Source: Tausonia pullulans
Lineage: Eukaryota; Basidiomycota; Tremellomycetes; Cystofilobasidiales; Mrakiaceae
Assembly (NCBI GenBank): GCA_951802195.1
Contig: OX637630.1
Coordinates: 248,001-312,000, forward strand
Direction of reading: 5' to 3'
Length of the DNA stretch: 64,000 bases
A model generated the notes under the pieces. That model did not search any database and was not told the DNA's origin. It worked only from the letters and a program-made list of their open reading frames with translations. Each line of letters opens with the position of its first letter. Position 1 is the stretch's first letter. Position numbers and translations under genes: made by a program. This document shows positions 1 through 64,000 of this stretch, one piece after another.

Positions 1-124
1 AACCTCTAAGGACGATGGACCGTCCGAGGCTGCCGTCTCACCTTCGTTCGTGCGGTCTTCTGATGAGCGTGGGACGGAGGGACCGCCCCGAGAGGAGTCG
101 AGCGCGATGGACTTGGACGTTTAG
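1..124 (+). CDS. 3' end of an unidentified gene (partial)
   Basis: An open frame enters from the left edge and stops with TAG at 122-124. The visible 40 residues are Ser/Glu/Pro-rich and end in SSAMDLDV. The reading uses GC-ending codons like the neighbouring genes. The rest lies outside the window, so no function can be given. It converges with the minus-strand AP180-like gene, leaving about 100 bp between the two stops. Confidence 0.5.
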   Translation, partial: TSKDDGPSEAAVSPSFVRSSDERGTEGPPREESSAMDLDV

Positions 125-224
125 GGTCGCAGCTCATTGGTTAGTAGATGGAATAATGTCTTGAGTCGCTATTTTCCAATTGTCTGCTCTCAAATAAGAA
201 GGTCCTACATCGCTCCGTCATCCA

Positions 225-3200
225 TCATAGCCCCCAAGGGCGGCTTTGTGCACCCGCCACTCCTGCCCCGCTCTGCTGCTGATCTGAAGCCTGACCGAAG
301 AGATTGTCGCCCGCTGCTCCTCCTCCGGCGGAGAGGGACTGTCCGAACGCCGAGGTGGGCTTGAACGGCGGGGGCAGACCTGTGGCCTGAGGATGCAGAG
401 GGGCGGCAGACGTGGAGGCAAAGGGAAGGCCCGAGTTTGGCTGCCCCGATGTTGGCTGCGTGGCAATAGAAGCGGACGGTGCAGGGAAGGGCTTTTGGCC
501 GGAAGAGGTAGACAGAGAGGAGGAAGGATTGAAGAAGGTTGAACCGCCGAAGGAAGCCGGAAGAGTAGACTGGCGGAAAGGGTTCGGCGTCGATCCTCCC
601 CCGGGAGCGGCAGGCGAGACTTCGGGCAGACTCGAGAGCATGGAGGCTCCAAAGAGGCTGGTGGGCTTGAAGGGGGCGACTGAAGAGCCGGAGAATCCAG
701 TCGGCTGGGCCTGCAGGGGAACCTGGGAGGGCGTGAGGCCCAGAGAAGCGAAAGGCGACGTGCTTGTAGAGTTCGATGAGGATGTCAGGCCCGACGTGGT
801 CTTAGAACCGGCTGAGGCGGGACGCTGCACTGCAAACTCTGAGGCAAGGCTTGACATTAGGCCAGCCCCAGTATTAGCGCCGCCATTTTGAGCCTGCGTG
901 CCTCCGGCCTGGTTTCCGCCGAAAGAGTGCGTCCCGAACGCGAGATCGTTCAGCGACGGCCCGCTGCCAATCGTGTTTGGCGTGACCGGCTGAGGCTGAG
1001 TTATTGATGACGGCGTGCCGAACGGGTTCTTGCCCGGGCCCGTGGCTTGTGCAGTGAAAGGGGCCGACGCTGGACGGGCAAAGGGGTTTGTTGAGTGGTG
1101 GCCCGTCTGTTGAGATTGAAGGGGCTGAAGCTGGGATGCGCTGAACGTATTCGAATGAGCGAGCGAGCTAGGCTGCTGAGAGAGAAAGTCGAAGGGGGAA
1201 GCCGAGGCAGGGGCCGGGGAGATAGACGAAGGAACGAGCATGCTCTGTCGGAACGGGTTCGACTGCAGTCCGAATCCAGTCTGTTGAGGCTGGAGGAATC
1301 CCGTCTGCTGAGGCTGCTGAATAAAGCCTGTTTGCTGCGGCTGGACGAAGCCCGAGGGCATGCCGAGGGCTGACGGCGGAGGAAAAGCAGCGGGCCCGCC
1401 GCCGAACGCAGCAAAGCCGGTCGCCTGTGGCGGCAGTTGGTGCGGGAAGCCCGTAGGCAGAGTGACCATGTGCTGCTGTTGTTGATGCTGCAAGCGGGCG
1501 TTGAAGGGATTGAAGGCTGCCTGTTGGTAGAAGTAGGCGGACGACGAACTAGAGAAGGCGGAAGAACCGGAGGTTTAGTGTGCTGTTTGTCAACTCGAAC
1601 GATACACACGCAGCACACCGACCTGTTCGTCTGCGGCAAGATCCAAGAATGAAATGAGGTCAGGCTAGCCCAGAAAGGGAAACGCGCACGGTCGTTAAAT
1701 GAAATGACTAGAGGTAGAGAGCGCAACGCACCTGCGGATCAAACATGGTGGGCTGATTCTCCTCGATGGACGAGAAAAAATCGATGATACGCTGGTCAGT
1801 CTTCTTCGATGATGGGGTCGGAGGCTCCGTAGTGGCAGAAGATGGTGCAGCGTCCGGAGCTTTTTCTGTAGCTTTTTCTGTAGTTCGCAGTCCGTCAGCC
1901 GTCTGGGATGTTCTAGTTGACGTCGGACTAGAGCAAACCTTGCTTCTTGGCGGCAGCTTTCTTCGGCGTCTTTCCGTCGGCAACATCCTTGCTCTCCTTG
2001 TACTCTGCGCGGTTTCGCTCAAAGTCCGGGTCCTGGAGGTACTCCTCGAGAGCCGCAACGAGCGACACCGGGGCCTTGTTTCAGCGGAGCAAACGGGGAT
2101 TCAGTCATGTGGCACGCAAGCACGCAAGCAGGAGAAGTCAGGCGCACGTGCTTGAGGTTAGGGACGGGCACGTCGATAACGTTGTTCAGATCCCTGGCAG
2201 AGAATGTCAGGCCGAAACGTCAGACTTTGATGAGCTCTGGTCACAGCTCCGAGAGCCTCGAACAAACCTGGCGTATTTGAGATACTCTGAAAGACAGGCC
2301 GATCCGCACAGAGAACTCGTCAGGACCCGACACGAACGGTCCGACGAGGAATCCTCAATCCCACTTACCGACGACCTTTTTCGTCTGAGAGCAAAAGCTT
2401 TTGTAGAGAGACAGAGCGTCTGACGCATCGGTGTGGCTCATCTCAAAGTAGTGCTCTGAGGCAGCCGCACAACCGTCAGCTCATGCCAGATCTCAGCCTA
2501 CCCACAAGAGCAACGAACCCAGGAGGTTGACGATGCCCTCGTTGCCAGCCTGGAACAGGACAAGGAGGTCCTACAATCGATGGTCTGATTCAGCCGAAAG
2601 AGGACGCCGTGTAAGGCGGGATCGACATCATTCGTATGGCTTACCTTAACCATCATTCTGAAAGCGAGCACAGTGCACTCGTCCTGAAGGTCGTCCCGGT
2701 AAAACTGTCGGGAGATCAGTCGACGATGACAAGGATCAGCGTTATACCCGAAGGACACCTAGAGGAACTTATATTCACCTCCGCCTTGATGAGCTCGCTG
2801 ATAGTCTTCTGGACCTCTCGCGTTTCTTTGAGAAGACCCTTCTCTACCGTTAGAGATCGAAGTTTGCGCGCCCGCTCTGGTGGTGAATGAAGCAATGGAA
2901 TTAGCAACTGCGGAGCCGAGACACTGACGCTAGGACAAAGGAAGTTGGAGAAGACGAACGGCTGACACTCTCCGTGTGCGTCCGATAGGCGCTCGCCCGG
3001 TTGTTCTCCGCCTGGACGCGAACCATATCGTGCTTGAGTGTCCGGAACGCATGGATACGGGCATGAAGATACGCGGCGTAGTGGGTAAGAGTAGGGGTCT
3101 GCGAGTATCCTGTGAGAGTTGGTTGACGGAGAAGACAGGATGAGCCCTCGTGCTGCGTCATCCTCGGGATGGGCCGAGCGGCCGTCAGACCTTCAGACGA

Positions 3201-4030
3201 ACCTTCCCAGAAGCCTCCTACCCCAACGCTCTTGAGTCTGAGGACATCAGAGCGAGAGAGATAGTCAAGGACGTAGTCGGTTCCTGGGAGGGTCGCACAC
3301 GTCAGCGCGCATGGTCGATCAAGACAAGAGCGATAGGTTCAGCGCGCCGGAGAAGGACCGACCGCCGGACCGAATCATGCTGTGAAGGACGATGAGGGCC
3401 TTAAAAACAACGTCGACGTTGGGCTCTCGCAGCCTGGGTGCTAGAGCAGCACAGATATCCGAGATGGGTCCATCCTGGCTCTGGGTCGACGCGATGATGG
3501 GACTGGGACGTTGTCGATGAAGCAAGAGAGCGTCGGTCAGTCGATGACGGTTTCTCGTGACGAGACCGATCCGGAGTCCCAGAGGTCATCGATTTCAGAC
3601 GTATGGTGTAGAACCACGAAGTAGGAGGTAAGTCTTACTCAAGATACTATAGCGCCGGCGATCAAGGCGAAGGCGAGGGCGACGGCGACGGAGAGAGCGC
3701 GCGGAGGAAGGCGGAGAAGGTCGATTGTCGTCGTCGTCAGCAGGATAACCCCCCCCCTCCCCGCCATCGTCACGCAGCGAACGAGACACTACTCCGAACC
3801 TTTGCCTTGGGGGCACCCTTCTTGGGCTTGCAAGCGTTCTATTCGGACGGTTTTTGTCAGCTACTATAACCTGATGGTAAGGCTCTAGCAAGCGGACGGG
3901 CGAGGCCGAGGAAGGGGGGGGGGGGATGTTCAAGCCTGGGCTAAGGGCATCGAGAGCTGGGGAGGAGGGGGGGAGGGGGGGAATGGGGGCTGCAAACCTT
4001 AACAAGCTTTTCCGAGGATGTGTCTGGCAT
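225..4030 (-). CDS. YAP1801: AP180/CALM-type clathrin assembly protein (ANTH domain)
   Basis: Endocytic adaptor expected to bind PI(4,5)P2 through an N-terminal ANTH domain and to recruit clathrin and EH-domain proteins at the plasma membrane. The ATG at 4030 gives MPDTSSEKLVK. Splicing then adds ACKPKKGAPKAK (near 3800-3835), the ANTH lysine patch. Later exons give REPNVDVVFKALIVLHSMIR (near 3370-3450) and DYVLDYLSRSDVLRLKSVG (near 3230-3290), both classic ANTH sequence. The last exon (about 225-1552) encodes a roughly 440-residue disordered Gln/Ser/Pro tail. The tail has five NPF motifs (EH-domain ligands) and several LxxQxTG sites, the recognition motif of Ark1/Prk1 kinases. Fungal Yap1801/Yap1802 have the same layout. 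The many small exons between 1700 and 3800 are not all resolved here. Family assignment is firm; which yeast paralogue it matches is not. Confidence 0.85.
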
Positions 4031-4329
4031 GACTGGGCGAGTATGAGGGCTTGAACAGTTGAGGCAGGATGGTGGTTTGATGTTGGGAGACAAGAGCGAG
4101 AGAGCGCGCGGACCTTCGACGCGCGGGGGGATTGCCTGCTGCTCGTTGCTGGTGGCTCGCGACCGACGCTCTCCCGATGAGGACCTCGCGTAACAACCAC
4201 CATCCCACAACCTCCGCAACCATTACGTCCACCTAGCATCGGAGGCTCTTCTGTCTTCCCTCCGTGCCATACTTGCCAGCATCAACGAGGCACAACCCAG
4301 GTTCCTCTCGTCCCGCCCGTCTTCAGGGT

Positions 4330-5991
4330 ATGCCCGAGACGTTCTCCTTCGTCACCCACTCCTCGTCCTCGGCCTCGCCCGCCCCCAGCCCTCGCCACAA
4401 GCATTCGCCGCTCTCGCCTGCCGCCACACAGCTCAATCCCAATTCCTTCAAGGTTCTTTCCTCTCCTCCCCCCCCCCCTTCACTTTGAAGCCTTGCTCCT
4501 CCCTGGGCGAGATAGACCCGCCGTCACCCTTGTGGCCATCATTCGCTGATGAACAAGACCGCGACGCGTCGCTCTGTTATCTATCTCTCCCTTTCGCTCC
4601 CTCCCTCCAGATGCACGACCCGACGTCCAGCAAGCAGGCTGTCACGAACTGTCCCGACTGCGGGAGATCAGTCCTGCACTCGGCCTTCATCCAGCATGCC
4701 GGTTCGCCCCGCTTCCCTTTCGGCGAACCGTCTCCCGAGCGCGGTGTGCCTGTCCCACGAAGCGACGCTGATCATCGTCCTTTGCTCACTCGACGAAATC
4801 TAGCCCAATGCCAACGTCCTCGGGCGCGGTCGCCCTCTCAACAACCCTCTGCCTCCGACCAGCCTGTGGAGGACAGCGGCTCGCTGCAGAAGAAGCGTCG
4901 CTTCTCCGACGGTGAGTCCCTAGTTGGATCGCGTACGCCGATCCTCCCTGACGATGCTGCCTGTTTGGTCTCTGTCTCCCCTCGCGCGCCATCCGACGCA
5001 GTCTCGCTTTCTACAGCATCGCCGCCGCCCACCAATAAGAAATCAAGGCCGTCTCCCGCTCCCAGCGCAAGTATCGCTGGGTCCGATGTCGGCGGTGGGC
5101 CCGGAGAGGGAAAGAAGGAGAAGAAGGAGGCGAAAAAGAAGAAGACGGAGCCAGTCCTCTCTGGAAAGGGTTAGTCTTCACTCGGATACGCTTTCTATGG
5201 CATCTAGCAGTCAGCCTGATCGGACTTATGGTCATCCGCGGCCCAACTTGCAGTCACTGGTGCCACACTCGACGTCCGTTTCTCCCCCTTTTTTCTACGT
5301 CGACAACGCATACATTGCCTCTTGGCTGATGAAACGACGGTCCTTCTCTCTGCAGCTCTCGCGCTATTGTGGCGTCTGGAATCCGGAGAAGAAGCAGTAC
5401 TGCTCGCGGTCGCTCACTTGCAAATCGCATCCGATGGGTGCCAAACGCGCAGTCCAGGGTCGACCAAAGCCGTTTGACGAGCTGCTCCTCCAATGGAATA
5501 GGGAGAACAAGGCCGGCTTTGTAGAGCCTAAGCCCAAGGCTGCTGGCGGGAAGCGCAAGGAGGATGCTTCTCGGACCGGCGCAGATGGTGCGGGGAGCGA
5601 ACCGCGGGCTCGTCGATCTGGCAAGGCGAAGGGTCCAAAACTATCACGCGAGAACCGGAGTCGTCCATCCAACCTATCGGACTCTGCCTGCTCCACATCC
5701 TCGGCGCAAGATCTCTCTCGGCTCCTTGCGGCTGCGTGCTCCTCTCGCGCCGCCCTCTCGGCCCCGACAACCGCCTTGAGCTGGTCGGCGAGGACGAACT
5801 CTCGCCCTCTGACGACTCTTCCGCCAACTCTAACACCAGCACGCAGGGGCCCATCAGCGGCGGCGGCAGCCGCACGGGACGGGAGAGTCCCTACGCTGCC
5901 TCGGGAGGCGAGCAAGTCGCTTCTCTACGGCCGGCGGAGGGAGCAGGTCGCGCGCCTGGACGACTTGTTGAGAGACGCGCTTGTCCGCTGA
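4330..5991 (+). CDS. SGF73: SAGA complex subunit Sgf73 / ataxin-7-like (SCA7 domain)
   Basis: Subunit of the SAGA histone-modifying coactivator that anchors the H2B deubiquitinating module. Exon 2 gives CPDCGRSVLHSAFIQHA; after an intron (about 4700-4801) it continues into a Cys, forming the N-terminal C-x2-C...H...C zinc finger of Sgf73. A later exon carries the SCA7 zinc-binding box: YCGVWNPEKKQYCSRSLTC then KSHPMGAKRAVQGR, at about 5360-5460. The C-terminus (LLYGRRREQVARLDDLLRDA) resembles the conserved end of fungal Sgf73. The ATG at 4330 (MPETFSFVTHSSSS) was chosen; an upstream frame opens at 4264 but adds unconserved sequence. Introns lie near 4455-4610, 4700-4801, 4911-5030 and 5170-5355. 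The segment 5700-5880 is open in two frames, so its exon boundaries are uncertain. Confidence 0.82.
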
Positions 5992-6500
5992 TGTAGAGAG
6001 GGGAAGGGAGGGGGGGGGGGGGGGTATGTGGTGTGTCGTAGCGTGTCAGGGGCGGGCTGGCTCTGTCTCTTTTTCGTCTCTCTCATCATTCTCTCTTGTG
6101 TCTCTCTCGTCTCTCTTATCTCTTCCTCACTATCTTCTCTCTCTCCTTTCTTTCTCTCTCTCTTCTTTCTTTCTTTTGCTCCCTCGCCGCCTTTGCCATC
6201 GGCTATGTATGTTGTCTGGGCGAATTCCTGGCTTGCAGATAAAGGTCTGCTAATAAGCCATATTTGCGCTACGAGTTCCTGCTCGCCATTGTTGCTTGCC
6301 CGCGGGCGACGTCAAATCGAGGGCGTTGGTTTGTGGGGGGGGCGGGGCGGAGGGGGGAAGGGGCAACTTCAAGCAGAACAGGCCTTTGGCCCGACTGACG
6401 GACGGACGGACGGACGGGCCTTTTGTTCATATTCCCTTCCTCTCGCTCACCGCAACCACCATAACCTTCCCTCCCTCTCCTCCTCCTTCCTATCTCCGCC
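5992..6500. other. Intergenic region: 3' end of SGF73-like gene and promoter of ARG1
   Basis: No gene is seen. The stretch contains a run of 15 G (6010-6024), a long C/T-rich tract (about 6058-6195) with TCTCT repeats, and a short GGAC tandem repeat (about 6399-6417). The pyrimidine-rich block 6420-6500 immediately before the ATG is typical of promoters and leaders in this genome. Confidence 0.6.
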
Positions 6501-8676
6501 ATGTCTGTCGCTCCTGGATCTAAGGGCCGCGTCCTCCTCGGTTTGTCCTCTCCCCTCACACCTGCAGTTTTGGCGGCTGACAATGACCAACGGACTGCCG
6601 CCTTCTCTTCCCCACGATAGCCTACTCTGGAGGACTCGGTGAGCAACAAGCCATGACTCGACCCCCCCACCGCTCCCCGCCCCCTCTTGCATCTTGCTGA
6701 CCGCTGTCTTCTCTGACGATGCGCAGACACCTCGTGCATTCTCGCCTGGCTTATCGACGAGGGCTACACCGTCGTCTGCTACATGGCTGACGTTGGTCAG
6801 GATGAGGCGAGTGCCCCTCCCACCCGGTTTCCTCAGTCGGCCGTAGACGGCCGACTGCATCATGGCGTCCTGGCTGAGCTTGGTTCTCTCTGTCCTTCTC
6901 TTCCTAACCTCTCTCTCATGGTCGTTGTGTATCTCGACTGTGTTACTCCTGCAGGACTTCGAGATCGCTCGCAAGAAGTCTCTCGTCTGCGGTGCTGAGA
7001 AGTACATCCTTGCGGTCAGTCCTATAACACGCTTCGCTGCTTACCTTTCCCCACCCGGCTTTCGGGATGAGGCCGGCTCCTCCTGAGCTCTGGGGAGGAT
7101 TCCCTCGCTGATGGTCGACTCCGTCTATGGATTTTGTACAACAGGACCTCAAGGAGGAGTTCGTCAAGAGCCTTATCTATCCCGCCGTTCAGTGCAACGG
7201 TGCGTTGTGGTCCCCCGCTCGCTTTTGACAGCCTTGTCCTTGTCTCCTGCGCGCCCTGCCCTGACTCTCATTCTCCCTTCTTAGCCATCTACGAGAATGT
7301 TTACCTCCTTGGCACCTCTCTCGCTCGCCCCGTCATTGCCCGCGGCATGATGGAGGTCGCCGAGCAGGAGAACTGCGAGTGAGTCGACCGTCGCTCCGCG
7401 GACTGACAGCTCTCCCCCGCTCCTGCCACTGACTCGACCGACCGTTCTCGTCGTCTTCTTTCTCCCCTTCCTTCAGGTTCGTCGCCCACGGCTGCACCGG
7501 CAAGGGTAACGACCAGGTCCGCTTCGAGCTCGCCTTCTACGGTCTCAAGCCCGACATCAAGGTCATCGCCCCCTGGAGGAACCCTGGTGCATCTCCGTTT
7601 GCCCGCCGTCGCCTGGCTCGACTGTCCTGCTGACATGTTCCTGCCCTCTCAGTCTTCTACGAGCGCTTCCCTGGACGCTCGGCCCTCCTCGCCTACGCCG
7701 CTGAGAAGGGTATTCCCGTCGTCCAGACTGCGTCGAAGCCCTGGTCGACGGACGAAAACCTCTTCCACATCTCGTATGAGGCCGGCATTCTCGAGGACCC
7801 CAACACGACGCCTCCCCGGGACATGTGGAAACTCACTACCAACCCGGAGGACGCCCCGGAGACCCCCGAGCACATTTCTATCGAGTTCGCCAAGGGCATC
7901 CCCGTCAAGGTTGAGGTCCTCTCCTCCAAGAAGACCGTTACCGACCCGGTCGAGATCTTCCTCACCCTCAACACGCTCGCTCGCCAGCACGGCATCGGCC
8001 GGATCGACATCGTCGAGAACCGCTTCATCGGCGTGAAGTCCCGCGGCTGCTACGAATCCCCCGCGGCGACGATCCTCCGCGTCGCCCACATGGACCTCGA
8101 GGGTCTCACTCTCGATAGGAACGTCCGTGCCCTCCGTGACCAGTTCATCACGACTGCCTTCTCCAACATCCTTTACAATGGCTACTTCTTCTCTCCCGAG
8201 CGCGAGTTCGTCACCGCCGCCATTCCGGCCTCCCAGCGAACTGTCAACGGCACCGTCCGTCTTGCTCTTTACAAGGGCAACACGATCGTTGAGGGACGCT
8301 TCTCCGACGAGGGTCTTTACGACGAGAAGGTGCGATTCTGGGGGCTTTGGACAATGGCCGTTGCAGAATGCTGACATTTACCACCCGTATTCAAAGTTCA
8401 CCTCGATGGACGAGATGGGAGGCTTCGAGTATGTCTTGCTTTTCCCTTGAGAGTCTCGTCGCTGGTTTCATCCTAACGCTGTATACTCTTTCCAGGCCCA
8501 CCGACACCTCGGGCTTCATCAGTTCGTCGACGTTTTTGACTCAGAAACGGCGTAAATCGCTTCACTTGACTAACCCGTTACTCTCATCCACAGGCATCGA
8601 GTCCATCCGCATCAAGCAATGGGGACACGCGAACGTTCGCAAGGGTCAGGCCAAGGTCACTGCTGACGCTGTTTAG
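6501..8676 (+). CDS. ARG1: Argininosuccinate synthase
   Basis: Cytosolic ATP-dependent ligase joining citrulline and aspartate, the penultimate step of arginine synthesis. The ATG at 6501 begins [13 protein letters not shown]. Splicing through an 18-nt exon (6621-6638) produces [15 protein letters not shown], the N-type ATP pyrophosphatase loop. Later exons give [52 protein letters not shown] and [13 protein letters not shown], all signature segments of the family. The large exon runs about 7653-8330, and short exons (near 8377 and after 8595) finish the C-terminal helix. The protein is about 420 residues, normal for the family, and no defect is visible. At least nine introns interrupt the gene, mostly in its 5' half. 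Confidence 0.95.
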
Positions 8677-9312
8677 TGAGTCCGGGAGATTGCTTGTTTT
8701 CTTGTCCCCTCTTCACAGTCTCTGACTGGGTCGCGTTCGACATGATCCACCAGTGCGAGCAAGGAGTAGATGACGAGTAGAGATGCGCTGCGCGATGTAA
8801 TGTATTTTCCGGAGAAAGAAAAAAGGTGGGCGCGCACGCGCGCGTGAGACAATGTCAAGAGGGAGAATACACATGGTCTTGAGGAAAGAGATATGACGAA
8901 GTCCGTGACCGACGGTTCTGAGCCAGTCCATCTTTCTTGTATTCTTCACCTGTCGCTCGACAAAAGGTTCAAATTCAAGTGCAGTCTCCTCGCGCCAATT
9001 CGGTCGATGGGCGGACCCGAGGTCCATGAACATCGCCACGGAAGCCTTGCCATGAGCCGAAGGCGATGCGGCCACCGTCCGTCCGCGCGGCGTCCGGCGC
9101 AGCCTGCTAGTCGTGCCGACTTCGCTCCCTCCCTGCGTCCCCTGCCTGCCCGTGGACCGTGAACGCCAACCTTGCTCTCTTCCTCCCGCCGCCGCCAACA
9201 CCTGTTGACTCCTCCCTCTTCGCCTACTTCACCCTATCAACACGACGACTGACAGTCCCCGACGACCGCTCTAAATTCCTCCCCTGCTGCCGCTCCCGGT
9301 CCTCGGCTCGTG
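8677..9312. other. Intergenic region between ARG1 and CYR1
   Basis: Both flanking genes run rightward, so this holds the ARG1 3' end and the CYR1 promoter and leader. A CG-dinucleotide tract (about 8829-8847) is present, and the last 150 bases are C/T-rich. No coding region with convincing codon use is seen. Confidence 0.5.
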
Positions 9313-12300
9313 ATGGCGACCCAGCTAGTCCCGGGACCGCACGATTCAGGAGGCCCATCGACGTCGTTCTCGTCGCCGCCGTCTTCGCATCCTCCGCGCG
9401 CCGGAACGTCTACCCCTCACTCGCGATCGTCCTCGCCCAGATCTTTCTACGGCCCCTCGCCTGACTCGCCAACGGGGGGGTCGTCCCCGACGCACAGCGC
9501 ATCCTCAACGCCGCGCGGATCTTGGAAGCGAGAACGCGTCCTTTCCACGAAGCGGCTCCCCGGTGAAGCGTTTTCGTCCTGGCCGGGCGTCGTCGAGGGT
9601 GGCAAGGACGGCTTGGGCAGTCCGCTTGGCTCGACATCGAGGCCGAGAACGAGCGAGTCCGTCAGAGCAAACTCGCGGGCATCTAAGAAGAAGGAAGCCG
9701 AGGACATCAAGGTTGCCCCCTGGCTCTCTGCCGACCTCGGCGCCTTCCAGGTCAGCCTGCCTTTGGCCTACACCTTTCGCTCGTTCTCTGGCGACTCCAG
9801 GCCACCACAGGACGATGGACATGTGCTGATAGAACGCCACCGCCCTCCCTTCTCTCCCAGACTGAAGCGGATGTGTCGCCGCATCGGTCGCGTCTCTCCA
9901 CCCAGTCTTCCTCTTACTCATCAGCGTCCCCACCTTATGTCTCCAGCAACGCCAGCCAGACGGCCATCGCGTCCTCCAGCTCCTCGTTTGTCCGATCCAA
10001 AATGTCCGCCGCCCATCAACGGGTACCCTCCACAGACAAGCGGCGGGCCGACACCGGCGGGCAGCACGCGCCGCCTGCTCCGGATACCGCCGTGTTCCCG
10101 GCCCCTGGGTCGAGCGAAGAGAAGAGAAAGAAAAGCGGCTTCCTAGGCTCTCTGATCAAGAGAAAGACGGGCGTGCCACTGGGCAAGTCGTCCAAAGAAG
10201 ATAGTCAGTCAACTGCTTCTCCTCCCCTCGAATCCGCGTTGCGCCGCATGTCTCGGTCGTTGACCCGCTCGTCTCAACGGCGTTTCTGGCTCGGCCCACC
10301 TAGTCAGGGCCACGACAAGGTCTCAATCAGCCTCCCACTTGAAGACACTGCCGGAGGCTTCATCCTCGCGAGCTCCCTCACGCACCGGCTCCTCGAGCCT
10401 TAACCTTGCGTCGCTCTCCCATGTGCCCTCAGTCGCGTCGTCCGTCAAACACAAAGCATCGACTCTCCATCGCGACCAATCCTCCTCAGACGCCGCTACG
10501 CTGGGGCTTCGGAAGAACAGCAAGAAGCTACCGGAGCCTGTGCCGGACACGTACCAAGTCTTCGCGCTCGACACCGATCTCAGCCACATGGAGGGCATCG
10601 TCAACCCAACTTTCGGCGCGTCCCCAACGTCGATAGGCCCGGCCGAAGCTGGAGCTCCTCACTCGTCAGGTTCGTCTTCGAGCGTCGATAGTCGGAACGG
10701 TGTCCCCTGGGAGGAGGGTTCGCCCTCCCACCACAAGTCCTCGTCCGTCTCGTTGTCGTTTCACTCGACCGGCCGACGGCCGACCCAAGCAAGCTCGGAG
10801 GCATCTTTCTCCTCGTTCACCAACGGGGACTCGCTCGCCTCCTCATCCCATAGCGGCTCCGGGCGGGGGTCGTCCTCACAGCACCTCCCACACTCGTCCC
10901 ATAAGGGGCCTGCGCTCTTCCACTCGACGCATCCTCGGAGGCCTTCCCAGCTTCGCAACGTCAATTCCCCCTCCGGAGAGAAGGGCATCAGCCCGTTCGA
11001 TATATCAGCCTCACCGGGGACGTTACCTTCGAAACCCGAGTTCAGCGACCCCTTTGCCGCGGCGCCCTCGCGCCCTCCGGGCGAATGGCAGAACGGAGGC
11101 TCGCAACAGCATTCGCCGTTGTCATCGCCAAACGCTCCTCCCTACTCTCCCGCCATGCTGGAGACGCTCTCACCCCGGTCGCAGCCTGCGCCCTCGGTAG
11201 CGCCACCCATCGCTCCGCCCGGCGCCGGCTTCAATGCCTGGGTTGCCCCCGAATCGTGGGGTGTCGAGGGCGATCAGGCCGAAGATGGTGACTCAAGCGA
11301 TGGCGATGTCGGGATCCTCGATATCCTGGGGACGGGTCAGGCGACGAAGCTTCCGTGTCCGGGCCGCCGGTCAGAGGACGCGCATGAGGAGCTGCATGCT
11401 TTCGGAGAGCAGTCTACCCCCTCAGGTGCCAGCCAGAGCCGCCCTGGGACGGCAGGCCGGACCGGCACCAGCGGAGGTCGCTTGGGGACGTCCGGGAGCA
11501 TGCAAGCTGGCCCGACGGTAAATTCAAGCTTTTCGCCCGAGTTCTCCCTCGGAACCATCGTTCCTAATCAAGCGCCATGACAATCTTTCCTCGCAGAACT
11601 ACATTCGTATCTACAAGGCCGACGGGACCTACACGACGATTCCCTGCCAACTCACCTCGACAACGGCCGATATCGTCCAAGTCCTGACGTCCAAGATGCA
11701 AGGGAAGACGGGATTCCGCCTGTTCATCCGAGAGAGATCAAGCGGTGTGTCGGCGGGCTCTCCTTGTTGTGTCTCTGATGGCGCAGCTGAATGACCCGAA
11801 CCGTTGGACAGAGCGACCGCTGGATGCTCGTGAGAAGCCGGCCCTCATCCAAAAACGTCGGCTGATGCAGGCCGGGTTTGAAGAGTCTGACCACTTAGAG
11901 GAAATGGGCATGGAAGATCTGTCGATGCTCTGTACCTTTGTTTATCGGCTTCCAAAGCTCCCTTCGGTCGACTCGGTGCGTGACAACCGCCTGACTTGAT
12001 CTTCCTCCGAACCTGACGCGTCGTGCTGATGTCCGCCCGATGTTACAGACCGAGGAGGATGCTTTTGACTCGTTCGAATACGTAGATCTATCCGGACGCG
12101 ATCTTCAGGTCTTCCCCATCTTCCTTCATAGGCACGCCTCAACAATCGTACATCTCAACCTGTCGCGGAACCCCCTCCAGGAGCTCCCCTCGGACTTCAT
12201 CCAAGACTGCTCGACCTTGCGAGAGCTTCGGATGTCCAACATGGCGCTCAAGCGGGTGCCCCCGTCCATCCGGCAGAGCGCGTCGCTCACGCGCCTCGAC

Positions 12301-15300
12301 GTCTCGTGCAATCGCATTGCCGACCTCGACCATGCCGGCTTTGAGGCCATCCCTGGCCTCATGTCGATCAAGGTCCAGAACAACCGTCTCTCAGCCCTCC
12401 CATCGTACTTTGGTCACCTCCGAGCGCTGAAGTACATCAACATCTCCAACAATACATTTGAGACGTTCCCGACAATTGTTTGCAGCATCAGGTCACTCGT
12501 CGACCTCGACGTGTCGTTTAACGCCATCTCGGTCCTCCCGCCGGAGATCGGCAAGCTCGTCAACCTCGAGCGGCTCGTTATCGTTGGCAACGTCATCGCG
12601 GCGCTCCCACTCACATTCGCCAATCTCCAGAACCTGCGCGAGTTTGACTGCCGGCGAAATAAGATCGTCGACTTCGCCTGTGCCTATGCCCTGCCCAAAC
12701 TCGAGGTCCTTAAGGCGGAGCGCAATGATGTCAACATCGTTGAGGCTCGCTTTGGGCCGAAGATGCGCGAGATCAACCTCTCCAACAATTCGATCACCAA
12801 GATTTCGCTTTCTTCCTTAGCCGCTGACGCGCCCTCGTATGGTCTCACCAACCTCGATCTCTCTTTCGCTAAGCTCTCCTCCATCGACGACGAGGCCCTG
12901 GCCCACTTTGTCAGCCTCACGATCCTTCGACTTGACGGGAACCAATTCACCCGACTGCCGGAGAGTACTGGTGAACTTGCCCAGCTCCGGGAGCTCCACT
13001 GCACGGACAACGCGCTCGTCGCCCTCCCAGAAAGTCTCTCGAGACTCCAGAAACTAGAGGTCATCAACGTCCACAACAACAACCTCAAGGAACTCCATCC
13101 TGGCCTTTGGTTCTGCTCGAGCCTCGAGACGTTCAACGCTAGCTCGAATCTTCTCGCGAGCTTCCCGGATCCTCCTGAGATGGGGGCGTCCGAGTCGGTC
13201 CTCGAGCTCGATGAACATGGTCGCAAGGGCTCGACGAGCTCGGGAGGTGCAGTTGCCGGCGCCAGCAAGTCGGCGCCTCCTCTCGCGCTCCGGCTCCGCG
13301 GCCTCTACCTCGCGGACAACCGGATTACGGACGACGTTTTCCATCCGATCTCGCTCCTGGTCGAGCTCCGCACGCTCAACCTCAGCTTCAATGAGATTCT
13401 CGAGATCCCGCCATGGACGCTTCGCAAAAACCGGTCACTCGTCGCTCTCTACCTTAGCGGTAACAAGCTTACCAGTCTCCCCGCCGAGGACCTCGCAACC
13501 GAGAGCCTTCGGTCGCTACGTGTCCTCCACGTCAACGGCAACAAACTCCAGTCCCTCCCCGCGGAGCTCTCGAGTATCGTCCGTCTCACGATCCTCGATG
13601 TTGGGAGCAACATTCTTAAATACAATATCAACAATTGGCGCTATGACTGGAACTGGTGAGCTGGTGCTATGCTCGGCAGCATCAATAGGATCGTCCGTCT
13701 GACTCGCTTGCTCCCCGTGTTACATCTTTTCAGGTCGAAGAACACTGACCTCCGCTACTTCAATCTCTCTGGAAATAAGAGGCTCGAGATCAAGCCGAGC
13801 GAGCGCAACCAGTACGAAAACCCGATGGCCGCCATGCCTCGATCCGACTACGTCGCCGACTTCAGTCCCCTCAACCGGCTCCGTATGCTTGGTCTCATGG
13901 ATATCACTCTTCGCATACCGCTCCCGGATGATACCGATGACCGCATCATCCGGACGACGTTTTCCGAGGTCAATCGCATGTCCTACGGCATCTCCGACAC
14001 GTTGGGCAAATACGAACATCTCCTGCTCCAGGACCTGGTCGTTCCAGCCTTCCGAGAGAAGGACAACGAGTGCCTCTTCGGAATCTTCGGTCGCGCCCAC
14101 ACGAGCACGCCCGGAGTCCTCGCGCGCGTGAAGAGCTTGGCGGCCCAGGCGTTCAAGAACGTCTTCGCCGATCAGCTCTCCAAGCTCCGCGAGGGCGAGG
14201 GCGTTCCGGACGCCATGCGCCGTGCGTTCCTCCTCGTAAACAAGTCCTGTTACGAAACGGTTGCTTTGGCACAAGAACCTGGTGGCGCTCGTAAGGGTTC
14301 TCAAGTCAGCACCCACACCATCATTGCCAACGGGAGCACCCCGTCGCCGCAGACGGCTGCTATTCTCAAGACGGGTGCCTCGGGAGTCATCGCCTACATC
14401 GTCGACAAGACCCTCTACGTCGCCAACGCGGGCCTCGCGCTCGCTGTTGTTTCCAACAAGGGCACCGCCGAGCTGCTCTCCCGCCGGCATGAGCCGTTTG
14501 ACCGCGCCGAAGCCGCTAGGATTCGCGCAGCTGAGGGCTGGATCTCGCCCAAGGGGTTACTCAACGACGATCTTGAGATGTCGCGCGGATTCGGCTTCTA
14601 CCATCTCCTCCCTTCGATCAACGCGCGGCCGGACATCCGGACATGGACCCTCACCGAATCGGACGAGTTCGTCATCCTCGCCAACAAAGAGCTCTGGGAC
14701 TTCATGTCATATCAGACCGCCGTCGACATCGCCCGCCAGGAGAAGGACGAACCGATGATGGCCGCGCAGAAGCTTCGCGACTTTGCCCTCGGCTACGGCG
14801 CGGACGGCAGCATTATGGTCATGATCATTAGCGTGAGCGATCTCTTCAAGGCCAAGGGCGTCTCTCGAACGCGACAAGTCGCCGTCGACGAAACTTCGCT
14901 TCCAGACGGACCTTACCGGCGCCTCGGTCGGCGCGGAAAGGATGACATCGGAGACCGGACGCTCGCTCGACTCGACCGCGAGATCGTGCCGCCGGTGGGA
15001 ATGGTCGCCCTCGTCTTCACCGATATCAAGAACTCGACGCCTCTCTGGGAGACCAACCGCGGAATGCAGACCGCCATCAAGATGCACAACGCGCTTCTCC
15101 GTCGACAGCTCCGCATCATCGGCGGATACGAGGTCAAGACCGAAGGCGACGCGTTTGTCGTCTCCTTCCCGTCGGTGGCGTCGGCCATGCTCTGGTGTTT
15201 TACCTGCCAGCTGCTCCTGCTCCAGGAGGAGTGGCCGCGGGAGATTATCGAGTGCGAGGACGGCAAGGAGGTCTTCAGCGACACTGGTGAGCTACTCTAC

Positions 15301-16276
15301 CGCGGTATCTGGGTTCGAATGGGAATCCACTGCGGCAACCCTGTCTGTGAGGCCGATCCTATCACCAAGCGGATGGACTACTTTGGCCCAGTCGTCAACC
15401 GCGCAGCGAGGATCTCGGGCGCCGCCGACGGTGGCCAGATCTCGGTCTCTCAGGACGTCGTCCAGGAGATACAATACATCAACGACTCGTTCGAAGGCGG
15501 CGCCGACGACGTCTCCCTCGATGGCGACGACCAGCCGATCGAACTTCAGGAGGCAACCGAGCGGCAGAACGCTCACATCGCCCAACTTCGAAAATTGGGC
15601 TTCGGCATCTCCTACCTCGGCGAGAAGACGCTCAAGGGTGAGTGAACATCTCGTGCAACATGCACGGTGGGCTTGCGCTTACCTCGATTTATCCAGGCAT
15701 CCCCGTTCCCGAAAAGATCTCGCTCATTTACCCTACGGCGCTCGCCAAGCGACTCGAGCTCAGCTCTCAGCGGGACAATATTCAGACCGCCCAGATTTTC
15801 GAACCAAAGGCCGGTATCGTCAACGTCGAGGACGTCCGCGCACTCGCGGCGATCTGCCTTCGTCTCGAGACGCTCTCTTCGTCCGGCCGTGCGGTCCGTG
15901 ACTCTGGCGACTCTGGCCCCAGCTCTCGCGCGCTCACGCAGGGGGACCAACGAATCTCGCGCTACAGCTTCCATAGCCCGGATCTCCTGCTCCCGCCGAT
16001 CGGCGTTGAGATGACGGACGAGGATCTCCTGGCGATTCTCGACTCGCGTGAGTTTGCCGCTCTGGCGCTCTTCGGTCTGCTAACGACGTTGACCTCTCCC
16101 CGTGTGCAATAGTCTCTATTCGAATCGAAAACTCCCTTTCCTCCTTATACCTCAAGCAGCTCGGTGGCTTCTCGTCGGTTCTCGCATCTTTACAACAGGG
16201 TCTTCAAATCGATAGCCGCCTGATCATGCATGCCCTCGGGCTCTTCTCCACGCTCGTTGGATCCCCGGATTCATGA
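9313..16276 (+). CDS. CYR1: Adenylate cyclase (RA, leucine-rich repeat, PP2C-like and class III cyclase domains)
   Basis: Makes cAMP for the Ras/PKA nutrient and morphogenesis pathway and is expected at membranes. The ATG at 9313 starts a roughly 750-residue Ser/Pro-rich disordered region. A Ras-association domain follows (about 11600-11970; IYKADGTYTTI, ALIQKRRLMQAGFEESD), then a long leucine-rich repeat array (12040-13650; LDVSCNRIADL, LDLSFAKLSSIDDEAL and others). Next is a PP2C-like domain (about 13850-14870; FGIFGRAHTSTPGV, LYVANAGLALAVVSNKGTA). The class III catalytic domain (about 15000-15640) has LVFTDIKNSTPLW, VKTEGDAFVVSFP and NRAARISGAADGGQISVS, retaining the metal-binding Asp, the EGD segment and the NRAAR helix. 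The C-terminal exons resemble the CAP-binding region of fungal cyclases. The product is about 2,100 residues, normal for fungal Cyr1. Introns cluster in the 5' third and near the 3' end. Confidence 0.95.
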
Positions 16277-16759
16277 AGCGTAGTCTCTCTCCTCTCTCTT
16301 GCTCCGTTGTTGAGGGGTTTCTTTTATCTATCTTCTTCCATTGATACCCCGTTCTCCTTCATTCGGCCCATCCATCGCTCCCTCCGGTGCTCTCCGTTTC
16401 TGTAGTTTTCCTCTCGCTCTCAGCGCATGTTGTTCTGATGACAGCTTATCTTTCTCCCATAACAACTTTAAATAGAATCGGTCTCTGTTCAGCATAGCAC
16501 CGCGTGAAATAAGACAGAGGGCGAATGGCATAAGGCAAAAGAGTGCACGGGCAAGGAGAGCTGTTGACGCCAGAGGGCGTTCATACAAACGTAGCCGGAG
16601 CTTGTGTCGCCCTCTGATCTCTGGCATCTGTCGACCTTCCCTCACGCCTTCAATCTGAAGCATGACATCGTGCGTGAAAGAAGAGAGGGCTATGGGCGTA
16701 CAGACACAACAAGAGGAAAGAAGACGAGGTTGAGAGGCTGCTGGCCGCCAGGAGGATGT
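16277..16759. other. Convergent 3' ends of CYR1 and NSA2
   Basis: Two genes converge here. The sequence is AT-richer than its surroundings (about 16430-16530) and has no convincing exon. It is interpreted as the two 3' untranslated regions. Confidence 0.5.
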
Positions 16760-18606
16760 TCAAACGAGCAGGACCGAGTTGATGCAGCCGTCGAGCTCAG
16801 GGTTGTTCGTAATCTGTGCGTACTTGCCCCCTGATTGATCCCAGTTGCGAATTATCAAATACAGCCCGACAAGTTGATCAAAACAGTGTGATTCGTGTGG
16901 TCAGCGAGTAACTCGAAAGGACGGAAGGTGATGGACGTTGCGCACAGACGACTTTGCCTCCAGCCGTAACGAGACCTAGCTCCGAAACGTTCACCTCAAT
17001 GACCGTACCCTTGGTCATGACGCCGAGTTGCTGTGAATGGAAGGGGGGGGGGGGGGAGGAGGGAAGTGTCAGCGATCAGGAGGTGAGACGGAGCGAGGTG
17101 GCAAAACTAACGGTGTACATCGGCGATTGCGGGTCTATTTGCGCAAGAGTCAGTATCATCCCAACCAGAGCAGAGAGATATAGAATGGCAAAACCCACTC
17201 TTCTTGACAGCCAAAATCGGAAGTTGGAAGGTAGCCTTGAGGTCGGCTGAGAAGAAGAGCCGCGGCGCAGCGCGCGGGCGGTTCAGCTCGTGCCTCCTGC
17301 ACGCGCCAGGCCACCCCCGAACGACGCGTCAAGACTCACGATGGGTGACGTTGGCCTTCTTGTACCGAAGGGCCATGGGCCGAACGAACCGCTCCATCTT
17401 TACGGGCTTGCGGGTGAAGCCCTCTCCGACGAACGTCGCCTTCGAGACCATTCGCTTCCACGATTTGGACTTGGACTTGCCCGACTTGAGAACCTTGAAC
17501 ATCTCATCCTCGGCGATTCCGCGGACCTTGGGAAGAGGAACTGAGTACTTGGCAGCCCGGTCTTTCCGGCGCTCCTTGACAGCAGAAGAAAGCGACTTCG
17601 CATCCTGTAAGACCGCGACAGCGAGCACGCAGCCGTGGGTCAGTCCCGCTCCTAACTAATTCAAGGGCAACTCTTGTCCGTCGGGCAAGTCCAAGTGCCA
17701 ACGCAAGGCGAGGCTGATGTCTGCTCCAACTAAAAGAGCAAGTCTCGGCCGCTGGCACGATACAACACACACCTTCTGGCCCTCGCGGTCGAGAAGGTAG
17801 GTCGGGAGAGCTCCTTCGGGGACGGCACCGTCGTCCTTTTGCTTGACGTTCCGTTCGTCGTGCGCCTTGAGCGTCTTCTTAAGCTGGACCTTCTCCGAGT
17901 GACGTTTGGCATGATGAAGCTTGGCCTTGAGACCGAAGAGCTTCTGGGTATACGCCGAGTTCTTGTGCGACTGACGAGCCTCCCTCTTACGGCTATAAGG
18001 CGGGATAAAAAGCACAACTCTCAGCAGGCGTACCAGAAAGACTTGTCGCAAGCCTCATTAGAGTCATGCCTCTCGAAGGAGGCGACCACGGTCATGCGAA
18101 GGAATAGACCAAGATGAAGCTCTCTCGCGACGCCTTCGCCCGGACCTCCTTCGCGAGGGCGTCCGATACGCAAGGAAGATAGAACTTACGTCCGCTCTTC
18201 ATGCTGCATAGTGGGGCGATATCAAGAGACAGGACGTAAGTACAGCGATCCCAAGGATGAGCGAGTAAGCCAAGAGGAAGGCGACGCACGTCCATCTGGC
18301 GACCATGTCTGAGGTACGGGCGAAGGACAGGAGAGCGCGGATCAGTATGAAACGCACGAGCGATGTAACGACTGTGGCCAAGTTGAGACTGACCGCTTGA
18401 TAGACTCCTCGATGTATTCGTTCTATAGGGGCACAGGGCACACGTGTCGAGAGCGTCAGTGGCGAGGACGCGCCGGATGAAGAACCCCTTCGATAGGTGG
18501 ACAAAACGGACCTGAGGCTGTAGTTTGGAAGCGATAGCGAGGTCAAGTTCAGCCTGGAATGACAGCACGGAAAGAAGTCGCACGTCGCCTCTGGAATGCT
18601 TACCAT
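16760..18606 (-). CDS. NSA2: Ribosome biogenesis factor Nsa2 (60S precursor)
   Basis: Nucleolar protein needed for late nuclear maturation of the 60S subunit. Coding exons on the minus strand are ATG (18604-18606), CCTCAG (18512-18517), 18394-18422, 18290-18308, 18190-18203, 17773-17992, then a block from 17604 to about 17340 and several more down to the stop at 16760-16762. Joined, they read [35 protein letters not shown] and so on. They continue through [89 protein letters not shown] and [19 protein letters not shown] to the terminal LLV. This follows the highly conserved Nsa2 family end to end. The first 24 residues come from exons of 3, 6, 29, 19 and 14 coding bases. One intron holds a run of 14 G (17043-17056). 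The neighbouring minus-strand genes are functionally unrelated. Confidence 0.95.
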
Positions 18607-18842
18607 ATTAGATCAGACGGAGCGAAGGGTAGAGGAGGAAGGAGAGGGAAGGGGGAGGTGGAGGAGGAGGGGGAAGTGCGAATTCTCGCTGAGGCGGCTG
18701 GGGCCGGATGGCCCGCATGGCCCTTCGCTGGAGGCGGCCGGATCTCGACGCGTCCTCGTCGCACAGGCAAGACTACCATTTGCATGCCTGCTCTTTGGAT
18801 AGGCAGTACAAGGCACATTCCATTGATTATTGAGTATACCAT

Positions 18843-19984
18843 TCACCATTTCACCGTGTCTCCGCGCCAGTCGCGGAAGCTGCCGCTATCTGCGCGCTTC
18901 AAGCCAGCAATGACTTCCATCATCTTCTCAACCGACTCCTCGACCTCGAAGAGGCCCTCCTTGGGTATTGCTGGCTTAGATTGAGGTACAAAACGCTGAG
19001 AGAATGCCGTCTTGGTCGTCCCCGGGTGATAGCTGAGGGCAATAGCTGACGAAGATTTGTGTACCAGCTGAAACAGTATAGAAGGCCGTCGTTGCTGGTT
19101 AGCTAAAAGATCCTTCCGAACAAGAAGAGATTAGCTTAACGGAGACGTACCTCGTGTGAGAGTGTTCGGATGACCTGGTTGAGAGCTGCCTTTGAGCTGA
19201 GCTTGCAAAATGAATGTGGTCGTTGATTATCAGTCTTCCGCCTCCTGTGCTTCCTTGCGCAGTCACAAAGATCGGATGCATTCAAGACTGACGACCGGTA
19301 CGAATACCATCTGGGTGTCGATGAGATAAGTAGGATCAGCCGCGAGCGCAGATGGGCTTGCTTAGGGAAAGCACGCTCGGACTGACCCTCCCATCCGGTT
19401 GTCACTGATGGACCCCACGCGAGCACTGATGCTCAAGCAAAGACTGAGGTCACTAGCTATGATATTTTTGGCCGGGTCGTTCTCGAAGCTCTTCAGGAAG
19501 GATGCAAGTTGCCGGGTCGTAGGCATCAACGGCACAAAGTGCTTGTACACCAGCAGATGGCTGAGAGTGTTGAGCTGGAAGGAGCGCATCGAGTCGACGG
19601 GGTCGATCTGGGCGAGAGACTTTTCCGGGTAAAGCTGGGCCGTTCGACAGACATAAAGTCAAGACAGAATGAGGCTGAGTCGGGAGCGCAGGAACGTACA
19701 ATGCCCGAAGAGCAGATGATAGCCCGTACCTGGCCCTTGCCCCATCTCGATTCGACCTCCTTCCGGGCCTTCTCCAGGTCTCCGTCTGCGTCGCCAAAGC
19801 CGTCGACGGAGAGGACGGTGAGCCGGGAGTCGACCTTGCCGGTGAGACAGCGGATCGCTTCCTCGGTCTGAACGCGCGGGCGAGAGGAGAGGGCGACGAC
19901 ATCGAGAGCTGTGCATCGAAGAAGCTTGGCGGCGAGGTGGGCGCCAATCCCGGAGGAGGAGCCCGAAAGGATGGCGACAGACAT
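18843..19984 (-). CDS. Short-chain dehydrogenase/reductase (SDR), classical type
   Basis: NAD(P)-dependent oxidoreductase of unknown substrate. The ATG at 19984 gives MSVAILSGSSSGIGAHLA, a Rossmann TGxxxGIG-like cofactor loop with Thr replaced by Ser. Later exons give FQLNTLSHLLVYKHFVPLM (the central N of the SDR tetrad), NIIASDLSLCLSISARVG (catalytic Ser region), WYSYRSSKAALNQVIRTLS (YxxxK catalytic pair) and YHPGTTKTAFSQRF (the PG-T motif after the active site). The C-terminus is RDWRGDTVKW. At least five exons are needed, and the product is about 290 residues, normal for the family. Its closest kin are probably C-factor/sepiapterin-reductase-like fungal SDRs, but that is inference. A decayed SDR lies 2.3 kb away on the same strand. 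Confidence 0.85.
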
Positions 19985-20491
19985 GGCAGGACTCGGGCCA
20001 GGATAGGAGTGGTGGTTGACATTTGGATGCAACAATGATCGGGAGACGGCGCTCTTGATCGATCTTGAGCGAGCTCGTGGCCGCCATGACGCGCTGTCGG
20101 CCTTCCCCAGCCGTCTCTTTCTCCTCTCCTTTCTCTCGATAACCATCTCCGGTGAATTCATCAGCTTAACTCACACCAAACTTTGTTTTTCCCTAATTCG
20201 CGCAGAGCCACGTCAACAGGACATCGAGCAAGAATGGCTGCGATGGCTAGAATTCCCACTGCGTTATGAAAAGTGCTCCTGGAAGCTGATTGAGCCTCAC
20301 CACTGCTCCGTCAACCAGCGGTCTGCGTGATGAAGGGGAAAGCGAAAGATTTTCTAAACGGCTCGGCGACAATGAGGCCACAATAAAATACACAGTCCAG
20401 TTTATCATCCCAGCATGAAGAGAAAGCCGCCAAACTGCGAAGCGGACGTTGAGGAGTATCAGAAGGCCAGGGACAAAACAAGAGACCCTAC
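19985..20491. other. Intergenic region between the SDR gene and the THO1-like gene
   Basis: It lies upstream of the minus-strand SDR and downstream of the THO1-like stop. An AT-rich block (about 20360-20420) probably holds the THO1-like polyadenylation region. No exon is supported. Confidence 0.45.
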
Positions 20492-21890
20492 CTAGACCTT
20501 GGCCTTCTTCTCCACCTGGAGAGAGGAAGAGCAGACATTTGCGGCTCAGTGGCATCCGGGGAAGGATTAGGCCTCGAGGACGAGAGCAAGAGAGAGAGAG
20601 CACCCACCGGCGGCTGCACGGGCCCAAACTTCTCCAGCCGCTTGCGCTTCTTCTCCTCCTCCTCGGCGAGCTTGGCGGGGTCGACGACCTTCTTCGGCTC
20701 AACCGCGACGGCGGCAGCGGAGGGAGCTGGGGTGGTAGAAGCTGTTGACGACGCGGACGAGGACGCCTTCGGGGTTATGGCGGTCTTGGCCGTGGTAGAG
20801 ACGGAAGGGAGGCGAGGTCGGGGAGGAGCGATAGATGCCTTCTCGACGTACGGCTAGGGTAGTAGAAGTCCAGTTGATGGGAGAAGTGAGCCAGACTGAA
20901 AGGCTTCTCGAGAGTGAGCGGGTTCGCTCACGATTCCAAAGCGGGCAGCCCGAGCCTTCTGCCTCGCTATTTCAACCTCGGTCGTCTTGACCTTCTCATC
21001 TGTTGGAGCAGGAGCGTGGTCCGACGATGACGCGCTCGCGACCGAAGCAGGGGTAGAGGGAGTAGCAACAAAGGCCGGGACGGTCGGCACAGGAGGCCCA
21101 GTCGTGGCTGCCTGGGTGGGCGCGTCGGACTGGAGAAAGTTGGACGTCAGCTGGCCGCCAATCAATCAGATGTATTCAAGAGACTGAATTAAAGCTCTCG
21201 ACAGACCTTGACAGTCTCAGCGACGGCCGCCGGGGTAGCGTTGTTGAAAGACGCCAGGGCAGGCGCGTCGGTGGCAGCGTGCTCAGCCGTGCTCTCGGTG
21301 TTCCAGTCGAAGTCTGCCGGGGCAGCGAGCTGATGGGAAGAGTCAAGGCCCGGGATGGAGAGCAAGAAGAATATGTGAATGGTAGGCAGGCAAGTGTGAG
21401 CGCGTCAGGATCTCGAAGACATTCGCGACACGTCTTTCCCAAGCAAGAAACCGTTGCAAACATCCCTTACTCTGCTGAGACAAGACACCCAAACCAAGCC
21501 AAGGTCTGATTGGACGCTTGTCGGCAGTCTTTGGGTAGCGTTGCATCTTGCAAACACGAAAGGTTCGCCGTCGGACGCGACTCGCGCAAGGCGTTGAGTC
21601 GAACGGAGCTCTCGCCTCCCTCCTCCCAGCCGCATCTGCGTGACGTCCACAACCAAAGAGCAGACTCACAAGAGGGTCTTCCTCATCAGCAGCCCCTCCG
21701 GCATCCTTGGAGAGCAGACGCGAGATGAGCTCCTCCTTCTTGCCGGTCGTCTGAAGGCCGGCCTTAGTGAGCAGGTCCTTGAGTTCGGTGACCTTCATGG
21801 CTTTGCTGCAAATGAAGTGAATGGGCCGACCGTTCAGTCTCTTGGAGGAGATGTTCGAATGGCGAGGACGCACTATTGAGCTTCAGACAT
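20492..21890 (-). CDS. THO1: SAP-domain nuclear protein, Tho1/SARNP-like
   Basis: Small chromatin/RNA-binding protein linked to mRNP assembly and export. The first coding exon (17 nt from ATG 21890) gives MSEAQ and splices to YKAMKVTELKDLLTKAGLQ, then TTGKKEELISRLLSKDAGG. This is a SAP domain at residues about 8-42, starting near the N-terminus as in yeast Tho1. A low-complexity Ala/Ser/Pro middle follows. Two basic motifs, QKARAARFGI and EEKKRKRLEKFGPVQ, match the RxxRFG-type repeats typical of Tho1/SARNP. The last exon is only VEKKAKV before TAG at 20492-20494. Length is about 250 residues. Four or more introns are visible. Confidence 0.8.
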
Positions 21891-22319
21891 AATGACTTGG
21901 CGGCAGATGGCGGATGAGGCGAGATGATGATGGTCGTTTGAGTGAGGAACTAACTCTCCTCGCGCGCTCTCTCTCAGCGCATCGCTCCCTAGTCGCCCAG
22001 AACAATCCGAAGCCGCCGACCATTTGTAACTCGCGCCAGATCTCTGACGTGTGTCCTCCCTCCTCTTGAGTCCTGCTCATCCCAGAGCCTGATCGAGCTC
22101 GCATCACGCCTCACCTCTTTGAAACAAAAGTCCATACCTTCCCTCGCGCTTTCGTTGCCCCGCTCATTCATGCGCGATCCCTGCGGGAACGGCGAAATGT
22201 TACTCTTGATTTTTGCAGCCTCCTAGTGTCCTGCTAAGAGAGCAGCTTGTACAAAAAAAAATTGGGCACAACACTCTCAATATTACTCAAACGGCGATCT
22301 ATTCGGGGTCTGCAAATCA
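21891..22319. other. Intergenic region upstream of the THO1-like gene
   Basis: Promoter and leader of the minus-strand THO1-like gene; CT/GA-rich, without a supported exon. The short open frames here have no conserved content. Confidence 0.4.
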
Positions 22320-23480
22320 CTACTGCATTCGCTCATCCCGCCAAAGCTCGCCAGTCTTGCCGTCAACATCGCTTATGGCGAGCCAGATAAGCGCCTTGAC
22401 GCCCTGCCCTGCTCGCCACCCATCCGAGTGTACGTGGACGCCATCTGTCGGGGAAGTGGCGAGTCAATATGAACTCTCAAGTGAGGAGCGTTCAGTTTGA
22501 TCTCATATCCGTCTTGACGTGTCTGACAAAGAGACAAGGAGACAAACTTCAGCAGTCACTCGCGGGGGTCAGGGGGACACGCGAAGTAAAGACTCACAGT
22601 CGGGGTAACAACAACAGGTCAGAGCAACCTCCAGGAACCCGCGCACAATCAGTTTCAAATCCGTAGTGAGCTCAAGCTTCGAGAACTCGTATTCCGAAGG
22701 GCTCATCCAGCCCTCCTCCGTCCAAGGTACATCCTCTACCGCGCGCTCGAAGTTCCTGTTTGAGCTCCTCTTTGATCAGATCGGGCTTAGTGAACCGAGC
22801 TCTAAGCGCCGAGCGACCGGCCGTACTGGTGACGGTCACGGTTCGAGGCTGCTTGGCCTTGCGAAGGAGCGGAGAAGCTACCTGATAACCCGCTCCGTGC
22901 CACTGCTCCGAGCGTCGTCAGCAAATGGAAGCGAGAGGTAAATTGATGTTGGACGCTGAGACTCACCAATAATTGACGGACAAAGCCTTCGGAACAATTA
23001 CAAAAGGGGACAGATCAGAAAGATCGCCGATACGGTCAAATATTTCGGACAGGGTGAGACATGCAACGAATCTTGACGGCATCGATATCCTGCACAGGAG
23101 AAAGGTAGTTTCAGCTCGAGCAGTCGCATGTTTGTTTCAATCATCCGAACAGGGACGCAAAAAATTGTGCCCGCTGATTGTAATGCCAAAGTGGTTAAGA
23201 AGCACGTCTGCATCCCTCGGCAGTGTTACCCAGCGAGCGTCAACGCATGCAGAGATAGATCTTGAGATGAGGGTTTGGGGGGAGGGAGCCCGAAGCAGCC
23301 GGGCGACTGTTTGATGAGATGCCTGGGAACATGATATAATTCAAAGTAATGAGGCGATGAAGCGAAGCAAACGAGACCAAACAGCAGTGACGAGGGCGAC
23401 ACTCGCCTTGAGAGGTCAAAGACGCTGGTTCGCCCAGCTCATCCTCGTTGGCGCCGGTGACAATGGTGATCTTGAGTGAA
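22320..23480 (-). pseudogene. Decayed carbonyl-reductase-type SDR
   Basis: Minus-strand remnants of an SDR occur in family order. ITIVTGAN (about 23450) resembles the cofactor loop but is followed by EDELG instead of xGIG. TVARLLRAPSPQTLI (about 23290) resembles the helix and strand after that loop. LLRKAKQPRTVTVTSTAGR (about 22850) matches the catalytic-Ser strand. FERAVEDVPWTEEGW then SEYEFSKLELTT (about 22690-22740) resembles the YxxxK region of carbonyl reductases. VKTDM (about 22530) and DGVHVHSDGWRAGQGVKALI then WLA (about 22400) match the C-terminal part, ending GELWRDERMQ at TAG 22320. A one-base frame change separates RARFTKPDLIKEELKQE from FERAVED, the glycine loop is not intact, and no good start ATG or clean splice sites join the 5' pieces. 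It may instead be an active gene with unrecognised introns, but pseudogene is the better reading. Confidence 0.6.
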
Positions 23481-24284
23481 ATGGTAGATGCGTTGGGACG
23501 AATAGATGGCTGGATGGTTGTTCAAGGAATCTCATCAAGAAGGGGCGTTTCATGTTCAGGTCAGAAGTCAGCGAGAAGAGACGGTGGCACTTATTAAAGG
23601 TGATGACGGATTTCAATTGGTGACTTGACCACCTCGAGACGTCTGTCAGATCAGTGGGTCTCTCGACTTGGCTGGCTGGGGCCGGGGGTCCGCTGTCGGT
23701 CCTACGTGTATAGCGTGTATAGCGCGTTCATCTGCAGGAGCGCACGATGTCATCTGCCGTGTCCTAGCCACACGTTCATTAGCCTCTGCCAAACATCCGA
23801 ACGCCACTCGCAAAGTGCGCTCAAAGAAGGTGCGCATAACACAAGGCTTGAGCTTCAGCCTCAGCCTAAGCGACGGTCGGACCAGGGCGGTGGTCAGGCT
23901 CGGGCGACGGTCGGACTTGAGCGGTGGTCGGCGCTCGGCCGGACGGGGGAGCGGACTGTCTTCTTGCATCTTCGACGAGAACTAAGAAGGAAACCTCCGG
24001 CCTATTCTTCCACACTCTGGCTTGTCTAAAGCGCCGGAGCGGGTTAAGTAACTCCTTAATGCCCTCTCTTTGTCGCCAAACAACTACCATCGTAGCCACG
24101 GGACTGCATCGCCCACCGCCGCCCCCATCCACTTCATAGCCCACAGACCCAGCGTGCAGTGTCTGTCGCTATCGTCAAAGAGGTGAGCTACTTTCTTCAC
24201 GAGACCTGAGCGACAAGCTGCATCGGCTGACTAGATTGCTCAATCTTCTCAGCCTCTTCTTCGACTTCCTTCCCATTCTTGTCC
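23481..24284. other. Intergenic region
   Basis: No supported gene. Around 23700-23730 there is a short direct repeat of GTGTATAGC. The segment 23860-23945 has a repeated GGTCGGAC/GGTCAGGC-like motif. A pyrimidine-rich stretch (24000-24130) precedes the small plus-strand ORF at 24285 and may be its promoter. Confidence 0.4.
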
Positions 24285-24659
24285 ATGTCTTCAGCTTCCT
24301 CCCCAACCTCGAGCACTCGGTCCTTGTCCTCGACCTTTCCCTCCTTCACCGCCTTTCATCAGCCAAGTTCGAGCCCAGCATCCCAGCAACCGCCTGCAGC
24401 GCCGACGGGCTCCACTGGCGATGCGTGCCGGCACTGCCCGGATTGCCCGGATCAGGCTGGGCCAGGCCATGTCCGAGATGTTGAGGACCTTCACCTTGTC
24501 AAGCTCGAGCTGGGGGTGAGCCGCATGCTGCGAGGGGAGCCGGCGGCGGTCGAGCACCCGGCCAACCAGGGCGAGGTAGAGATGGCCAGGCCACCTCGGC
24601 GTGCGGCAATGCTTGAGCTGGAGGCAGCGGAAAGGAGCAGTATCCCTGGCGAAGTGTAA
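24285..24659 (+). CDS. Small unidentified protein with CxxCxxC motif
   Basis: An uninterrupted frame of 124 residues from ATG 24285 to the stop at 24657-24659. The N-terminal 50 residues are Ser/Pro-rich. The middle has CRHCPDCPDQAG, with three Cys in CxxCxxC spacing, then a possible helix, HLVKLELGVSRMLRGE. I do not recognise the family. An acceptor-like TAG near 24235 suggests that an upstream non-coding or coding exon could exist. Codon use agrees with real genes here, but no homologue supports it, so it could be spurious. Confidence 0.4.
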   Translation: MSSASSPTSSTRSLSSTFPSFTAFHQPSSSPASQQPPAAPTGSTGDACRHCPDCPDQAGPGHVRDVEDLHLVKLELGVSRMLRGEPAAVEHPANQGEVEMARPPRRAAMLELEAAERSSIPGEV

Positions 24660-25673
24660 TCTTGGTGAAATATTGAGGCGATTGAGAACAACGGATGTAC
24701 TGAGGAGCAGGGAGAAGAGGGGAAGAAGGACAGTATTGTTCCGCGCGCAGCGTCACTGAGATTAAAGACGAGAGGTGGAGGACGTTTAATTTCCGACCCA
24801 ATCTTTCTATCATTTTATAATACTGCGTGCCGCCACGGCGGAATCGTGTGTCGATCGATGTACTCGAATTTGAGCACAACAGCTGCGCTCAGCGCCTGGT
24901 GAAAAAGTCAGCGCAATCCAAACGCGACTTTGCGCCAAGGTTATTCACGGCTGATGCTGTATTATCGGCCATATAGCCAGGTCACTCGCTGGTTAGCCGA
25001 TCGAGACCGCGGGAGCTCGTGTAGCTCACGACTTGTTGCTGGCAGGCGGCTGATGGTACTACACCGCAAGGTGGCTGCTGAACCGGATACAGAACACCAG
25101 CATTGAGAAGAGGACCCATCCGCCGGAGCGGCAGTAGCGCCAGCGATGAAAAAAAAAAAAGGCAAAGTCCGGAGACAAACCGAGCTAAGGGTAGCCACAG
25201 ACGGTAACGGCAACATCGGCCTCACGGTCAACGCAAGACGACGGCTCGAGTCCACAGCCCTGGCCGGCCCAGTCGTCTGTCGCGCGAGGCTCTCAGGCGG
25301 GCTCCTCTTCTCCTCGACCACCACCAATAGTCTCTCACCTGCTCCTCCCTTTCTTCTCGTCCGCACGCGCATTCGGGAGCGCTACCCCACGTGCGTCGCC
25401 CTCTCTCAGTTCAGGACAAGCTTCCCGACCAGCCCATTCTGATACCTTCCCTTCTTCCCTCCTCTCGATCCTACTCGCGCCTTCTCCCTCTCGGCGCTTC
25501 CTCCCGCCCTTAACTTCTCGGTCGCCTCCTCCTACCGGCTCCTTCGTGCTTCGGGGACCCGGTTCAGTCCCTTGACTCACACGACCCTGTCGTCCCCACC
25601 TTCCGCGCGTCGTTCTGGTCCTTCAGTGCTCGGCTACCGGTCGTTGAAGGACCTCGTCAAGCTCGCCCTCACT
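24660..25673. other. Intergenic region upstream of the large membrane/coiled-coil gene
   Basis: The block 24770-24960 is AT-rich and may hold transcript ends. A run of A lies at 25147-25158. The block 25260-25580 is C/T-rich and probably the promoter and leader of the next gene. A CACGTG E-box occurs at 25388-25393. The open frame at 25146-25442 starts in the A run and has no conserved content, so it is not called. Confidence 0.4.
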
Positions 25674-28600
25674 ATGGGCTGGGCGGCGTACGGTGCCATC
25701 AGCCTCGTCGCCGGCTTGGTCTCACACCTCGGAGGAGGACCACCGGAGGGGTCTGGCGACGTCGCCGACGCCTCCCTTGAGCGAGTCAAGCTGCTTATCG
25801 TTTGGGCCTTCCTCTTCAGCTTGCTCGGAGCGCTCGGTGAGTCTCAGCTTCATGGTCATGGACCAGACCTCTCCCCCCCGTTTCCATCCCCTCTTCGTCT
25901 TTCGTCGCACCATTTGAGCGGGTTCACTACTTTCTCCCCGAGTTTGTAATGTTTGCCCGCGACCTCGTCGGGATTCAAGTCCCTCGAGACGCAGCGCGAA
26001 GCTCGACGTCGTCAGCTCGTCGCCGAGAAGACCTCGCGTTCACGAGCAGACGACCTTGGTCTCGGTCTCCCAATTCGACGGGCCGCTCGCTGGGCGCTAT
26101 CAATCGCTCGAGTCAGACAGGGACTGATTCTGGACTCTTCTCCTCGTCGCAGCCATGTACACTAACCCAAGCGACTCTTCCTTCCGGTCGTACCTCACCG
26201 AACTCTCCTTCCGTCGGCACCTTCGCGAGCTTCACCGTCCCTCCCCTCCGGCGGCCGAGGCTGACCTCGAGGATCACACGCCTTCCGTCGGTCACCTCAA
26301 GGCCGGCTCGACGCCCAACGCGAACGGGCCAGCGAATCTGCAAGGCCTTCATTGGTCTAAGATTCGTGCCGCCAAGGAGGCGATGAACACCGATGGGGCT
26401 GTCTCGTTGCCAGCGTCCTCGAAGGCGGCGTCATCTGCTGTTGTTGGTGCTACTGCTGCTGGCACTCGAAACGGCTTGACGGCGGAGGGTTTGAGCATTC
26501 CTCCGCACAAGCTCCCACCCTTCCGATTCGCGAACCGGGTCTCGATCTCGCTCCGGACACCAGTGTACACGCGTCGCGACTTGGGGCTCTTCACGATCGT
26601 CACCATCGCCCCGAACCCGGGCTCAACTCTCAAAACCGGCCGCGACCACAACGGCAAGATTGTCAAGTGGATCGAACCAGAGACCGCAGAGTCCCTCCTC
26701 GCCGGAGTGTGGTTCGTCGGCATGTTCGGTCGCTGGTGGATGGCTGGCTTGGTCAGGCCTACGCCGACGCCCGCCGGGCAGGAGGAATCTCCTCGCGCTG
26801 GCGTTCTCGGCATGAGGTCTCTCGATGGGACGGAAGACCCACTTGCGGCTGGTGAGTGCCCAATCTCGCTTGGGCCATCGCTTGTTAACTCGTTTGACTG
26901 GCTGCTTTGAAACTGACTGGACCCCGTCCCCTGTTTCCAGCCGTCCGCAAGGCCGTCTCCGAGACCGACAACTCGGCCCTGAAGCCAACCAAGGTCCAGA
27001 CTCCTCCTCGCCCCGCTCGCTCTCGCCGGCCAAGCTTTGAGGCGCCTGTTGCCCCAGATAAACCACCGCAAGTGCCACCCGAACACATGATTACCCCGTC
27101 TGCCACGCCCCCTTCCTCCGAGCAGGACCGACCATCACCCACACCCGTCAACAATTCTAATCATCTCTCACCATCTCCGACCGACCATGTCTCTCTTCCA
27201 CCGATCGACCGTGCTCTGCTCACGTCCAACCCGGCGCTCTCCGAGGTCCATACGGCACTTCTCGCTTCTCATGCGACCACCGCCGACCTAAGGGCCCAGT
27301 TGGAGCAAGTTTCCGCGGCCTCTGAAGCCTCTCACTCTCAGCTGGAAGCGAGTCTTGAGAGCCTCCGCGCTCGGAAACGCGAGGAGGACACCGACCGTCT
27401 CGAGGTCAAAAGCCGCACCAAGGCGCTTGAGGACGGCAAGCGTCAGGCCGAGGCGGCCAAGCGCGAGGCCGACAAGAAGCTCCGACTTACCGAGGGTCTC
27501 AGGGACGCTGTCCTTGCCCGAATCGAGGTCCTTAGCCGCGAGGTTGAGCAGGCGAAGGAGCGAATGAAAACCCAGCGCTCGGAGATTGAAGAGAGCAAGC
27601 GGTCTGTGAAGGAGCGAGAGGGAGAGGTCAAAGAGAAAATGGAGCAGAAGAGAGACCAGGTTGCCGTTGTTGAGGAGGGAGTCGCCGCTCTCGCCAGCGA
27701 GGCGAAGGAGCTCGAGTTGAGGGTCCGCGAGGAGGAGGCGGCCTTGGAGGAGTCGAAGAAGGCCGCTCTCGCCGTCCTCGAGGCTGAGGCTCGCAAGCCT
27801 GTCCACCAGCCGACGACATTCGCTCCCTTCGGCTCACCCGTCCCTCGATCTGTTGAGAACGACTTCTACGGCTTACACCAGCAGCAAACGCAAAATCAGC
27901 AACAGCAGCCACGGGAGCCTGTCGTTGCTTCGGCGGCGTCTTTCACAACCGCTTCATCCACCTCGACAGCCTCTACCGCCAGCAACCCCTCGTCGTCCCT
28001 CTTCGACCTCCCAATCCAGCAACTTCCCCTAAGCCTTCTCCAGCGACGTCGATTCATCGATTCCTCCGCCGCCGATACGTCTCCCTCCACCTCCAGCCTA
28101 CTGTCTCAGTCTGCGACTCCTTCCCCTGCTTCCTCGTTCCAGCAGGTCAGCGATGTCTTCGGCTTCGAGGATTTTGGCCCCGGATCGGGCCAGCCCAGGA
28201 GGTTCTCGGCAGCCCAGCACGGTCCAGCCTTCCCTGTCGCGTACGCTCGAGGGGAGCAGCCTCCACTAATTTTCACCGGCGAGGAAGGCTCGGAGCCGGG
28301 TTCGCCTGGTCCTATGTCAGCCTCGTTTTCTGAGTACCTCCCCCGTGGCCTCTTCCAATCTATCAGCGCTGAGGGCCTGCTCTCGCCCGACGCCGATGGT
28401 CCCGCCAGCCCCTTCACAGCCGCCTACACTCGCTCACGCCTCGAGGTTGACCACGACAGTAGGACCGAAGCGCCTGGCTCTCGCCGGATGAGCCTCGGCG
28501 ATGCCGATGTCTTTTTCCCCGCGGACGAGGATCTTCACGAAGAGCGCCATGACCAGGTCTTTGACATGCCTGCCCGCCCACCCTCGGACTCCGTACTCCC

Positions 28601-30082
28601 TTCATCACCCCGGTCCGTCTTCTCGGACGACCCTCGCTCGCTGCTACTCGATCCTTCGCTGGATGAGAACTTCTCGTTCCCGCCTCCGGGCATTGACACA
28701 ATCGCCGCCAATGCGTTCTCCCACTCTTCGAACTTTACGGACTTTGATCAGCGGCCCTCGCCGACAACGTCGACTACCCGCACGGCCATCGAGCATCAGC
28801 ACCTAGCTCAAACACACGACGAGACATACCAGTCCCAGCGCTTCGCCGTTCCGAACGGGATCCGTCGGATCGAGGGGACCTCAGAGGGCTACGGTGACGA
28901 TCACTCCTCACCCGAGCAGGAACGCGCCTCGCTTGATAAGCCCTCCAAGTTTACCCCGAAGCGCTGGTTTTCGTCGAGTAAAACCCCGACGCCTAGCGAA
29001 GGATCTCTCGCCGCGGTCTCTCCGACGCCGTCCTCGGTCCAGACGGTCACGCTCAGGAACGAACCGAAGCTCAATCCGGATGCCAAGGCTTTCTCGTTCA
29101 AGGGCTTCCCTTCACTTCGTTCGTCGAACGAGCAGCCCTCGCCGTCGTCGGCAGCAGGCGTCGTGCATGGACGTGCTGGCAGCGACCTTTCGGTCTCGTC
29201 GGCTCCGTTCGTGCCCTCGGTCCCGCCCAGATCGTCGTCCGACAACCTCTTGCTCCCTCCCGGTGCTGCCAACGGATCCCCCCTCATCTCAGATGCAAGC
29301 TCCGGGAACGGCTCAACCCCAAGCTTCGCCACGCCGTCCTCGTCCAATGCGTCGCGCTTCTTTTCGTCGCTGCGCGCTTTCGCCCCCTCGGCTGCCGAGC
29401 GTGAGGCTCTTACGCGCGCCCTCCGCCAGAACGGTTCGAATCGCTCGCTCGAGAACTACAGCGGGGACGGCAATCCGAGCAGTCCGCCGCTGGCGCACGC
29501 TCCGGCCGTCGGCACGGGGACTCACCCATACGGCTACAGCGCTGCCCCCGGCCGCGGGGGTATGACCCGGAGCAGCCCCTACGCGACGCCCGATACAAGC
29601 GCGACGGACCTCAACGCTCGCGCGGCCGCAGCCTGGGACAACGAGCGACCCCCCCTTGATGCAGGCATGGCGACCATCCGCAGGAAGAGTTTCCGGTGCG
29701 CTACATTTTCTATTTTGTTTCAAGCCGAGCAAGGTGGAGCTCTGGATGTTGATGTCTTACCCACTTCTCGCTCAACAGATTCTTCAACCTCGGGTCCACC
29801 TTCCGCAAGGGCGACGACACCGATGATCCTCTCCTTCAGCCGTTGGAGCCACCCTCGCAGCAGCAGCAGCAGCCGGGGCCGCACCAGCAACAGCAGCAGC
29901 ACCATCTCTTCCACCACGACCTGCACCAGCCCCCGTCGATCCACGCCGACTGGGCGCCTGCCTGGGGCAAGCGCGACCGATGGGGCGGGTCGTCGATCGG
30001 GGGCACCTCAACGACCGGGCCTAACGTGAACAGGAACACGCCGTCGCCGTCGATGCGGGATGCGGGAAGGGGCATGAGGTGA
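25674..30082 (+). CDS. Unidentified large protein with N-terminal membrane segments, coiled coil and disordered tail
   Basis: About 1,350 residues; I do not recognise the family. The N-terminal exon has two likely membrane segments, GWAAYGAISLVAGLVSHLGG and VKLLIVWAFLFSLLGAL. Later come DLGLFTIVTIAPN, inside a conserved-looking globular stretch (about 26160-26850), and GVWFVGMFGRWWMAGLV. The exon from about 26940 begins Pro-rich, then has a long charged coiled coil (about 27230-27790; heptad-like runs of Glu/Lys/Arg). A Ser/Pro-rich tail of about 600 residues follows. The final exon (from about 29781) has FFNLGSTFRKGDD and poly-Gln runs, ending RGMR. Introns lie near 25838-25967, 26113-26153, 26850-26940 and 29697-29780. 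The start is uncertain: the frame is open upstream of 25674 (GYRSLKDLVKLALT) without an ATG, so a 5' exon may be missing. Confidence 0.65.
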
Positions 30083-30334
30083 TTTGCTGGAGGATCAGGA
30101 GGAAAAGAAGGAGCCTTGGGGACCGTAATGGGAGACAGAGTGGGGCGGGAGTCGCCTTGCTCTCTGCCATCTTTGTTCGCAGCGCTGGGACGACCTTGGG
30201 ATGCATTGATGATGTCAGAAAAGACAAATGAGTTTTATTTACTTTCCTCGGTCAGCGGTTACGCGAATTCGTCTTGAATCAAGCATGAAGAAGGAGAAAA
30301 AACGAAACATGTTTAAGCCCCTGTCGCGCAATAC

Positions 30335-33300
30335 TCAAAACTTGAAGAGCCCGCGCTTCTTCTTCTTCTCCTCCACCACCGGCTGCGGCTTGGAGTAGCT
30401 CGAGCCTCCTCCACTCGCACCGCCACTACTGCTGCTTCCTCCAAAACTACCCTTTTTCGACGGCAACGGCTGAGGCGGCTCGACCCTCATCGGAGGTGGT
30501 GCCGGTGGGGGAACCCAGCTCGTCCAGAGCCGTTTGTCGAGCGCGATTTGGTACCTCTCCCTCGGCGTCCTCGGCGGTTTGACGCCCGCGAGCGGGAAGC
30601 TCTCGTGGATCGGGTGCGCGTTCGGTGGGTTGGCGCCGATGCCACTCCGGCCGAGAGACCTCAGATCTTTGAGGAATGTCTCAGGCGTAATGACGTGTGT
30701 CGAACCGATGACGACCTCTTTGCCGAGCGCTTGGCCGACTTGGTAAGCTGACCGCATCTCCGAGTAGGTGATGCCTCCCGCGACGAAGAGGATGATCCGC
30801 TGCTTGACCGCTTCTCGGCCTCCAGGCCCGCTGGATCCTCCGGCTGTTGAGGGGGCAGCGCGGTGCCAATTTGGCCTTTGAGAGCGCAGGGAGCCCGCCT
30901 GGGCCGGGGCAGAGGCGACGGCGGAGGGTCGAGAGGAGGTCGAGGAGGAGGGAAGTTCGGGAGCGTTCCGAAGATAAGGGAACGTTGTTGTGTCGAGCTT
31001 ATTGGCGATGTGGTCCTCAAGCATACTGCGGACGACAGGCTTGTACCGCGAGAGCTCGTAATCCTCCTCACTGTTGGACGGCTTGTGTTTGAGCCGCTTC
31101 TTACCCTCGCGCTCGTTCGGGTTGCGGACAACCTTAAGGCCGAGGTGAACAAGATTGTTGACCGAGTCCTGCTCGGGCATCGAGAGTTTGGCATGCTGGA
31201 AGAGCCGGCGCCGATCCTCGTCGGGGACGCCATCCTTGTAAAGGATATATAAGGCGATGATGCGGACTTTGTCCGTTTGTCTGTGAGGGCGCAAGGCTAG
31301 CGTCAGACGTGGAGGGGCGCGAGATGGGACAAGAGAGGGACTAACGAGACGACCTGGGACGAGTCACCTAGCAACGGCACCATCTCGTCGACCAGCGATT
31401 TTGGCGTCTTGCCTTCTGGCGTGACTCCGGTGGCGCAATTCTGTTGACGATCATATGCGGGTCAGTGTCCTCCTGTAGAGGGAGGGGTCTTGGGCACGCT
31501 TGATGGACGGACCTGCTCGACCATTCCTGTGTCCGATAGCTTCTTCGTCTCAAAGAGATCCATGCAGTCCTGCGCCATGCTGAGGTGTAGAGAGAACTAG
31601 CGGTCGAGGAACAGATGTCAGCGCCAGAAGGAGAGTTGGCAGATGCTATTCCGCACCTTCTCGCGCGCGCCCTGGTATTGCGGCAGGCCCGCAAGCATGT
31701 CCTTCATGTCGTTCATCGTCACGGCGCCCTGCCTGTGACGTACACAAGCGTCAACGACATCCAAATACCCGCGCCAAGCAAGACATACCCCTTGTTGAAG
31801 ACGCCGTTCTCTTTCAGGAACGCGTTAAAGTCGACCATGAGCTTCTCGATCGCCTCGCGCATATGAAGGTGCCGCACATCGGTCCAGACATTGTCGGCGT
31901 CTGAGAAGACGGCCTCCTTGGTCTCGTACTGGCCTAGGGATGACTGGAACTGATACCTGAAGGGTGGAGATTTCGGAGATTTCAGCAGGGACTTTTTGAG
32001 CAAGGCGCCGAGAAAGTTTTAGGCAGACTGATGCTCACCTGTAATTCTTGCCGTCCTTGATTGGGAGGAGGTCGTTGACCATCGCCTGGTAGGTGAACTC
32101 ATGGAGGAAAGGCGCGACGGGGTCCATCGACCGGTCGACGACGAAGAGGATCGATTGAGGGCGTATTGGGTCCGACTTCTTCTATTCGTCGAGAAATCCA
32201 GAGATATCAGTTATGTAAGGGCGCCTCAATGATGAGCTTGAGCAACGAGACTGACAGGAAACTCCGGGTTCTCCTTCTTGTATGCTTCCAGCTCGCGATC
32301 GATCTCCTCCGCGAGCTTCTTGCTCACGCAATCCCCGACAAATTCCCTCTCTCGACTTGACCCTCCGCCACGCATCGCGAGCGCACTTCGCCACCGCTCG
32401 GTTCCGCCCGAGGACTGGGGTGCTGATGCCGATGCAGCCGAGCCGCCTGTCGAGGCCGCCGCGGGCTTGTTGGCGAGAGGGCCAAGAGGCGGATGGTGCG
32501 CGGGCTGGTAGTATCGGATGAGGGGGGCCTCCTCTAACGTACTGAGGACGTTGACGATCTGAGAAGGTAGGCAGTCAGTTGAGGTAATCTCGTGCATAGA
32601 GTCGATCGACGAGAGCCGAGGACGCACGGTGCGGGACATGACGACGAGCGAGTCCTCAAAGGCGTCCATCGCAATCTCCTGGTTGATCGTTGACCCTGGT
32701 GGACCATAGAGCTCAAAAAAGGACCACGGAGTCCGCGTTGTAAAGACCTGGGACTCAAGCGCTGTGCGAGGAAGACCTCGTCAGACAACAAAGCACGACG
32801 GCTATGAGCGAAGCCTCAACGTCATCGATGGTCGACATACGCCAGAAGTTGAGGTAAACCTCCTCGATGTTCTTGATCTCTACGCTACGTATGCCCTGCA
32901 CCAGCAGCTCGACGAGGCGATCCGGTACCACTAGCCAACGACAAAACGCAGGAGGACACAGCGGAGACGTCAGCGACACGGTAAGGGGTGAGGAGAAGAG
33001 AGGAGGAAGGGGCCCCCTCTCGCCATCAGACGACCATTCCGCGCTCGAGACGCTTAGACTCACCGTCAATGAAGACAACATGAACCTCGCGGTAACCCTT
33101 ACGGCCCTGGGCAAAGTCGGCGCAGATGCGCTGGACGTTCTGCGTTGTCGGCGTGACGAGGTAGAGGACGGGAAGGGACGGCTCGGCCGCTCGAGGAGAT
33201 TGGAGCGCATCGACGACTAAAGCGAATAAGACGGCGCTCAACGTATGAGTCAGCTAGCTTCCTTCTAGCAAGCGATGATCTACCGAGCCACGTCACCAAT

Positions 33301-33857
33301 GAGAGAGTAGAAGGATGAGAGATGGCTGGGTCAAGGAGCATCGGCGAACAAGCGGGCGCGCTCCGACCTCGCACTCTCTCCCTCCTGTCATCCGCCTGAA
33401 TAAACTCGAGGACCAGCGCAGGCGATCGTAACATGCAATGCAGCGTGTGCTGCTTACACGACCAGTCCTCCTGCCTCTCCTTCAAGGTCGACGCGCGATG
33501 AGGGCCGGATTGATCTCGCCGGTCGAGCGGAGGGAGGGAGGCGGGGATGGACGCGGGATCGAGCGCGACGAGCGCGAGGGAGAACGACGTTGCACACGAC
33601 TCACCGGTGACATTGAGATTGAGGATGTCGTTGATGTTGAGGACCTCATCGATCAGCTCTCGAACATGCTCGTCGACAACGAGGACCTTCCACGCGCCGG
33701 GGGCGATGGCCTTGATCTTGTCGAGGAGGCCTGTGGAAAGAAGGGGGGTTCAGCGTCAGCGGCTGGCTGTCCGCCGGAGGTAGGCGGTGGTGCGGGATGG
33801 GCTGCGAAGGAGTATGAACAGACGAGTCTTGGCGATGTTGATGAGGGAGATCGCCAT
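30335..33857 (-). CDS. SEC1: Sec1/Munc18-family exocytic SNARE regulator
   Basis: Binds syntaxin/SNARE complexes at the plasma membrane to promote exocytosis. The ATG at 33857 gives MAISLINIAKTRLF; later exons give APGAWKVLVVDEHVRELI and DILNLNVTG, the N-terminal SM fold. Further on are LYLVTPTTQNVQRICADFAQ, EVHVVFID, ILFVVDRSMDPVAPFLHEFT (the SM signature), WTDVRHLHMREAIEKLMVDF and KVRIIALYILYKDGVPDED. Domain order and the HMREAIEKLM region fit the Sec1/Munc18-1 branch better than Sly1, Vps33 or Vps45. The C-terminal 100 residues are Gly/Ser/Pro-rich and end in a basic tail (KKKKRGLFKF), an addition also seen in fungal Sec1. About ten introns are present, and the stop is at 30335-30337. The gene is divergent from the AlaRS gene about 360 bp away. 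Confidence 0.9.
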
Positions 33858-34220
33858 CGTGCCTGTGGGGAGGGGGAGGGTGAGAGCGAGCTGGGATGCG
33901 GCGAGTGTCGGTTAGGAGAGAGAGGAGAAGGGGGACGGTTGAGGTTGATGTGACGACGGGCCTAGTAGAGGCGCGCGGGAAAGCACGTCCGGGAGACGTC
34001 TCGCCCCTGCACAACGGCAAACCACCCTCGTGGAACAGACGCGAATTGGCGATGGTGAGTTTGGAGGTGCACACCCGACCATAGTAAGAAATTGTTGAGC
34101 GTGGCTAAGCGCAGTGGTGGAGAGATAGAAGTGTGGTTACACCCTGCGTGTATGCCTGAGCTTGGGACCTTCGTTGACAGTCAGTCACGCGGCCGCCTCT
34201 CCTCAACCACCAACTGCTGC

Positions 34221-37200
34221 ATGCTCCCTCGCCTCCTCAGGCACCCCTCCCTCATCAAGCCCACCTCCATCGCACGCTCAGTTCTCCCTTCCCCCACCCG
34301 CCGCGTCCACCACACTACCATGGCGCCTGCCCCTTTCCCCGACCCGGCGAGCTGGCCTGCCGACAAGGTCCGCCGGACCTTCGTGGACTTCTTCGAGCAG
34401 AATCACGGCCACACCTTCTGGAAGAGTGCTAGCGTCATCCCCTTTGAGGACCGTGAGTTTCGGCTCTCCTTCATCGTTTCGGCGGGAGGCGACACCAGAG
34501 CCCAAAGAGTCGACATGACTCCCTGGGGCACGCGCGCGCGCCTCCGCCACGACCTTGTTCCCGCGCACGTGATATGACTCGCTCAGACTGCTTCTCCACC
34601 GCCTCCAGCGACGCTTCTCTTCGTCAACGCTGGTATGAACCAGTACAAGTCCATCTTCCTTGGTACCGCCGACACCTCCTCCGCCCTCGGAAAGCTCACC
34701 CGCGCCGTCAACTCGCAAAAGTGTATCCGTGCAGGCGGCAAACACAACGGTGGGTCGCTGTTGGCCAACGCTACGGGCATTGGGCAACGAGGTGCGAGGA
34801 ACTGATCAAATGCTGCTGCTGAACTTTCTCTTCCAGACCTTGAGGACGTCGGACTCGACACGTACCACCAGTGCGTCTTCCCGTCCCGCTCTCGAAGGCT
34901 TGTGATCCTCGTCTCTGACTGACACTTTGCCTCGGCCTTCGCTCTGCCCGCCAGTTCCATGTTCGAGATGCTCGGAAACTGGTCGTTTGGCGACTACTTC
35001 AAGGAGGAGGCCATCACGTGGGCGTGGACGCTTCTTACCGAGGTTTGTCGTAAAGAGACAGCTCCCTCCCCCACACTCTCCCTTGTCGCGCGTCGCGCAA
35101 AGAACTCGCGACAAGTGTCCGTCTCTTACTTATGTCCGCTCCCTCGTGATCCTGTCAGGTCTACGGTATCCCCAAGGATCGGCTCTACGTCACCTACTTT
35201 GAGGGCGATGCCAAGCAGGGACTTGAAGCCGACACTGAGGTCCGTCCTTTTGATATCCAACCCCCCCGCCCCCCCCTTACCTCGTCCTCTCGAGACTGAC
35301 GAACGACTCGTACGACGCAGGCTCGGGATCTCTGGCGCAAGATGGGCGTTCCTGAAGATCACATTCTTACCGGAAATGCCAAGGACAACTTCTGGGGTAC
35401 GCGAACTTCGTTGACAGGTCTGTCACGCGCGCGCGCTCGCTGACGCCTCGGTTATTTCGCCTTCCGCAGAAATGGGTGCTACTGGACCTTGCGGACCCTG
35501 CTCGTGAGACATACTTCTAGCTTATTCGCCCGCTGAGACCGTCCGCTGATCCCTGCTCGCTTGTGCAGTGAGATTCACTACGACCGTATCGGAGGCCGCA
35601 ACGCTGCCTCGCTCGTCAATGAGGACGACCCCGATGTCCTTGAGATCTGGAACAATGTCTTCATGCAGTACAACCGCGAGCAGGATGGTTCGCTCCGTTC
35701 CCTCCCAAACAAGCACATTGACACCGGCATGGGCTTCGAGCGTCTCGTCTCGGTTCTCCAGAACGTCCGCTCCAACTACGACACCGACGTTTTCTCCCCG
35801 CTCTTCGCTAGGATTCAGGAGCTCACCGGTGCCCGTCCCTACGCCGGCAAGCTCGGCAAGGAGGACACGGACGGTGTCGATACCGCCTACCGCGTTGTCG
35901 CCGACCACGTCCGGACACTGACCTTCGCCATCATGGACGGAGGTCGGCCCGACGCTGTTGGACGTGGCTACGTTCTCCGTCGCATCCTTCGTCGTGGAGC
36001 CCGCTACGTCCGAAAGTACTTCAAGGTCGAGATCGGCACCTTCTACTCCCGGCTAGCTCCAGCGCTCATCGAGCAGCTTGTGAGTCCATCACCGCTCTCT
36101 GACTCCCCTATCTGTGGTCAACGACTGATATGATCATTACTCAGGGTGACTTTTTCCCCGAGCTTAAGGGCACCGACAAGACCTCGCTCAAGGACCTCAA
36201 ACAGATCCTTGACGAGGAGGAGGTCTCATTCGCCAAGACGCTCGACCGCGGAGAGAAGCTCTTTGCGACGTATTCCGAAGCTGCTGTCAAGTCTGGCTCC
36301 AAGGTCCTCTCCGGTCAGGACGTCTGGCGCCTCTACGACACTTATGGCTTCCCGACCGACCTCACCAAGCTCATGGCCTCGGAGATCGGCCTCGGCATCG
36401 ACGAGGCTGGCCGGGAGGCGGCAGAGAAGGCGGCGAAGGAGGCTTCCAAGGGTGGAGGAAAGAAGGATGGTGCCGAGACTGTCAAGCTCGACGTCCACGA
36501 TCTTGGCAAGCTTGATTCTGACGACTCGATCTCGCGAACCGAGGACTCGGCCAAGTTCGGCACCGCCCCGATTAACTCGACCATTAAAGCCATCTACCGC
36601 GCTTCCGAGTTCCTTCCCTCGACTGAGTCGTTCAAGACCCCCTCCCCGACCTTTGGCCTCATTCTCTCCGAGACCAACTTCTACGCCGAATCTGGAGGCC
36701 AGCAGGGAGACCACGGCTCGATCGTCATCGACGGCCAGGCCGAATTCCTCGTCACCGACACCCAGGTCTTCTCTGGTTACGTCCTCCACATCGGTATCCT
36801 TACTCAGGGTCAGCTCAAGGTCGGCGACGAGGTCGTCTGCACGTACGACGAGGTGCGCTCTCTGTCTCTCTTTGGGTTTCTGATGAAGAGCGAACAACAT
36901 TTAATAACTTTTTCCTCTCCTCCCCCCTTCCCATCAGAACCGTCGCTCGCCTCTCCGTAAGAACCATACGGCGACGCATATCCTCAACTATGGTCTGAAG
37001 AAGCACCTCGGTGACCACATCGACCAGAAGGGTTCCCTTGTCGCGCCGGACAAGCTACGATTCGACTTCTCCCACTCGGGCCCAATCAAGGCTGCGGAGA
37101 TGGCCAAAATCGAGCAGGAGTGCCGCGACTGGATTGCCCGTGGCTCGCGCGTTTACTCCAAGGAGCTCCCGCTCGAGCTTGCTCAACAGATCCCGGGTCT

Positions 37201-38305
37201 GAGGGCCGTCTTCGGCGAGGCGTACCCGGATCCCGTCCGGGTCGTTACGCTCGAGTACGACGTTGAGGAGATGGCAAAAGACATTACCAACAAGAAGTGG
37301 GAGGGCACCTCGACCGAGTTCTGCGGTGGAACGTGAGTTTGCCATGCCTATTCCTCTCCTTTTTGCAGCTTTTACGAACTGATGGCGTCTTTTTCTCTCT
37401 CCCTTCTCCAGCCACGTCAACAAGACTTCGGACATCGGCGCCTTCGCCATCACCGAGTCTGATGGTGTCGCCAAGGGTGTTCGCCGCATCATCGCTGTCA
37501 CCGGTCCCGAGGCCGAGGAGTCGATCCGCGCCGGGGAGGAGTGGGCCCAGCGGATGGAAGCTCTTGAGAAGCTCCAGGGCAAGGACGCCGAGGTTGGCCT
37601 TAAGGCGTTCCCCAAGGACCTCGCGGCCTCGGAAGCTTCGTGGTTCGTCAAGGAGGAGCTTAAGGAGCGCCACGGCAAGGCCCAGAAGGCGTTCCTCGAC
37701 GAGGCTAAGGTCCGCGACGCCAAGGACATCAAGGAGGTGAGCTATCCTGGTCTTCTGCTTTTTCTGTTGCCTACTCGCCTCCTGACGGGACTTGCTTTTC
37801 CAGACCCTCGACGTCATTACCAAGTACTTCCAGGACGAGCCCAACAGCCAGGTCTACATCGGCTCGTTCACTATTGGCGCTAACGCCATGAAGGTGAGTT
37901 CCTTGCTTGCACACCGCCGCCCTTCCTGCCTGACTCAAGATCAATCGCCTTCTCTGCAGACGGCTGTCACCAAGGCCAAGGAGGTCAACCGACCGCTCTT
38001 CCTTTTCAACATCGATCCCGAGCTTCCTTCAAAGGTGGCGTTCGTCAACATCATCCCTAAGGCGATTGTCCCCAAGGTCGACGGCAAGACGTGGGCGGCC
38101 CCAATTGCGACGCTCCTCGGCGGCAAGGTCGGTTTTCCCTCCTGTATCATCACTTCTTTAGCTAAGCGGCGGCTGACCGTGCCTCTTTCGTTCGAAGGGT
38201 GGAGGAAAGCCCGACTCGTTCCAGGGTGTCGGCAGCGAGGTCGCCAAGGTCGGCGAGGCGCTCGTCCTCGCGGCCAGTGTCTTCGCGGAGAAGGTTGGCG
38301 CCTGA
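34221..38305 (+). CDS. ALA1: Alanyl-tRNA synthetase, probably dual cytosolic/mitochondrial
   Basis: Charges tRNA-Ala. The second ATG (34320; [12 protein letters not shown]) gives the cytosolic form. The upstream in-frame ATG (34221) adds 33 residues, [20 protein letters not shown] and onward, rich in Arg/Ser/Leu without acids, a plausible mitochondrial presequence. Class II catalytic motifs follow: [85 protein letters not shown] and DTGMGFERL. The editing domain has [17 protein letters not shown] (HxxxH) and [16 protein letters not shown] (CxxxH). The C-Ala end reads [17 protein letters not shown], then [16 protein letters not shown]. About a dozen introns occur, mostly in the 5' half. It is full length (about 990 residues) with no defect seen. 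Confidence 0.95.
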
Positions 38306-38794
38306 TTCGGAGTGTTTATGGATGGATCTCCTTTCTGCTTGGTTGGCTTTTCGCTACGTGTACGCGAGAGAGGAACCATTACAACGAGAAGCAAACCGAC
38401 GAACCGAGGCATGTAGAGAAAGGTGCTTCTCTATCCAGAGCACATCCAAGCCTCTGCCCAGCACCTCAATAGCTAGAGAGAAGATATATCCTAACTCCTC
38501 ACAAGTCTCGACAGAGCAACGGGCGACGAGCAGTTCCTTTCAACGCTGACTTCTGGGGCACACCACGTAGAGGTGAAATCAGCATTCTGGAACGGATTGG
38601 AGCAGGGAGACGTTGGGCATGCTCACCGAGGGAACGACAGACGCTCCTTCGCCGCGAGTGTCTGGGGCAGACCTCCATGTGTAGGCATGATGCGCGACTC
38701 CCCCTCCCCTAATCCGACGCAGTGCGTCTCTCGTCCGTCTCCACAGCCAGAGTACTCGCCCAATGCTGCCAGCTTTCATTGGGTCCCTCCCCGT
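38306..38794. other. Convergent 3' ends of ALA1 and the SET-domain gene
   Basis: No exon with conserved content is seen. The AT-richer part near 38380-38500 probably holds polyadenylation signals for the AlaRS transcript. Confidence 0.45.
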
Positions 38795-39757
38795 TCACTC
38801 CACCTTGCTGAAGTCGAACTTGCCAAGACAGCCGTTCCTCGGATGCTCGACCGTCTTGCCCACCCACCGCTGCCACCTCCTCGCATCTTCGCCGTCCTTC
38901 CCCCTGCTGATGGCAAACTCCTCCGCCGCCGTTGCAGCCCACCTCTCCGCGAGCGGCGACCCTCCCACGCCGTACATGATGAGGACCTGGGCAAGCGTCG
39001 CCGTTGCGAAGGCGCGCTCAAGCCAGAGTGCCTCGGTTTCGCACAGGGCCCGAAGCTCCTGGGAGCAAGCGTACGCCTGCTCGGCGTCCGTTGGGAAGAG
39101 ACGATCGATCTCACCCTTGAGACGAGCGATCTCGGCCCGGTTCGAGTCGGACGTGGTGGTCGGAGGAGTGCAGGCCGGGCAGACGCAGGTGAAGTTGAAC
39201 GCCGCCTCGAGGTGGGCGATCCGGTCGGCTGCAGGGAGGAGGAGTCGGGCTGAGAGGTACGAGATCGTGAGCTCCTCGTCCGGCTGAATCTCGACGAGCG
39301 TGTGAACCTCGAGCGCTTGACGCGCGGTTGAGAAGAAAGCCTCGCAGTTGGGTCGGCACGAGTGGTTAAACCGCGCCGCGATGGGGAAGATGCCGGACCT
39401 GAGGGAAAGAGGAGCATCACGATCAGCAGGCAATACGCGCATGGCTGCCGCTGTTGAAAGAACCCAGACGTACTCGTCACCGCCCGCCGGAAGACAATTG
39501 GTCTTAAAGGTGCCAATGACCGCGCTGACCGAGTCGTCGCCTTTGTGGCAGTTGCTCAGGTTCAAAAACGCCCTCAAAGGGTCCTGAGCAAGCCCCCGAA
39601 CAACGAGCTGGACGTCCTCTACGGACCGCGACGACATCTTGATCGTGAAGAGCGCCCGGTCGGCGAGGACGAGCGTCCCGGCAGGAATGGGTGTCGTGCT
39701 GTAGACGGCCCGGCCAGCCTCGGACGTGTCCTTGAAGGCAATCTTGACGGCTGTCAT
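38795..39757 (-). CDS. SET-domain protein (putative lysine methyltransferase)
   Basis: The ATG at 39757 gives MTAVKIAFKDTSEAGRAVYS, the start of a SET domain (GRAVYSTTPIPAGTLV is the N-flanking strand). GIFPIAARFNHSCRPNCEAF carries the NHSCxPN motif for S-adenosylmethionine binding, and EELTISYLSARLLLP is the following SET strand. FNFTCVCPACTPP is the Cys-rich post-SET zinc site. The remaining helical C-terminus is TPR-like. The arrangement resembles SMYD-type or fungal Set5/Set6-like enzymes, but no MYND finger is seen, so the substrate is unknown. The frame is open from start to stop, yet bases 39400-39474 carry GTACGT...CTCAG and are most likely a 75-nt in-frame intron. Removing it joins AGGDE to SGIFPIAARF, which fits the family better. 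Confidence 0.8.
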   Translation of the reverse strand: MTAVKIAFKDTSEAGRAVYSTTPIPAGTLVLADRALFTIKMSSRSVEDVQLVVRGLAQDPLRAFLNLSNCHKGDDSVSAVIGTFKTNCLPAGGDEYVWVLSTAAAMRVLPADRDAPLSLRSGIFPIAARFNHSCRPNCEAFFSTARQALEVHTLVEIQPDEELTISYLSARLLLPAADRIAHLEAAFNFTCVCPACTPPTTTSDSNRAEIARLKGEIDRLFPTDAEQAYACSQELRALCETEALWLERAFATATLAQVLIMYGVGGSPLAERWAATAAEEFAISRGKDGEDARRWQRWVGKTVEHPRNGCLGKFDFSKVE

Positions 39758-39999
39758 CTGAGTAGAGAGGTAAGAAGGGTGCCTAAGCTGAGGGCCAGAC
39801 GGGATGTTGGTGGTGGTGGTGGTTCTTGAGGGGACAACGGCGTCGTCGAGGCGAGGAAGGACCTGTTCGTTCGTTCCCTTGTCGCGTCGGGACCTCGAAA
39901 TATTCCGCGCGCCTGCTGGCGACCGACCCACTTCCAACTTCCCGGCTTGCTACCCTCTCCTAACCACCACCTCACGCCCACCGAGCTCACATAACCATC

Positions 40000-41101
40000 A
40001 TGTCTCCTGAGCCTTCCAACTCACCCGAGATATCTACCGTCGCCGCTGACCAGGAGGAGCAGCCGACCGCCTCAACATCCACTGCGGTCTCCCCCTCAAC
40101 CGCGAGGTCGACGACGGCTACGAAGCCTCTGCCGACGCTCCTCGGGAAGCCCAAGAAGAAGAAGGACGGACCAACGTCCGGAATCATCTATATTTCGCGA
40201 ATCCCGCCTGGTATGACCCCCCAGAAGATCAAGCACCTCATGACCCGGTGGGGGGAGACCGGCAAGGTCTATGCGGCCAAGGACGACAGCCAAACCGGGG
40301 GCAAGCGTGAGTAATATCGAACGGAGATAGGCACTCCCTCGAGTCCTCTATGGAGGGGAGTACGATGGCTGACTTTACTCTTGCCTCGCCAGGCCAGGTC
40401 CAGCGATACAAGGAGGCATGGATCGAGTTTCTCGACAAGCGCGTCGCGAAGCAGGCTGCGGCGATGCTTAACGCCCAGCCGATAGGAGGATCCAAGTCGG
40501 AGAAGTGAGTTCACTATCCCATTGCGAGGAGTAGCAGAGCAATTGTCCTTGTCGAGGGGGTTCGCACCGCGCGCGCATCGGTCAAAGAACATCATTTGAC
40601 GGCCCATCGTGCGACACAGATGGCGCGATGACATTTGGACGATGAAGTATCTCTCGGGCTTTAGGTGGGAGATGCTTGGAGAGCAAGTCGGCACGTATTT
40701 ATTTCCTTTGCCTGTCATTTTGGCCCCGTCACGACCAGCGCGCGTGCAACGCTGACCGCGCGTGTCTTCTTGCAGCCTACGAGCGTCAATCCCACACTGC
40801 TCGTCTCAGGCAGGAGCTTTCGCGGTCCAAGGCAGAGCAGTCGGACTACCTCCGCAACGTCGAACTCGCCCGCGTCATCGAGAAGCGCAAAGAGCGCAAG
40901 GCTGTTGCCGCCGGGAAGGACGGGACTACTACCGTAGCGGACGTCGAGGTCGGCAACTCCAAGGGCAAGCGGACGTACGAGCAGCGCGGACGGCAGACGG
41001 GCGGAGCGGAGGACGGCGGGAAGAGAAAGAAGTGGAAGGGTGCGAAGGACGAGGAGGGGAGCAAGAAGCAGCTCGACAGCGTGCTAGGATCGATCTTCTG
41101 A
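40000..41101 (+). CDS. ESF2: Esf2/ABT1-type RNA-binding ribosome biogenesis factor
   Basis: Nucleolar SSU-processome component that acts on early 18S pre-rRNA and stimulates Dbp8. The ATG at 40000 is followed by about 55 Ser/Thr/Pro residues. Then comes [20 protein letters not shown] (RNP2 of the single RRM) and [12 protein letters not shown]. After an intron (about 40309-40391) [20 protein letters not shown] gives the RNP1-side segment, and NAQPIGG follows. After a second intron [20 protein letters not shown] is highly typical of Esf2/ABT1, and after a third [20 protein letters not shown] leads a basic C-terminus ending [12 protein letters not shown]. Length is about 275 residues. The gene is divergent from the SET gene, with about 240 bp between the starts. 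Confidence 0.92.
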
Positions 41102-41435
41102 GTGCGGCCGGTTTGTGTGTTTCTTTATGACTCTTCCGACCCTTTACGTTCGTTCGTATGCGTACGATGCCTGAAGTAATATACATGATGGCAAATCGTT
41201 CTCCATGCTTTCGTTGACTCTTCTCAATCGTCACAAGCGCTGCGTCTGTCCGCCTCTCTATCTAGTAGACGGGTAAGAGCCTTAGGGGATTTCACCTGCG
41301 GTGTGCCGTTTCCGGCTGGACGAGCGAGACGATTGGGTCAGCATGAGCGGCTTTGAGCAGTATGACTAATGAAGATCGAGCTCACAACTCGATGACTGGA
41401 TGAGCGAGAAATGTAGGACAAAGAACGAGGGCGAG
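41102..41435. other. Convergent 3' ends of ESF2 and the VTC1-like gene
   Basis: Short gap with AT-rich stretches near 41170-41230; no exon is supported. Confidence 0.45.
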
Positions 41436-42869
41436 TCAGTGTTGCTTTTCGGAAGAACGTCCGAAGGGAACGGGCGCACCCCTGAGGATAAAGTTGGCGA
41501 GAATGGCAATAAAAACGGCGGCAGAGATGAGCAGCGGAAAGACGACCTCATCTGAAAGAGAGGTTAAGACGCGGTCAGTCGGTTGAATTCAGGGGGACTT
41601 GAGACACTGCGGGAGGAATCAACAGACCAAAGTGCAGGCCGCTGCGCTTGCTAATGAGCGTAATTCGTTTCTGAAAGATAGCGTAGCCGTAGACAAGGAC
41701 GAAGAGAGCGCTGCAGGGAGGCAAAGACGGGTCATTAGCTTGAACCCGTCTACGGCAAGAAATGGAGGAAGGGGAGACAAACATCACTCCATACGCGGCT
41801 GCGAAGGCGCGCGTGATCGAGTCATGAGTGGCCGAGGCGGTGTAGAGGGTGGCAGAAAGGGTGCCGAGCATGATGGAGATGGATAGGTAGGCGAGCCAGG
41901 CTGTGGGCGATACAAGTCAGTATGGCAGGTTGGGCAGAAGGGTGGCGTGCACATGACTTACTTCGCTCATTCGCGAACCAGACCTTGGCCTTTGAATATA
42001 TAAAAAGAGATGGATCAGCAAATGGTTGCGCGACGGTGACACAAGCTATCCATCCGGTGGTCTCGAAGGTCCCCCGGAAGGGGTTGGTGGCTGGCTGCCC
42101 AAACGAAAGGCAGCGTCATGGGAGACGCGATACCGTCAAGCCTTCATGCGTGAATCCCTCTCCCCCTTCGAAGACATGATACGAGTCCGGCCCATCTCAA
42201 AAGTCCCCTCAGACGTCTGTGCTGTCCCCGGAAGACGAGAGAGCAACGGCATCGCGTTCCCGCGCTTTCTCGATCAATCGCGCGTGCCCGCCTAACGATA
42301 CTCGCCATTACTCGCCACTCAATCCATTGTCTGTGATCAGTAAGGTTGTCTCACCTCGACGTTGATGACAGTCGCAACCTTCTTGGGAACCCGGACGAGC
42401 GAGGGTCCGTCGGCGGGGTTGATCGAGTGGTAGTCAGAAAGGAGCGGCTGCTGCTCTCCTTCGGGGATGCTGGAGAGCGAGTAGATCAACATTCAGCAAG
42501 CACTCGTTCGTTCATATCCGGTTGTCCACAGGGCAGCAAGCAGTGGAGACGCCTCTCCGACGAGCTATATCAGGACGTCAAGTGAGATCGTGAGATCCAA
42601 TCCTGAGAGCCGGACAACGCCTTCCTCCGACCCGTCCCGTTCAACGCTTTCTCGACCGTGTCGAGAGCCCGCCAACAGTCCCCTGAAGGAGATACGTTAC
42701 TATCACTTTGAAAGTCGCCAACTCACTTGGTCTCCGGGACCCGATCACTCCGGACCTCCCTCGCTCGCTTGCTCGAGCCCAGAAGTCGCCGGCTGGGAAG
42801 CTTGCTGAGGACGCCCTCAGAGAAAGGCTGTGAGAAATACTGGGTCCACGATTGGGTCTCGTTCGACAT
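41436..42869 (-). CDS. VTC1: Vtc1-like vacuolar transporter chaperone subunit (DUF202)
   Basis: Membrane subunit of the polyphosphate polymerase/vacuolar transporter chaperone complex. The ATG at 42869 gives MSNETQSWTQYFSQPFSEGV. Exon 2 ends VPKKVATVINVE; a 28-nt exon (41962-41989) encodes AKVWFANER, joined to TWLAYLSISIMLGTLSATLY. This reproduces the Vtc1/DUF202 signature (FFANERTFLSWL in yeast). The second and third membrane segments are ALFVLVYGYAIFQKRITLI and VVFPLLISAAVFIAILANFI, ending FILRGAPVPFGRSSEKQH. The protein is about 190 residues with three membrane helices, against 129 in yeast; the extra length is an N-terminal 65-residue extension. A CACGTG element lies about 110 bp upstream of the ATG. 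The wider DUF202 family remains an alternative to true Vtc1. Confidence 0.82.
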
Positions 42870-43393
42870 GGCGATTGGCGTGGCGAGGAGAGGTACGGCG
42901 GCAGTTCGAACTGAGCTGGACGTTGGCGGAGAAGGTGAAATGAGAAGAGGCAGACAGACGCCAAAGACGTGAGACGCTCCCACGTGCGTGGTTGGGTGAG
43001 GCTGCTCCCAAGGAAGTTGACGGCCCGTGCGAGCGACAAGGAAGCACAAAGGGAATCTGCAAAGCAGGAAACTGGTAGCAGGCGAACTAAAAGGACGATG
43101 GTGGGGAAACTGACCAGAATGTGACGATGTGGCATTGCCAAACAATCACCGCGCGGGTCTATCTGCCCCACCATGTATTCATCTAGGCATCGGGCTATTG
43201 CTTTTCAGACAAACACAGGCTCCAGCCAGCGAGGAAGAAGACATAACAGCATACGATGGTGGGCTATGGATGAGAGCAAGATCGACGAGGTCCCACCGCA
43301 CCCACGGAGCCAGCCGACGCGCTCGTCTGGGGAGTACGCGACTTACTCACGAAACCCTTGACCACCACCCTCTTCTCCTTCGACCCTCCAACC
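42870..43393. other. Shared divergent promoter region, VTC1-like / MTQ1
   Basis: The two genes are transcribed away from each other across about 525 bp. The region holds a CACGTG E-box (42981-42986) close to the VTC1-like start and no supported exon. Confidence 0.5.
42981..42986. promoter_or_regulatory. CACGTG E-box (possible Pho4-type site)
   Basis: A perfect CACGTG palindrome in the context CCCACGTGCG, 112 bp upstream of the VTC1-like ATG. Pho4 and other bHLH regulators of phosphate genes bind CACGTG, and VTC genes are PHO-regulated in yeasts. A 6-bp site is expected often by chance in GC-rich DNA, so the regulatory role is inference. Confidence 0.35.
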
Positions 43394-44700
43394 ATGCTTA
43401 CCCCATTTCTGGCCCGATCAGTCCGGAGACAGTTTCCAACTCTCTCTGCGTCTACCTGCCGCCGGAAATACGCTTCCCGGGCTCATCACAGAGCGCATAT
43501 CGCACAACTGCTCCCTGTCACCGACAACGACGCTGCCCAGGCCCGTCGCGAACTCCGATGGATGGCGGAGGAGCTCATCCGGCAGAGAAATCTCGCAGAT
43601 GCCTTCACCTGGGACCTGCAGCGTGTAGAAGATGCGCGGCTCGCAGAGATGGTGGAGGAAAGAGCGACGGGCAAGCCGTTGCAGTACATCCTCGGTCAGT
43701 TGTTTTCGACCGAATGATCCTTGAAATAAACCGAAGGATATGGTTGACAAGATTCCTTTTCTCTATCAGGTAACCAACCATTCGGCCCGCTCGTCATGCA
43801 GCTTCAGCCGCCAATACTCATCCCGCGCCCGGAGACCGAGGAGTGGACCGGCCGGCTGCTCTCCCTTCTCCTCAAGATCCAGGCACCTCGCGACGCGCCG
43901 CCGTTGAAACTTCTCGATTTTTGCACGGGGACAGGCTGTATTCCTCTTCTCCTCTGCTCGGGTCTTGTACCCGGCCGCTTGATGGCGACTGGCGTCGACA
44001 TTCTCCCGGAAGCGGTCGATCTCGCGCGGAGGAACGCCCTCGCCAACGGCATCACACTCGCATCTCCTTCGCCAGCTCAGATGACTTCTTCTCCAGAAGG
44101 CGAGGAGGAGAAGTCAGGGCTCTCTAACACCTTCAAGTCCCTCCAGATCGACCTTTTTTCCAACGATGCCCTGGAAACGTTCGTCGCCAACCCGTGCACG
44201 AACCCGGATGTTCTCACGTCCAACCCACCATACATCCCTCTTTCTGACATGCAGTCTCTGGATCGCTCCGTTCTGGAGTTTGAGTCACCGCTCGCTCTCA
44301 CTGGAGACGTCCTTAGCTCTGCTCTGTCCGACTCTGTGAGCCATGACTCGCGCACCTCACTTCGGTCTTCCGTTGATTGAGAGCCAGGCTAATCCCCGCC
44401 CTCTTGCTACCTCAGCTCTATCCGCCACACCTCGCCGACTTGCGTGGTAAGGGCCTGGACTTCTACATGCGTCTCTCTCACCTCCTCGGCCGTGGCCTTG
44501 TCTCCTCTGCGCGCACATCGATCTTCGCGCAGGCGAATGCACCACAGGTCGTCTTCGAGATCGGGATCGGTCAAGCCCCGCTCGTTGAGCGAATATTGCT
44601 GGAGGGCTCGGCGAAGGAGAGGCTGGACCGGGTCGAGCGATGGACGGACTTTGCGGGTGTGGAGAGGGTCGTGGTTGGGTTCTTGAAGGAGGGATCATGA
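43394..44700 (+). CDS. MTQ1: HemK/Mtq1-type N5-glutamine methyltransferase (mitochondrial release factor)
   Basis: S-adenosylmethionine-dependent enzyme that methylates the GGQ glutamine of mitochondrial release factor. The ATG at 43394 gives MLTPFLARSVRRQFPTLSAS, an Arg/Ser-rich probable presequence. The helical N-terminal domain ends RATGKPLQYIL. After an intron (about 43697-43770) PILIPRPETEEW (family box) and LLDFCTGTGCIPLLL (SAM motif I) follow, then GVDILPEAVDLARRNALANG and LTSNPPYIPL, the catalytic NPPY. A second intron near 44320-44410 leads to the C-terminal exon with QVVFEIGIGQAPLVERILLE. Length is about 385 residues and all key motifs are intact. Confidence 0.9.
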
Positions 44701-45910
44701 AGAGGAAAAGACGCTAGTCAGTAACCACGACTGCAAATAACCGAGCCATCCTGTTTCCACGACAAGTCCATCATCAGGACGACGTGTAGTGGCGGCCAGC
44801 AATCACACGGGCGATTGCGGCGACGAGCCATCAGTCTCCTGTATTGCGATACCATAGCACCTATATCTGGAATAATAGATACCAGTCTTCATATTCCGAG
44901 GTATCTGTATGGATCCTCAGTGCAAGTGGGGACTTTGCATCTCCATGACAACGTACACTGAAAGGGAGTGTGGAGGCCGGGCCAGCGGTCCGCGTCTTCC
45001 CTTCATCCCCTCTCCATCTGTACACTTAACGGCATGTTTACGTCTCCACAGCGGAACGCTTTCACTTTCTCGTCCCACCCACCCTCTCCAAGGGCTTGAG
45101 CTTCTCTTGCGCGATGCGCATCTGCTTCCTTGAGCGCCTGCTTGTCCTTGCATCTAGGCGCAACAGCATCATCTTCAATCAGCACGCCAGCGATATCGCG
45201 TGTCTGCAAAGCTCCTCCCTTCGGCCACCCGCGATGTCGAGCTGAAGGACACCGCCATCGCGGCTCGCAAGGGCTTGGATCCCTTTGGCGAAATGGATGA
45301 GTACGACCCCGACGAGGACATTGCCGAGGAGGAGGAGGAGGGCGAGAGAGAGCTCGCCGACTGGGCCGAAGGCATCGATAAACCGTGGTCGGAGGGAGAC
45401 ACTCTCGTTGTCGTCGGAGTATGGATCGCTATAGGGCAGAGTGGCTGTGCGTTCGTTTCCTGCGAGCGCGCGCGCGACAAGCCCCTGTCTAGCCGCCCCA
45501 CGGCCGTTCGCTCCTCTCTTCTGGTCGACGATCATCCTCGGCCTGCTTCCGCCCGCCGCCTCCAACGAGTCAACGCCAGCCGGCAGTGGACCGCCTCGCA
45601 CTGCCATCCTCCTCACGATCCTTGCAGGCTCTCGCAGCTCTCTCCCCTCAAACGACCTCCATCCCCGCGGAGACCGAAAGCGCGGGTCCCCCTCTTCTTG
45701 AAGCGCGTCACCTCGACTCTCTGGACCCTCCTTCTTCACTCCCCCCCGTCCTCATCCCTCTTCTGTCCGCCTCCCTCTCTTGCTCTGCTTCTTAGATCCT
45801 CGACGAAAACGACCCTCTACGACACACGACTTGTCCTCATCGACCTTTTCTTTTTCGCTCTCTCGGTAGCGACATCGCCGCCGTCCGTACGACCAATCCC
45901 TCCTTTAACC
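44701..45910. other. 1.2-kb stretch with unresolved coding signal on both strands
   Basis: No recognisable family is present. On the plus strand 45200-45450 reads as an acidic segment (KGLDPFGEMDEYDPDEDIAE). On the minus strand, an acceptor-like CTTTGCAG is followed by TRDIAGVLIEDDAVAPRCKD and KQALKEADAHRAREAQALGE (about 45040-45190), ending at a GTAAAC donor. This could be a small minus-strand gene with first coding bases ATGGCG near 45255. Neither can be confirmed by eye. The rest is probably the MTQ1 3' end and the NIPA-like promoter. Confidence 0.3.
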
Positions 45911-48900
45911 ATGTCAACTACCTCGATGGTTGCCTCGGCGAGCGCGTCAACTCAGTCGGCGAGCGCTCAACCTGCCTCATTCAAGTTGGTAGTCCTTTGC
46001 ATAGCTTTGGCCAACGCGTACCTGGCCAGCCCCAGAGCATATACCACTGACACTCGCCTCGTCCACGCAGGATCATCGGCCTGATCCTCGCCGTCATGTC
46101 CGGTGTCTTCATCGGCACTTCCTTCGTCGTGAAGAAGATGGGCCTCCTGCGTGCCCAACGGCGAAGCGGATCTGTCGCCGGTGAAGGCCATGCCTATCTC
46201 AAGGACTGGCTCGTGAGTCTACCGCCTCCCTTGTGCTCGCGGAACATCGATACGCGAGAGGAAGGCTGACGGATAGGGCGGGCGGGAACGCGGTTGTCAC
46301 CTTCCTCGACCCTTCCTTCGTCGCCCAGTGGTGGACAGGCATGACTATGATGGTCGTTGGAGAGATGTTAGTAAATCTTCAAATTATCCTGAAGGCTAGG
46401 TCTGACGCCTTTGTGACCTTGCAGCTTCAACTTTGTCGCCTGTAAGTGTCTTTGATCAGTTCACAAAAAGGAGCCTCGGGCGCCGTGCTCTGGTTGACGG
46501 CGCGTCTCGGTCATGTCTCTTTCGTCAGACGCCTTCACGTGAGTTGGTTTTTTTTTGGCGTTGACTCCATATGTGCAGTTCCCTGAACCGTTTGGGATCT
46601 CTGCAGAGAGGCCATCCTGGTTACCGTGAGTCTCCCGAAGAGGCCAGCTGTTCTCGCATGAAAGGGGGGATCAAGCTCACGGACCCTTTCCTCTCGGCAC
46701 ACCTTACAGCCCCTCGGAGCACTCTCCGTCGTCATTTGCGCCATCCTCTCCTCGATCTTCCTCAAGGAGACCCTCACGTTCATCGGCTGGATCGGATGCG
46801 CCCTATGCATCATCGGCTCCGTCATCATCGGTGAGTCGATTCGGACGGGCCCGTGCTGTCCTCGAGTTGACGGATATACGTTCTCTCAGCGCTCAACTCG
46901 CCCGAGCAGCAGTCGGTCACGGAGATACGGCCCTTCATGAAGCTCTTTATCGCTCCTGGATTCCTCGTCTGGTCTGGTGTCCTGATCTCCGGCGCGCTTT
47001 TCGGCATCTTCTGGCTCGTCCCGCGGTACGGCAAGACACAGATGCTGGTTCACATTGTCAGTGAAACCATCAGCCGAGGGAGAGGAAGTCAGTGACTAGA
47101 AGTTGATCATATCCCTCACAGAGCATCTGCAGTCTCATCGGCGGCCTCAGTGTCTCGTGTACCCAAGGACTTGGAGCATCGGTGCGCCTCATTTGCGATG
47201 TTGTCGCCCTCTTTCTTGTTTGACGACGCTCGCGGCGCCTCTCAGATCCTCACGAGCATCCGAGGCAATAATCAAGTCACATTCTGGTTCTTCTGGTTTC
47301 TGTGAGTAGACTACTCGTACTGCGCTTTGGGGGACTTGACCTCCGCTGATTCAGACGGTGAACTCACTCAGCTTCGTCTTCGTCATCGTCACGTTGCTGG
47401 TCGAGATCAACTACCTCAACAAGGGTGCAGTGACATGCTTTGATAACTTTCCTTGCCCATGCTGACGTCCCGTCCTCTCCAGCTCTTGAACTCTTCAATA
47501 CGAGCATGGTCACGCCGACGTACTACGTCATGTTCACTTTCTGTACTCTTGGTGAGCGCTCTCACTCAGTCTAGAGGTCTAGATACTGACTAATAGATTA
47601 TCTTGCACCAGCGACGTCCATCGTGCTCTATCAAGGTCTTAAGGCTTCGCCGATCCAGATCATCACCATCGTGATGGGCTTCCTGGGTGATAATACAACG
47701 CTAATCCGTCGTCCGACATTCATGCCGCTGTTGACACCCTTCACCTTTTTTTTTCTCTTTAGTCATCTGCGGCGGGATCACGATACTGCAGATGTCCAAG
47801 GTCGACCCAGAGTCTGTGAACAAGCTCGAGCGCAAGTCGACGATGCTCATCAACGCTCCGCGGGAGGAAGAGGAGAAGATCACCGGCCTCGACCAGCGTG
47901 AGCTCAATGTGAGAGAATCGAGGAGAGCTGCATTGTTGACTGATCACTCGAGGCTTCGCCATCAGCTGGCATGGACACCATGCGACCCGGCTTCAGTACA
48001 CTTGGTATGTAGGCGAGCCTTCTTCAGAAAAAAGTGCTTCGCTCATAAGACGCGTGATTCAGGCTCGATCATGCGCGCTCGCAGTCGCCGAGGCAGCACC
48101 GCGACGAACCGGAGTCGCCAAGCGAGCGGCTTTGACCCTCGAGACCCTTTCAGCTTGCACAACCTGCCGCGCTACCAGCTCTCCGATCTGCCCTCAGGTC
48201 CCAACGTCCGGGAGAATAGTGCCCACGGCTCGTATAGCGCTGCGGAGTCGCGTGCGGATGACGATATTCTGGCGCCCGTAAGGGCCAACACCAGCATTCG
48301 CTTGTAAGTCTTGAGTCGACGGAGGCTGCTCGAGGGGCCAGTGCTGATGCTGCTGCGCTTCCTCAGTGACCCACAAGGTTCGCAGCTCGAGCCCATCTCT
48401 CTCTCTGAAACACTCCTTACTGAGTTGTCTCTCTTAAAGACACCATTCATCAAACTGGCCGCGCAGGGCATCCTGAGGAGGCCATCCACAGTCATCAGAT
48501 GCACCCAGAATCTCCGCACGTCACCGGGTCGCCTGTTGTCTCGCTCATGAGCTCAGGTGCCTCGGCAGGCCACGACGTCGCGGGCTCGGCATCATCTCGG
48601 CGTGGCGCGCCTGGGTTCAAGCAACGGGATGACTCGCACCTTGTTGCGCCACCGGCTGAGTTTGGGTCGAGGGATAGATCGTCGAGCGCGCCGGCACAAA
48701 CCGTGCGTTCTGGACGCTCTTACCTGTACTTCACTATCCTCTCCTGACAAGTGCGCAACGACTATTCAGACCTCCTTTGGCCTGACCGGTTCACCTATCG
48801 ATCTGGAGCCCGATCGAAGTCGGTCGGTCAGCCGGCACGCCGGTCTCGAAGCCCTCGGCTTCCCAGAACCCCGGTCGGCGTCGAGAGACTCGTTCGTCAC

Positions 48901-49209
48901 TCTCATCTGTGTGTCCCCTTTGAACTCCCATGCTGATCGTCTCTCTATACTTCAGGCACAAGGATGTTTCCCTCGGACGCAAGCGTGACTACCCACACCT
49001 GGCGCGCAAGGAGGAGCGCATGCCCGAGTACGCGGAGGAGCGCCGAGGCCTCGTTGGACGAAGCGAGGACGACAGCTCATCGGACTCGGGCAAGGAAGAT
49101 GGTCTGTCGCGCTCTATCTCACTCATCTGCTCGTCCCTTGCGCCAACTCAGCTCACTTGCCCGCTTTGCAGATCTGGACGACCTCTTCATTCCCGTTACC
49201 CGGAAATGA
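45911..49209 (+). CDS. NIPA-type magnesium transporter (DUF803)
   Basis: Multi-pass membrane protein of the DMT superfamily, predicted Mg2+ transporter. The ATG at 45911 gives [18 protein letters not shown], then after an intron [20 protein letters not shown] and KKMG (first NIPA helix). [20 protein letters not shown] and [20 protein letters not shown] match the EAM-like EA/PLGALSVI core of the family. Further helices include [80 protein letters not shown] and [20 protein letters not shown] cytosolic Ser/Arg-rich tail of about 300 residues follows, ending [12 protein letters not shown]. At least 14 short introns interrupt the helices. The exact joins between 48300 and 48960 are uncertain. Confidence 0.85.
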
Positions 49210-49427
49210 GAGCTTGATGACGATGGAAGCTTACATTTTAACTTTTTAAGGAATGTTCTTCATGACCACCCCCCTGCCTGTGACCTTTGTCTTCGGACCG
49301 CGCTTGCTTAATTGAATATCATGAACTCTCAGCTTGCCCTCCTGCAAGAGATAGCTTCATACAGAATCATAAACGGGCCCAGATGGGGAACAAAAGAAAA
49401 CAAAGAAGAAGAAGAAAAAACCTCACG

Positions 49428-51699
49428 TCAAACTGCAATCGCCTGCTGTGCACCGTTCAATCCACCCATCGCCTGCTGCTGCTGGTGCTCCTCCTGCACT
49501 CCAGCCATGGGTTCAGCAGCTCTAACGGCCGTCTCCTGCTGGCCCAGAGTCGTTGCTTCCAACGTCGCAATCGCCGCGGCGGCCGCCTCGGCCTGCTCCT
49601 TTCTCTTCCTCTCGCCCCTCAACTCCTCCCCCCACTGGACGAGAGCCTCACTCGCGCGGATCCTCTCCTCCGCGCCGTCCTCGTCCCTGACCCTCGCCTT
49701 GAGGAATGCCCTGCATCCCTCGCATGCATGTCTCCGGAGCTCGACGACCTTGACGGGCGGGAGCTCCGTCAGGACCCAGATGCTTACGGCCGCGTACGGA
49801 TGCGGCTGGAAGTGGTCGCCTGTGAACTGGGCGGATGAGTCGCCGCAGAAGTGGCAATACGTCGGTGTGCCTCGGGCGAGGTGCGCCGGGGGCACGCCCG
49901 TCGTTGTGTAGAAGGCGGCGGACTGGGTGTGGGGTTCGTCGACGGAGGAGAGAGCGATGGGGCCACCGGTGATTGGACCGCGGCCGCGGCCGCTGCTCCC
50001 ACCGGAGGAGCTGGGCGTGCTGGATGTGGTGGAGGCGCCTGAGCCCGAGGGACGGTCGCCACTGATACCCGGGAGAGGCGAGTTCGCGTTCGTCGAGTAC
50101 GAGCTCGTGTAGCCGGGCGAGGACGCGGCCGTAAGGTTCTGGCTACCGAAGACACCTCCCACGCCGTTGGAGGCCGAGTTGAGGGCGGCAATCTTGAAGA
50201 GCTTGGGCTTCTTCGGCCCACCATCGGGACCGTTAGGGCCGCCGCTGGGGTGCTTGTGCTTCTTTTTCCCGTTCGCTTCGTTTTTGCTCTTCGGCTTTTT
50301 GCGCTGGGAGGTTTGGAGCTCGAGGCGGCTGGTAGTTGGAGCGAGATAGACATTTCAGACGACGGCAAGACAGACCCAGTTCAAAGCACGCACCTCTGGA
50401 CTCGCATTCGGCGAGACTGGAGAGCCTCCATGCCGGCCTCGGGTCCTCCCTTGTTGGACGCTCGGTAGTCTTTCGAATTGAGTCGCAAGTCAGCAAAGAG
50501 GGAGTCGGAGTTGGCTATTGCGGATGCGCGGCCGACAACGCGTCAACCCGAGGAAGAGCACTCACGCGACGCCCTGCAACCGGAGCAGTGCATGCCTCCT
50601 CCGACGCCTGAAGGTGAATTGTCACATCGGTCAGGACCCATGGTGTCGCCTCTCTCCCACGGGAGTCATCGTTGATCTGCGAGGGTGGCGCGGTAGGGTC
50701 GCCCATATCCGCGCGCGCTCCGTCCACAAACTCACCAGGCAGATTATGCCATCTGTCAGCCGTAAGCACCCCGCACGCCGGGCACTCGCCCCCACCAGGC
50801 CGAGGCTTCAGGAGCGCCGACGGCTTGTTGCGCGACGAACGGCCCATGACGGCAATGCCTGAGGGATCGTTGGGCCCGCCGGCGCCAGGGACCTTGGCGA
50901 GTCTGAAGGGCAAGGCCACAGAGGCAGACAGATCAGCGACGCAATGAGAGTGCGCGCAACGGGAGAGGACAGGGACCGACTTCTTCTTCACGAGAGCCCC
51001 CCCCATTTCTCCTGCAAACCCAGGGTGTTGCTGATGGTGTGCGTGGGCCAAGGAAGGCTGGCCGACGGCAGCAGGGGTCGGCCGCGGATCAGCGCCGGCA
51101 GCAGCAGGAGTGGGAGGCGCCGAGCTCGCGGCCAACGTGGCCGGCGAAGGCTGCGGCGGCGGTGCTGCCTTGATCCTGACCGGAGGCGGAGGAGGGGCAG
51201 GGACCGGAGGACTGAGGGGCATCGATGGCGCACGCGGAAGGGGGACGTGGGGACGGTGCGAGAGTGGCAAGCTGTCAGCACCTCGCTGCAGCGGCGACGT
51301 GCGCGAGGGCGAAGGCCGCGCGGCAGGGAGAGGCCCGCTCGGTCGGCGCGCCCACGAACGCACGCCTCTTTCTCGACACACCTCGCCTCGCTCAACTCAC
51401 CTCTTGATCTTGGTCGCCGCCGCAGATGCCACGGCCTTCGCCGCTCGCTCGTCCTGGATCTCGTCCTCCGAGTCCGACTCGGCATACGCAACAGACGTCC
51501 GCGAAGCCGATGCTCGGACAGGCCGCTGAACAACGGGCCCTCGGGACGCTGCTCGCCTGCCACCCCGCCCGCCTCGTCCTCCTCCAGCAGGTGTGGCGGC
51601 CGCGAACGACGACGAGGCGACCGACCCGGAAGGGCTCGCGTAGCCACTGCCCGGGGACTGCTGAAGGCTTGACGGCGTGTTTTGAGAAGGCGCGCTCAT
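49428..51699 (-). CDS. Unidentified nuclear-type protein with GATA-like zinc finger
   Basis: The ATG at 51699 gives MSAPSQNTPSSLQQSPGSGY, followed by an RGG-like GGGRGGRGGRRAASRG stretch. A second exon is Pro/Ala-rich and runs through KKKSVPVLSRC into GECPACGVLTADRWHNLPG. Splicing there to VGGGMHCSGCRAS creates C-x2-C-x19-C-x2-C with a central Trp, the geometry of a GATA finger. Next are YRASNKGGPEAGMEALQSRR and a Lys-rich exon (KKPKSKNEANGKKKHKHPSG), a probable nuclear localisation signal. The last exon has a second Cys pair set, CHFCGDSSAQFTGDHF and HACEGCRAFLKARVRDEDGA, then an Ala/Gln-rich coiled tail. I infer a DNA- or chromatin-binding role only from the fingers; the family is not recognised. 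Confidence 0.65.
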
Positions 51700-52127
51700 G
51701 TCGGTTCGTCGGTGGTGGGTGTTGGCGGACAAACAGACTCAAGAGAGGGGGAGATGCGGCGCGGCCCGTTGCTCTTTTCGGTGGCGACCGCTATTGCTCG
51801 ACAACCACCAGCCTGAGAATATTCCAACCTCGTTGGGGCAGGCAGCAATGGTCCCCGAACTGACTTAGGCCCCTCTGCATGAACTTGTTCCTTGTTGAGC
51901 GAGAGAGAGAGCTGTCGCTCGATCGTCAGCCACAACGGAGTCGGGCGAGACTCGATGATCCTCCCACTCTGGACCTGCCTTCCAAGCGTCATAGCCGTGC
52001 GGCCGGTGTGGATCACGTTGGATCGAACTGCCCCCAGGGCCCTGAGGGAGGATGTTGAGTCAGTGGCGGGCGCCGGAGCTAGCGCCGTGAACTTACTCGC
52101 ACAGACGCCATGGAGTTTTCGGCCCAT
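51696..52127 (-). CDS. Small unidentified ORF overlapping the next gene by ATGA
   Basis: A stop-free minus-strand frame of about 143 residues. Its central part (ALGAVRSNVIHTGRTAMTLG, RQVQSGRIIESRPTPLWLTI) looks like a short mitochondrial-type protein: basic, Ser/Thr-rich, and followed by ERQLSLSLNKEQVHAEG. Its TGA (51696-51698) overlaps the ATG (51697-51699) of the zinc-finger gene in an ATGA arrangement. A GTAAGT donor at about 52095 and a CTCAG acceptor at about 52039 suggest an intron, but splicing it does not keep this frame from either nearby ATG. It may therefore be part of the leader of the zinc-finger mRNA rather than a gene. Confidence 0.3.
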   Translation of the reverse strand: MGRKLHGVCASKFTALAPAPATDSTSSLRALGAVRSNVIHTGRTAMTLGRQVQSGRIIESRPTPLWLTIERQLSLSLNKEQVHAEGPKSVRGPLLPAPTRLEYSQAGGCRAIAVATEKSNGPRRISPSLESVCPPTPTTDEPT

Positions 52128-53051
52128 CCCATTTGCGCGCGTTTATCTTCGAGCCACCACCACCTTCAGGGCAACTTTGCCTTGAAGGTCAGCTGTGCCC
52201 ACGTTGTCTCAACATCAGTGGGAAGAGACCCTACCTCTTCTGTTCCTTTCTGGCTGCCTACTGTCACGACATCAGAGTTTTGGGGGGGTTTTTTTTTTCT
52301 ACACTTCTCATGGAATAAATCCGGGAGCTCTCGCGCGCGATGGCAGCCATTCTCGACCTTCGCACGTGATTCATAGCTACTAACAACCTTTCACTACCGC
52401 TACGTCTGTTTCGACATTGCACCCTTCACCTTCACCTTCACCCCCACCCCTTCCTTCTCCTTCTTCCAGCCGGATGCTGCAGCCTGCTTGCGCAAGGCCT
52501 TTGCTCCCTCGTCACCACCTCGCACGACAGCTGTCATCTTACACTCTCCTCTCTCCCTCTTCTCCTCCTCGACGTCCCTCACGATCAACAAAACTCTCGT
52601 GCTCACTTTAAAAAATAAAATAAAATAAATCTCAAAGCAAGCCTCTTAAGGAGACCTCACTGGCAAGCCTGTTGATCTCCCAGCGACCTCAGGGTGGAGA
52701 GGACGGCAGAGTAGATGGAGATGGCGGCGTGCGAGGTGCGCTGCAAAGAGTTTTCGGCGCCGCGTGTGCCATGACTGACCCAAGGGAAATATGAGAAAAG
52801 GTGCAGGCGGGGATGGAGAAACCCGATTGCCCATAGAGGGGGTGGGGGGGGGGGGGGGGGAGGGGGAAGGGACGGCAGAGAGGATGGAGGTCAGTCAGTG
52901 AGAACGAGTCTCGGGCTCGAATCGATTCTCTTTCGTCGACACCGCGTAGGTCTCTCTCGTGTCCCAGTGAAAAGTGACGATATGTATAAAAGCGAGAGAA
53001 GAAACAGCGAAAAGATCAATCTATGAGAAAGAAAGGAACGAGACAAGTCGA
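52128..53051. other. Intergenic region with T- and G-runs
   Basis: It holds T/G runs (52277-52300), an AT-rich TAAAATAAAATAAA block (52610-52630) and a run of 17 G (52844-52860). Minus-strand 52400-52540 reads MTAVVRGGDEGAKALRKQAA, a 45-residue frame with reasonable codon use, but nothing else supports it as a gene. The last 100 bases should be the 3' untranslated region of the reductase gene. Confidence 0.4.
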
Positions 53052-56000
53052 TCACGACCAAACGTCAAGGAGGATCCGCGACTTCTCCTTGAGCGCCTTG
53101 AGCTCGGCGACCCCCTCGACTTCAGGCGAGCCACCCTTGCTCTCAGCAAACATCGCCGCGAGCTGTGAAGGTAGCGAGAGATTTATCAGCACCAGAGTTT
53201 GGAAAGACGATGCGCCCGCGAAAATTCACCTTGATCTCCACATCCCGAGCCATCGTCTTACCATCTCCGCAGACGTAGACATTGGCGCGCTTGTTGAGAA
53301 TGAGCTCCGCCACCTCCTTCCTCTCGTCCCACAGCAAGTCCTGGACGTAGATCTTCGATCCATCGGCCTTGCGCTTACCCGTCCTCGAGAATGCAACGAA
53401 GACCTTAAGCTTGCCCGCGAGTTCGCGCTCGTACTCGGGCCACTCGTCGCCGTAGAGGAAGTCTCCGGGGTCGCGAGAGCCGTAGAAGAGGTAGAGAGGG
53501 GCCCAGTCGGCGAGCGCATCGGGACCGTTCTTCTCGATGGCGCGGCGGGCGAGCGCGACGCGCTCCTGGACGAAACCACGGAAGGGGGCGACACCCTGCA
53601 GAAAAAGGGAGGAGAGTGTCATCAGTGCCAGGTAATCAAGAGGTCAGGCGAGAGTGAGTGTGTTACCCACGGTACCGGGTCCAATCATGATGATGGGGAT
53701 CTTGGGGCTCGTGGGAAGCCGGAACGTCGAGCGTCTGACGTGCATCGGGAGCCTGTACTTGCCCGGTCCATTCTTGTAGATGCCTCTCGGGCCGTCGAGC
53801 AGGTACTTGGGTCCAACGGGGTGCGAGGGCGCCTGGGCAGCGTCCGTCTTCTCGTGGGGGTCGAGCGGAGGAGTCTCGCCACCGTGCATGGCCGTTTTAA
53901 GGTTGAGGAGGTAGTTGGTCTGAAGACCGTACGACGTTCTCGGAGGGCGGGCCTTAGACTTGGGCTCCGAGGTATACTTGAGAACGACGGCGGTGACATG
54001 GATCGAGGTCGGGTAGAGCTTGGGTGAGGACGAGATCGAGTAGTAGCGGGCACCGAGGCGGGGGACGTCCGAGATGATGCGGTCAAAGGGGATCTTCCAG
54101 ACGGTCGTGTTCTTCTCCGTCGGGAACATAGCCGCGTCGTCGCCGGCGACAATCTGGAGGACCTCAGCAAGCCGGAGGCGGCCTTCGATGACCTCGTCGT
54201 GGTAGGCGGCCTTGTCCGATCCGAGACGCTCGAGCCTGGCGCGGGCCTCATCCGAAGGCGCAAATTGAGCGAGGAGAGAGAGCGTCTGGCGCGAGGCGAC
54301 GGCCGAGATGTCGAGGTAGTGGCGGAAGACGGCGTCATATGTCGAGGGCGTCGGGAAGGGCACCTTGGCGAGCGTCGGATCGAGCGAGACGACCTGGACG
54401 GGCGTGTGTCGCTTCTCCTGACCGGCGAGGCCGAGGACGCAGAGCAGACGCTCAACCTCAACGTCCGGGTTTGAGGGCCAAAGCGCGATATGGTCACCGT
54501 GCTGGTACGAGATGCCTGAGCCGGTGATGTCGAGCTCGAGGTGGATGCAGTTGCGCTCGCCGGCCGAGAAGAGCTCGCGGGCGATCGTGACGGGTGCCAA
54601 GTAAGGATTCTTCGAATCGTGGATGCCCTTGGTGCCTAGGAGTGCCCGGCTGGAGAGCTCGCCACGGTAGACCTTTTCCGTCGGGTGGTCAGGAGTCTCG
54701 GTGACGACAAAGTCCGGCGTCTCGCCGACACCACCCTCCTCCAGACCGATGGCGCTAGCGAGGGCATCAAACATGCCGTCCTTCCACTCAAGATAGTCCT
54801 CCTCGAGCGACTTGTCGTCGTCGCCCTCGCCGACGGTGCCGATCCGCTTCGCGCCGAACCGGGTAAGGTGCTCGTCGAGCCGGTGGCAGATGACGTTGTA
54901 GTGTTCGTAACTGGTAGGAGGAGGAGAGGAATGTCAGCCTGAGTGGACTGAGACACCACGGGGGGTCACACCACGACACTCACGTCCTGTTGCCAAGTCC
55001 GAAAATGACATACTGGAGGCCGTTGAGGCCCTCGCCGTTGGAGAACTCGGTGCTCTCATCGGCCATGCTCTCCATAAATGCGACCGCGTTGTCCGTTGGC
55101 TCACCCTCGCCGTAGGTGGCCATGACGAAGATGGCGGCGCAGTCTTCCGGAACGGCGTCAAGCTTCTCAAAGTCGTACTCCTCGATGTCGCAGACGAGCG
55201 ACGAGACGCCGTACCGCGACTTGGCCTCCTTGGCAATACGCGTCGCGTACTCCTCGGCTGTGCCCGTCTGGGAACCATAGAAGACGACGAGGCGCTTCTT
55301 CTGCGGGGCGGCGAGGACAAGTCACGAATGGTGAAGGACGTCAGCGCGCGCCCTTGAGAAGCGGACCGCCGGACCAGCTCGATCGCGGACAGAGAAGAGA
55401 CAGAGTGGAGAACGTGGAAGGAAACAAGAGAATGCAGCCGTCTTGGCTCGAGCGAAAAGAACTGGCGAACAAGGAAGGGGACGAGCACATCGGATCAGGC
55501 GCGTCGTCATGCCACATTCCTCTCTCCACTGCCGCGCTGGCGCTGGGGTTCCTGTGTCCCCGACGGACGCTTGTCTTCGCCTTCCTCCCTCTTCGCCTCG
55601 TTCGGAGAGCTTCACCGATGAACGCAATCGCAGCGGAAGCCAACTGCACTCAGTCTGAGCTATGCAGCCAGCGCCCGATCTCCCTCGCACGCTCCAGATC
55701 AGCTAATTTCTCGGGCTTCCTCCCTCCCCAACACACCACCACGCGTGACACCTCTTCTTCGGAAGGAGGACCAAGCGACAAACAACCAGCCCAAGAAAGG
55801 AATAAAACGGAGGCAAGAGAACGCTACTCACGCCATGCTTCATGCGCTCAACAAAGTCCCTCGGGTCGCCCTGGTAGCCGCCCTTCTTGCCAAGGGCGAG
55901 ACCATTGACGGCGGCGGGGGTTGCGCCGTTGGCGAGGGCCGACGTCGACGACTTCTTGCCTGGAGCGCCTTCGAAGATGGCGTCCTTAAAGAAGTAGACA

Positions 56001-56053
56001 CCGACGAGGACACAGCTTAGGGTGAGGATGACGATATCTGTGGTGGAGACCAT
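53052..56053 (-). CDS. NCP1: NADPH-cytochrome P450 reductase
   Basis: ER-anchored diflavin enzyme that passes electrons from NADPH to P450s and squalene epoxidase. The ATG at 56053 gives MVSTTDIVILTLSCVLVGVY, a single N-terminal membrane anchor. After an intron, LVVFYGSQTGTAEEYATRIA and VMATYGEGEPTDNAVAFMES are the FMN-binding loops, with YVIFGLGNRTYEHYN after them. LGARYYSISSSPKLYP is the FAD-binding RxYS motif. GVAPFRGFVQERVALARR and LYLFYGSRDPGDFLYGDEWP bind NADPH; VYVCGDGKTMARDVEI follows. It ends SRILLDVWS, with the aromatic Trp that stacks on FAD one residue from the end, as in the family. About seven introns, some long near the 5' end (about 55300-55830). Length is about 690 residues, normal. 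Confidence 0.94.
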
Positions 56054-56467
56054 GCGACGAGGGGGAGGGGGAAGGGGGACACTCGGACGTGGAGGTTGAC
56101 GTGTCAAAGCAAGCGGGACGGCAGAGAGAAACGAGACCGGATGGCCACATGCCCTAGAAGACGTCCCCGAGCCCGAGCTTGGACCTCGCCTGCCTCCTTG
56201 CCGCCAGGTTCCTCAAACTGCCGACCCCCGAGCCGAGAAGGACGCCTCCGTCATATTCGCGAACGAAAGAAGACAGACCCCAGATTCGGAGTCGCTTCTG
56301 AATCGAGAGGGTAGTCAGAGTGCCCAAGGCGCTTCAGCAAGCGGCAAGATCTGAGCAGAGTGGACCAGCGGGCAGAACGCGTCCTGGAAGAAACCGGAAG
56401 CATAATTCATTGTGAAATCGTATAGGCGCGTGAGAACAAAACAAGAGAGCACAGGGACCAGGCGCCG

Positions 56468-58108
56468 TCAGTCTACGTCGATGACGATCATCTCGCTGTC
56501 GACAGCCGGCGCGCTCCTTTCCACCGCTGCCCTTCCACCCTCAGTCTTCCTCTTCTTCTCCTCCCCTCCTCCTCCCACAGCAGCCGACTTCTTCATAACC
56601 CCAAAGTCCAGTCTTCTTTGCGCAACCCTAGGCTCAGCACTGACGACCGCCCAGCGAGCCTCACTGCTTCGGCTGCCTAACCGGACACATTCCTCGACCC
56701 AGCCTGGCCGAACGATCGCGGGCTTCCACCCTTTTCTCTTAGTTAAGAAGGCGTGTGTCTTTGAGCCCGAAAGGCATTGCGAAGTGAGGATGTGGGTGAC
56801 ATGGGACCCTGGATATTGGCTGTGCAAATGAGTGTGGAGCAGACGGGTTGGATAGGTGAACAAGGACGTCTCCCGGGTGAGCAGCAGCCCCCAGCCTTCT
56901 TTATGGACGCACGAGATCAGACCGCCGTTCGTCTGGATGATATCCTTGAGCTGAAGATTACTAAACTCTGGGCCTGTGTAGCCGTCCAGCCATGCGATGA
57001 CTCCCTTGAACAACGTCGAAGTCTGCGCTCCCCGAACCCAGTCCGTCAGCCCTGTCCTCTCCGAAGCACACTCACCATCCCACAGAACGTACCTTCCCTT
57101 TTTCATCTGCCTGCTCTCGCAACTTCCTTTTCCGCTCAAGGATGTAGTTGGACATGGCCTCTCTCCCTGGGCTGTAGTTCTGAACCTGATGGCCCGTCGA
57201 GTCCGAGACGACCACATCGATTGGCTTGTTTCCTGACCGGTGGGTGATGGGGTTCAAGGTGGACTTCTTGGTGGTGATCTGGAGATGAACGGATGGGAAA
57301 TTTCGGTCAGTGGGAACAGAGGGCTACAAGTGGCGAAATTTCAACGGGTAGTCGGAAGAATGCATGCTCGTTTTCCTATCTGAGGAAGTCCAAATCCCGC
57401 CAGTCGACTAAGGATGGCTTTCAATGTTTCTGTGGTGTTTGGACGCGTCGTCCAAGCGAGAGAAGAGGACAGACAAGGCGACGCCGCGTCCTTCCCATGA
57501 CGTGCCTAGGTTCTCACCACGCGCTTCTCTCTCGCACACCTCCTGCCACCTTCCCCTTCGATGATGATCGTCTAACTCACAAGTCGTAAGAGAAGTTCCT
57601 TATGTGTCGGCGCCCTTGCAGGAGGTTTCGGCCGCGACGACCCCAGCTCCCTCTCCTCCACCTCGGCCGTGGCAGGAACGACGGGCAACGGGGGGGACCG
57701 AGACGACGTCCTGGCATGGCCCACACGAACGACGTCAGAATGAGGGTAGAAGACGACGAATTTATCATTAAAGAGGCCGTACAAGACTTCCCGACGCTTG
57801 GATGAGCCGGGCTCGCCAAGACCACAGACGGTCAACGACGATGGCGTTGACAGCGGCGGCCGGAGCTTTAAGGGGTTCCGGCGCTTCTTCGTCTTCATGG
57901 TCGTTGTCGACATCGAAGAACATTCCGCCGAAAAGGAGCAGGAGTAGGAAGAGAAGGGGGACGAGGTGGAGGAGATCGGTGTTTCGGAGAAACTGGAGGG
58001 AGTTGATGGAGCAGGAGCAGACCGATGGGACGCGTAGACGCGTGGGTTGGAGGGCGGGGGCGGGACGAGTTCGACGGGTGAGGAGGAGGGCCTGATGGTG
58101 GCAGACAT
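56468..58108 (-). CDS. BRCT-domain protein resembling the REV1 N-terminus, without polymerase domain
   Basis: The ATG at 58108 gives MSATIRPSSSPVELVPPPPS and a Ser/Pro-rich region of about 150 residues. A later exon has SNYILERKRKLREQADEKGK, matching the basic segment that precedes the BRCT domain in Rev1. The BRCT follows: LFKGVIAWLDGYTGPEFSNL, QLKDIIQTNGG, THILTSQCLSGSK and KPAIVRPGWVEECVRLG. After it come RWAVVSAEPRVAQRRLDFG and a Lys-rich, then acidic, end (EMIVIDVD) at the stop 56468-56470. Rev1 proteins continue with a Y-family polymerase of about 400 residues; the 415 bp beyond this stop show none. It could be a stand-alone BRCT adaptor or a REV1-derived fragment. Its start is 184 bp from the divergent cyclin H gene. 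Confidence 0.7.
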
Positions 58109-58292
58109 GGCTGGAGGGCTCCTGTCGATAGGATGGAGGCCCTCGAACTGAGAATAAATAAGGGAGAGGGGCGGGCGGGGGTTAGGAACTAACGGTAGAG
58201 ATGAGAGGAGGACAGGAAAGGCGAAGACGCGTCGCGCGTCGATCCGCGTTGATCAGCCGCCTCTGTCCTCCCCTCCAACAACCGCCACTACC

Positions 58293-59867
58293 ATGGCCAA
58301 CGCCAAAGCTTCTTCTTCCGGACCCACTCCCGCCTCCGATGACACCCTGTCGCTCCGGCCGCTATACGAAGAGTCCTCCCAGTTCCGGCACTGGCGCTTC
58401 TCCGAACTGCAGCTCGCCCGCATGCGGCAGGAGCTCAACGAACGCGCCGTCGCCGTCGTGAAGAAGAACATGGAAGCCGAAAAGGTGAGTTCCTCTCCAG
58501 ACAATAACTCGATATGCCTTTAGTCCTGATGATGGCGAGGGGTTATGCTTTTAAACAGGCAGCAGCCGCATCGCTTCCGTCCTCAGGTGCCTCGACTCCT
58601 CTCGACTCTTCGGCCACCGCGACCCCTTCCGCCTCAGGCAGCAGTAAACCTCTACTCCTAGCGACGATAGATATCTCAGCAATTCCCTACCTCTCTGTTG
58701 AGGACGAACAGGCCCTTATCCGGTACTACCTTGGCACGGTCGCCAGGACGTGCGCAGGGTTCGGCCTGCCCGAGGTCGTCGAGGCAACATGTGTCTCGTA
58801 TGTGAAGCGGTTCTACCTTTGGAATACGTGCATGGACTACCACCCACGAAAAATCATGTCAGTTTGGAACGCCAGCTGCGGTAGTACGCGCTCAGTTGCT
58901 GACGACCGAGGTGTCCGTCTGTCTTCCCATTCGCCAGGCCGACCTGTCTCTTCCTAGCTTGCAAGACCGAGAACTGCCTCATCCCGCTCGACACCTTCGT
59001 CGCCCGGTTCGCCAAGCTTCCCTCAGCGGACGTCCTCCAACTCGAGTTCCTCGTCGCCCAGGCGCTCCGTTTCGAGTTCACTGTTTGGCACGCGTTCAAG
59101 GCGCTGCGCGGATTCGGACTGGACATGCAGGTGTGCTGCTGTCACTCGTCCTCTTCCTCTCTCTCAATTGTACCTGCTGACGGGTCGTTCTAAAGTCCCT
59201 CCCGGACGTGTCCTCCACAACCCTGCAAGAGACTCTTCGCCAAGCACACACTCATCTCACCGCCGCCAGCTCGTCAGACCTCGAGCTCATTTACACAGCC
59301 TCCCAGCTTGCCCTCGGCGCAATCCACTTCGCCTCCTCCGACGGTCAACTGCTGGTCGCTTCCTACCTCGCCGACAAAGCCGCGAAGGGGCTCAAGGGCG
59401 CGGAGGAGGAGGTGAAGCGGACGATCGAGGAAGTCGCGAGCAGACTGAAGGATATTGTGGAGGGGGGGAAGGGAGCGGTGGATATGGAGAGGGTCAAGGA
59501 GGTTGATAGGAGATTGAGACTGTGCTCGAACCCGGAGAAGGTCGTTGGGAGTGCGCTGTCAGTGGCATCGCACGCTCTCTCTCTCTGGCCCTCACACTCC
59601 AGACTCTGATCCTCTCTCTCTCGCGCTCGCCCATCTAGCTACCTCAAACGCAAAGCCGAAGAGGAAGTTGAAGAAGCCCGCCACCTCATGGAGAAGCAGA
59701 AACGAGCGCGCGCCCAAGCCGAGGCGGATGCGGCTGTGTTTGGTGGCAACCTCGTAATCCCGCAGACGGAGGAAGGGACGAGGGCTGAGATGTTTGGAGA
59801 GACAGGGGTAGAGGGTGGAGGGGGTAGGGCGGCTCCGCCTATTACGGTGGACTCGGATGATGATTGA
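58293..59867 (+). CDS. CCL1: Cyclin H, TFIIH kinase subunit (Ccl1-like)
   Basis: Regulatory cyclin of the Kin28/CDK7 kinase in TFIIH, acting on RNA polymerase II CTD and in CDK activation. The ATG at 58293 leads to LRPLYEESSQFRHWRFSELQ and LARMRQELNERAVAVVKKNM, the typical N-terminal helix of cyclin H. The cyclin box reads LSVEDEQALIRYYLGTVART, ATCVSYVKRFYLWNTCMDYH and PRKIM. After an intron CLIPLDTFVARFAKLPSADV, LQLEFLVAQALRFEFTVWHA and FKALRGFGLDMQ follow. The C-terminal helix is rich in Glu/Lys, and the protein ends TVDSDDD. Ser-rich inserts follow the first helix. About five introns; about 430 residues. Confidence 0.88.
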
Positions 59868-60334
59868 TGAGGGTTTTCGTCATTCGTTCGCGCCGCAAGG
59901 AAAGCAATCAGGAAAGTTGGAGCGTAGGCATAATTCGTGATACTCCCGGCGCTCTAGCCCCGAGACGACCAGCGTCAGGAAGCAGAAGAACCGCGGAGAA
60001 TCATCAAAGCTAAACGAGCGCCGAGCTAGCAAACCGACCAAGACGGACAGACAGACACGCAGGGTTGGAGGAGGAGGGGGGAGGCGAGGATTGGAGAGAA
60101 TAGGTAGAAAGCTTAGACCTAATTAAAGAGGTAGCACAGATAGAGCAAGAACGAGCAGCCGAGTGAAGTGGAGTGAGGACAGGGAGACGATGAGACGCAA
60201 GGGGTTGGAGAGATGGACAGTGGGCGTACCGAGATATAAGGAAAACGGAGACCCGATGCAAAAGAGAGAGGATAGATAGGAAGAGATAAAGACGAGCAAG
60301 AGCCTGTCGGATGCAAAATATGGGGAGATGGCTG

Positions 60335-62222
60335 CTAGTGGAGTAGCTCGCCGTCGACGCCGACGACACGGACGCCGTGGTGCGTCTTGACCTCGGACCG
60401 GTGGTGACTTCCACCCCCGCCCATGAGACGGGTCCAACCACCTGCACTGGCGACGAGGTTGGCGAAGGAGCCTCTCGGCCGGATTACAGACGGCGGCGGT
60501 AGCTGGCTGCTGCGTGTGGCCGTCGAGCGAGGAGCAGAGACGACCCGCTGCTGAGCGAGAGTCGGCTGCCTCGACCGCAGCTGGGGTGGGTTGGGCAGAG
60601 GAGGCGAATCTTCGGCGGAGGAGGCGCCATCATCCGAGGAGAAGGACGACGTCGGCGAGAGGGGAAAGTGGCGGTTTCCGTCGGCGGCTGGGTGATGGTT
60701 GTAGAGATGGTGCCGCTGGGGTAGATGATATTGCCGGAGTGTCGCGCGGGGAGGTGCCTGGGGCTTGTCGGGGACGAGGGTGGCCGAGGAAAGGGAGGCA
60801 GCAAGGGCCTGGACAGGAGAGTGGGTGGGCTTGGGTTTGAGGACCGGCAGAGACCGATACAATGGAGGGGCACCGCCATGGCTCGCAGCGAGGTGGCGGT
60901 ATTGCTGTTGTTGCTGTTGGATCCGCTGATGATGGAGCTCGAGCCGCGGAGAGGTATCAGAGCCTGTCGAGTCGTCCTCGTCCGAGGAAGAGGAGGACAG
61001 CGACGATGACGATCCGTCGAGAACGTTGTGCGACGAGCGCTCAATGAGCGCAGGAGGCGGGTCCATGGCCGAGGGCGTCGGGAGGAGGACTTGCCTCGAA
61101 GGGCCAGCGCCAACCTTCTGGTAGTGAACGTTCTGCTGCTGCGTGGTCTTGATGGGGGTGGCGGTAGCAGCGGTGGCGAGCGCGCGGCGAACGGTCCCTG
61201 TCTGGAGCTCTTCGGTCGCGCCCTGGCGCCGGGCGAGGGCGACGGCTCTCCTCTCGCGGTTGGCGCGGATGAAGGGTGCGTAGTGGACAAGGAGTTCGGG
61301 CTCGGTGACGCGGAGGTCGTAATCGAGGAGGTAGAGCAGCTGCTTCTCCATGAGGTTGACCTCGGCGAGCGAGAAGAGCGCCGCGTATCGCTGCCAATGT
61401 TTGTTCTTGGGCGACGAATCATTGAGGTACTTGGCCGCGCAGATAAGGGCCGCGAGGAAGACACGATGGCGTGTGCAGTACATGCCTGGGAAAGTCGGGG
61501 GGGGTGAGGTGTCAGTCAGTCGAGGTAAGGGTAAGGTTGTCCCCGGATGAAGAAGGCGGGCAGTGTTGCCCCGCCAGGCACAGACACCGATGGCAGCGGC
61601 GGGCAAGGAGGAAGGTCAGGCACGCACCCTTTGCGACTCGCGGAAGCTTCGACTTAAGCCGCTCGAGGTAGACGAGCGTGACAAGGAGCGTCGACGGCTG
61701 AACGTTGGACTGCTCGACGAGGAGCTGGATGAACGCTTGGAGCGAGGGCAAGCCCGGCGTGATGGGGCTCGTGGCTGCGCTGCCCTCGTCGTCGTCCTCG
61801 TTGTCGAGCTGGTCGTGCGAGCTCTTGGTTGGGGTTGTTGGCGGGGTCGGGTATGCGCTCGTGCTCGATTGGTCAACAACGATCACCGAGGTGGCCTTGG
61901 CGGCGAGGTGGCCTGTTGGTGTCGTGAAGAAGGGGGATGAAAGATAAAGAGGAGTGGGTCGATGGATGCACAGCCGCGGAGGGAGGAGGGAAGGGGAAGG
62001 GATGGGAGACATCGCCGAATCGGGACGAGGGCGTCAGCGTTGGATCTTTGTCCCTCTCCCTTTGCATGCATGGAAGAACGTACATATCTGGTCCTTGGTG
62101 ACGCCCTGCTTGAGGAGATCAAGGAGTTCCGAGTCATGCATCGCCCGGGGAAGGAGCGACGATGGGTAGCGGGCCGTCGGCGAGGGACCGGTCGGGGGGG
62201 TGATGTTGGATGAAGAGGACAT
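60335..62222 (-). CDS. Pho85-type (PCL) cyclin
   Basis: Cyclin partner of a Pho85/CDK5-like kinase, likely in cell-cycle or polarity control. The ATG at 62222 gives [20 protein letters not shown]. The cyclin core is [40 protein letters not shown], then after an intron [40 protein letters not shown] and [15 protein letters not shown]. This matches Pcl1/Pcl2/Pcl9-type cyclins (the SxxNxLExxFL position reads [12 protein letters not shown]). The remaining 270 residues are disordered, with His/Gln- and Ser-rich runs, ending [13 protein letters not shown]. Three or four introns. Which PCL class it belongs to is not settled. Confidence 0.85.
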
Positions 62223-62640
62223 AGGAAGCGGGGCTGCTTGCTTCACAGAAGTATCGCGAGGTCTAATGAGAGTGTAGAGATGGGTTGGCTGACTGGCAGC
62301 TGGCTGGGAACGAGGACGGGAGGTGGAGAGGGGAAGTGGGAAGATGTCGCCGAGTGAAGATGTTGAGGGAGAGCAGACGGCAAGCGTCGAGGAGAGTAGG
62401 AAGGGGAGAGCGTCTAGCGCTGAGCTTGGATGGAGAGGCGGGGTGGAGGGGTGGCCGTAGGAGATAAGGAAGACCTGCTTCCTGGGTGTCCAGATGGGAG
62501 GAGGAGGAGGGGAGGGGGAGGGCGGGGGAGGTCTGTGTTAAATGTCAATGATGGTCAGAGGGAAGAAGAGGGAAGTGGGATGAAAGGGAGAAGGAGGCGG
62601 GGAAAGGAAGCAAAAGGGAGCGAGCCAGATTGCCCGCGTC
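62223..62640. other. Promoter region of the PCL-type cyclin gene
   Basis: Strongly purine-rich on the plus strand (C/T-rich on the transcribed strand), as in other promoters in this window. No exon is seen. It ends just beyond the terminator of the permuted tRNA gene, which also lies on the minus strand. Confidence 0.5.
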
Positions 62641-62646
62641 AACATT

Positions 62647-62653
62647 AAAAAAA
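62647..62653 (-). terminator. Pol III terminator (T7) after the permuted tRNA
   Basis: Seven T on the minus strand, beginning 8 nt after the last base of the 5' half (A37 at 62662). A run of this length and position is the standard RNA polymerase III stop. Confidence 0.7.
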
Positions 62654-62661
62654 CCTTAAAG

Positions 62662-62736
62662 TACGAGTGACGCGCTCTACCACTGAGCTATCAGGGCAGG
62701 AGCCCCAAACCAGGTTTGAACTGGTGACCTCATCAT
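62662..62736 (-). tRNA. Circularly permuted tRNA-Thr(CGU) gene
   Basis: Read on the minus strand, the 3' half comes first: A38 (62736), TGATG (62731-62735), variable AGGTC (62726-62730), T stem ACCAG/CTGGT around loop TTCAAAC (62709-62725), acceptor TTGGGGC (62702-62708) and T73 (62701). A linker CCT (62698-62700) follows. The 5' half is next: acceptor GCCCTGA (62691-62697), TA, D arm GCTC-AGTGGTA-GAGC (62674-62688), G26, CGTCA (62668-62672) and loop bases CTCGTA (62662-62667). Joining nucleotide 37 to 38 gives a normal 72-nt class I tRNA. All 7 acceptor pairs (two G-U), 4 D, 5 anticodon (one G-U) and 5 T pairs form. T8, A14, G15-C48, G18G19, T54T55C56 and A58 are present. Anticodon CGT at 34-36 reads ACG (Thr); G1-C72 and C2-G71 fit yeast threonine identity. 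No 5' half able to pair lies upstream, and no 3' half lies downstream. Confidence 0.88.
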
Positions 62737-62752
62737 ACAACTCGAATTTTCG

Positions 62753-62763
62753 CCACTGGACTA
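62753..62763 (-). promoter_or_regulatory. A-box-like Pol III promoter element in the leader of the permuted tRNA
   Basis: TAGTCCAGTGG fits the A-box consensus TRGYNNANNGG. It starts 42 nt before the B box GTTCAAACC (62713-62721) in the T arm; in the rejoined tRNA the same interval is 44 nt. It differs from the true D-arm A box (TAGCTCAGTGG) at two positions. Because permutation puts the D arm after the T arm, this leader copy restores the normal A-then-B order for TFIIIC. Confidence 0.6.
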
Positions 62764-62842
62764 TTTCAAATTCAGCAGTTGTTTTTTGTCAAGTTTTTGT
62801 ATCAGCCTCATCACAACTTCGTTAGTGCTTCCTCACTTTCCT

Positions 62843-63219
62843 CAACCACCATCCCGGTGGTTCGACCAACCCCCCCCCCCCCTTCTCACGGCGCCCATCA
62901 CGCCGTCCGGCCAACCATCCCCAGTGGTTCGACCAACCCCCTTCCGGCCAACCACCATCCCGGTGGTTCGACCAACCCCCCCCCCCTCTCACGGCGCCCA
63001 TCACGCCGTCCGGCCAACCATCCCCAGTGGTTCGACCAACCCCCTTCCGGCCAACCACCATCCCGGTGGTTCGACCAACCCCCCCCCCCCTCTCACGGCG
63101 CCCATCACGCCGTCCGGCCAACCATCCCCAGTGGTTCGACCAACCCCCCCCCCCCCTCTCACGGCGCCCATCACGCCGTCCGGCCAACCATCCCCAGTGG
63201 TTCGGCCAACCCTCTTCCC
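62843..63219 (+). repeat. GC-rich minisatellite, about 104-bp unit, nearly three to four partial copies
   Basis: The unit alternates AACCACCATCCCGGTGGTT (a short inverted repeat), GGTTCGACCAACC, a C run of 9-14, CTCACGGCGCCCATCACGCC, GTCCGGCCAACCATCCCCAG and TGGTTCGACCAACCCCCTTC. Copies differ mainly in C-run length; the last copy lacks the inverted-repeat part and decays at about 63205. It is open in more than one frame, which explains apparent ORFs here, but nothing suggests a protein. GGTTCGA, the core of a Pol III B box, recurs in each unit. Confidence 0.8.
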
Positions 63220-63269
63220 ACGGCGCCTCGCCCGACGATCTCGCGCTCGGTCATGTCCGCTCTCCCTCT

Positions 63270-63352
63270 ATCTAGCTACAACTCGCTATCTCTCATAGGG
63301 TTACCTCGTTCTCCACGTATAACTCATGACTTAAATACAAAAAAAAAAAAAA
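63270..63352 (+). repeat. A-tailed dispersed repeat, copy 1
   Basis: Begins ATCTAGCTACAACTCGCTAT, contains CTCTCATAGGGTTA and AACTCATGACTTAAATA, and ends in a run of 13 A (about 63340-63352). It is about 85 percent identical by eye to the copy at 63889. The A tail suggests the 3' end of a retroposed element of unknown family. Confidence 0.6.
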
Positions 63353-63557
63353 TCAGACCTCGCCGGATCCGTCTTACTTCGACGAGCCGTGTCCCGTCGT
63401 GCGCGCTATCTGGTCGGCTGCGGCAGCGCGTGCCTCTCCTTCACTCCCCTCCCATCCTCCCTCCCTCCAGGCGCTCGTCTGCCCAACACCGTCTCCGCCG
63501 AGGGCAGTCTTCCTCTTCCACTGCATCTTTGTAGCCCGGACATGGCGTTTCGTCCGG

Positions 63558-63725
63558 AGGCGGAGGTACAGCAAGATCGCTGCCCTCGACCCTGCCACGG
63601 ACGAGGAAATCCGCAAGATCGCGTCTACGATCCGGCAGACGCACTGGCAGTCGAGTACGAGGTGGATGGCTGGCAGTGGCCAGATGGCTGGTACTGCTGT
63701 CGGTGCCGCCATCGATCCTGGGTGA
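63558..63725 (+). other. Exon-like orphan fragment between the two A-tailed repeats
   Basis: After an AG (about 63557) the frame reads RRYSKIAALDPATDEEIRKI, then ASTIRQTHWQSSTRWMAGSG and QMAGTAVGAAIDPG, with TGA at 63723-63725. Codon choice is strongly C/G-ending like true exons of this genome, and the start of the frame looks like a helix from a folded protein. I cannot name it and see no matching upstream gene. It may be the last exon of an unrecognised gene or a captured fragment. Confidence 0.3.
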
Positions 63726-64000
63726 AAAGCAGGTCAGGGGTGGGGAAGTATGGTTAGACCATAGACCATAGCCACCGCTCGACAGACATTGCTGGTCATC
63801 TTAGTATCTTACCTTTTCTAATGGACCTTTGTCCATAACTCATCTTTTGCTTTCCTTCCACCCCTACTTTCACTTTCGCTATCCCCGCATCTAGCTACGA
63901 ATCACCATCTCTCATAGGGTTATATCGCTCTCTACGTACAACTCATGACTTAAATATATATAAAACTTACTCTCTGTTCTCCTCCCCCCAACCACAACCC
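63726..64000. other. Right edge of window, including repeat copy 2
   Basis: AT-richer non-coding sequence around the second A-tailed repeat. A short direct repeat CATAGACCATAG occurs near 63760. No gene is seen before the window ends. Confidence 0.4.
63889..63966 (+). repeat. A-tailed dispersed repeat, copy 2
   Basis: Begins ATCTAGCTACGAATCACCAT, shares CTCTCATAGGGTTA and AACTCATGACTTAAATA with copy 1, and ends in TATATATAAAA instead of a pure A run. Sequence upstream of the two copies is not related, so the shared part is about 70-80 bp. Confidence 0.6.

Follow-up and report, generated by a model that had tools for sequence, protein, structure and literature searches.

Introduction

By 2014, 34 permuted tRNA genes were known, from six unicellular algae and one archaeon, and most eukaryotes have none, according to the excerpted text of PMC3978253. 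The spacers of the eukaryotic genes are 5–74 nt long (Table 1 of PMC3978253). Cyanidioschyzon merolae has 11 permuted genes, one of which is a Thr(CGT) gene with its junction at 37/38 (same Table). Later reports, as far as their excerpts go, are algal: They include two further nucleomorph genomes and, in 2025, Auxenochlorella (PMC12633428). The excerpted description of tRNAscan-SE 2.0 mentions permuted tRNAs for archaea. The first-pass annotation of the DNA described here had listed C. merolae, some green algae and nucleomorphs, and Thermoproteales archaea as the places where these genes are established. In the excerpts of PMC3978253, Thermofilum pendens is the archaeal case. In the titles and abstract beginnings of the open-licence literature we have found no earlier report of a permuted tRNA in a fungus, which is not proof of absence.

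We have analyzed a stretch of 64,000 nt from the basidiomycete Tausonia pullulans, which we call the window (C11:248001-312000), and have searched the assembly to which it belongs (23.86 Mb, 21 contigs). The window very likely contains a functional, type II (37/38) permuted nuclear gene for tRNA-Thr(CGU), one of a basidiomycete family of ten genes, whose product would mature through an RNA circle. As judged from the sequence, these genes are very probably functional, and what sets them apart from the reports we have found is the combination of a fungal host, multiple copies, a spacer of 3 nt and, in some copies, a leader with an A box.

The window encodes a fungal-type adenylate cyclase. Among the named proteins listed, its cyclase exon is matched by Naganishia cerealis (54%) and Vanrija humicola (53%). 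For an exon of a P450 reductase, the best named matches listed are Mrakia frigida (71%) and Phaffia rhodozyma (66%). This suggests a Cystofilobasidiales-like basidiomycete yeast, the order in which both genera are placed. COX3 is found on an 18.8-kb contig, C21 (L090), where TGA is read as Trp. Its identity is at most 58% among the matches listed, which is distant for COX3.

Structure of the permuted gene

The gene is on the minus strand of the window, where the order from 5' to 3' is 3' half (36 nt), CCT, 5' half (36 nt). The 3' half, at 62701..62736, corresponds to nt 38–73 of tRNA-Thr(CGU) and includes the T arm, that is, the B box. The 5' half, at 62662..62697, corresponds to nt 1–37, the anticodon CGU being nt 34–36. 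Both halves are seen in the sequence, by ARAGORN and with a covariance model. The CCT spacer (62698..62700) leads from the discriminator base 73 to G1 and would be lost as the circle opens. The ordinary linear order, with the 5' half before the 3' half, is not the order of this gene.

On the same strand, the leader adjoining the 3' half (62737..62752) ends in TTGT, immediately before A38. A T7 run (62647..62653), 8 nt past nt 37, is a probable RNA polymerase III terminator.

The joined halves (72 nt) are identified by ARAGORN as tRNA-Thr(cgt), with stems of 7+4+5+5 bp, where 21 of 21 stem pairs are formed, loops of 7 nt each in the D, anticodon and T arms, and a variable loop of 5 nt. The first-pass annotation had claimed that joining 37 to 38 pairs every stem and leaves canonical loops, and ARAGORN bears this out. 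Its description of two swapped Thr(CGU) halves on one strand, with CCT between them, is correct base for base. The tertiary invariants it named (T8-A14, G15-C48, G18G19 with T55C56, a purine at 37) are all present and can be read off the sequence. The window as it stands gives no tRNA genes with ARAGORN and no matches at the gathering scores of Rfam.

Permuted covariance models

A permuted model without Thr was built from tRNAs for eight other amino acids, all taken from this genome (Ala, Asn, Asp, Glu, Lys, Met, Trp and Val). Its rows were permuted in silico at 37/38 and given arbitrary 3-nt spacers, and four of them were padded by one base in the variable loop. In the 64-kb window, with E values up to 10 allowed, this model has a single match, 62662-62736 on the minus strand, with 66.7 bits and E 1.9e-21, a rough value because the calibration of the model was short. 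At the nine other permuted loci described below it gives 64.6–67.4 bits, and anything else in the 19 sources scanned stays at or below 29 bits. We reject a chance pairing of two fragments, given the 66.7 bits that a model free of Thr reaches in the window. That chance agreement was very unlikely had already been claimed from the sequence, and both this E value and the same order at ten loci confirm it.

A first model, R1, included two Thr rows. With it, the ten permuted loci score 76.4–81.1 bits, and anything else in the genome sources scanned scores at most 31.2 bits. Its weaker matches fall on halves of linear tRNAs wherever the coordinates were compared. The R1 scan covered the window and 36 of the loci L001-L060, plus further sources; the other 24 loci overlap these or the window (L003, L007 and L013 partly). 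No other permuted tRNA family appears at a comparable score with models R1 and R3 in loci totalling 295,800 letters, overlaps included, of the 23.86 Mb.

Exact pattern scans of viral_contigs and genome_contigs gave no matches. A looser scan of the viral sequences gave four, all of them inside tRNA genes which are linear by ARAGORN. Three of the four are linear Thr(UGU) genes, which reach 37.2 bits with model R1.

A family of ten loci

When the joined tRNA is used as a query, the whole assembly gives 20 matches, ten to the 5' half and ten to the 3' half. They pair up at ten loci, found in C4 (three), C9 (four), C11 (one) and C15 (two), and at each of them the order is 3' half, 3 nt, 5' half. 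A D-arm pattern search of the assembly finds the same ten loci and nothing else. An assembly error can be rejected, as there are ten loci with differing flanks. The overall reading of the first-pass annotation, a circularly permuted tRNA-Thr(CGU) gene in a fungus, thus finds support in the ten loci and in the covariance model.

Only six of the 75 columns vary among the ten units: the three of the spacer, one in the D loop, nt 49 and nt 65. The last two belong to the T stem and vary jointly, from A-U to G-C. The 5' half is identical at nine loci, with a single D-loop change at C9:1028 kb, and the 3' half is identical at five loci and 94% identical at the remaining five. The spacer is always exactly 3 nt long: CCT, AAA, TGC (five copies) or TGG (three copies).

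The flanks show recent duplication of the three C9 copies with a TGG spacer, and likewise of two C4 copies. Seven loci remain, since recent duplicates are counted once. The likeness of the adjacent 100 nt on either side is not significant among these seven loci (21 pairs, lowest p 0.057), as compared with null windows drawn from the flanks of the same loci, which are not independent because some of the source loci are duplicates. Null windows of the same origin were used for the A box, the T run and the relics of outer halves discussed below.

Farther upstream, the window copy, the C4 pair and C15:389 kb have a common minisatellite. In the window it occupies 62843-63212, with units of 39–103 bp, and contains a B-box-like motif, GGTTCGACC, on the strand opposite to the permuted gene. 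Three other permuted copies, C4:630 kb, C4:641 kb and C15:389 kb, have related repeats on their upstream side. We have also observed that six of the ten permuted Thr genes have a tRNA-Ser(CGA) gene with a long intron (62–86 nt) nearby, at a distance of about 0.35–0.46 kb (L036, L037, L038, L041, L042, L045).

The ten units might be dead relics, or a dispersed repeat derived from a tRNA, unexpressed as tRNA. Points in favor of such an origin are the recent segmental duplication of three copies on C9 and two on C4, the minisatellite which some copies share upstream, and an A box which is not in every copy. We consider it very improbable. Among loci that show no relationship in the neighboring 100 nt, hardly any of the 72 tRNA positions varies, and the single change in a stem involves both partners. 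Local decay is exemplified by a Thr(AGU)-like relic, which lies some 350 nt away from one of the C9 copies. The T runs and the use of ACG codons, given in the following sections, also argue against relics.

Linear threonine tRNA genes

The anticodon arm of the linear Thr genes of this genome is CGTCACTAGTAATGATGAGGTC, and the joined permuted arm is the same except for C instead of A at nt 34. The permuted junction is placed at 37/38 because of this equality. The linear Thr(AGU) also agrees with the permuted Thr(CGU) in the variable loop, which is identical. It differs in its acceptor, D and T arms, and has the normal order and no intron.

Comparing the linear Thr(AGU) with the three permuted variants, all 17 pairs tested, which belong to the acceptor, T and anticodon stems but not to the D stem, stay standard, a comparison that rests mainly on one contrast because three of its four rows are near-identical. 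In seven of these pairs both partners differ; four of the seven lie in the acceptor stem, to which each half contributes one strand.

Searching the assembly for the arm pattern, with nt 34 left free and at most three mismatches tolerated, gives 24 sites. Of these, 21 are exact and all have AGT; the other three, on C9, have three mismatches. Two of the exact arms have been read fully as linear genes (C3 and C14), the others are known from the pattern match alone. With this pattern, the assembly shows no linear arm carrying CGT or TGT. A linear Thr(CGU) model run on 13 sources gives no linear Thr(CGU) either, and its best match is a Phe gene. Taken together, the assembly searches find no linear Thr(CGU), with the reservation that a strongly diverged Thr(CGU) or Thr(UGU) could escape (63 of 897 candidates were scored in the tRNA family search). 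The first-pass annotation had asked whether another tRNA-Thr(CGU) exists: There are nine more permuted copies, and no linear copy has been found in these searches.

Seven linear tRNAs used as query gave 54 matches listed (40 of 145 candidates scored), 48 of which are full-length linear Phe or Ile genes; other families, among them nearly all Thr(AGU), fall outside these listed matches. Eight pattern sites considered as other Thr gene candidates were rejected, as all have the anticodon of Arg(CCT).

Decayed Thr(AGU)-like sequences lie about 350–450 nt from the three permuted genes with a TGG spacer, at C9:1189.4 kb, C9:1203.8 kb and C9:1223.4 kb. The one at C9:1189.4 kb has been read (L074:4371-4433, minus strand), while the other two are pattern matches with three mismatches.

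Probable transcription signals

All ten copies have a run of 4–8 T starting 0–8 nt past nt 37. In the outer flanks, such a run is found in 235 of 8640 windows of 15 nt. T4 is absent inside all ten permuted units, including the space between the halves.

An A-box matrix was built from 20 A boxes of linear genes. In the leader of the window gene it detects an A-box-like element, TAGTCCAGTGG, at 62753..62763 on the minus strand, 27 nt before nt 38, with a score of 13.6. Four of the ten copies have scores of 13.6–14.4, which none of 920 null windows reaches. They represent three of the seven loci (the window, C15:389 kb and the C4 pair), with the A box 27, 38 or 51 nt ahead of nt 38; the remaining copies have A-box p values of 0.075–0.314. 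These three loci share the far upstream minisatellite, while their near flanks and their A boxes differ.

In some copies, then, the sequence has an A-then-B order, with the A box in the part of the predicted transcript that would be discarded. This A box would have been kept or acquired in the leader, which would put the A and B boxes in their normal order. If true, it would show how a permuted gene may work where tRNA genes use A and B boxes.

Proposed processing of the transcript

We propose that RNA polymerase III makes a transcript of leader, 3' half, 3-nt spacer and 5' half that closes with a short run of U. This RNA would fold into a pre-tRNA which is open in its anticodon loop, at 37/38. 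Both ends would be trimmed by the tRNA splicing endonuclease, and a ligase would join A37 to A38, giving a circle from which RNase P and RNase Z would excise the 3-nt spacer. CCA would be added after this removal.

Candidates for this machinery are present in the genome. The splicing endonuclease domain PF01974 is found in C1 and C7 as partial matches of 38.7 and 27.5 bits (cut-off 27), and the tRNA ligase domain PF09511 in C6, its best piece having 92.1 bits (cut-off 28.3). Many linear tRNAs contain an intron (Lys, Asp, Cys, Ser(CGA) and Pro are examples), which ARAGORN mostly places at or beside 37/38. The TTGT at the end of the leader of the window copy is also the intron end of the linear Asp genes read here.

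The potential for a structure of the bulge-helix-bulge type at the junction varies among copies. In yeast, splicing is signalled by the pairing of C32 with the base three positions ahead of nt 38. A G which could form this pair is found three bases before nt 38 in six of the ten copies. The window copy is not among them: It could instead pair CTCG, which is C32-G35 of its 5' half, with the CGAG at 62741-62744 of its leader (minus strand), a possible splicing helix. Free folding of the unmodified precursors recovers from 0 to 16 of the 21 tRNA pairs, and is poor in several copies.

Could the halves be joined in trans between two transcripts, by a dimer or split-tRNA route, and not within one circularised transcript? 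Ten transcripts with a near-identical core would permit it, yet we give it even less credit than the relics. The constant 3-nt spacer would suit a 4-nt loop on the acceptor stem within a single molecule. Algal permuted tRNAs, moreover, pass through a circle: In algae the permuted precursor, the circle and the mature tRNA have all been detected, with splicing and RNase enzymes as the proposed actors (PMC3978253, as excerpted). A circle made from one transcript is the route we prefer.

Probable decoding of ACG and possible origin of the family

ACG accounts for 59 of the 157 Thr codons in five stretches of the window, not all of which are verified exons. With nt 34 as inosine, Thr(AGU) would decode ACU, ACC and ACA. 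The permuted genes are the sole reader of ACG that we have identified, because no linear CGU or UGU gene has been found. The permuted Thr(CGU) genes are probably the main reader of this codon, a role deduced from gene content.

The possibility that we have noticed only the inner halves of two ordinary linear tRNA-Thr genes in tandem may be dismissed as next to impossible: A gapped 5'-half match upstream of the C4:641 kb copy is what an origin by duplication might leave, but the ten 5' and ten 3' halves listed for the assembly are all permuted at 3 nt with no outer halves, and downstream 3'-half relics do not rise above chance (p 0.19–0.99). The C4:641 kb copy is the only one with 5'-half likeness beyond the A box (it includes GACTCGT, with a score of 20 and p 0.022 of 680 windows); this p value belongs to one of seven loci tested and does not survive seven tests.

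Returning to functional permuted genes, a broader reading can be proposed. A fungal lineage may have swapped all its linear tRNA-Thr(CGU) genes for permuted ones, so that ACG decoding would hang on an RNA circle being made and opened, and in some copies a type 2 promoter may have been rebuilt by the A box of a discarded leader. We would judge this full reading about evenly balanced between true and false.

Comparison with known permuted tRNAs

A family of ten copies in a fungus would show that, beyond algae and archaea too, permuted genes can come into being and end up supplying most of a given tRNA. It would also mean that a relative of culturable yeasts possesses such genes. A tRNA which is "missing" according to finders of linear genes may be permuted, as in Auxenochlorella (PMC12633428, as excerpted).

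The comparisons which follow are with the excerpted text and Table 1 of PMC3978253. Thermofilum pendens resembles T. pullulans in its very short spacers, of 1 and 7 nt (Table 1). It differs in having its junction at 59/60 and an encoded CCA, and in being an archaeon (Table 1). In Ostreococcus, Micromonas and the Bigelowiella nucleomorph the junction is at 37/38 in all but one gene, as here (Table 1). These are algae, with spacers of 5–64 nt, and their permuted tRNAs are of the Ser, Leu, Cys, iMet, Arg and Asn types (PMC3978253).

C. merolae also has the 3' half first, a T stretch behind the 5' half and no encoded CCA; its junction is at 37/38 in six of the eleven genes, and in one case, Thr(CGT), even the isoacceptor is the same (PMC3978253). 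On the other hand, C. merolae has one gene per type (two for Gly(CCC)), a spacer of 31 nt in its Thr(CGT) gene and a TATA-like upstream signal (PMC3978253), whereas T. pullulans has ten copies, a 3-nt spacer and an A box in the leader of some of them, all in a fungal host.
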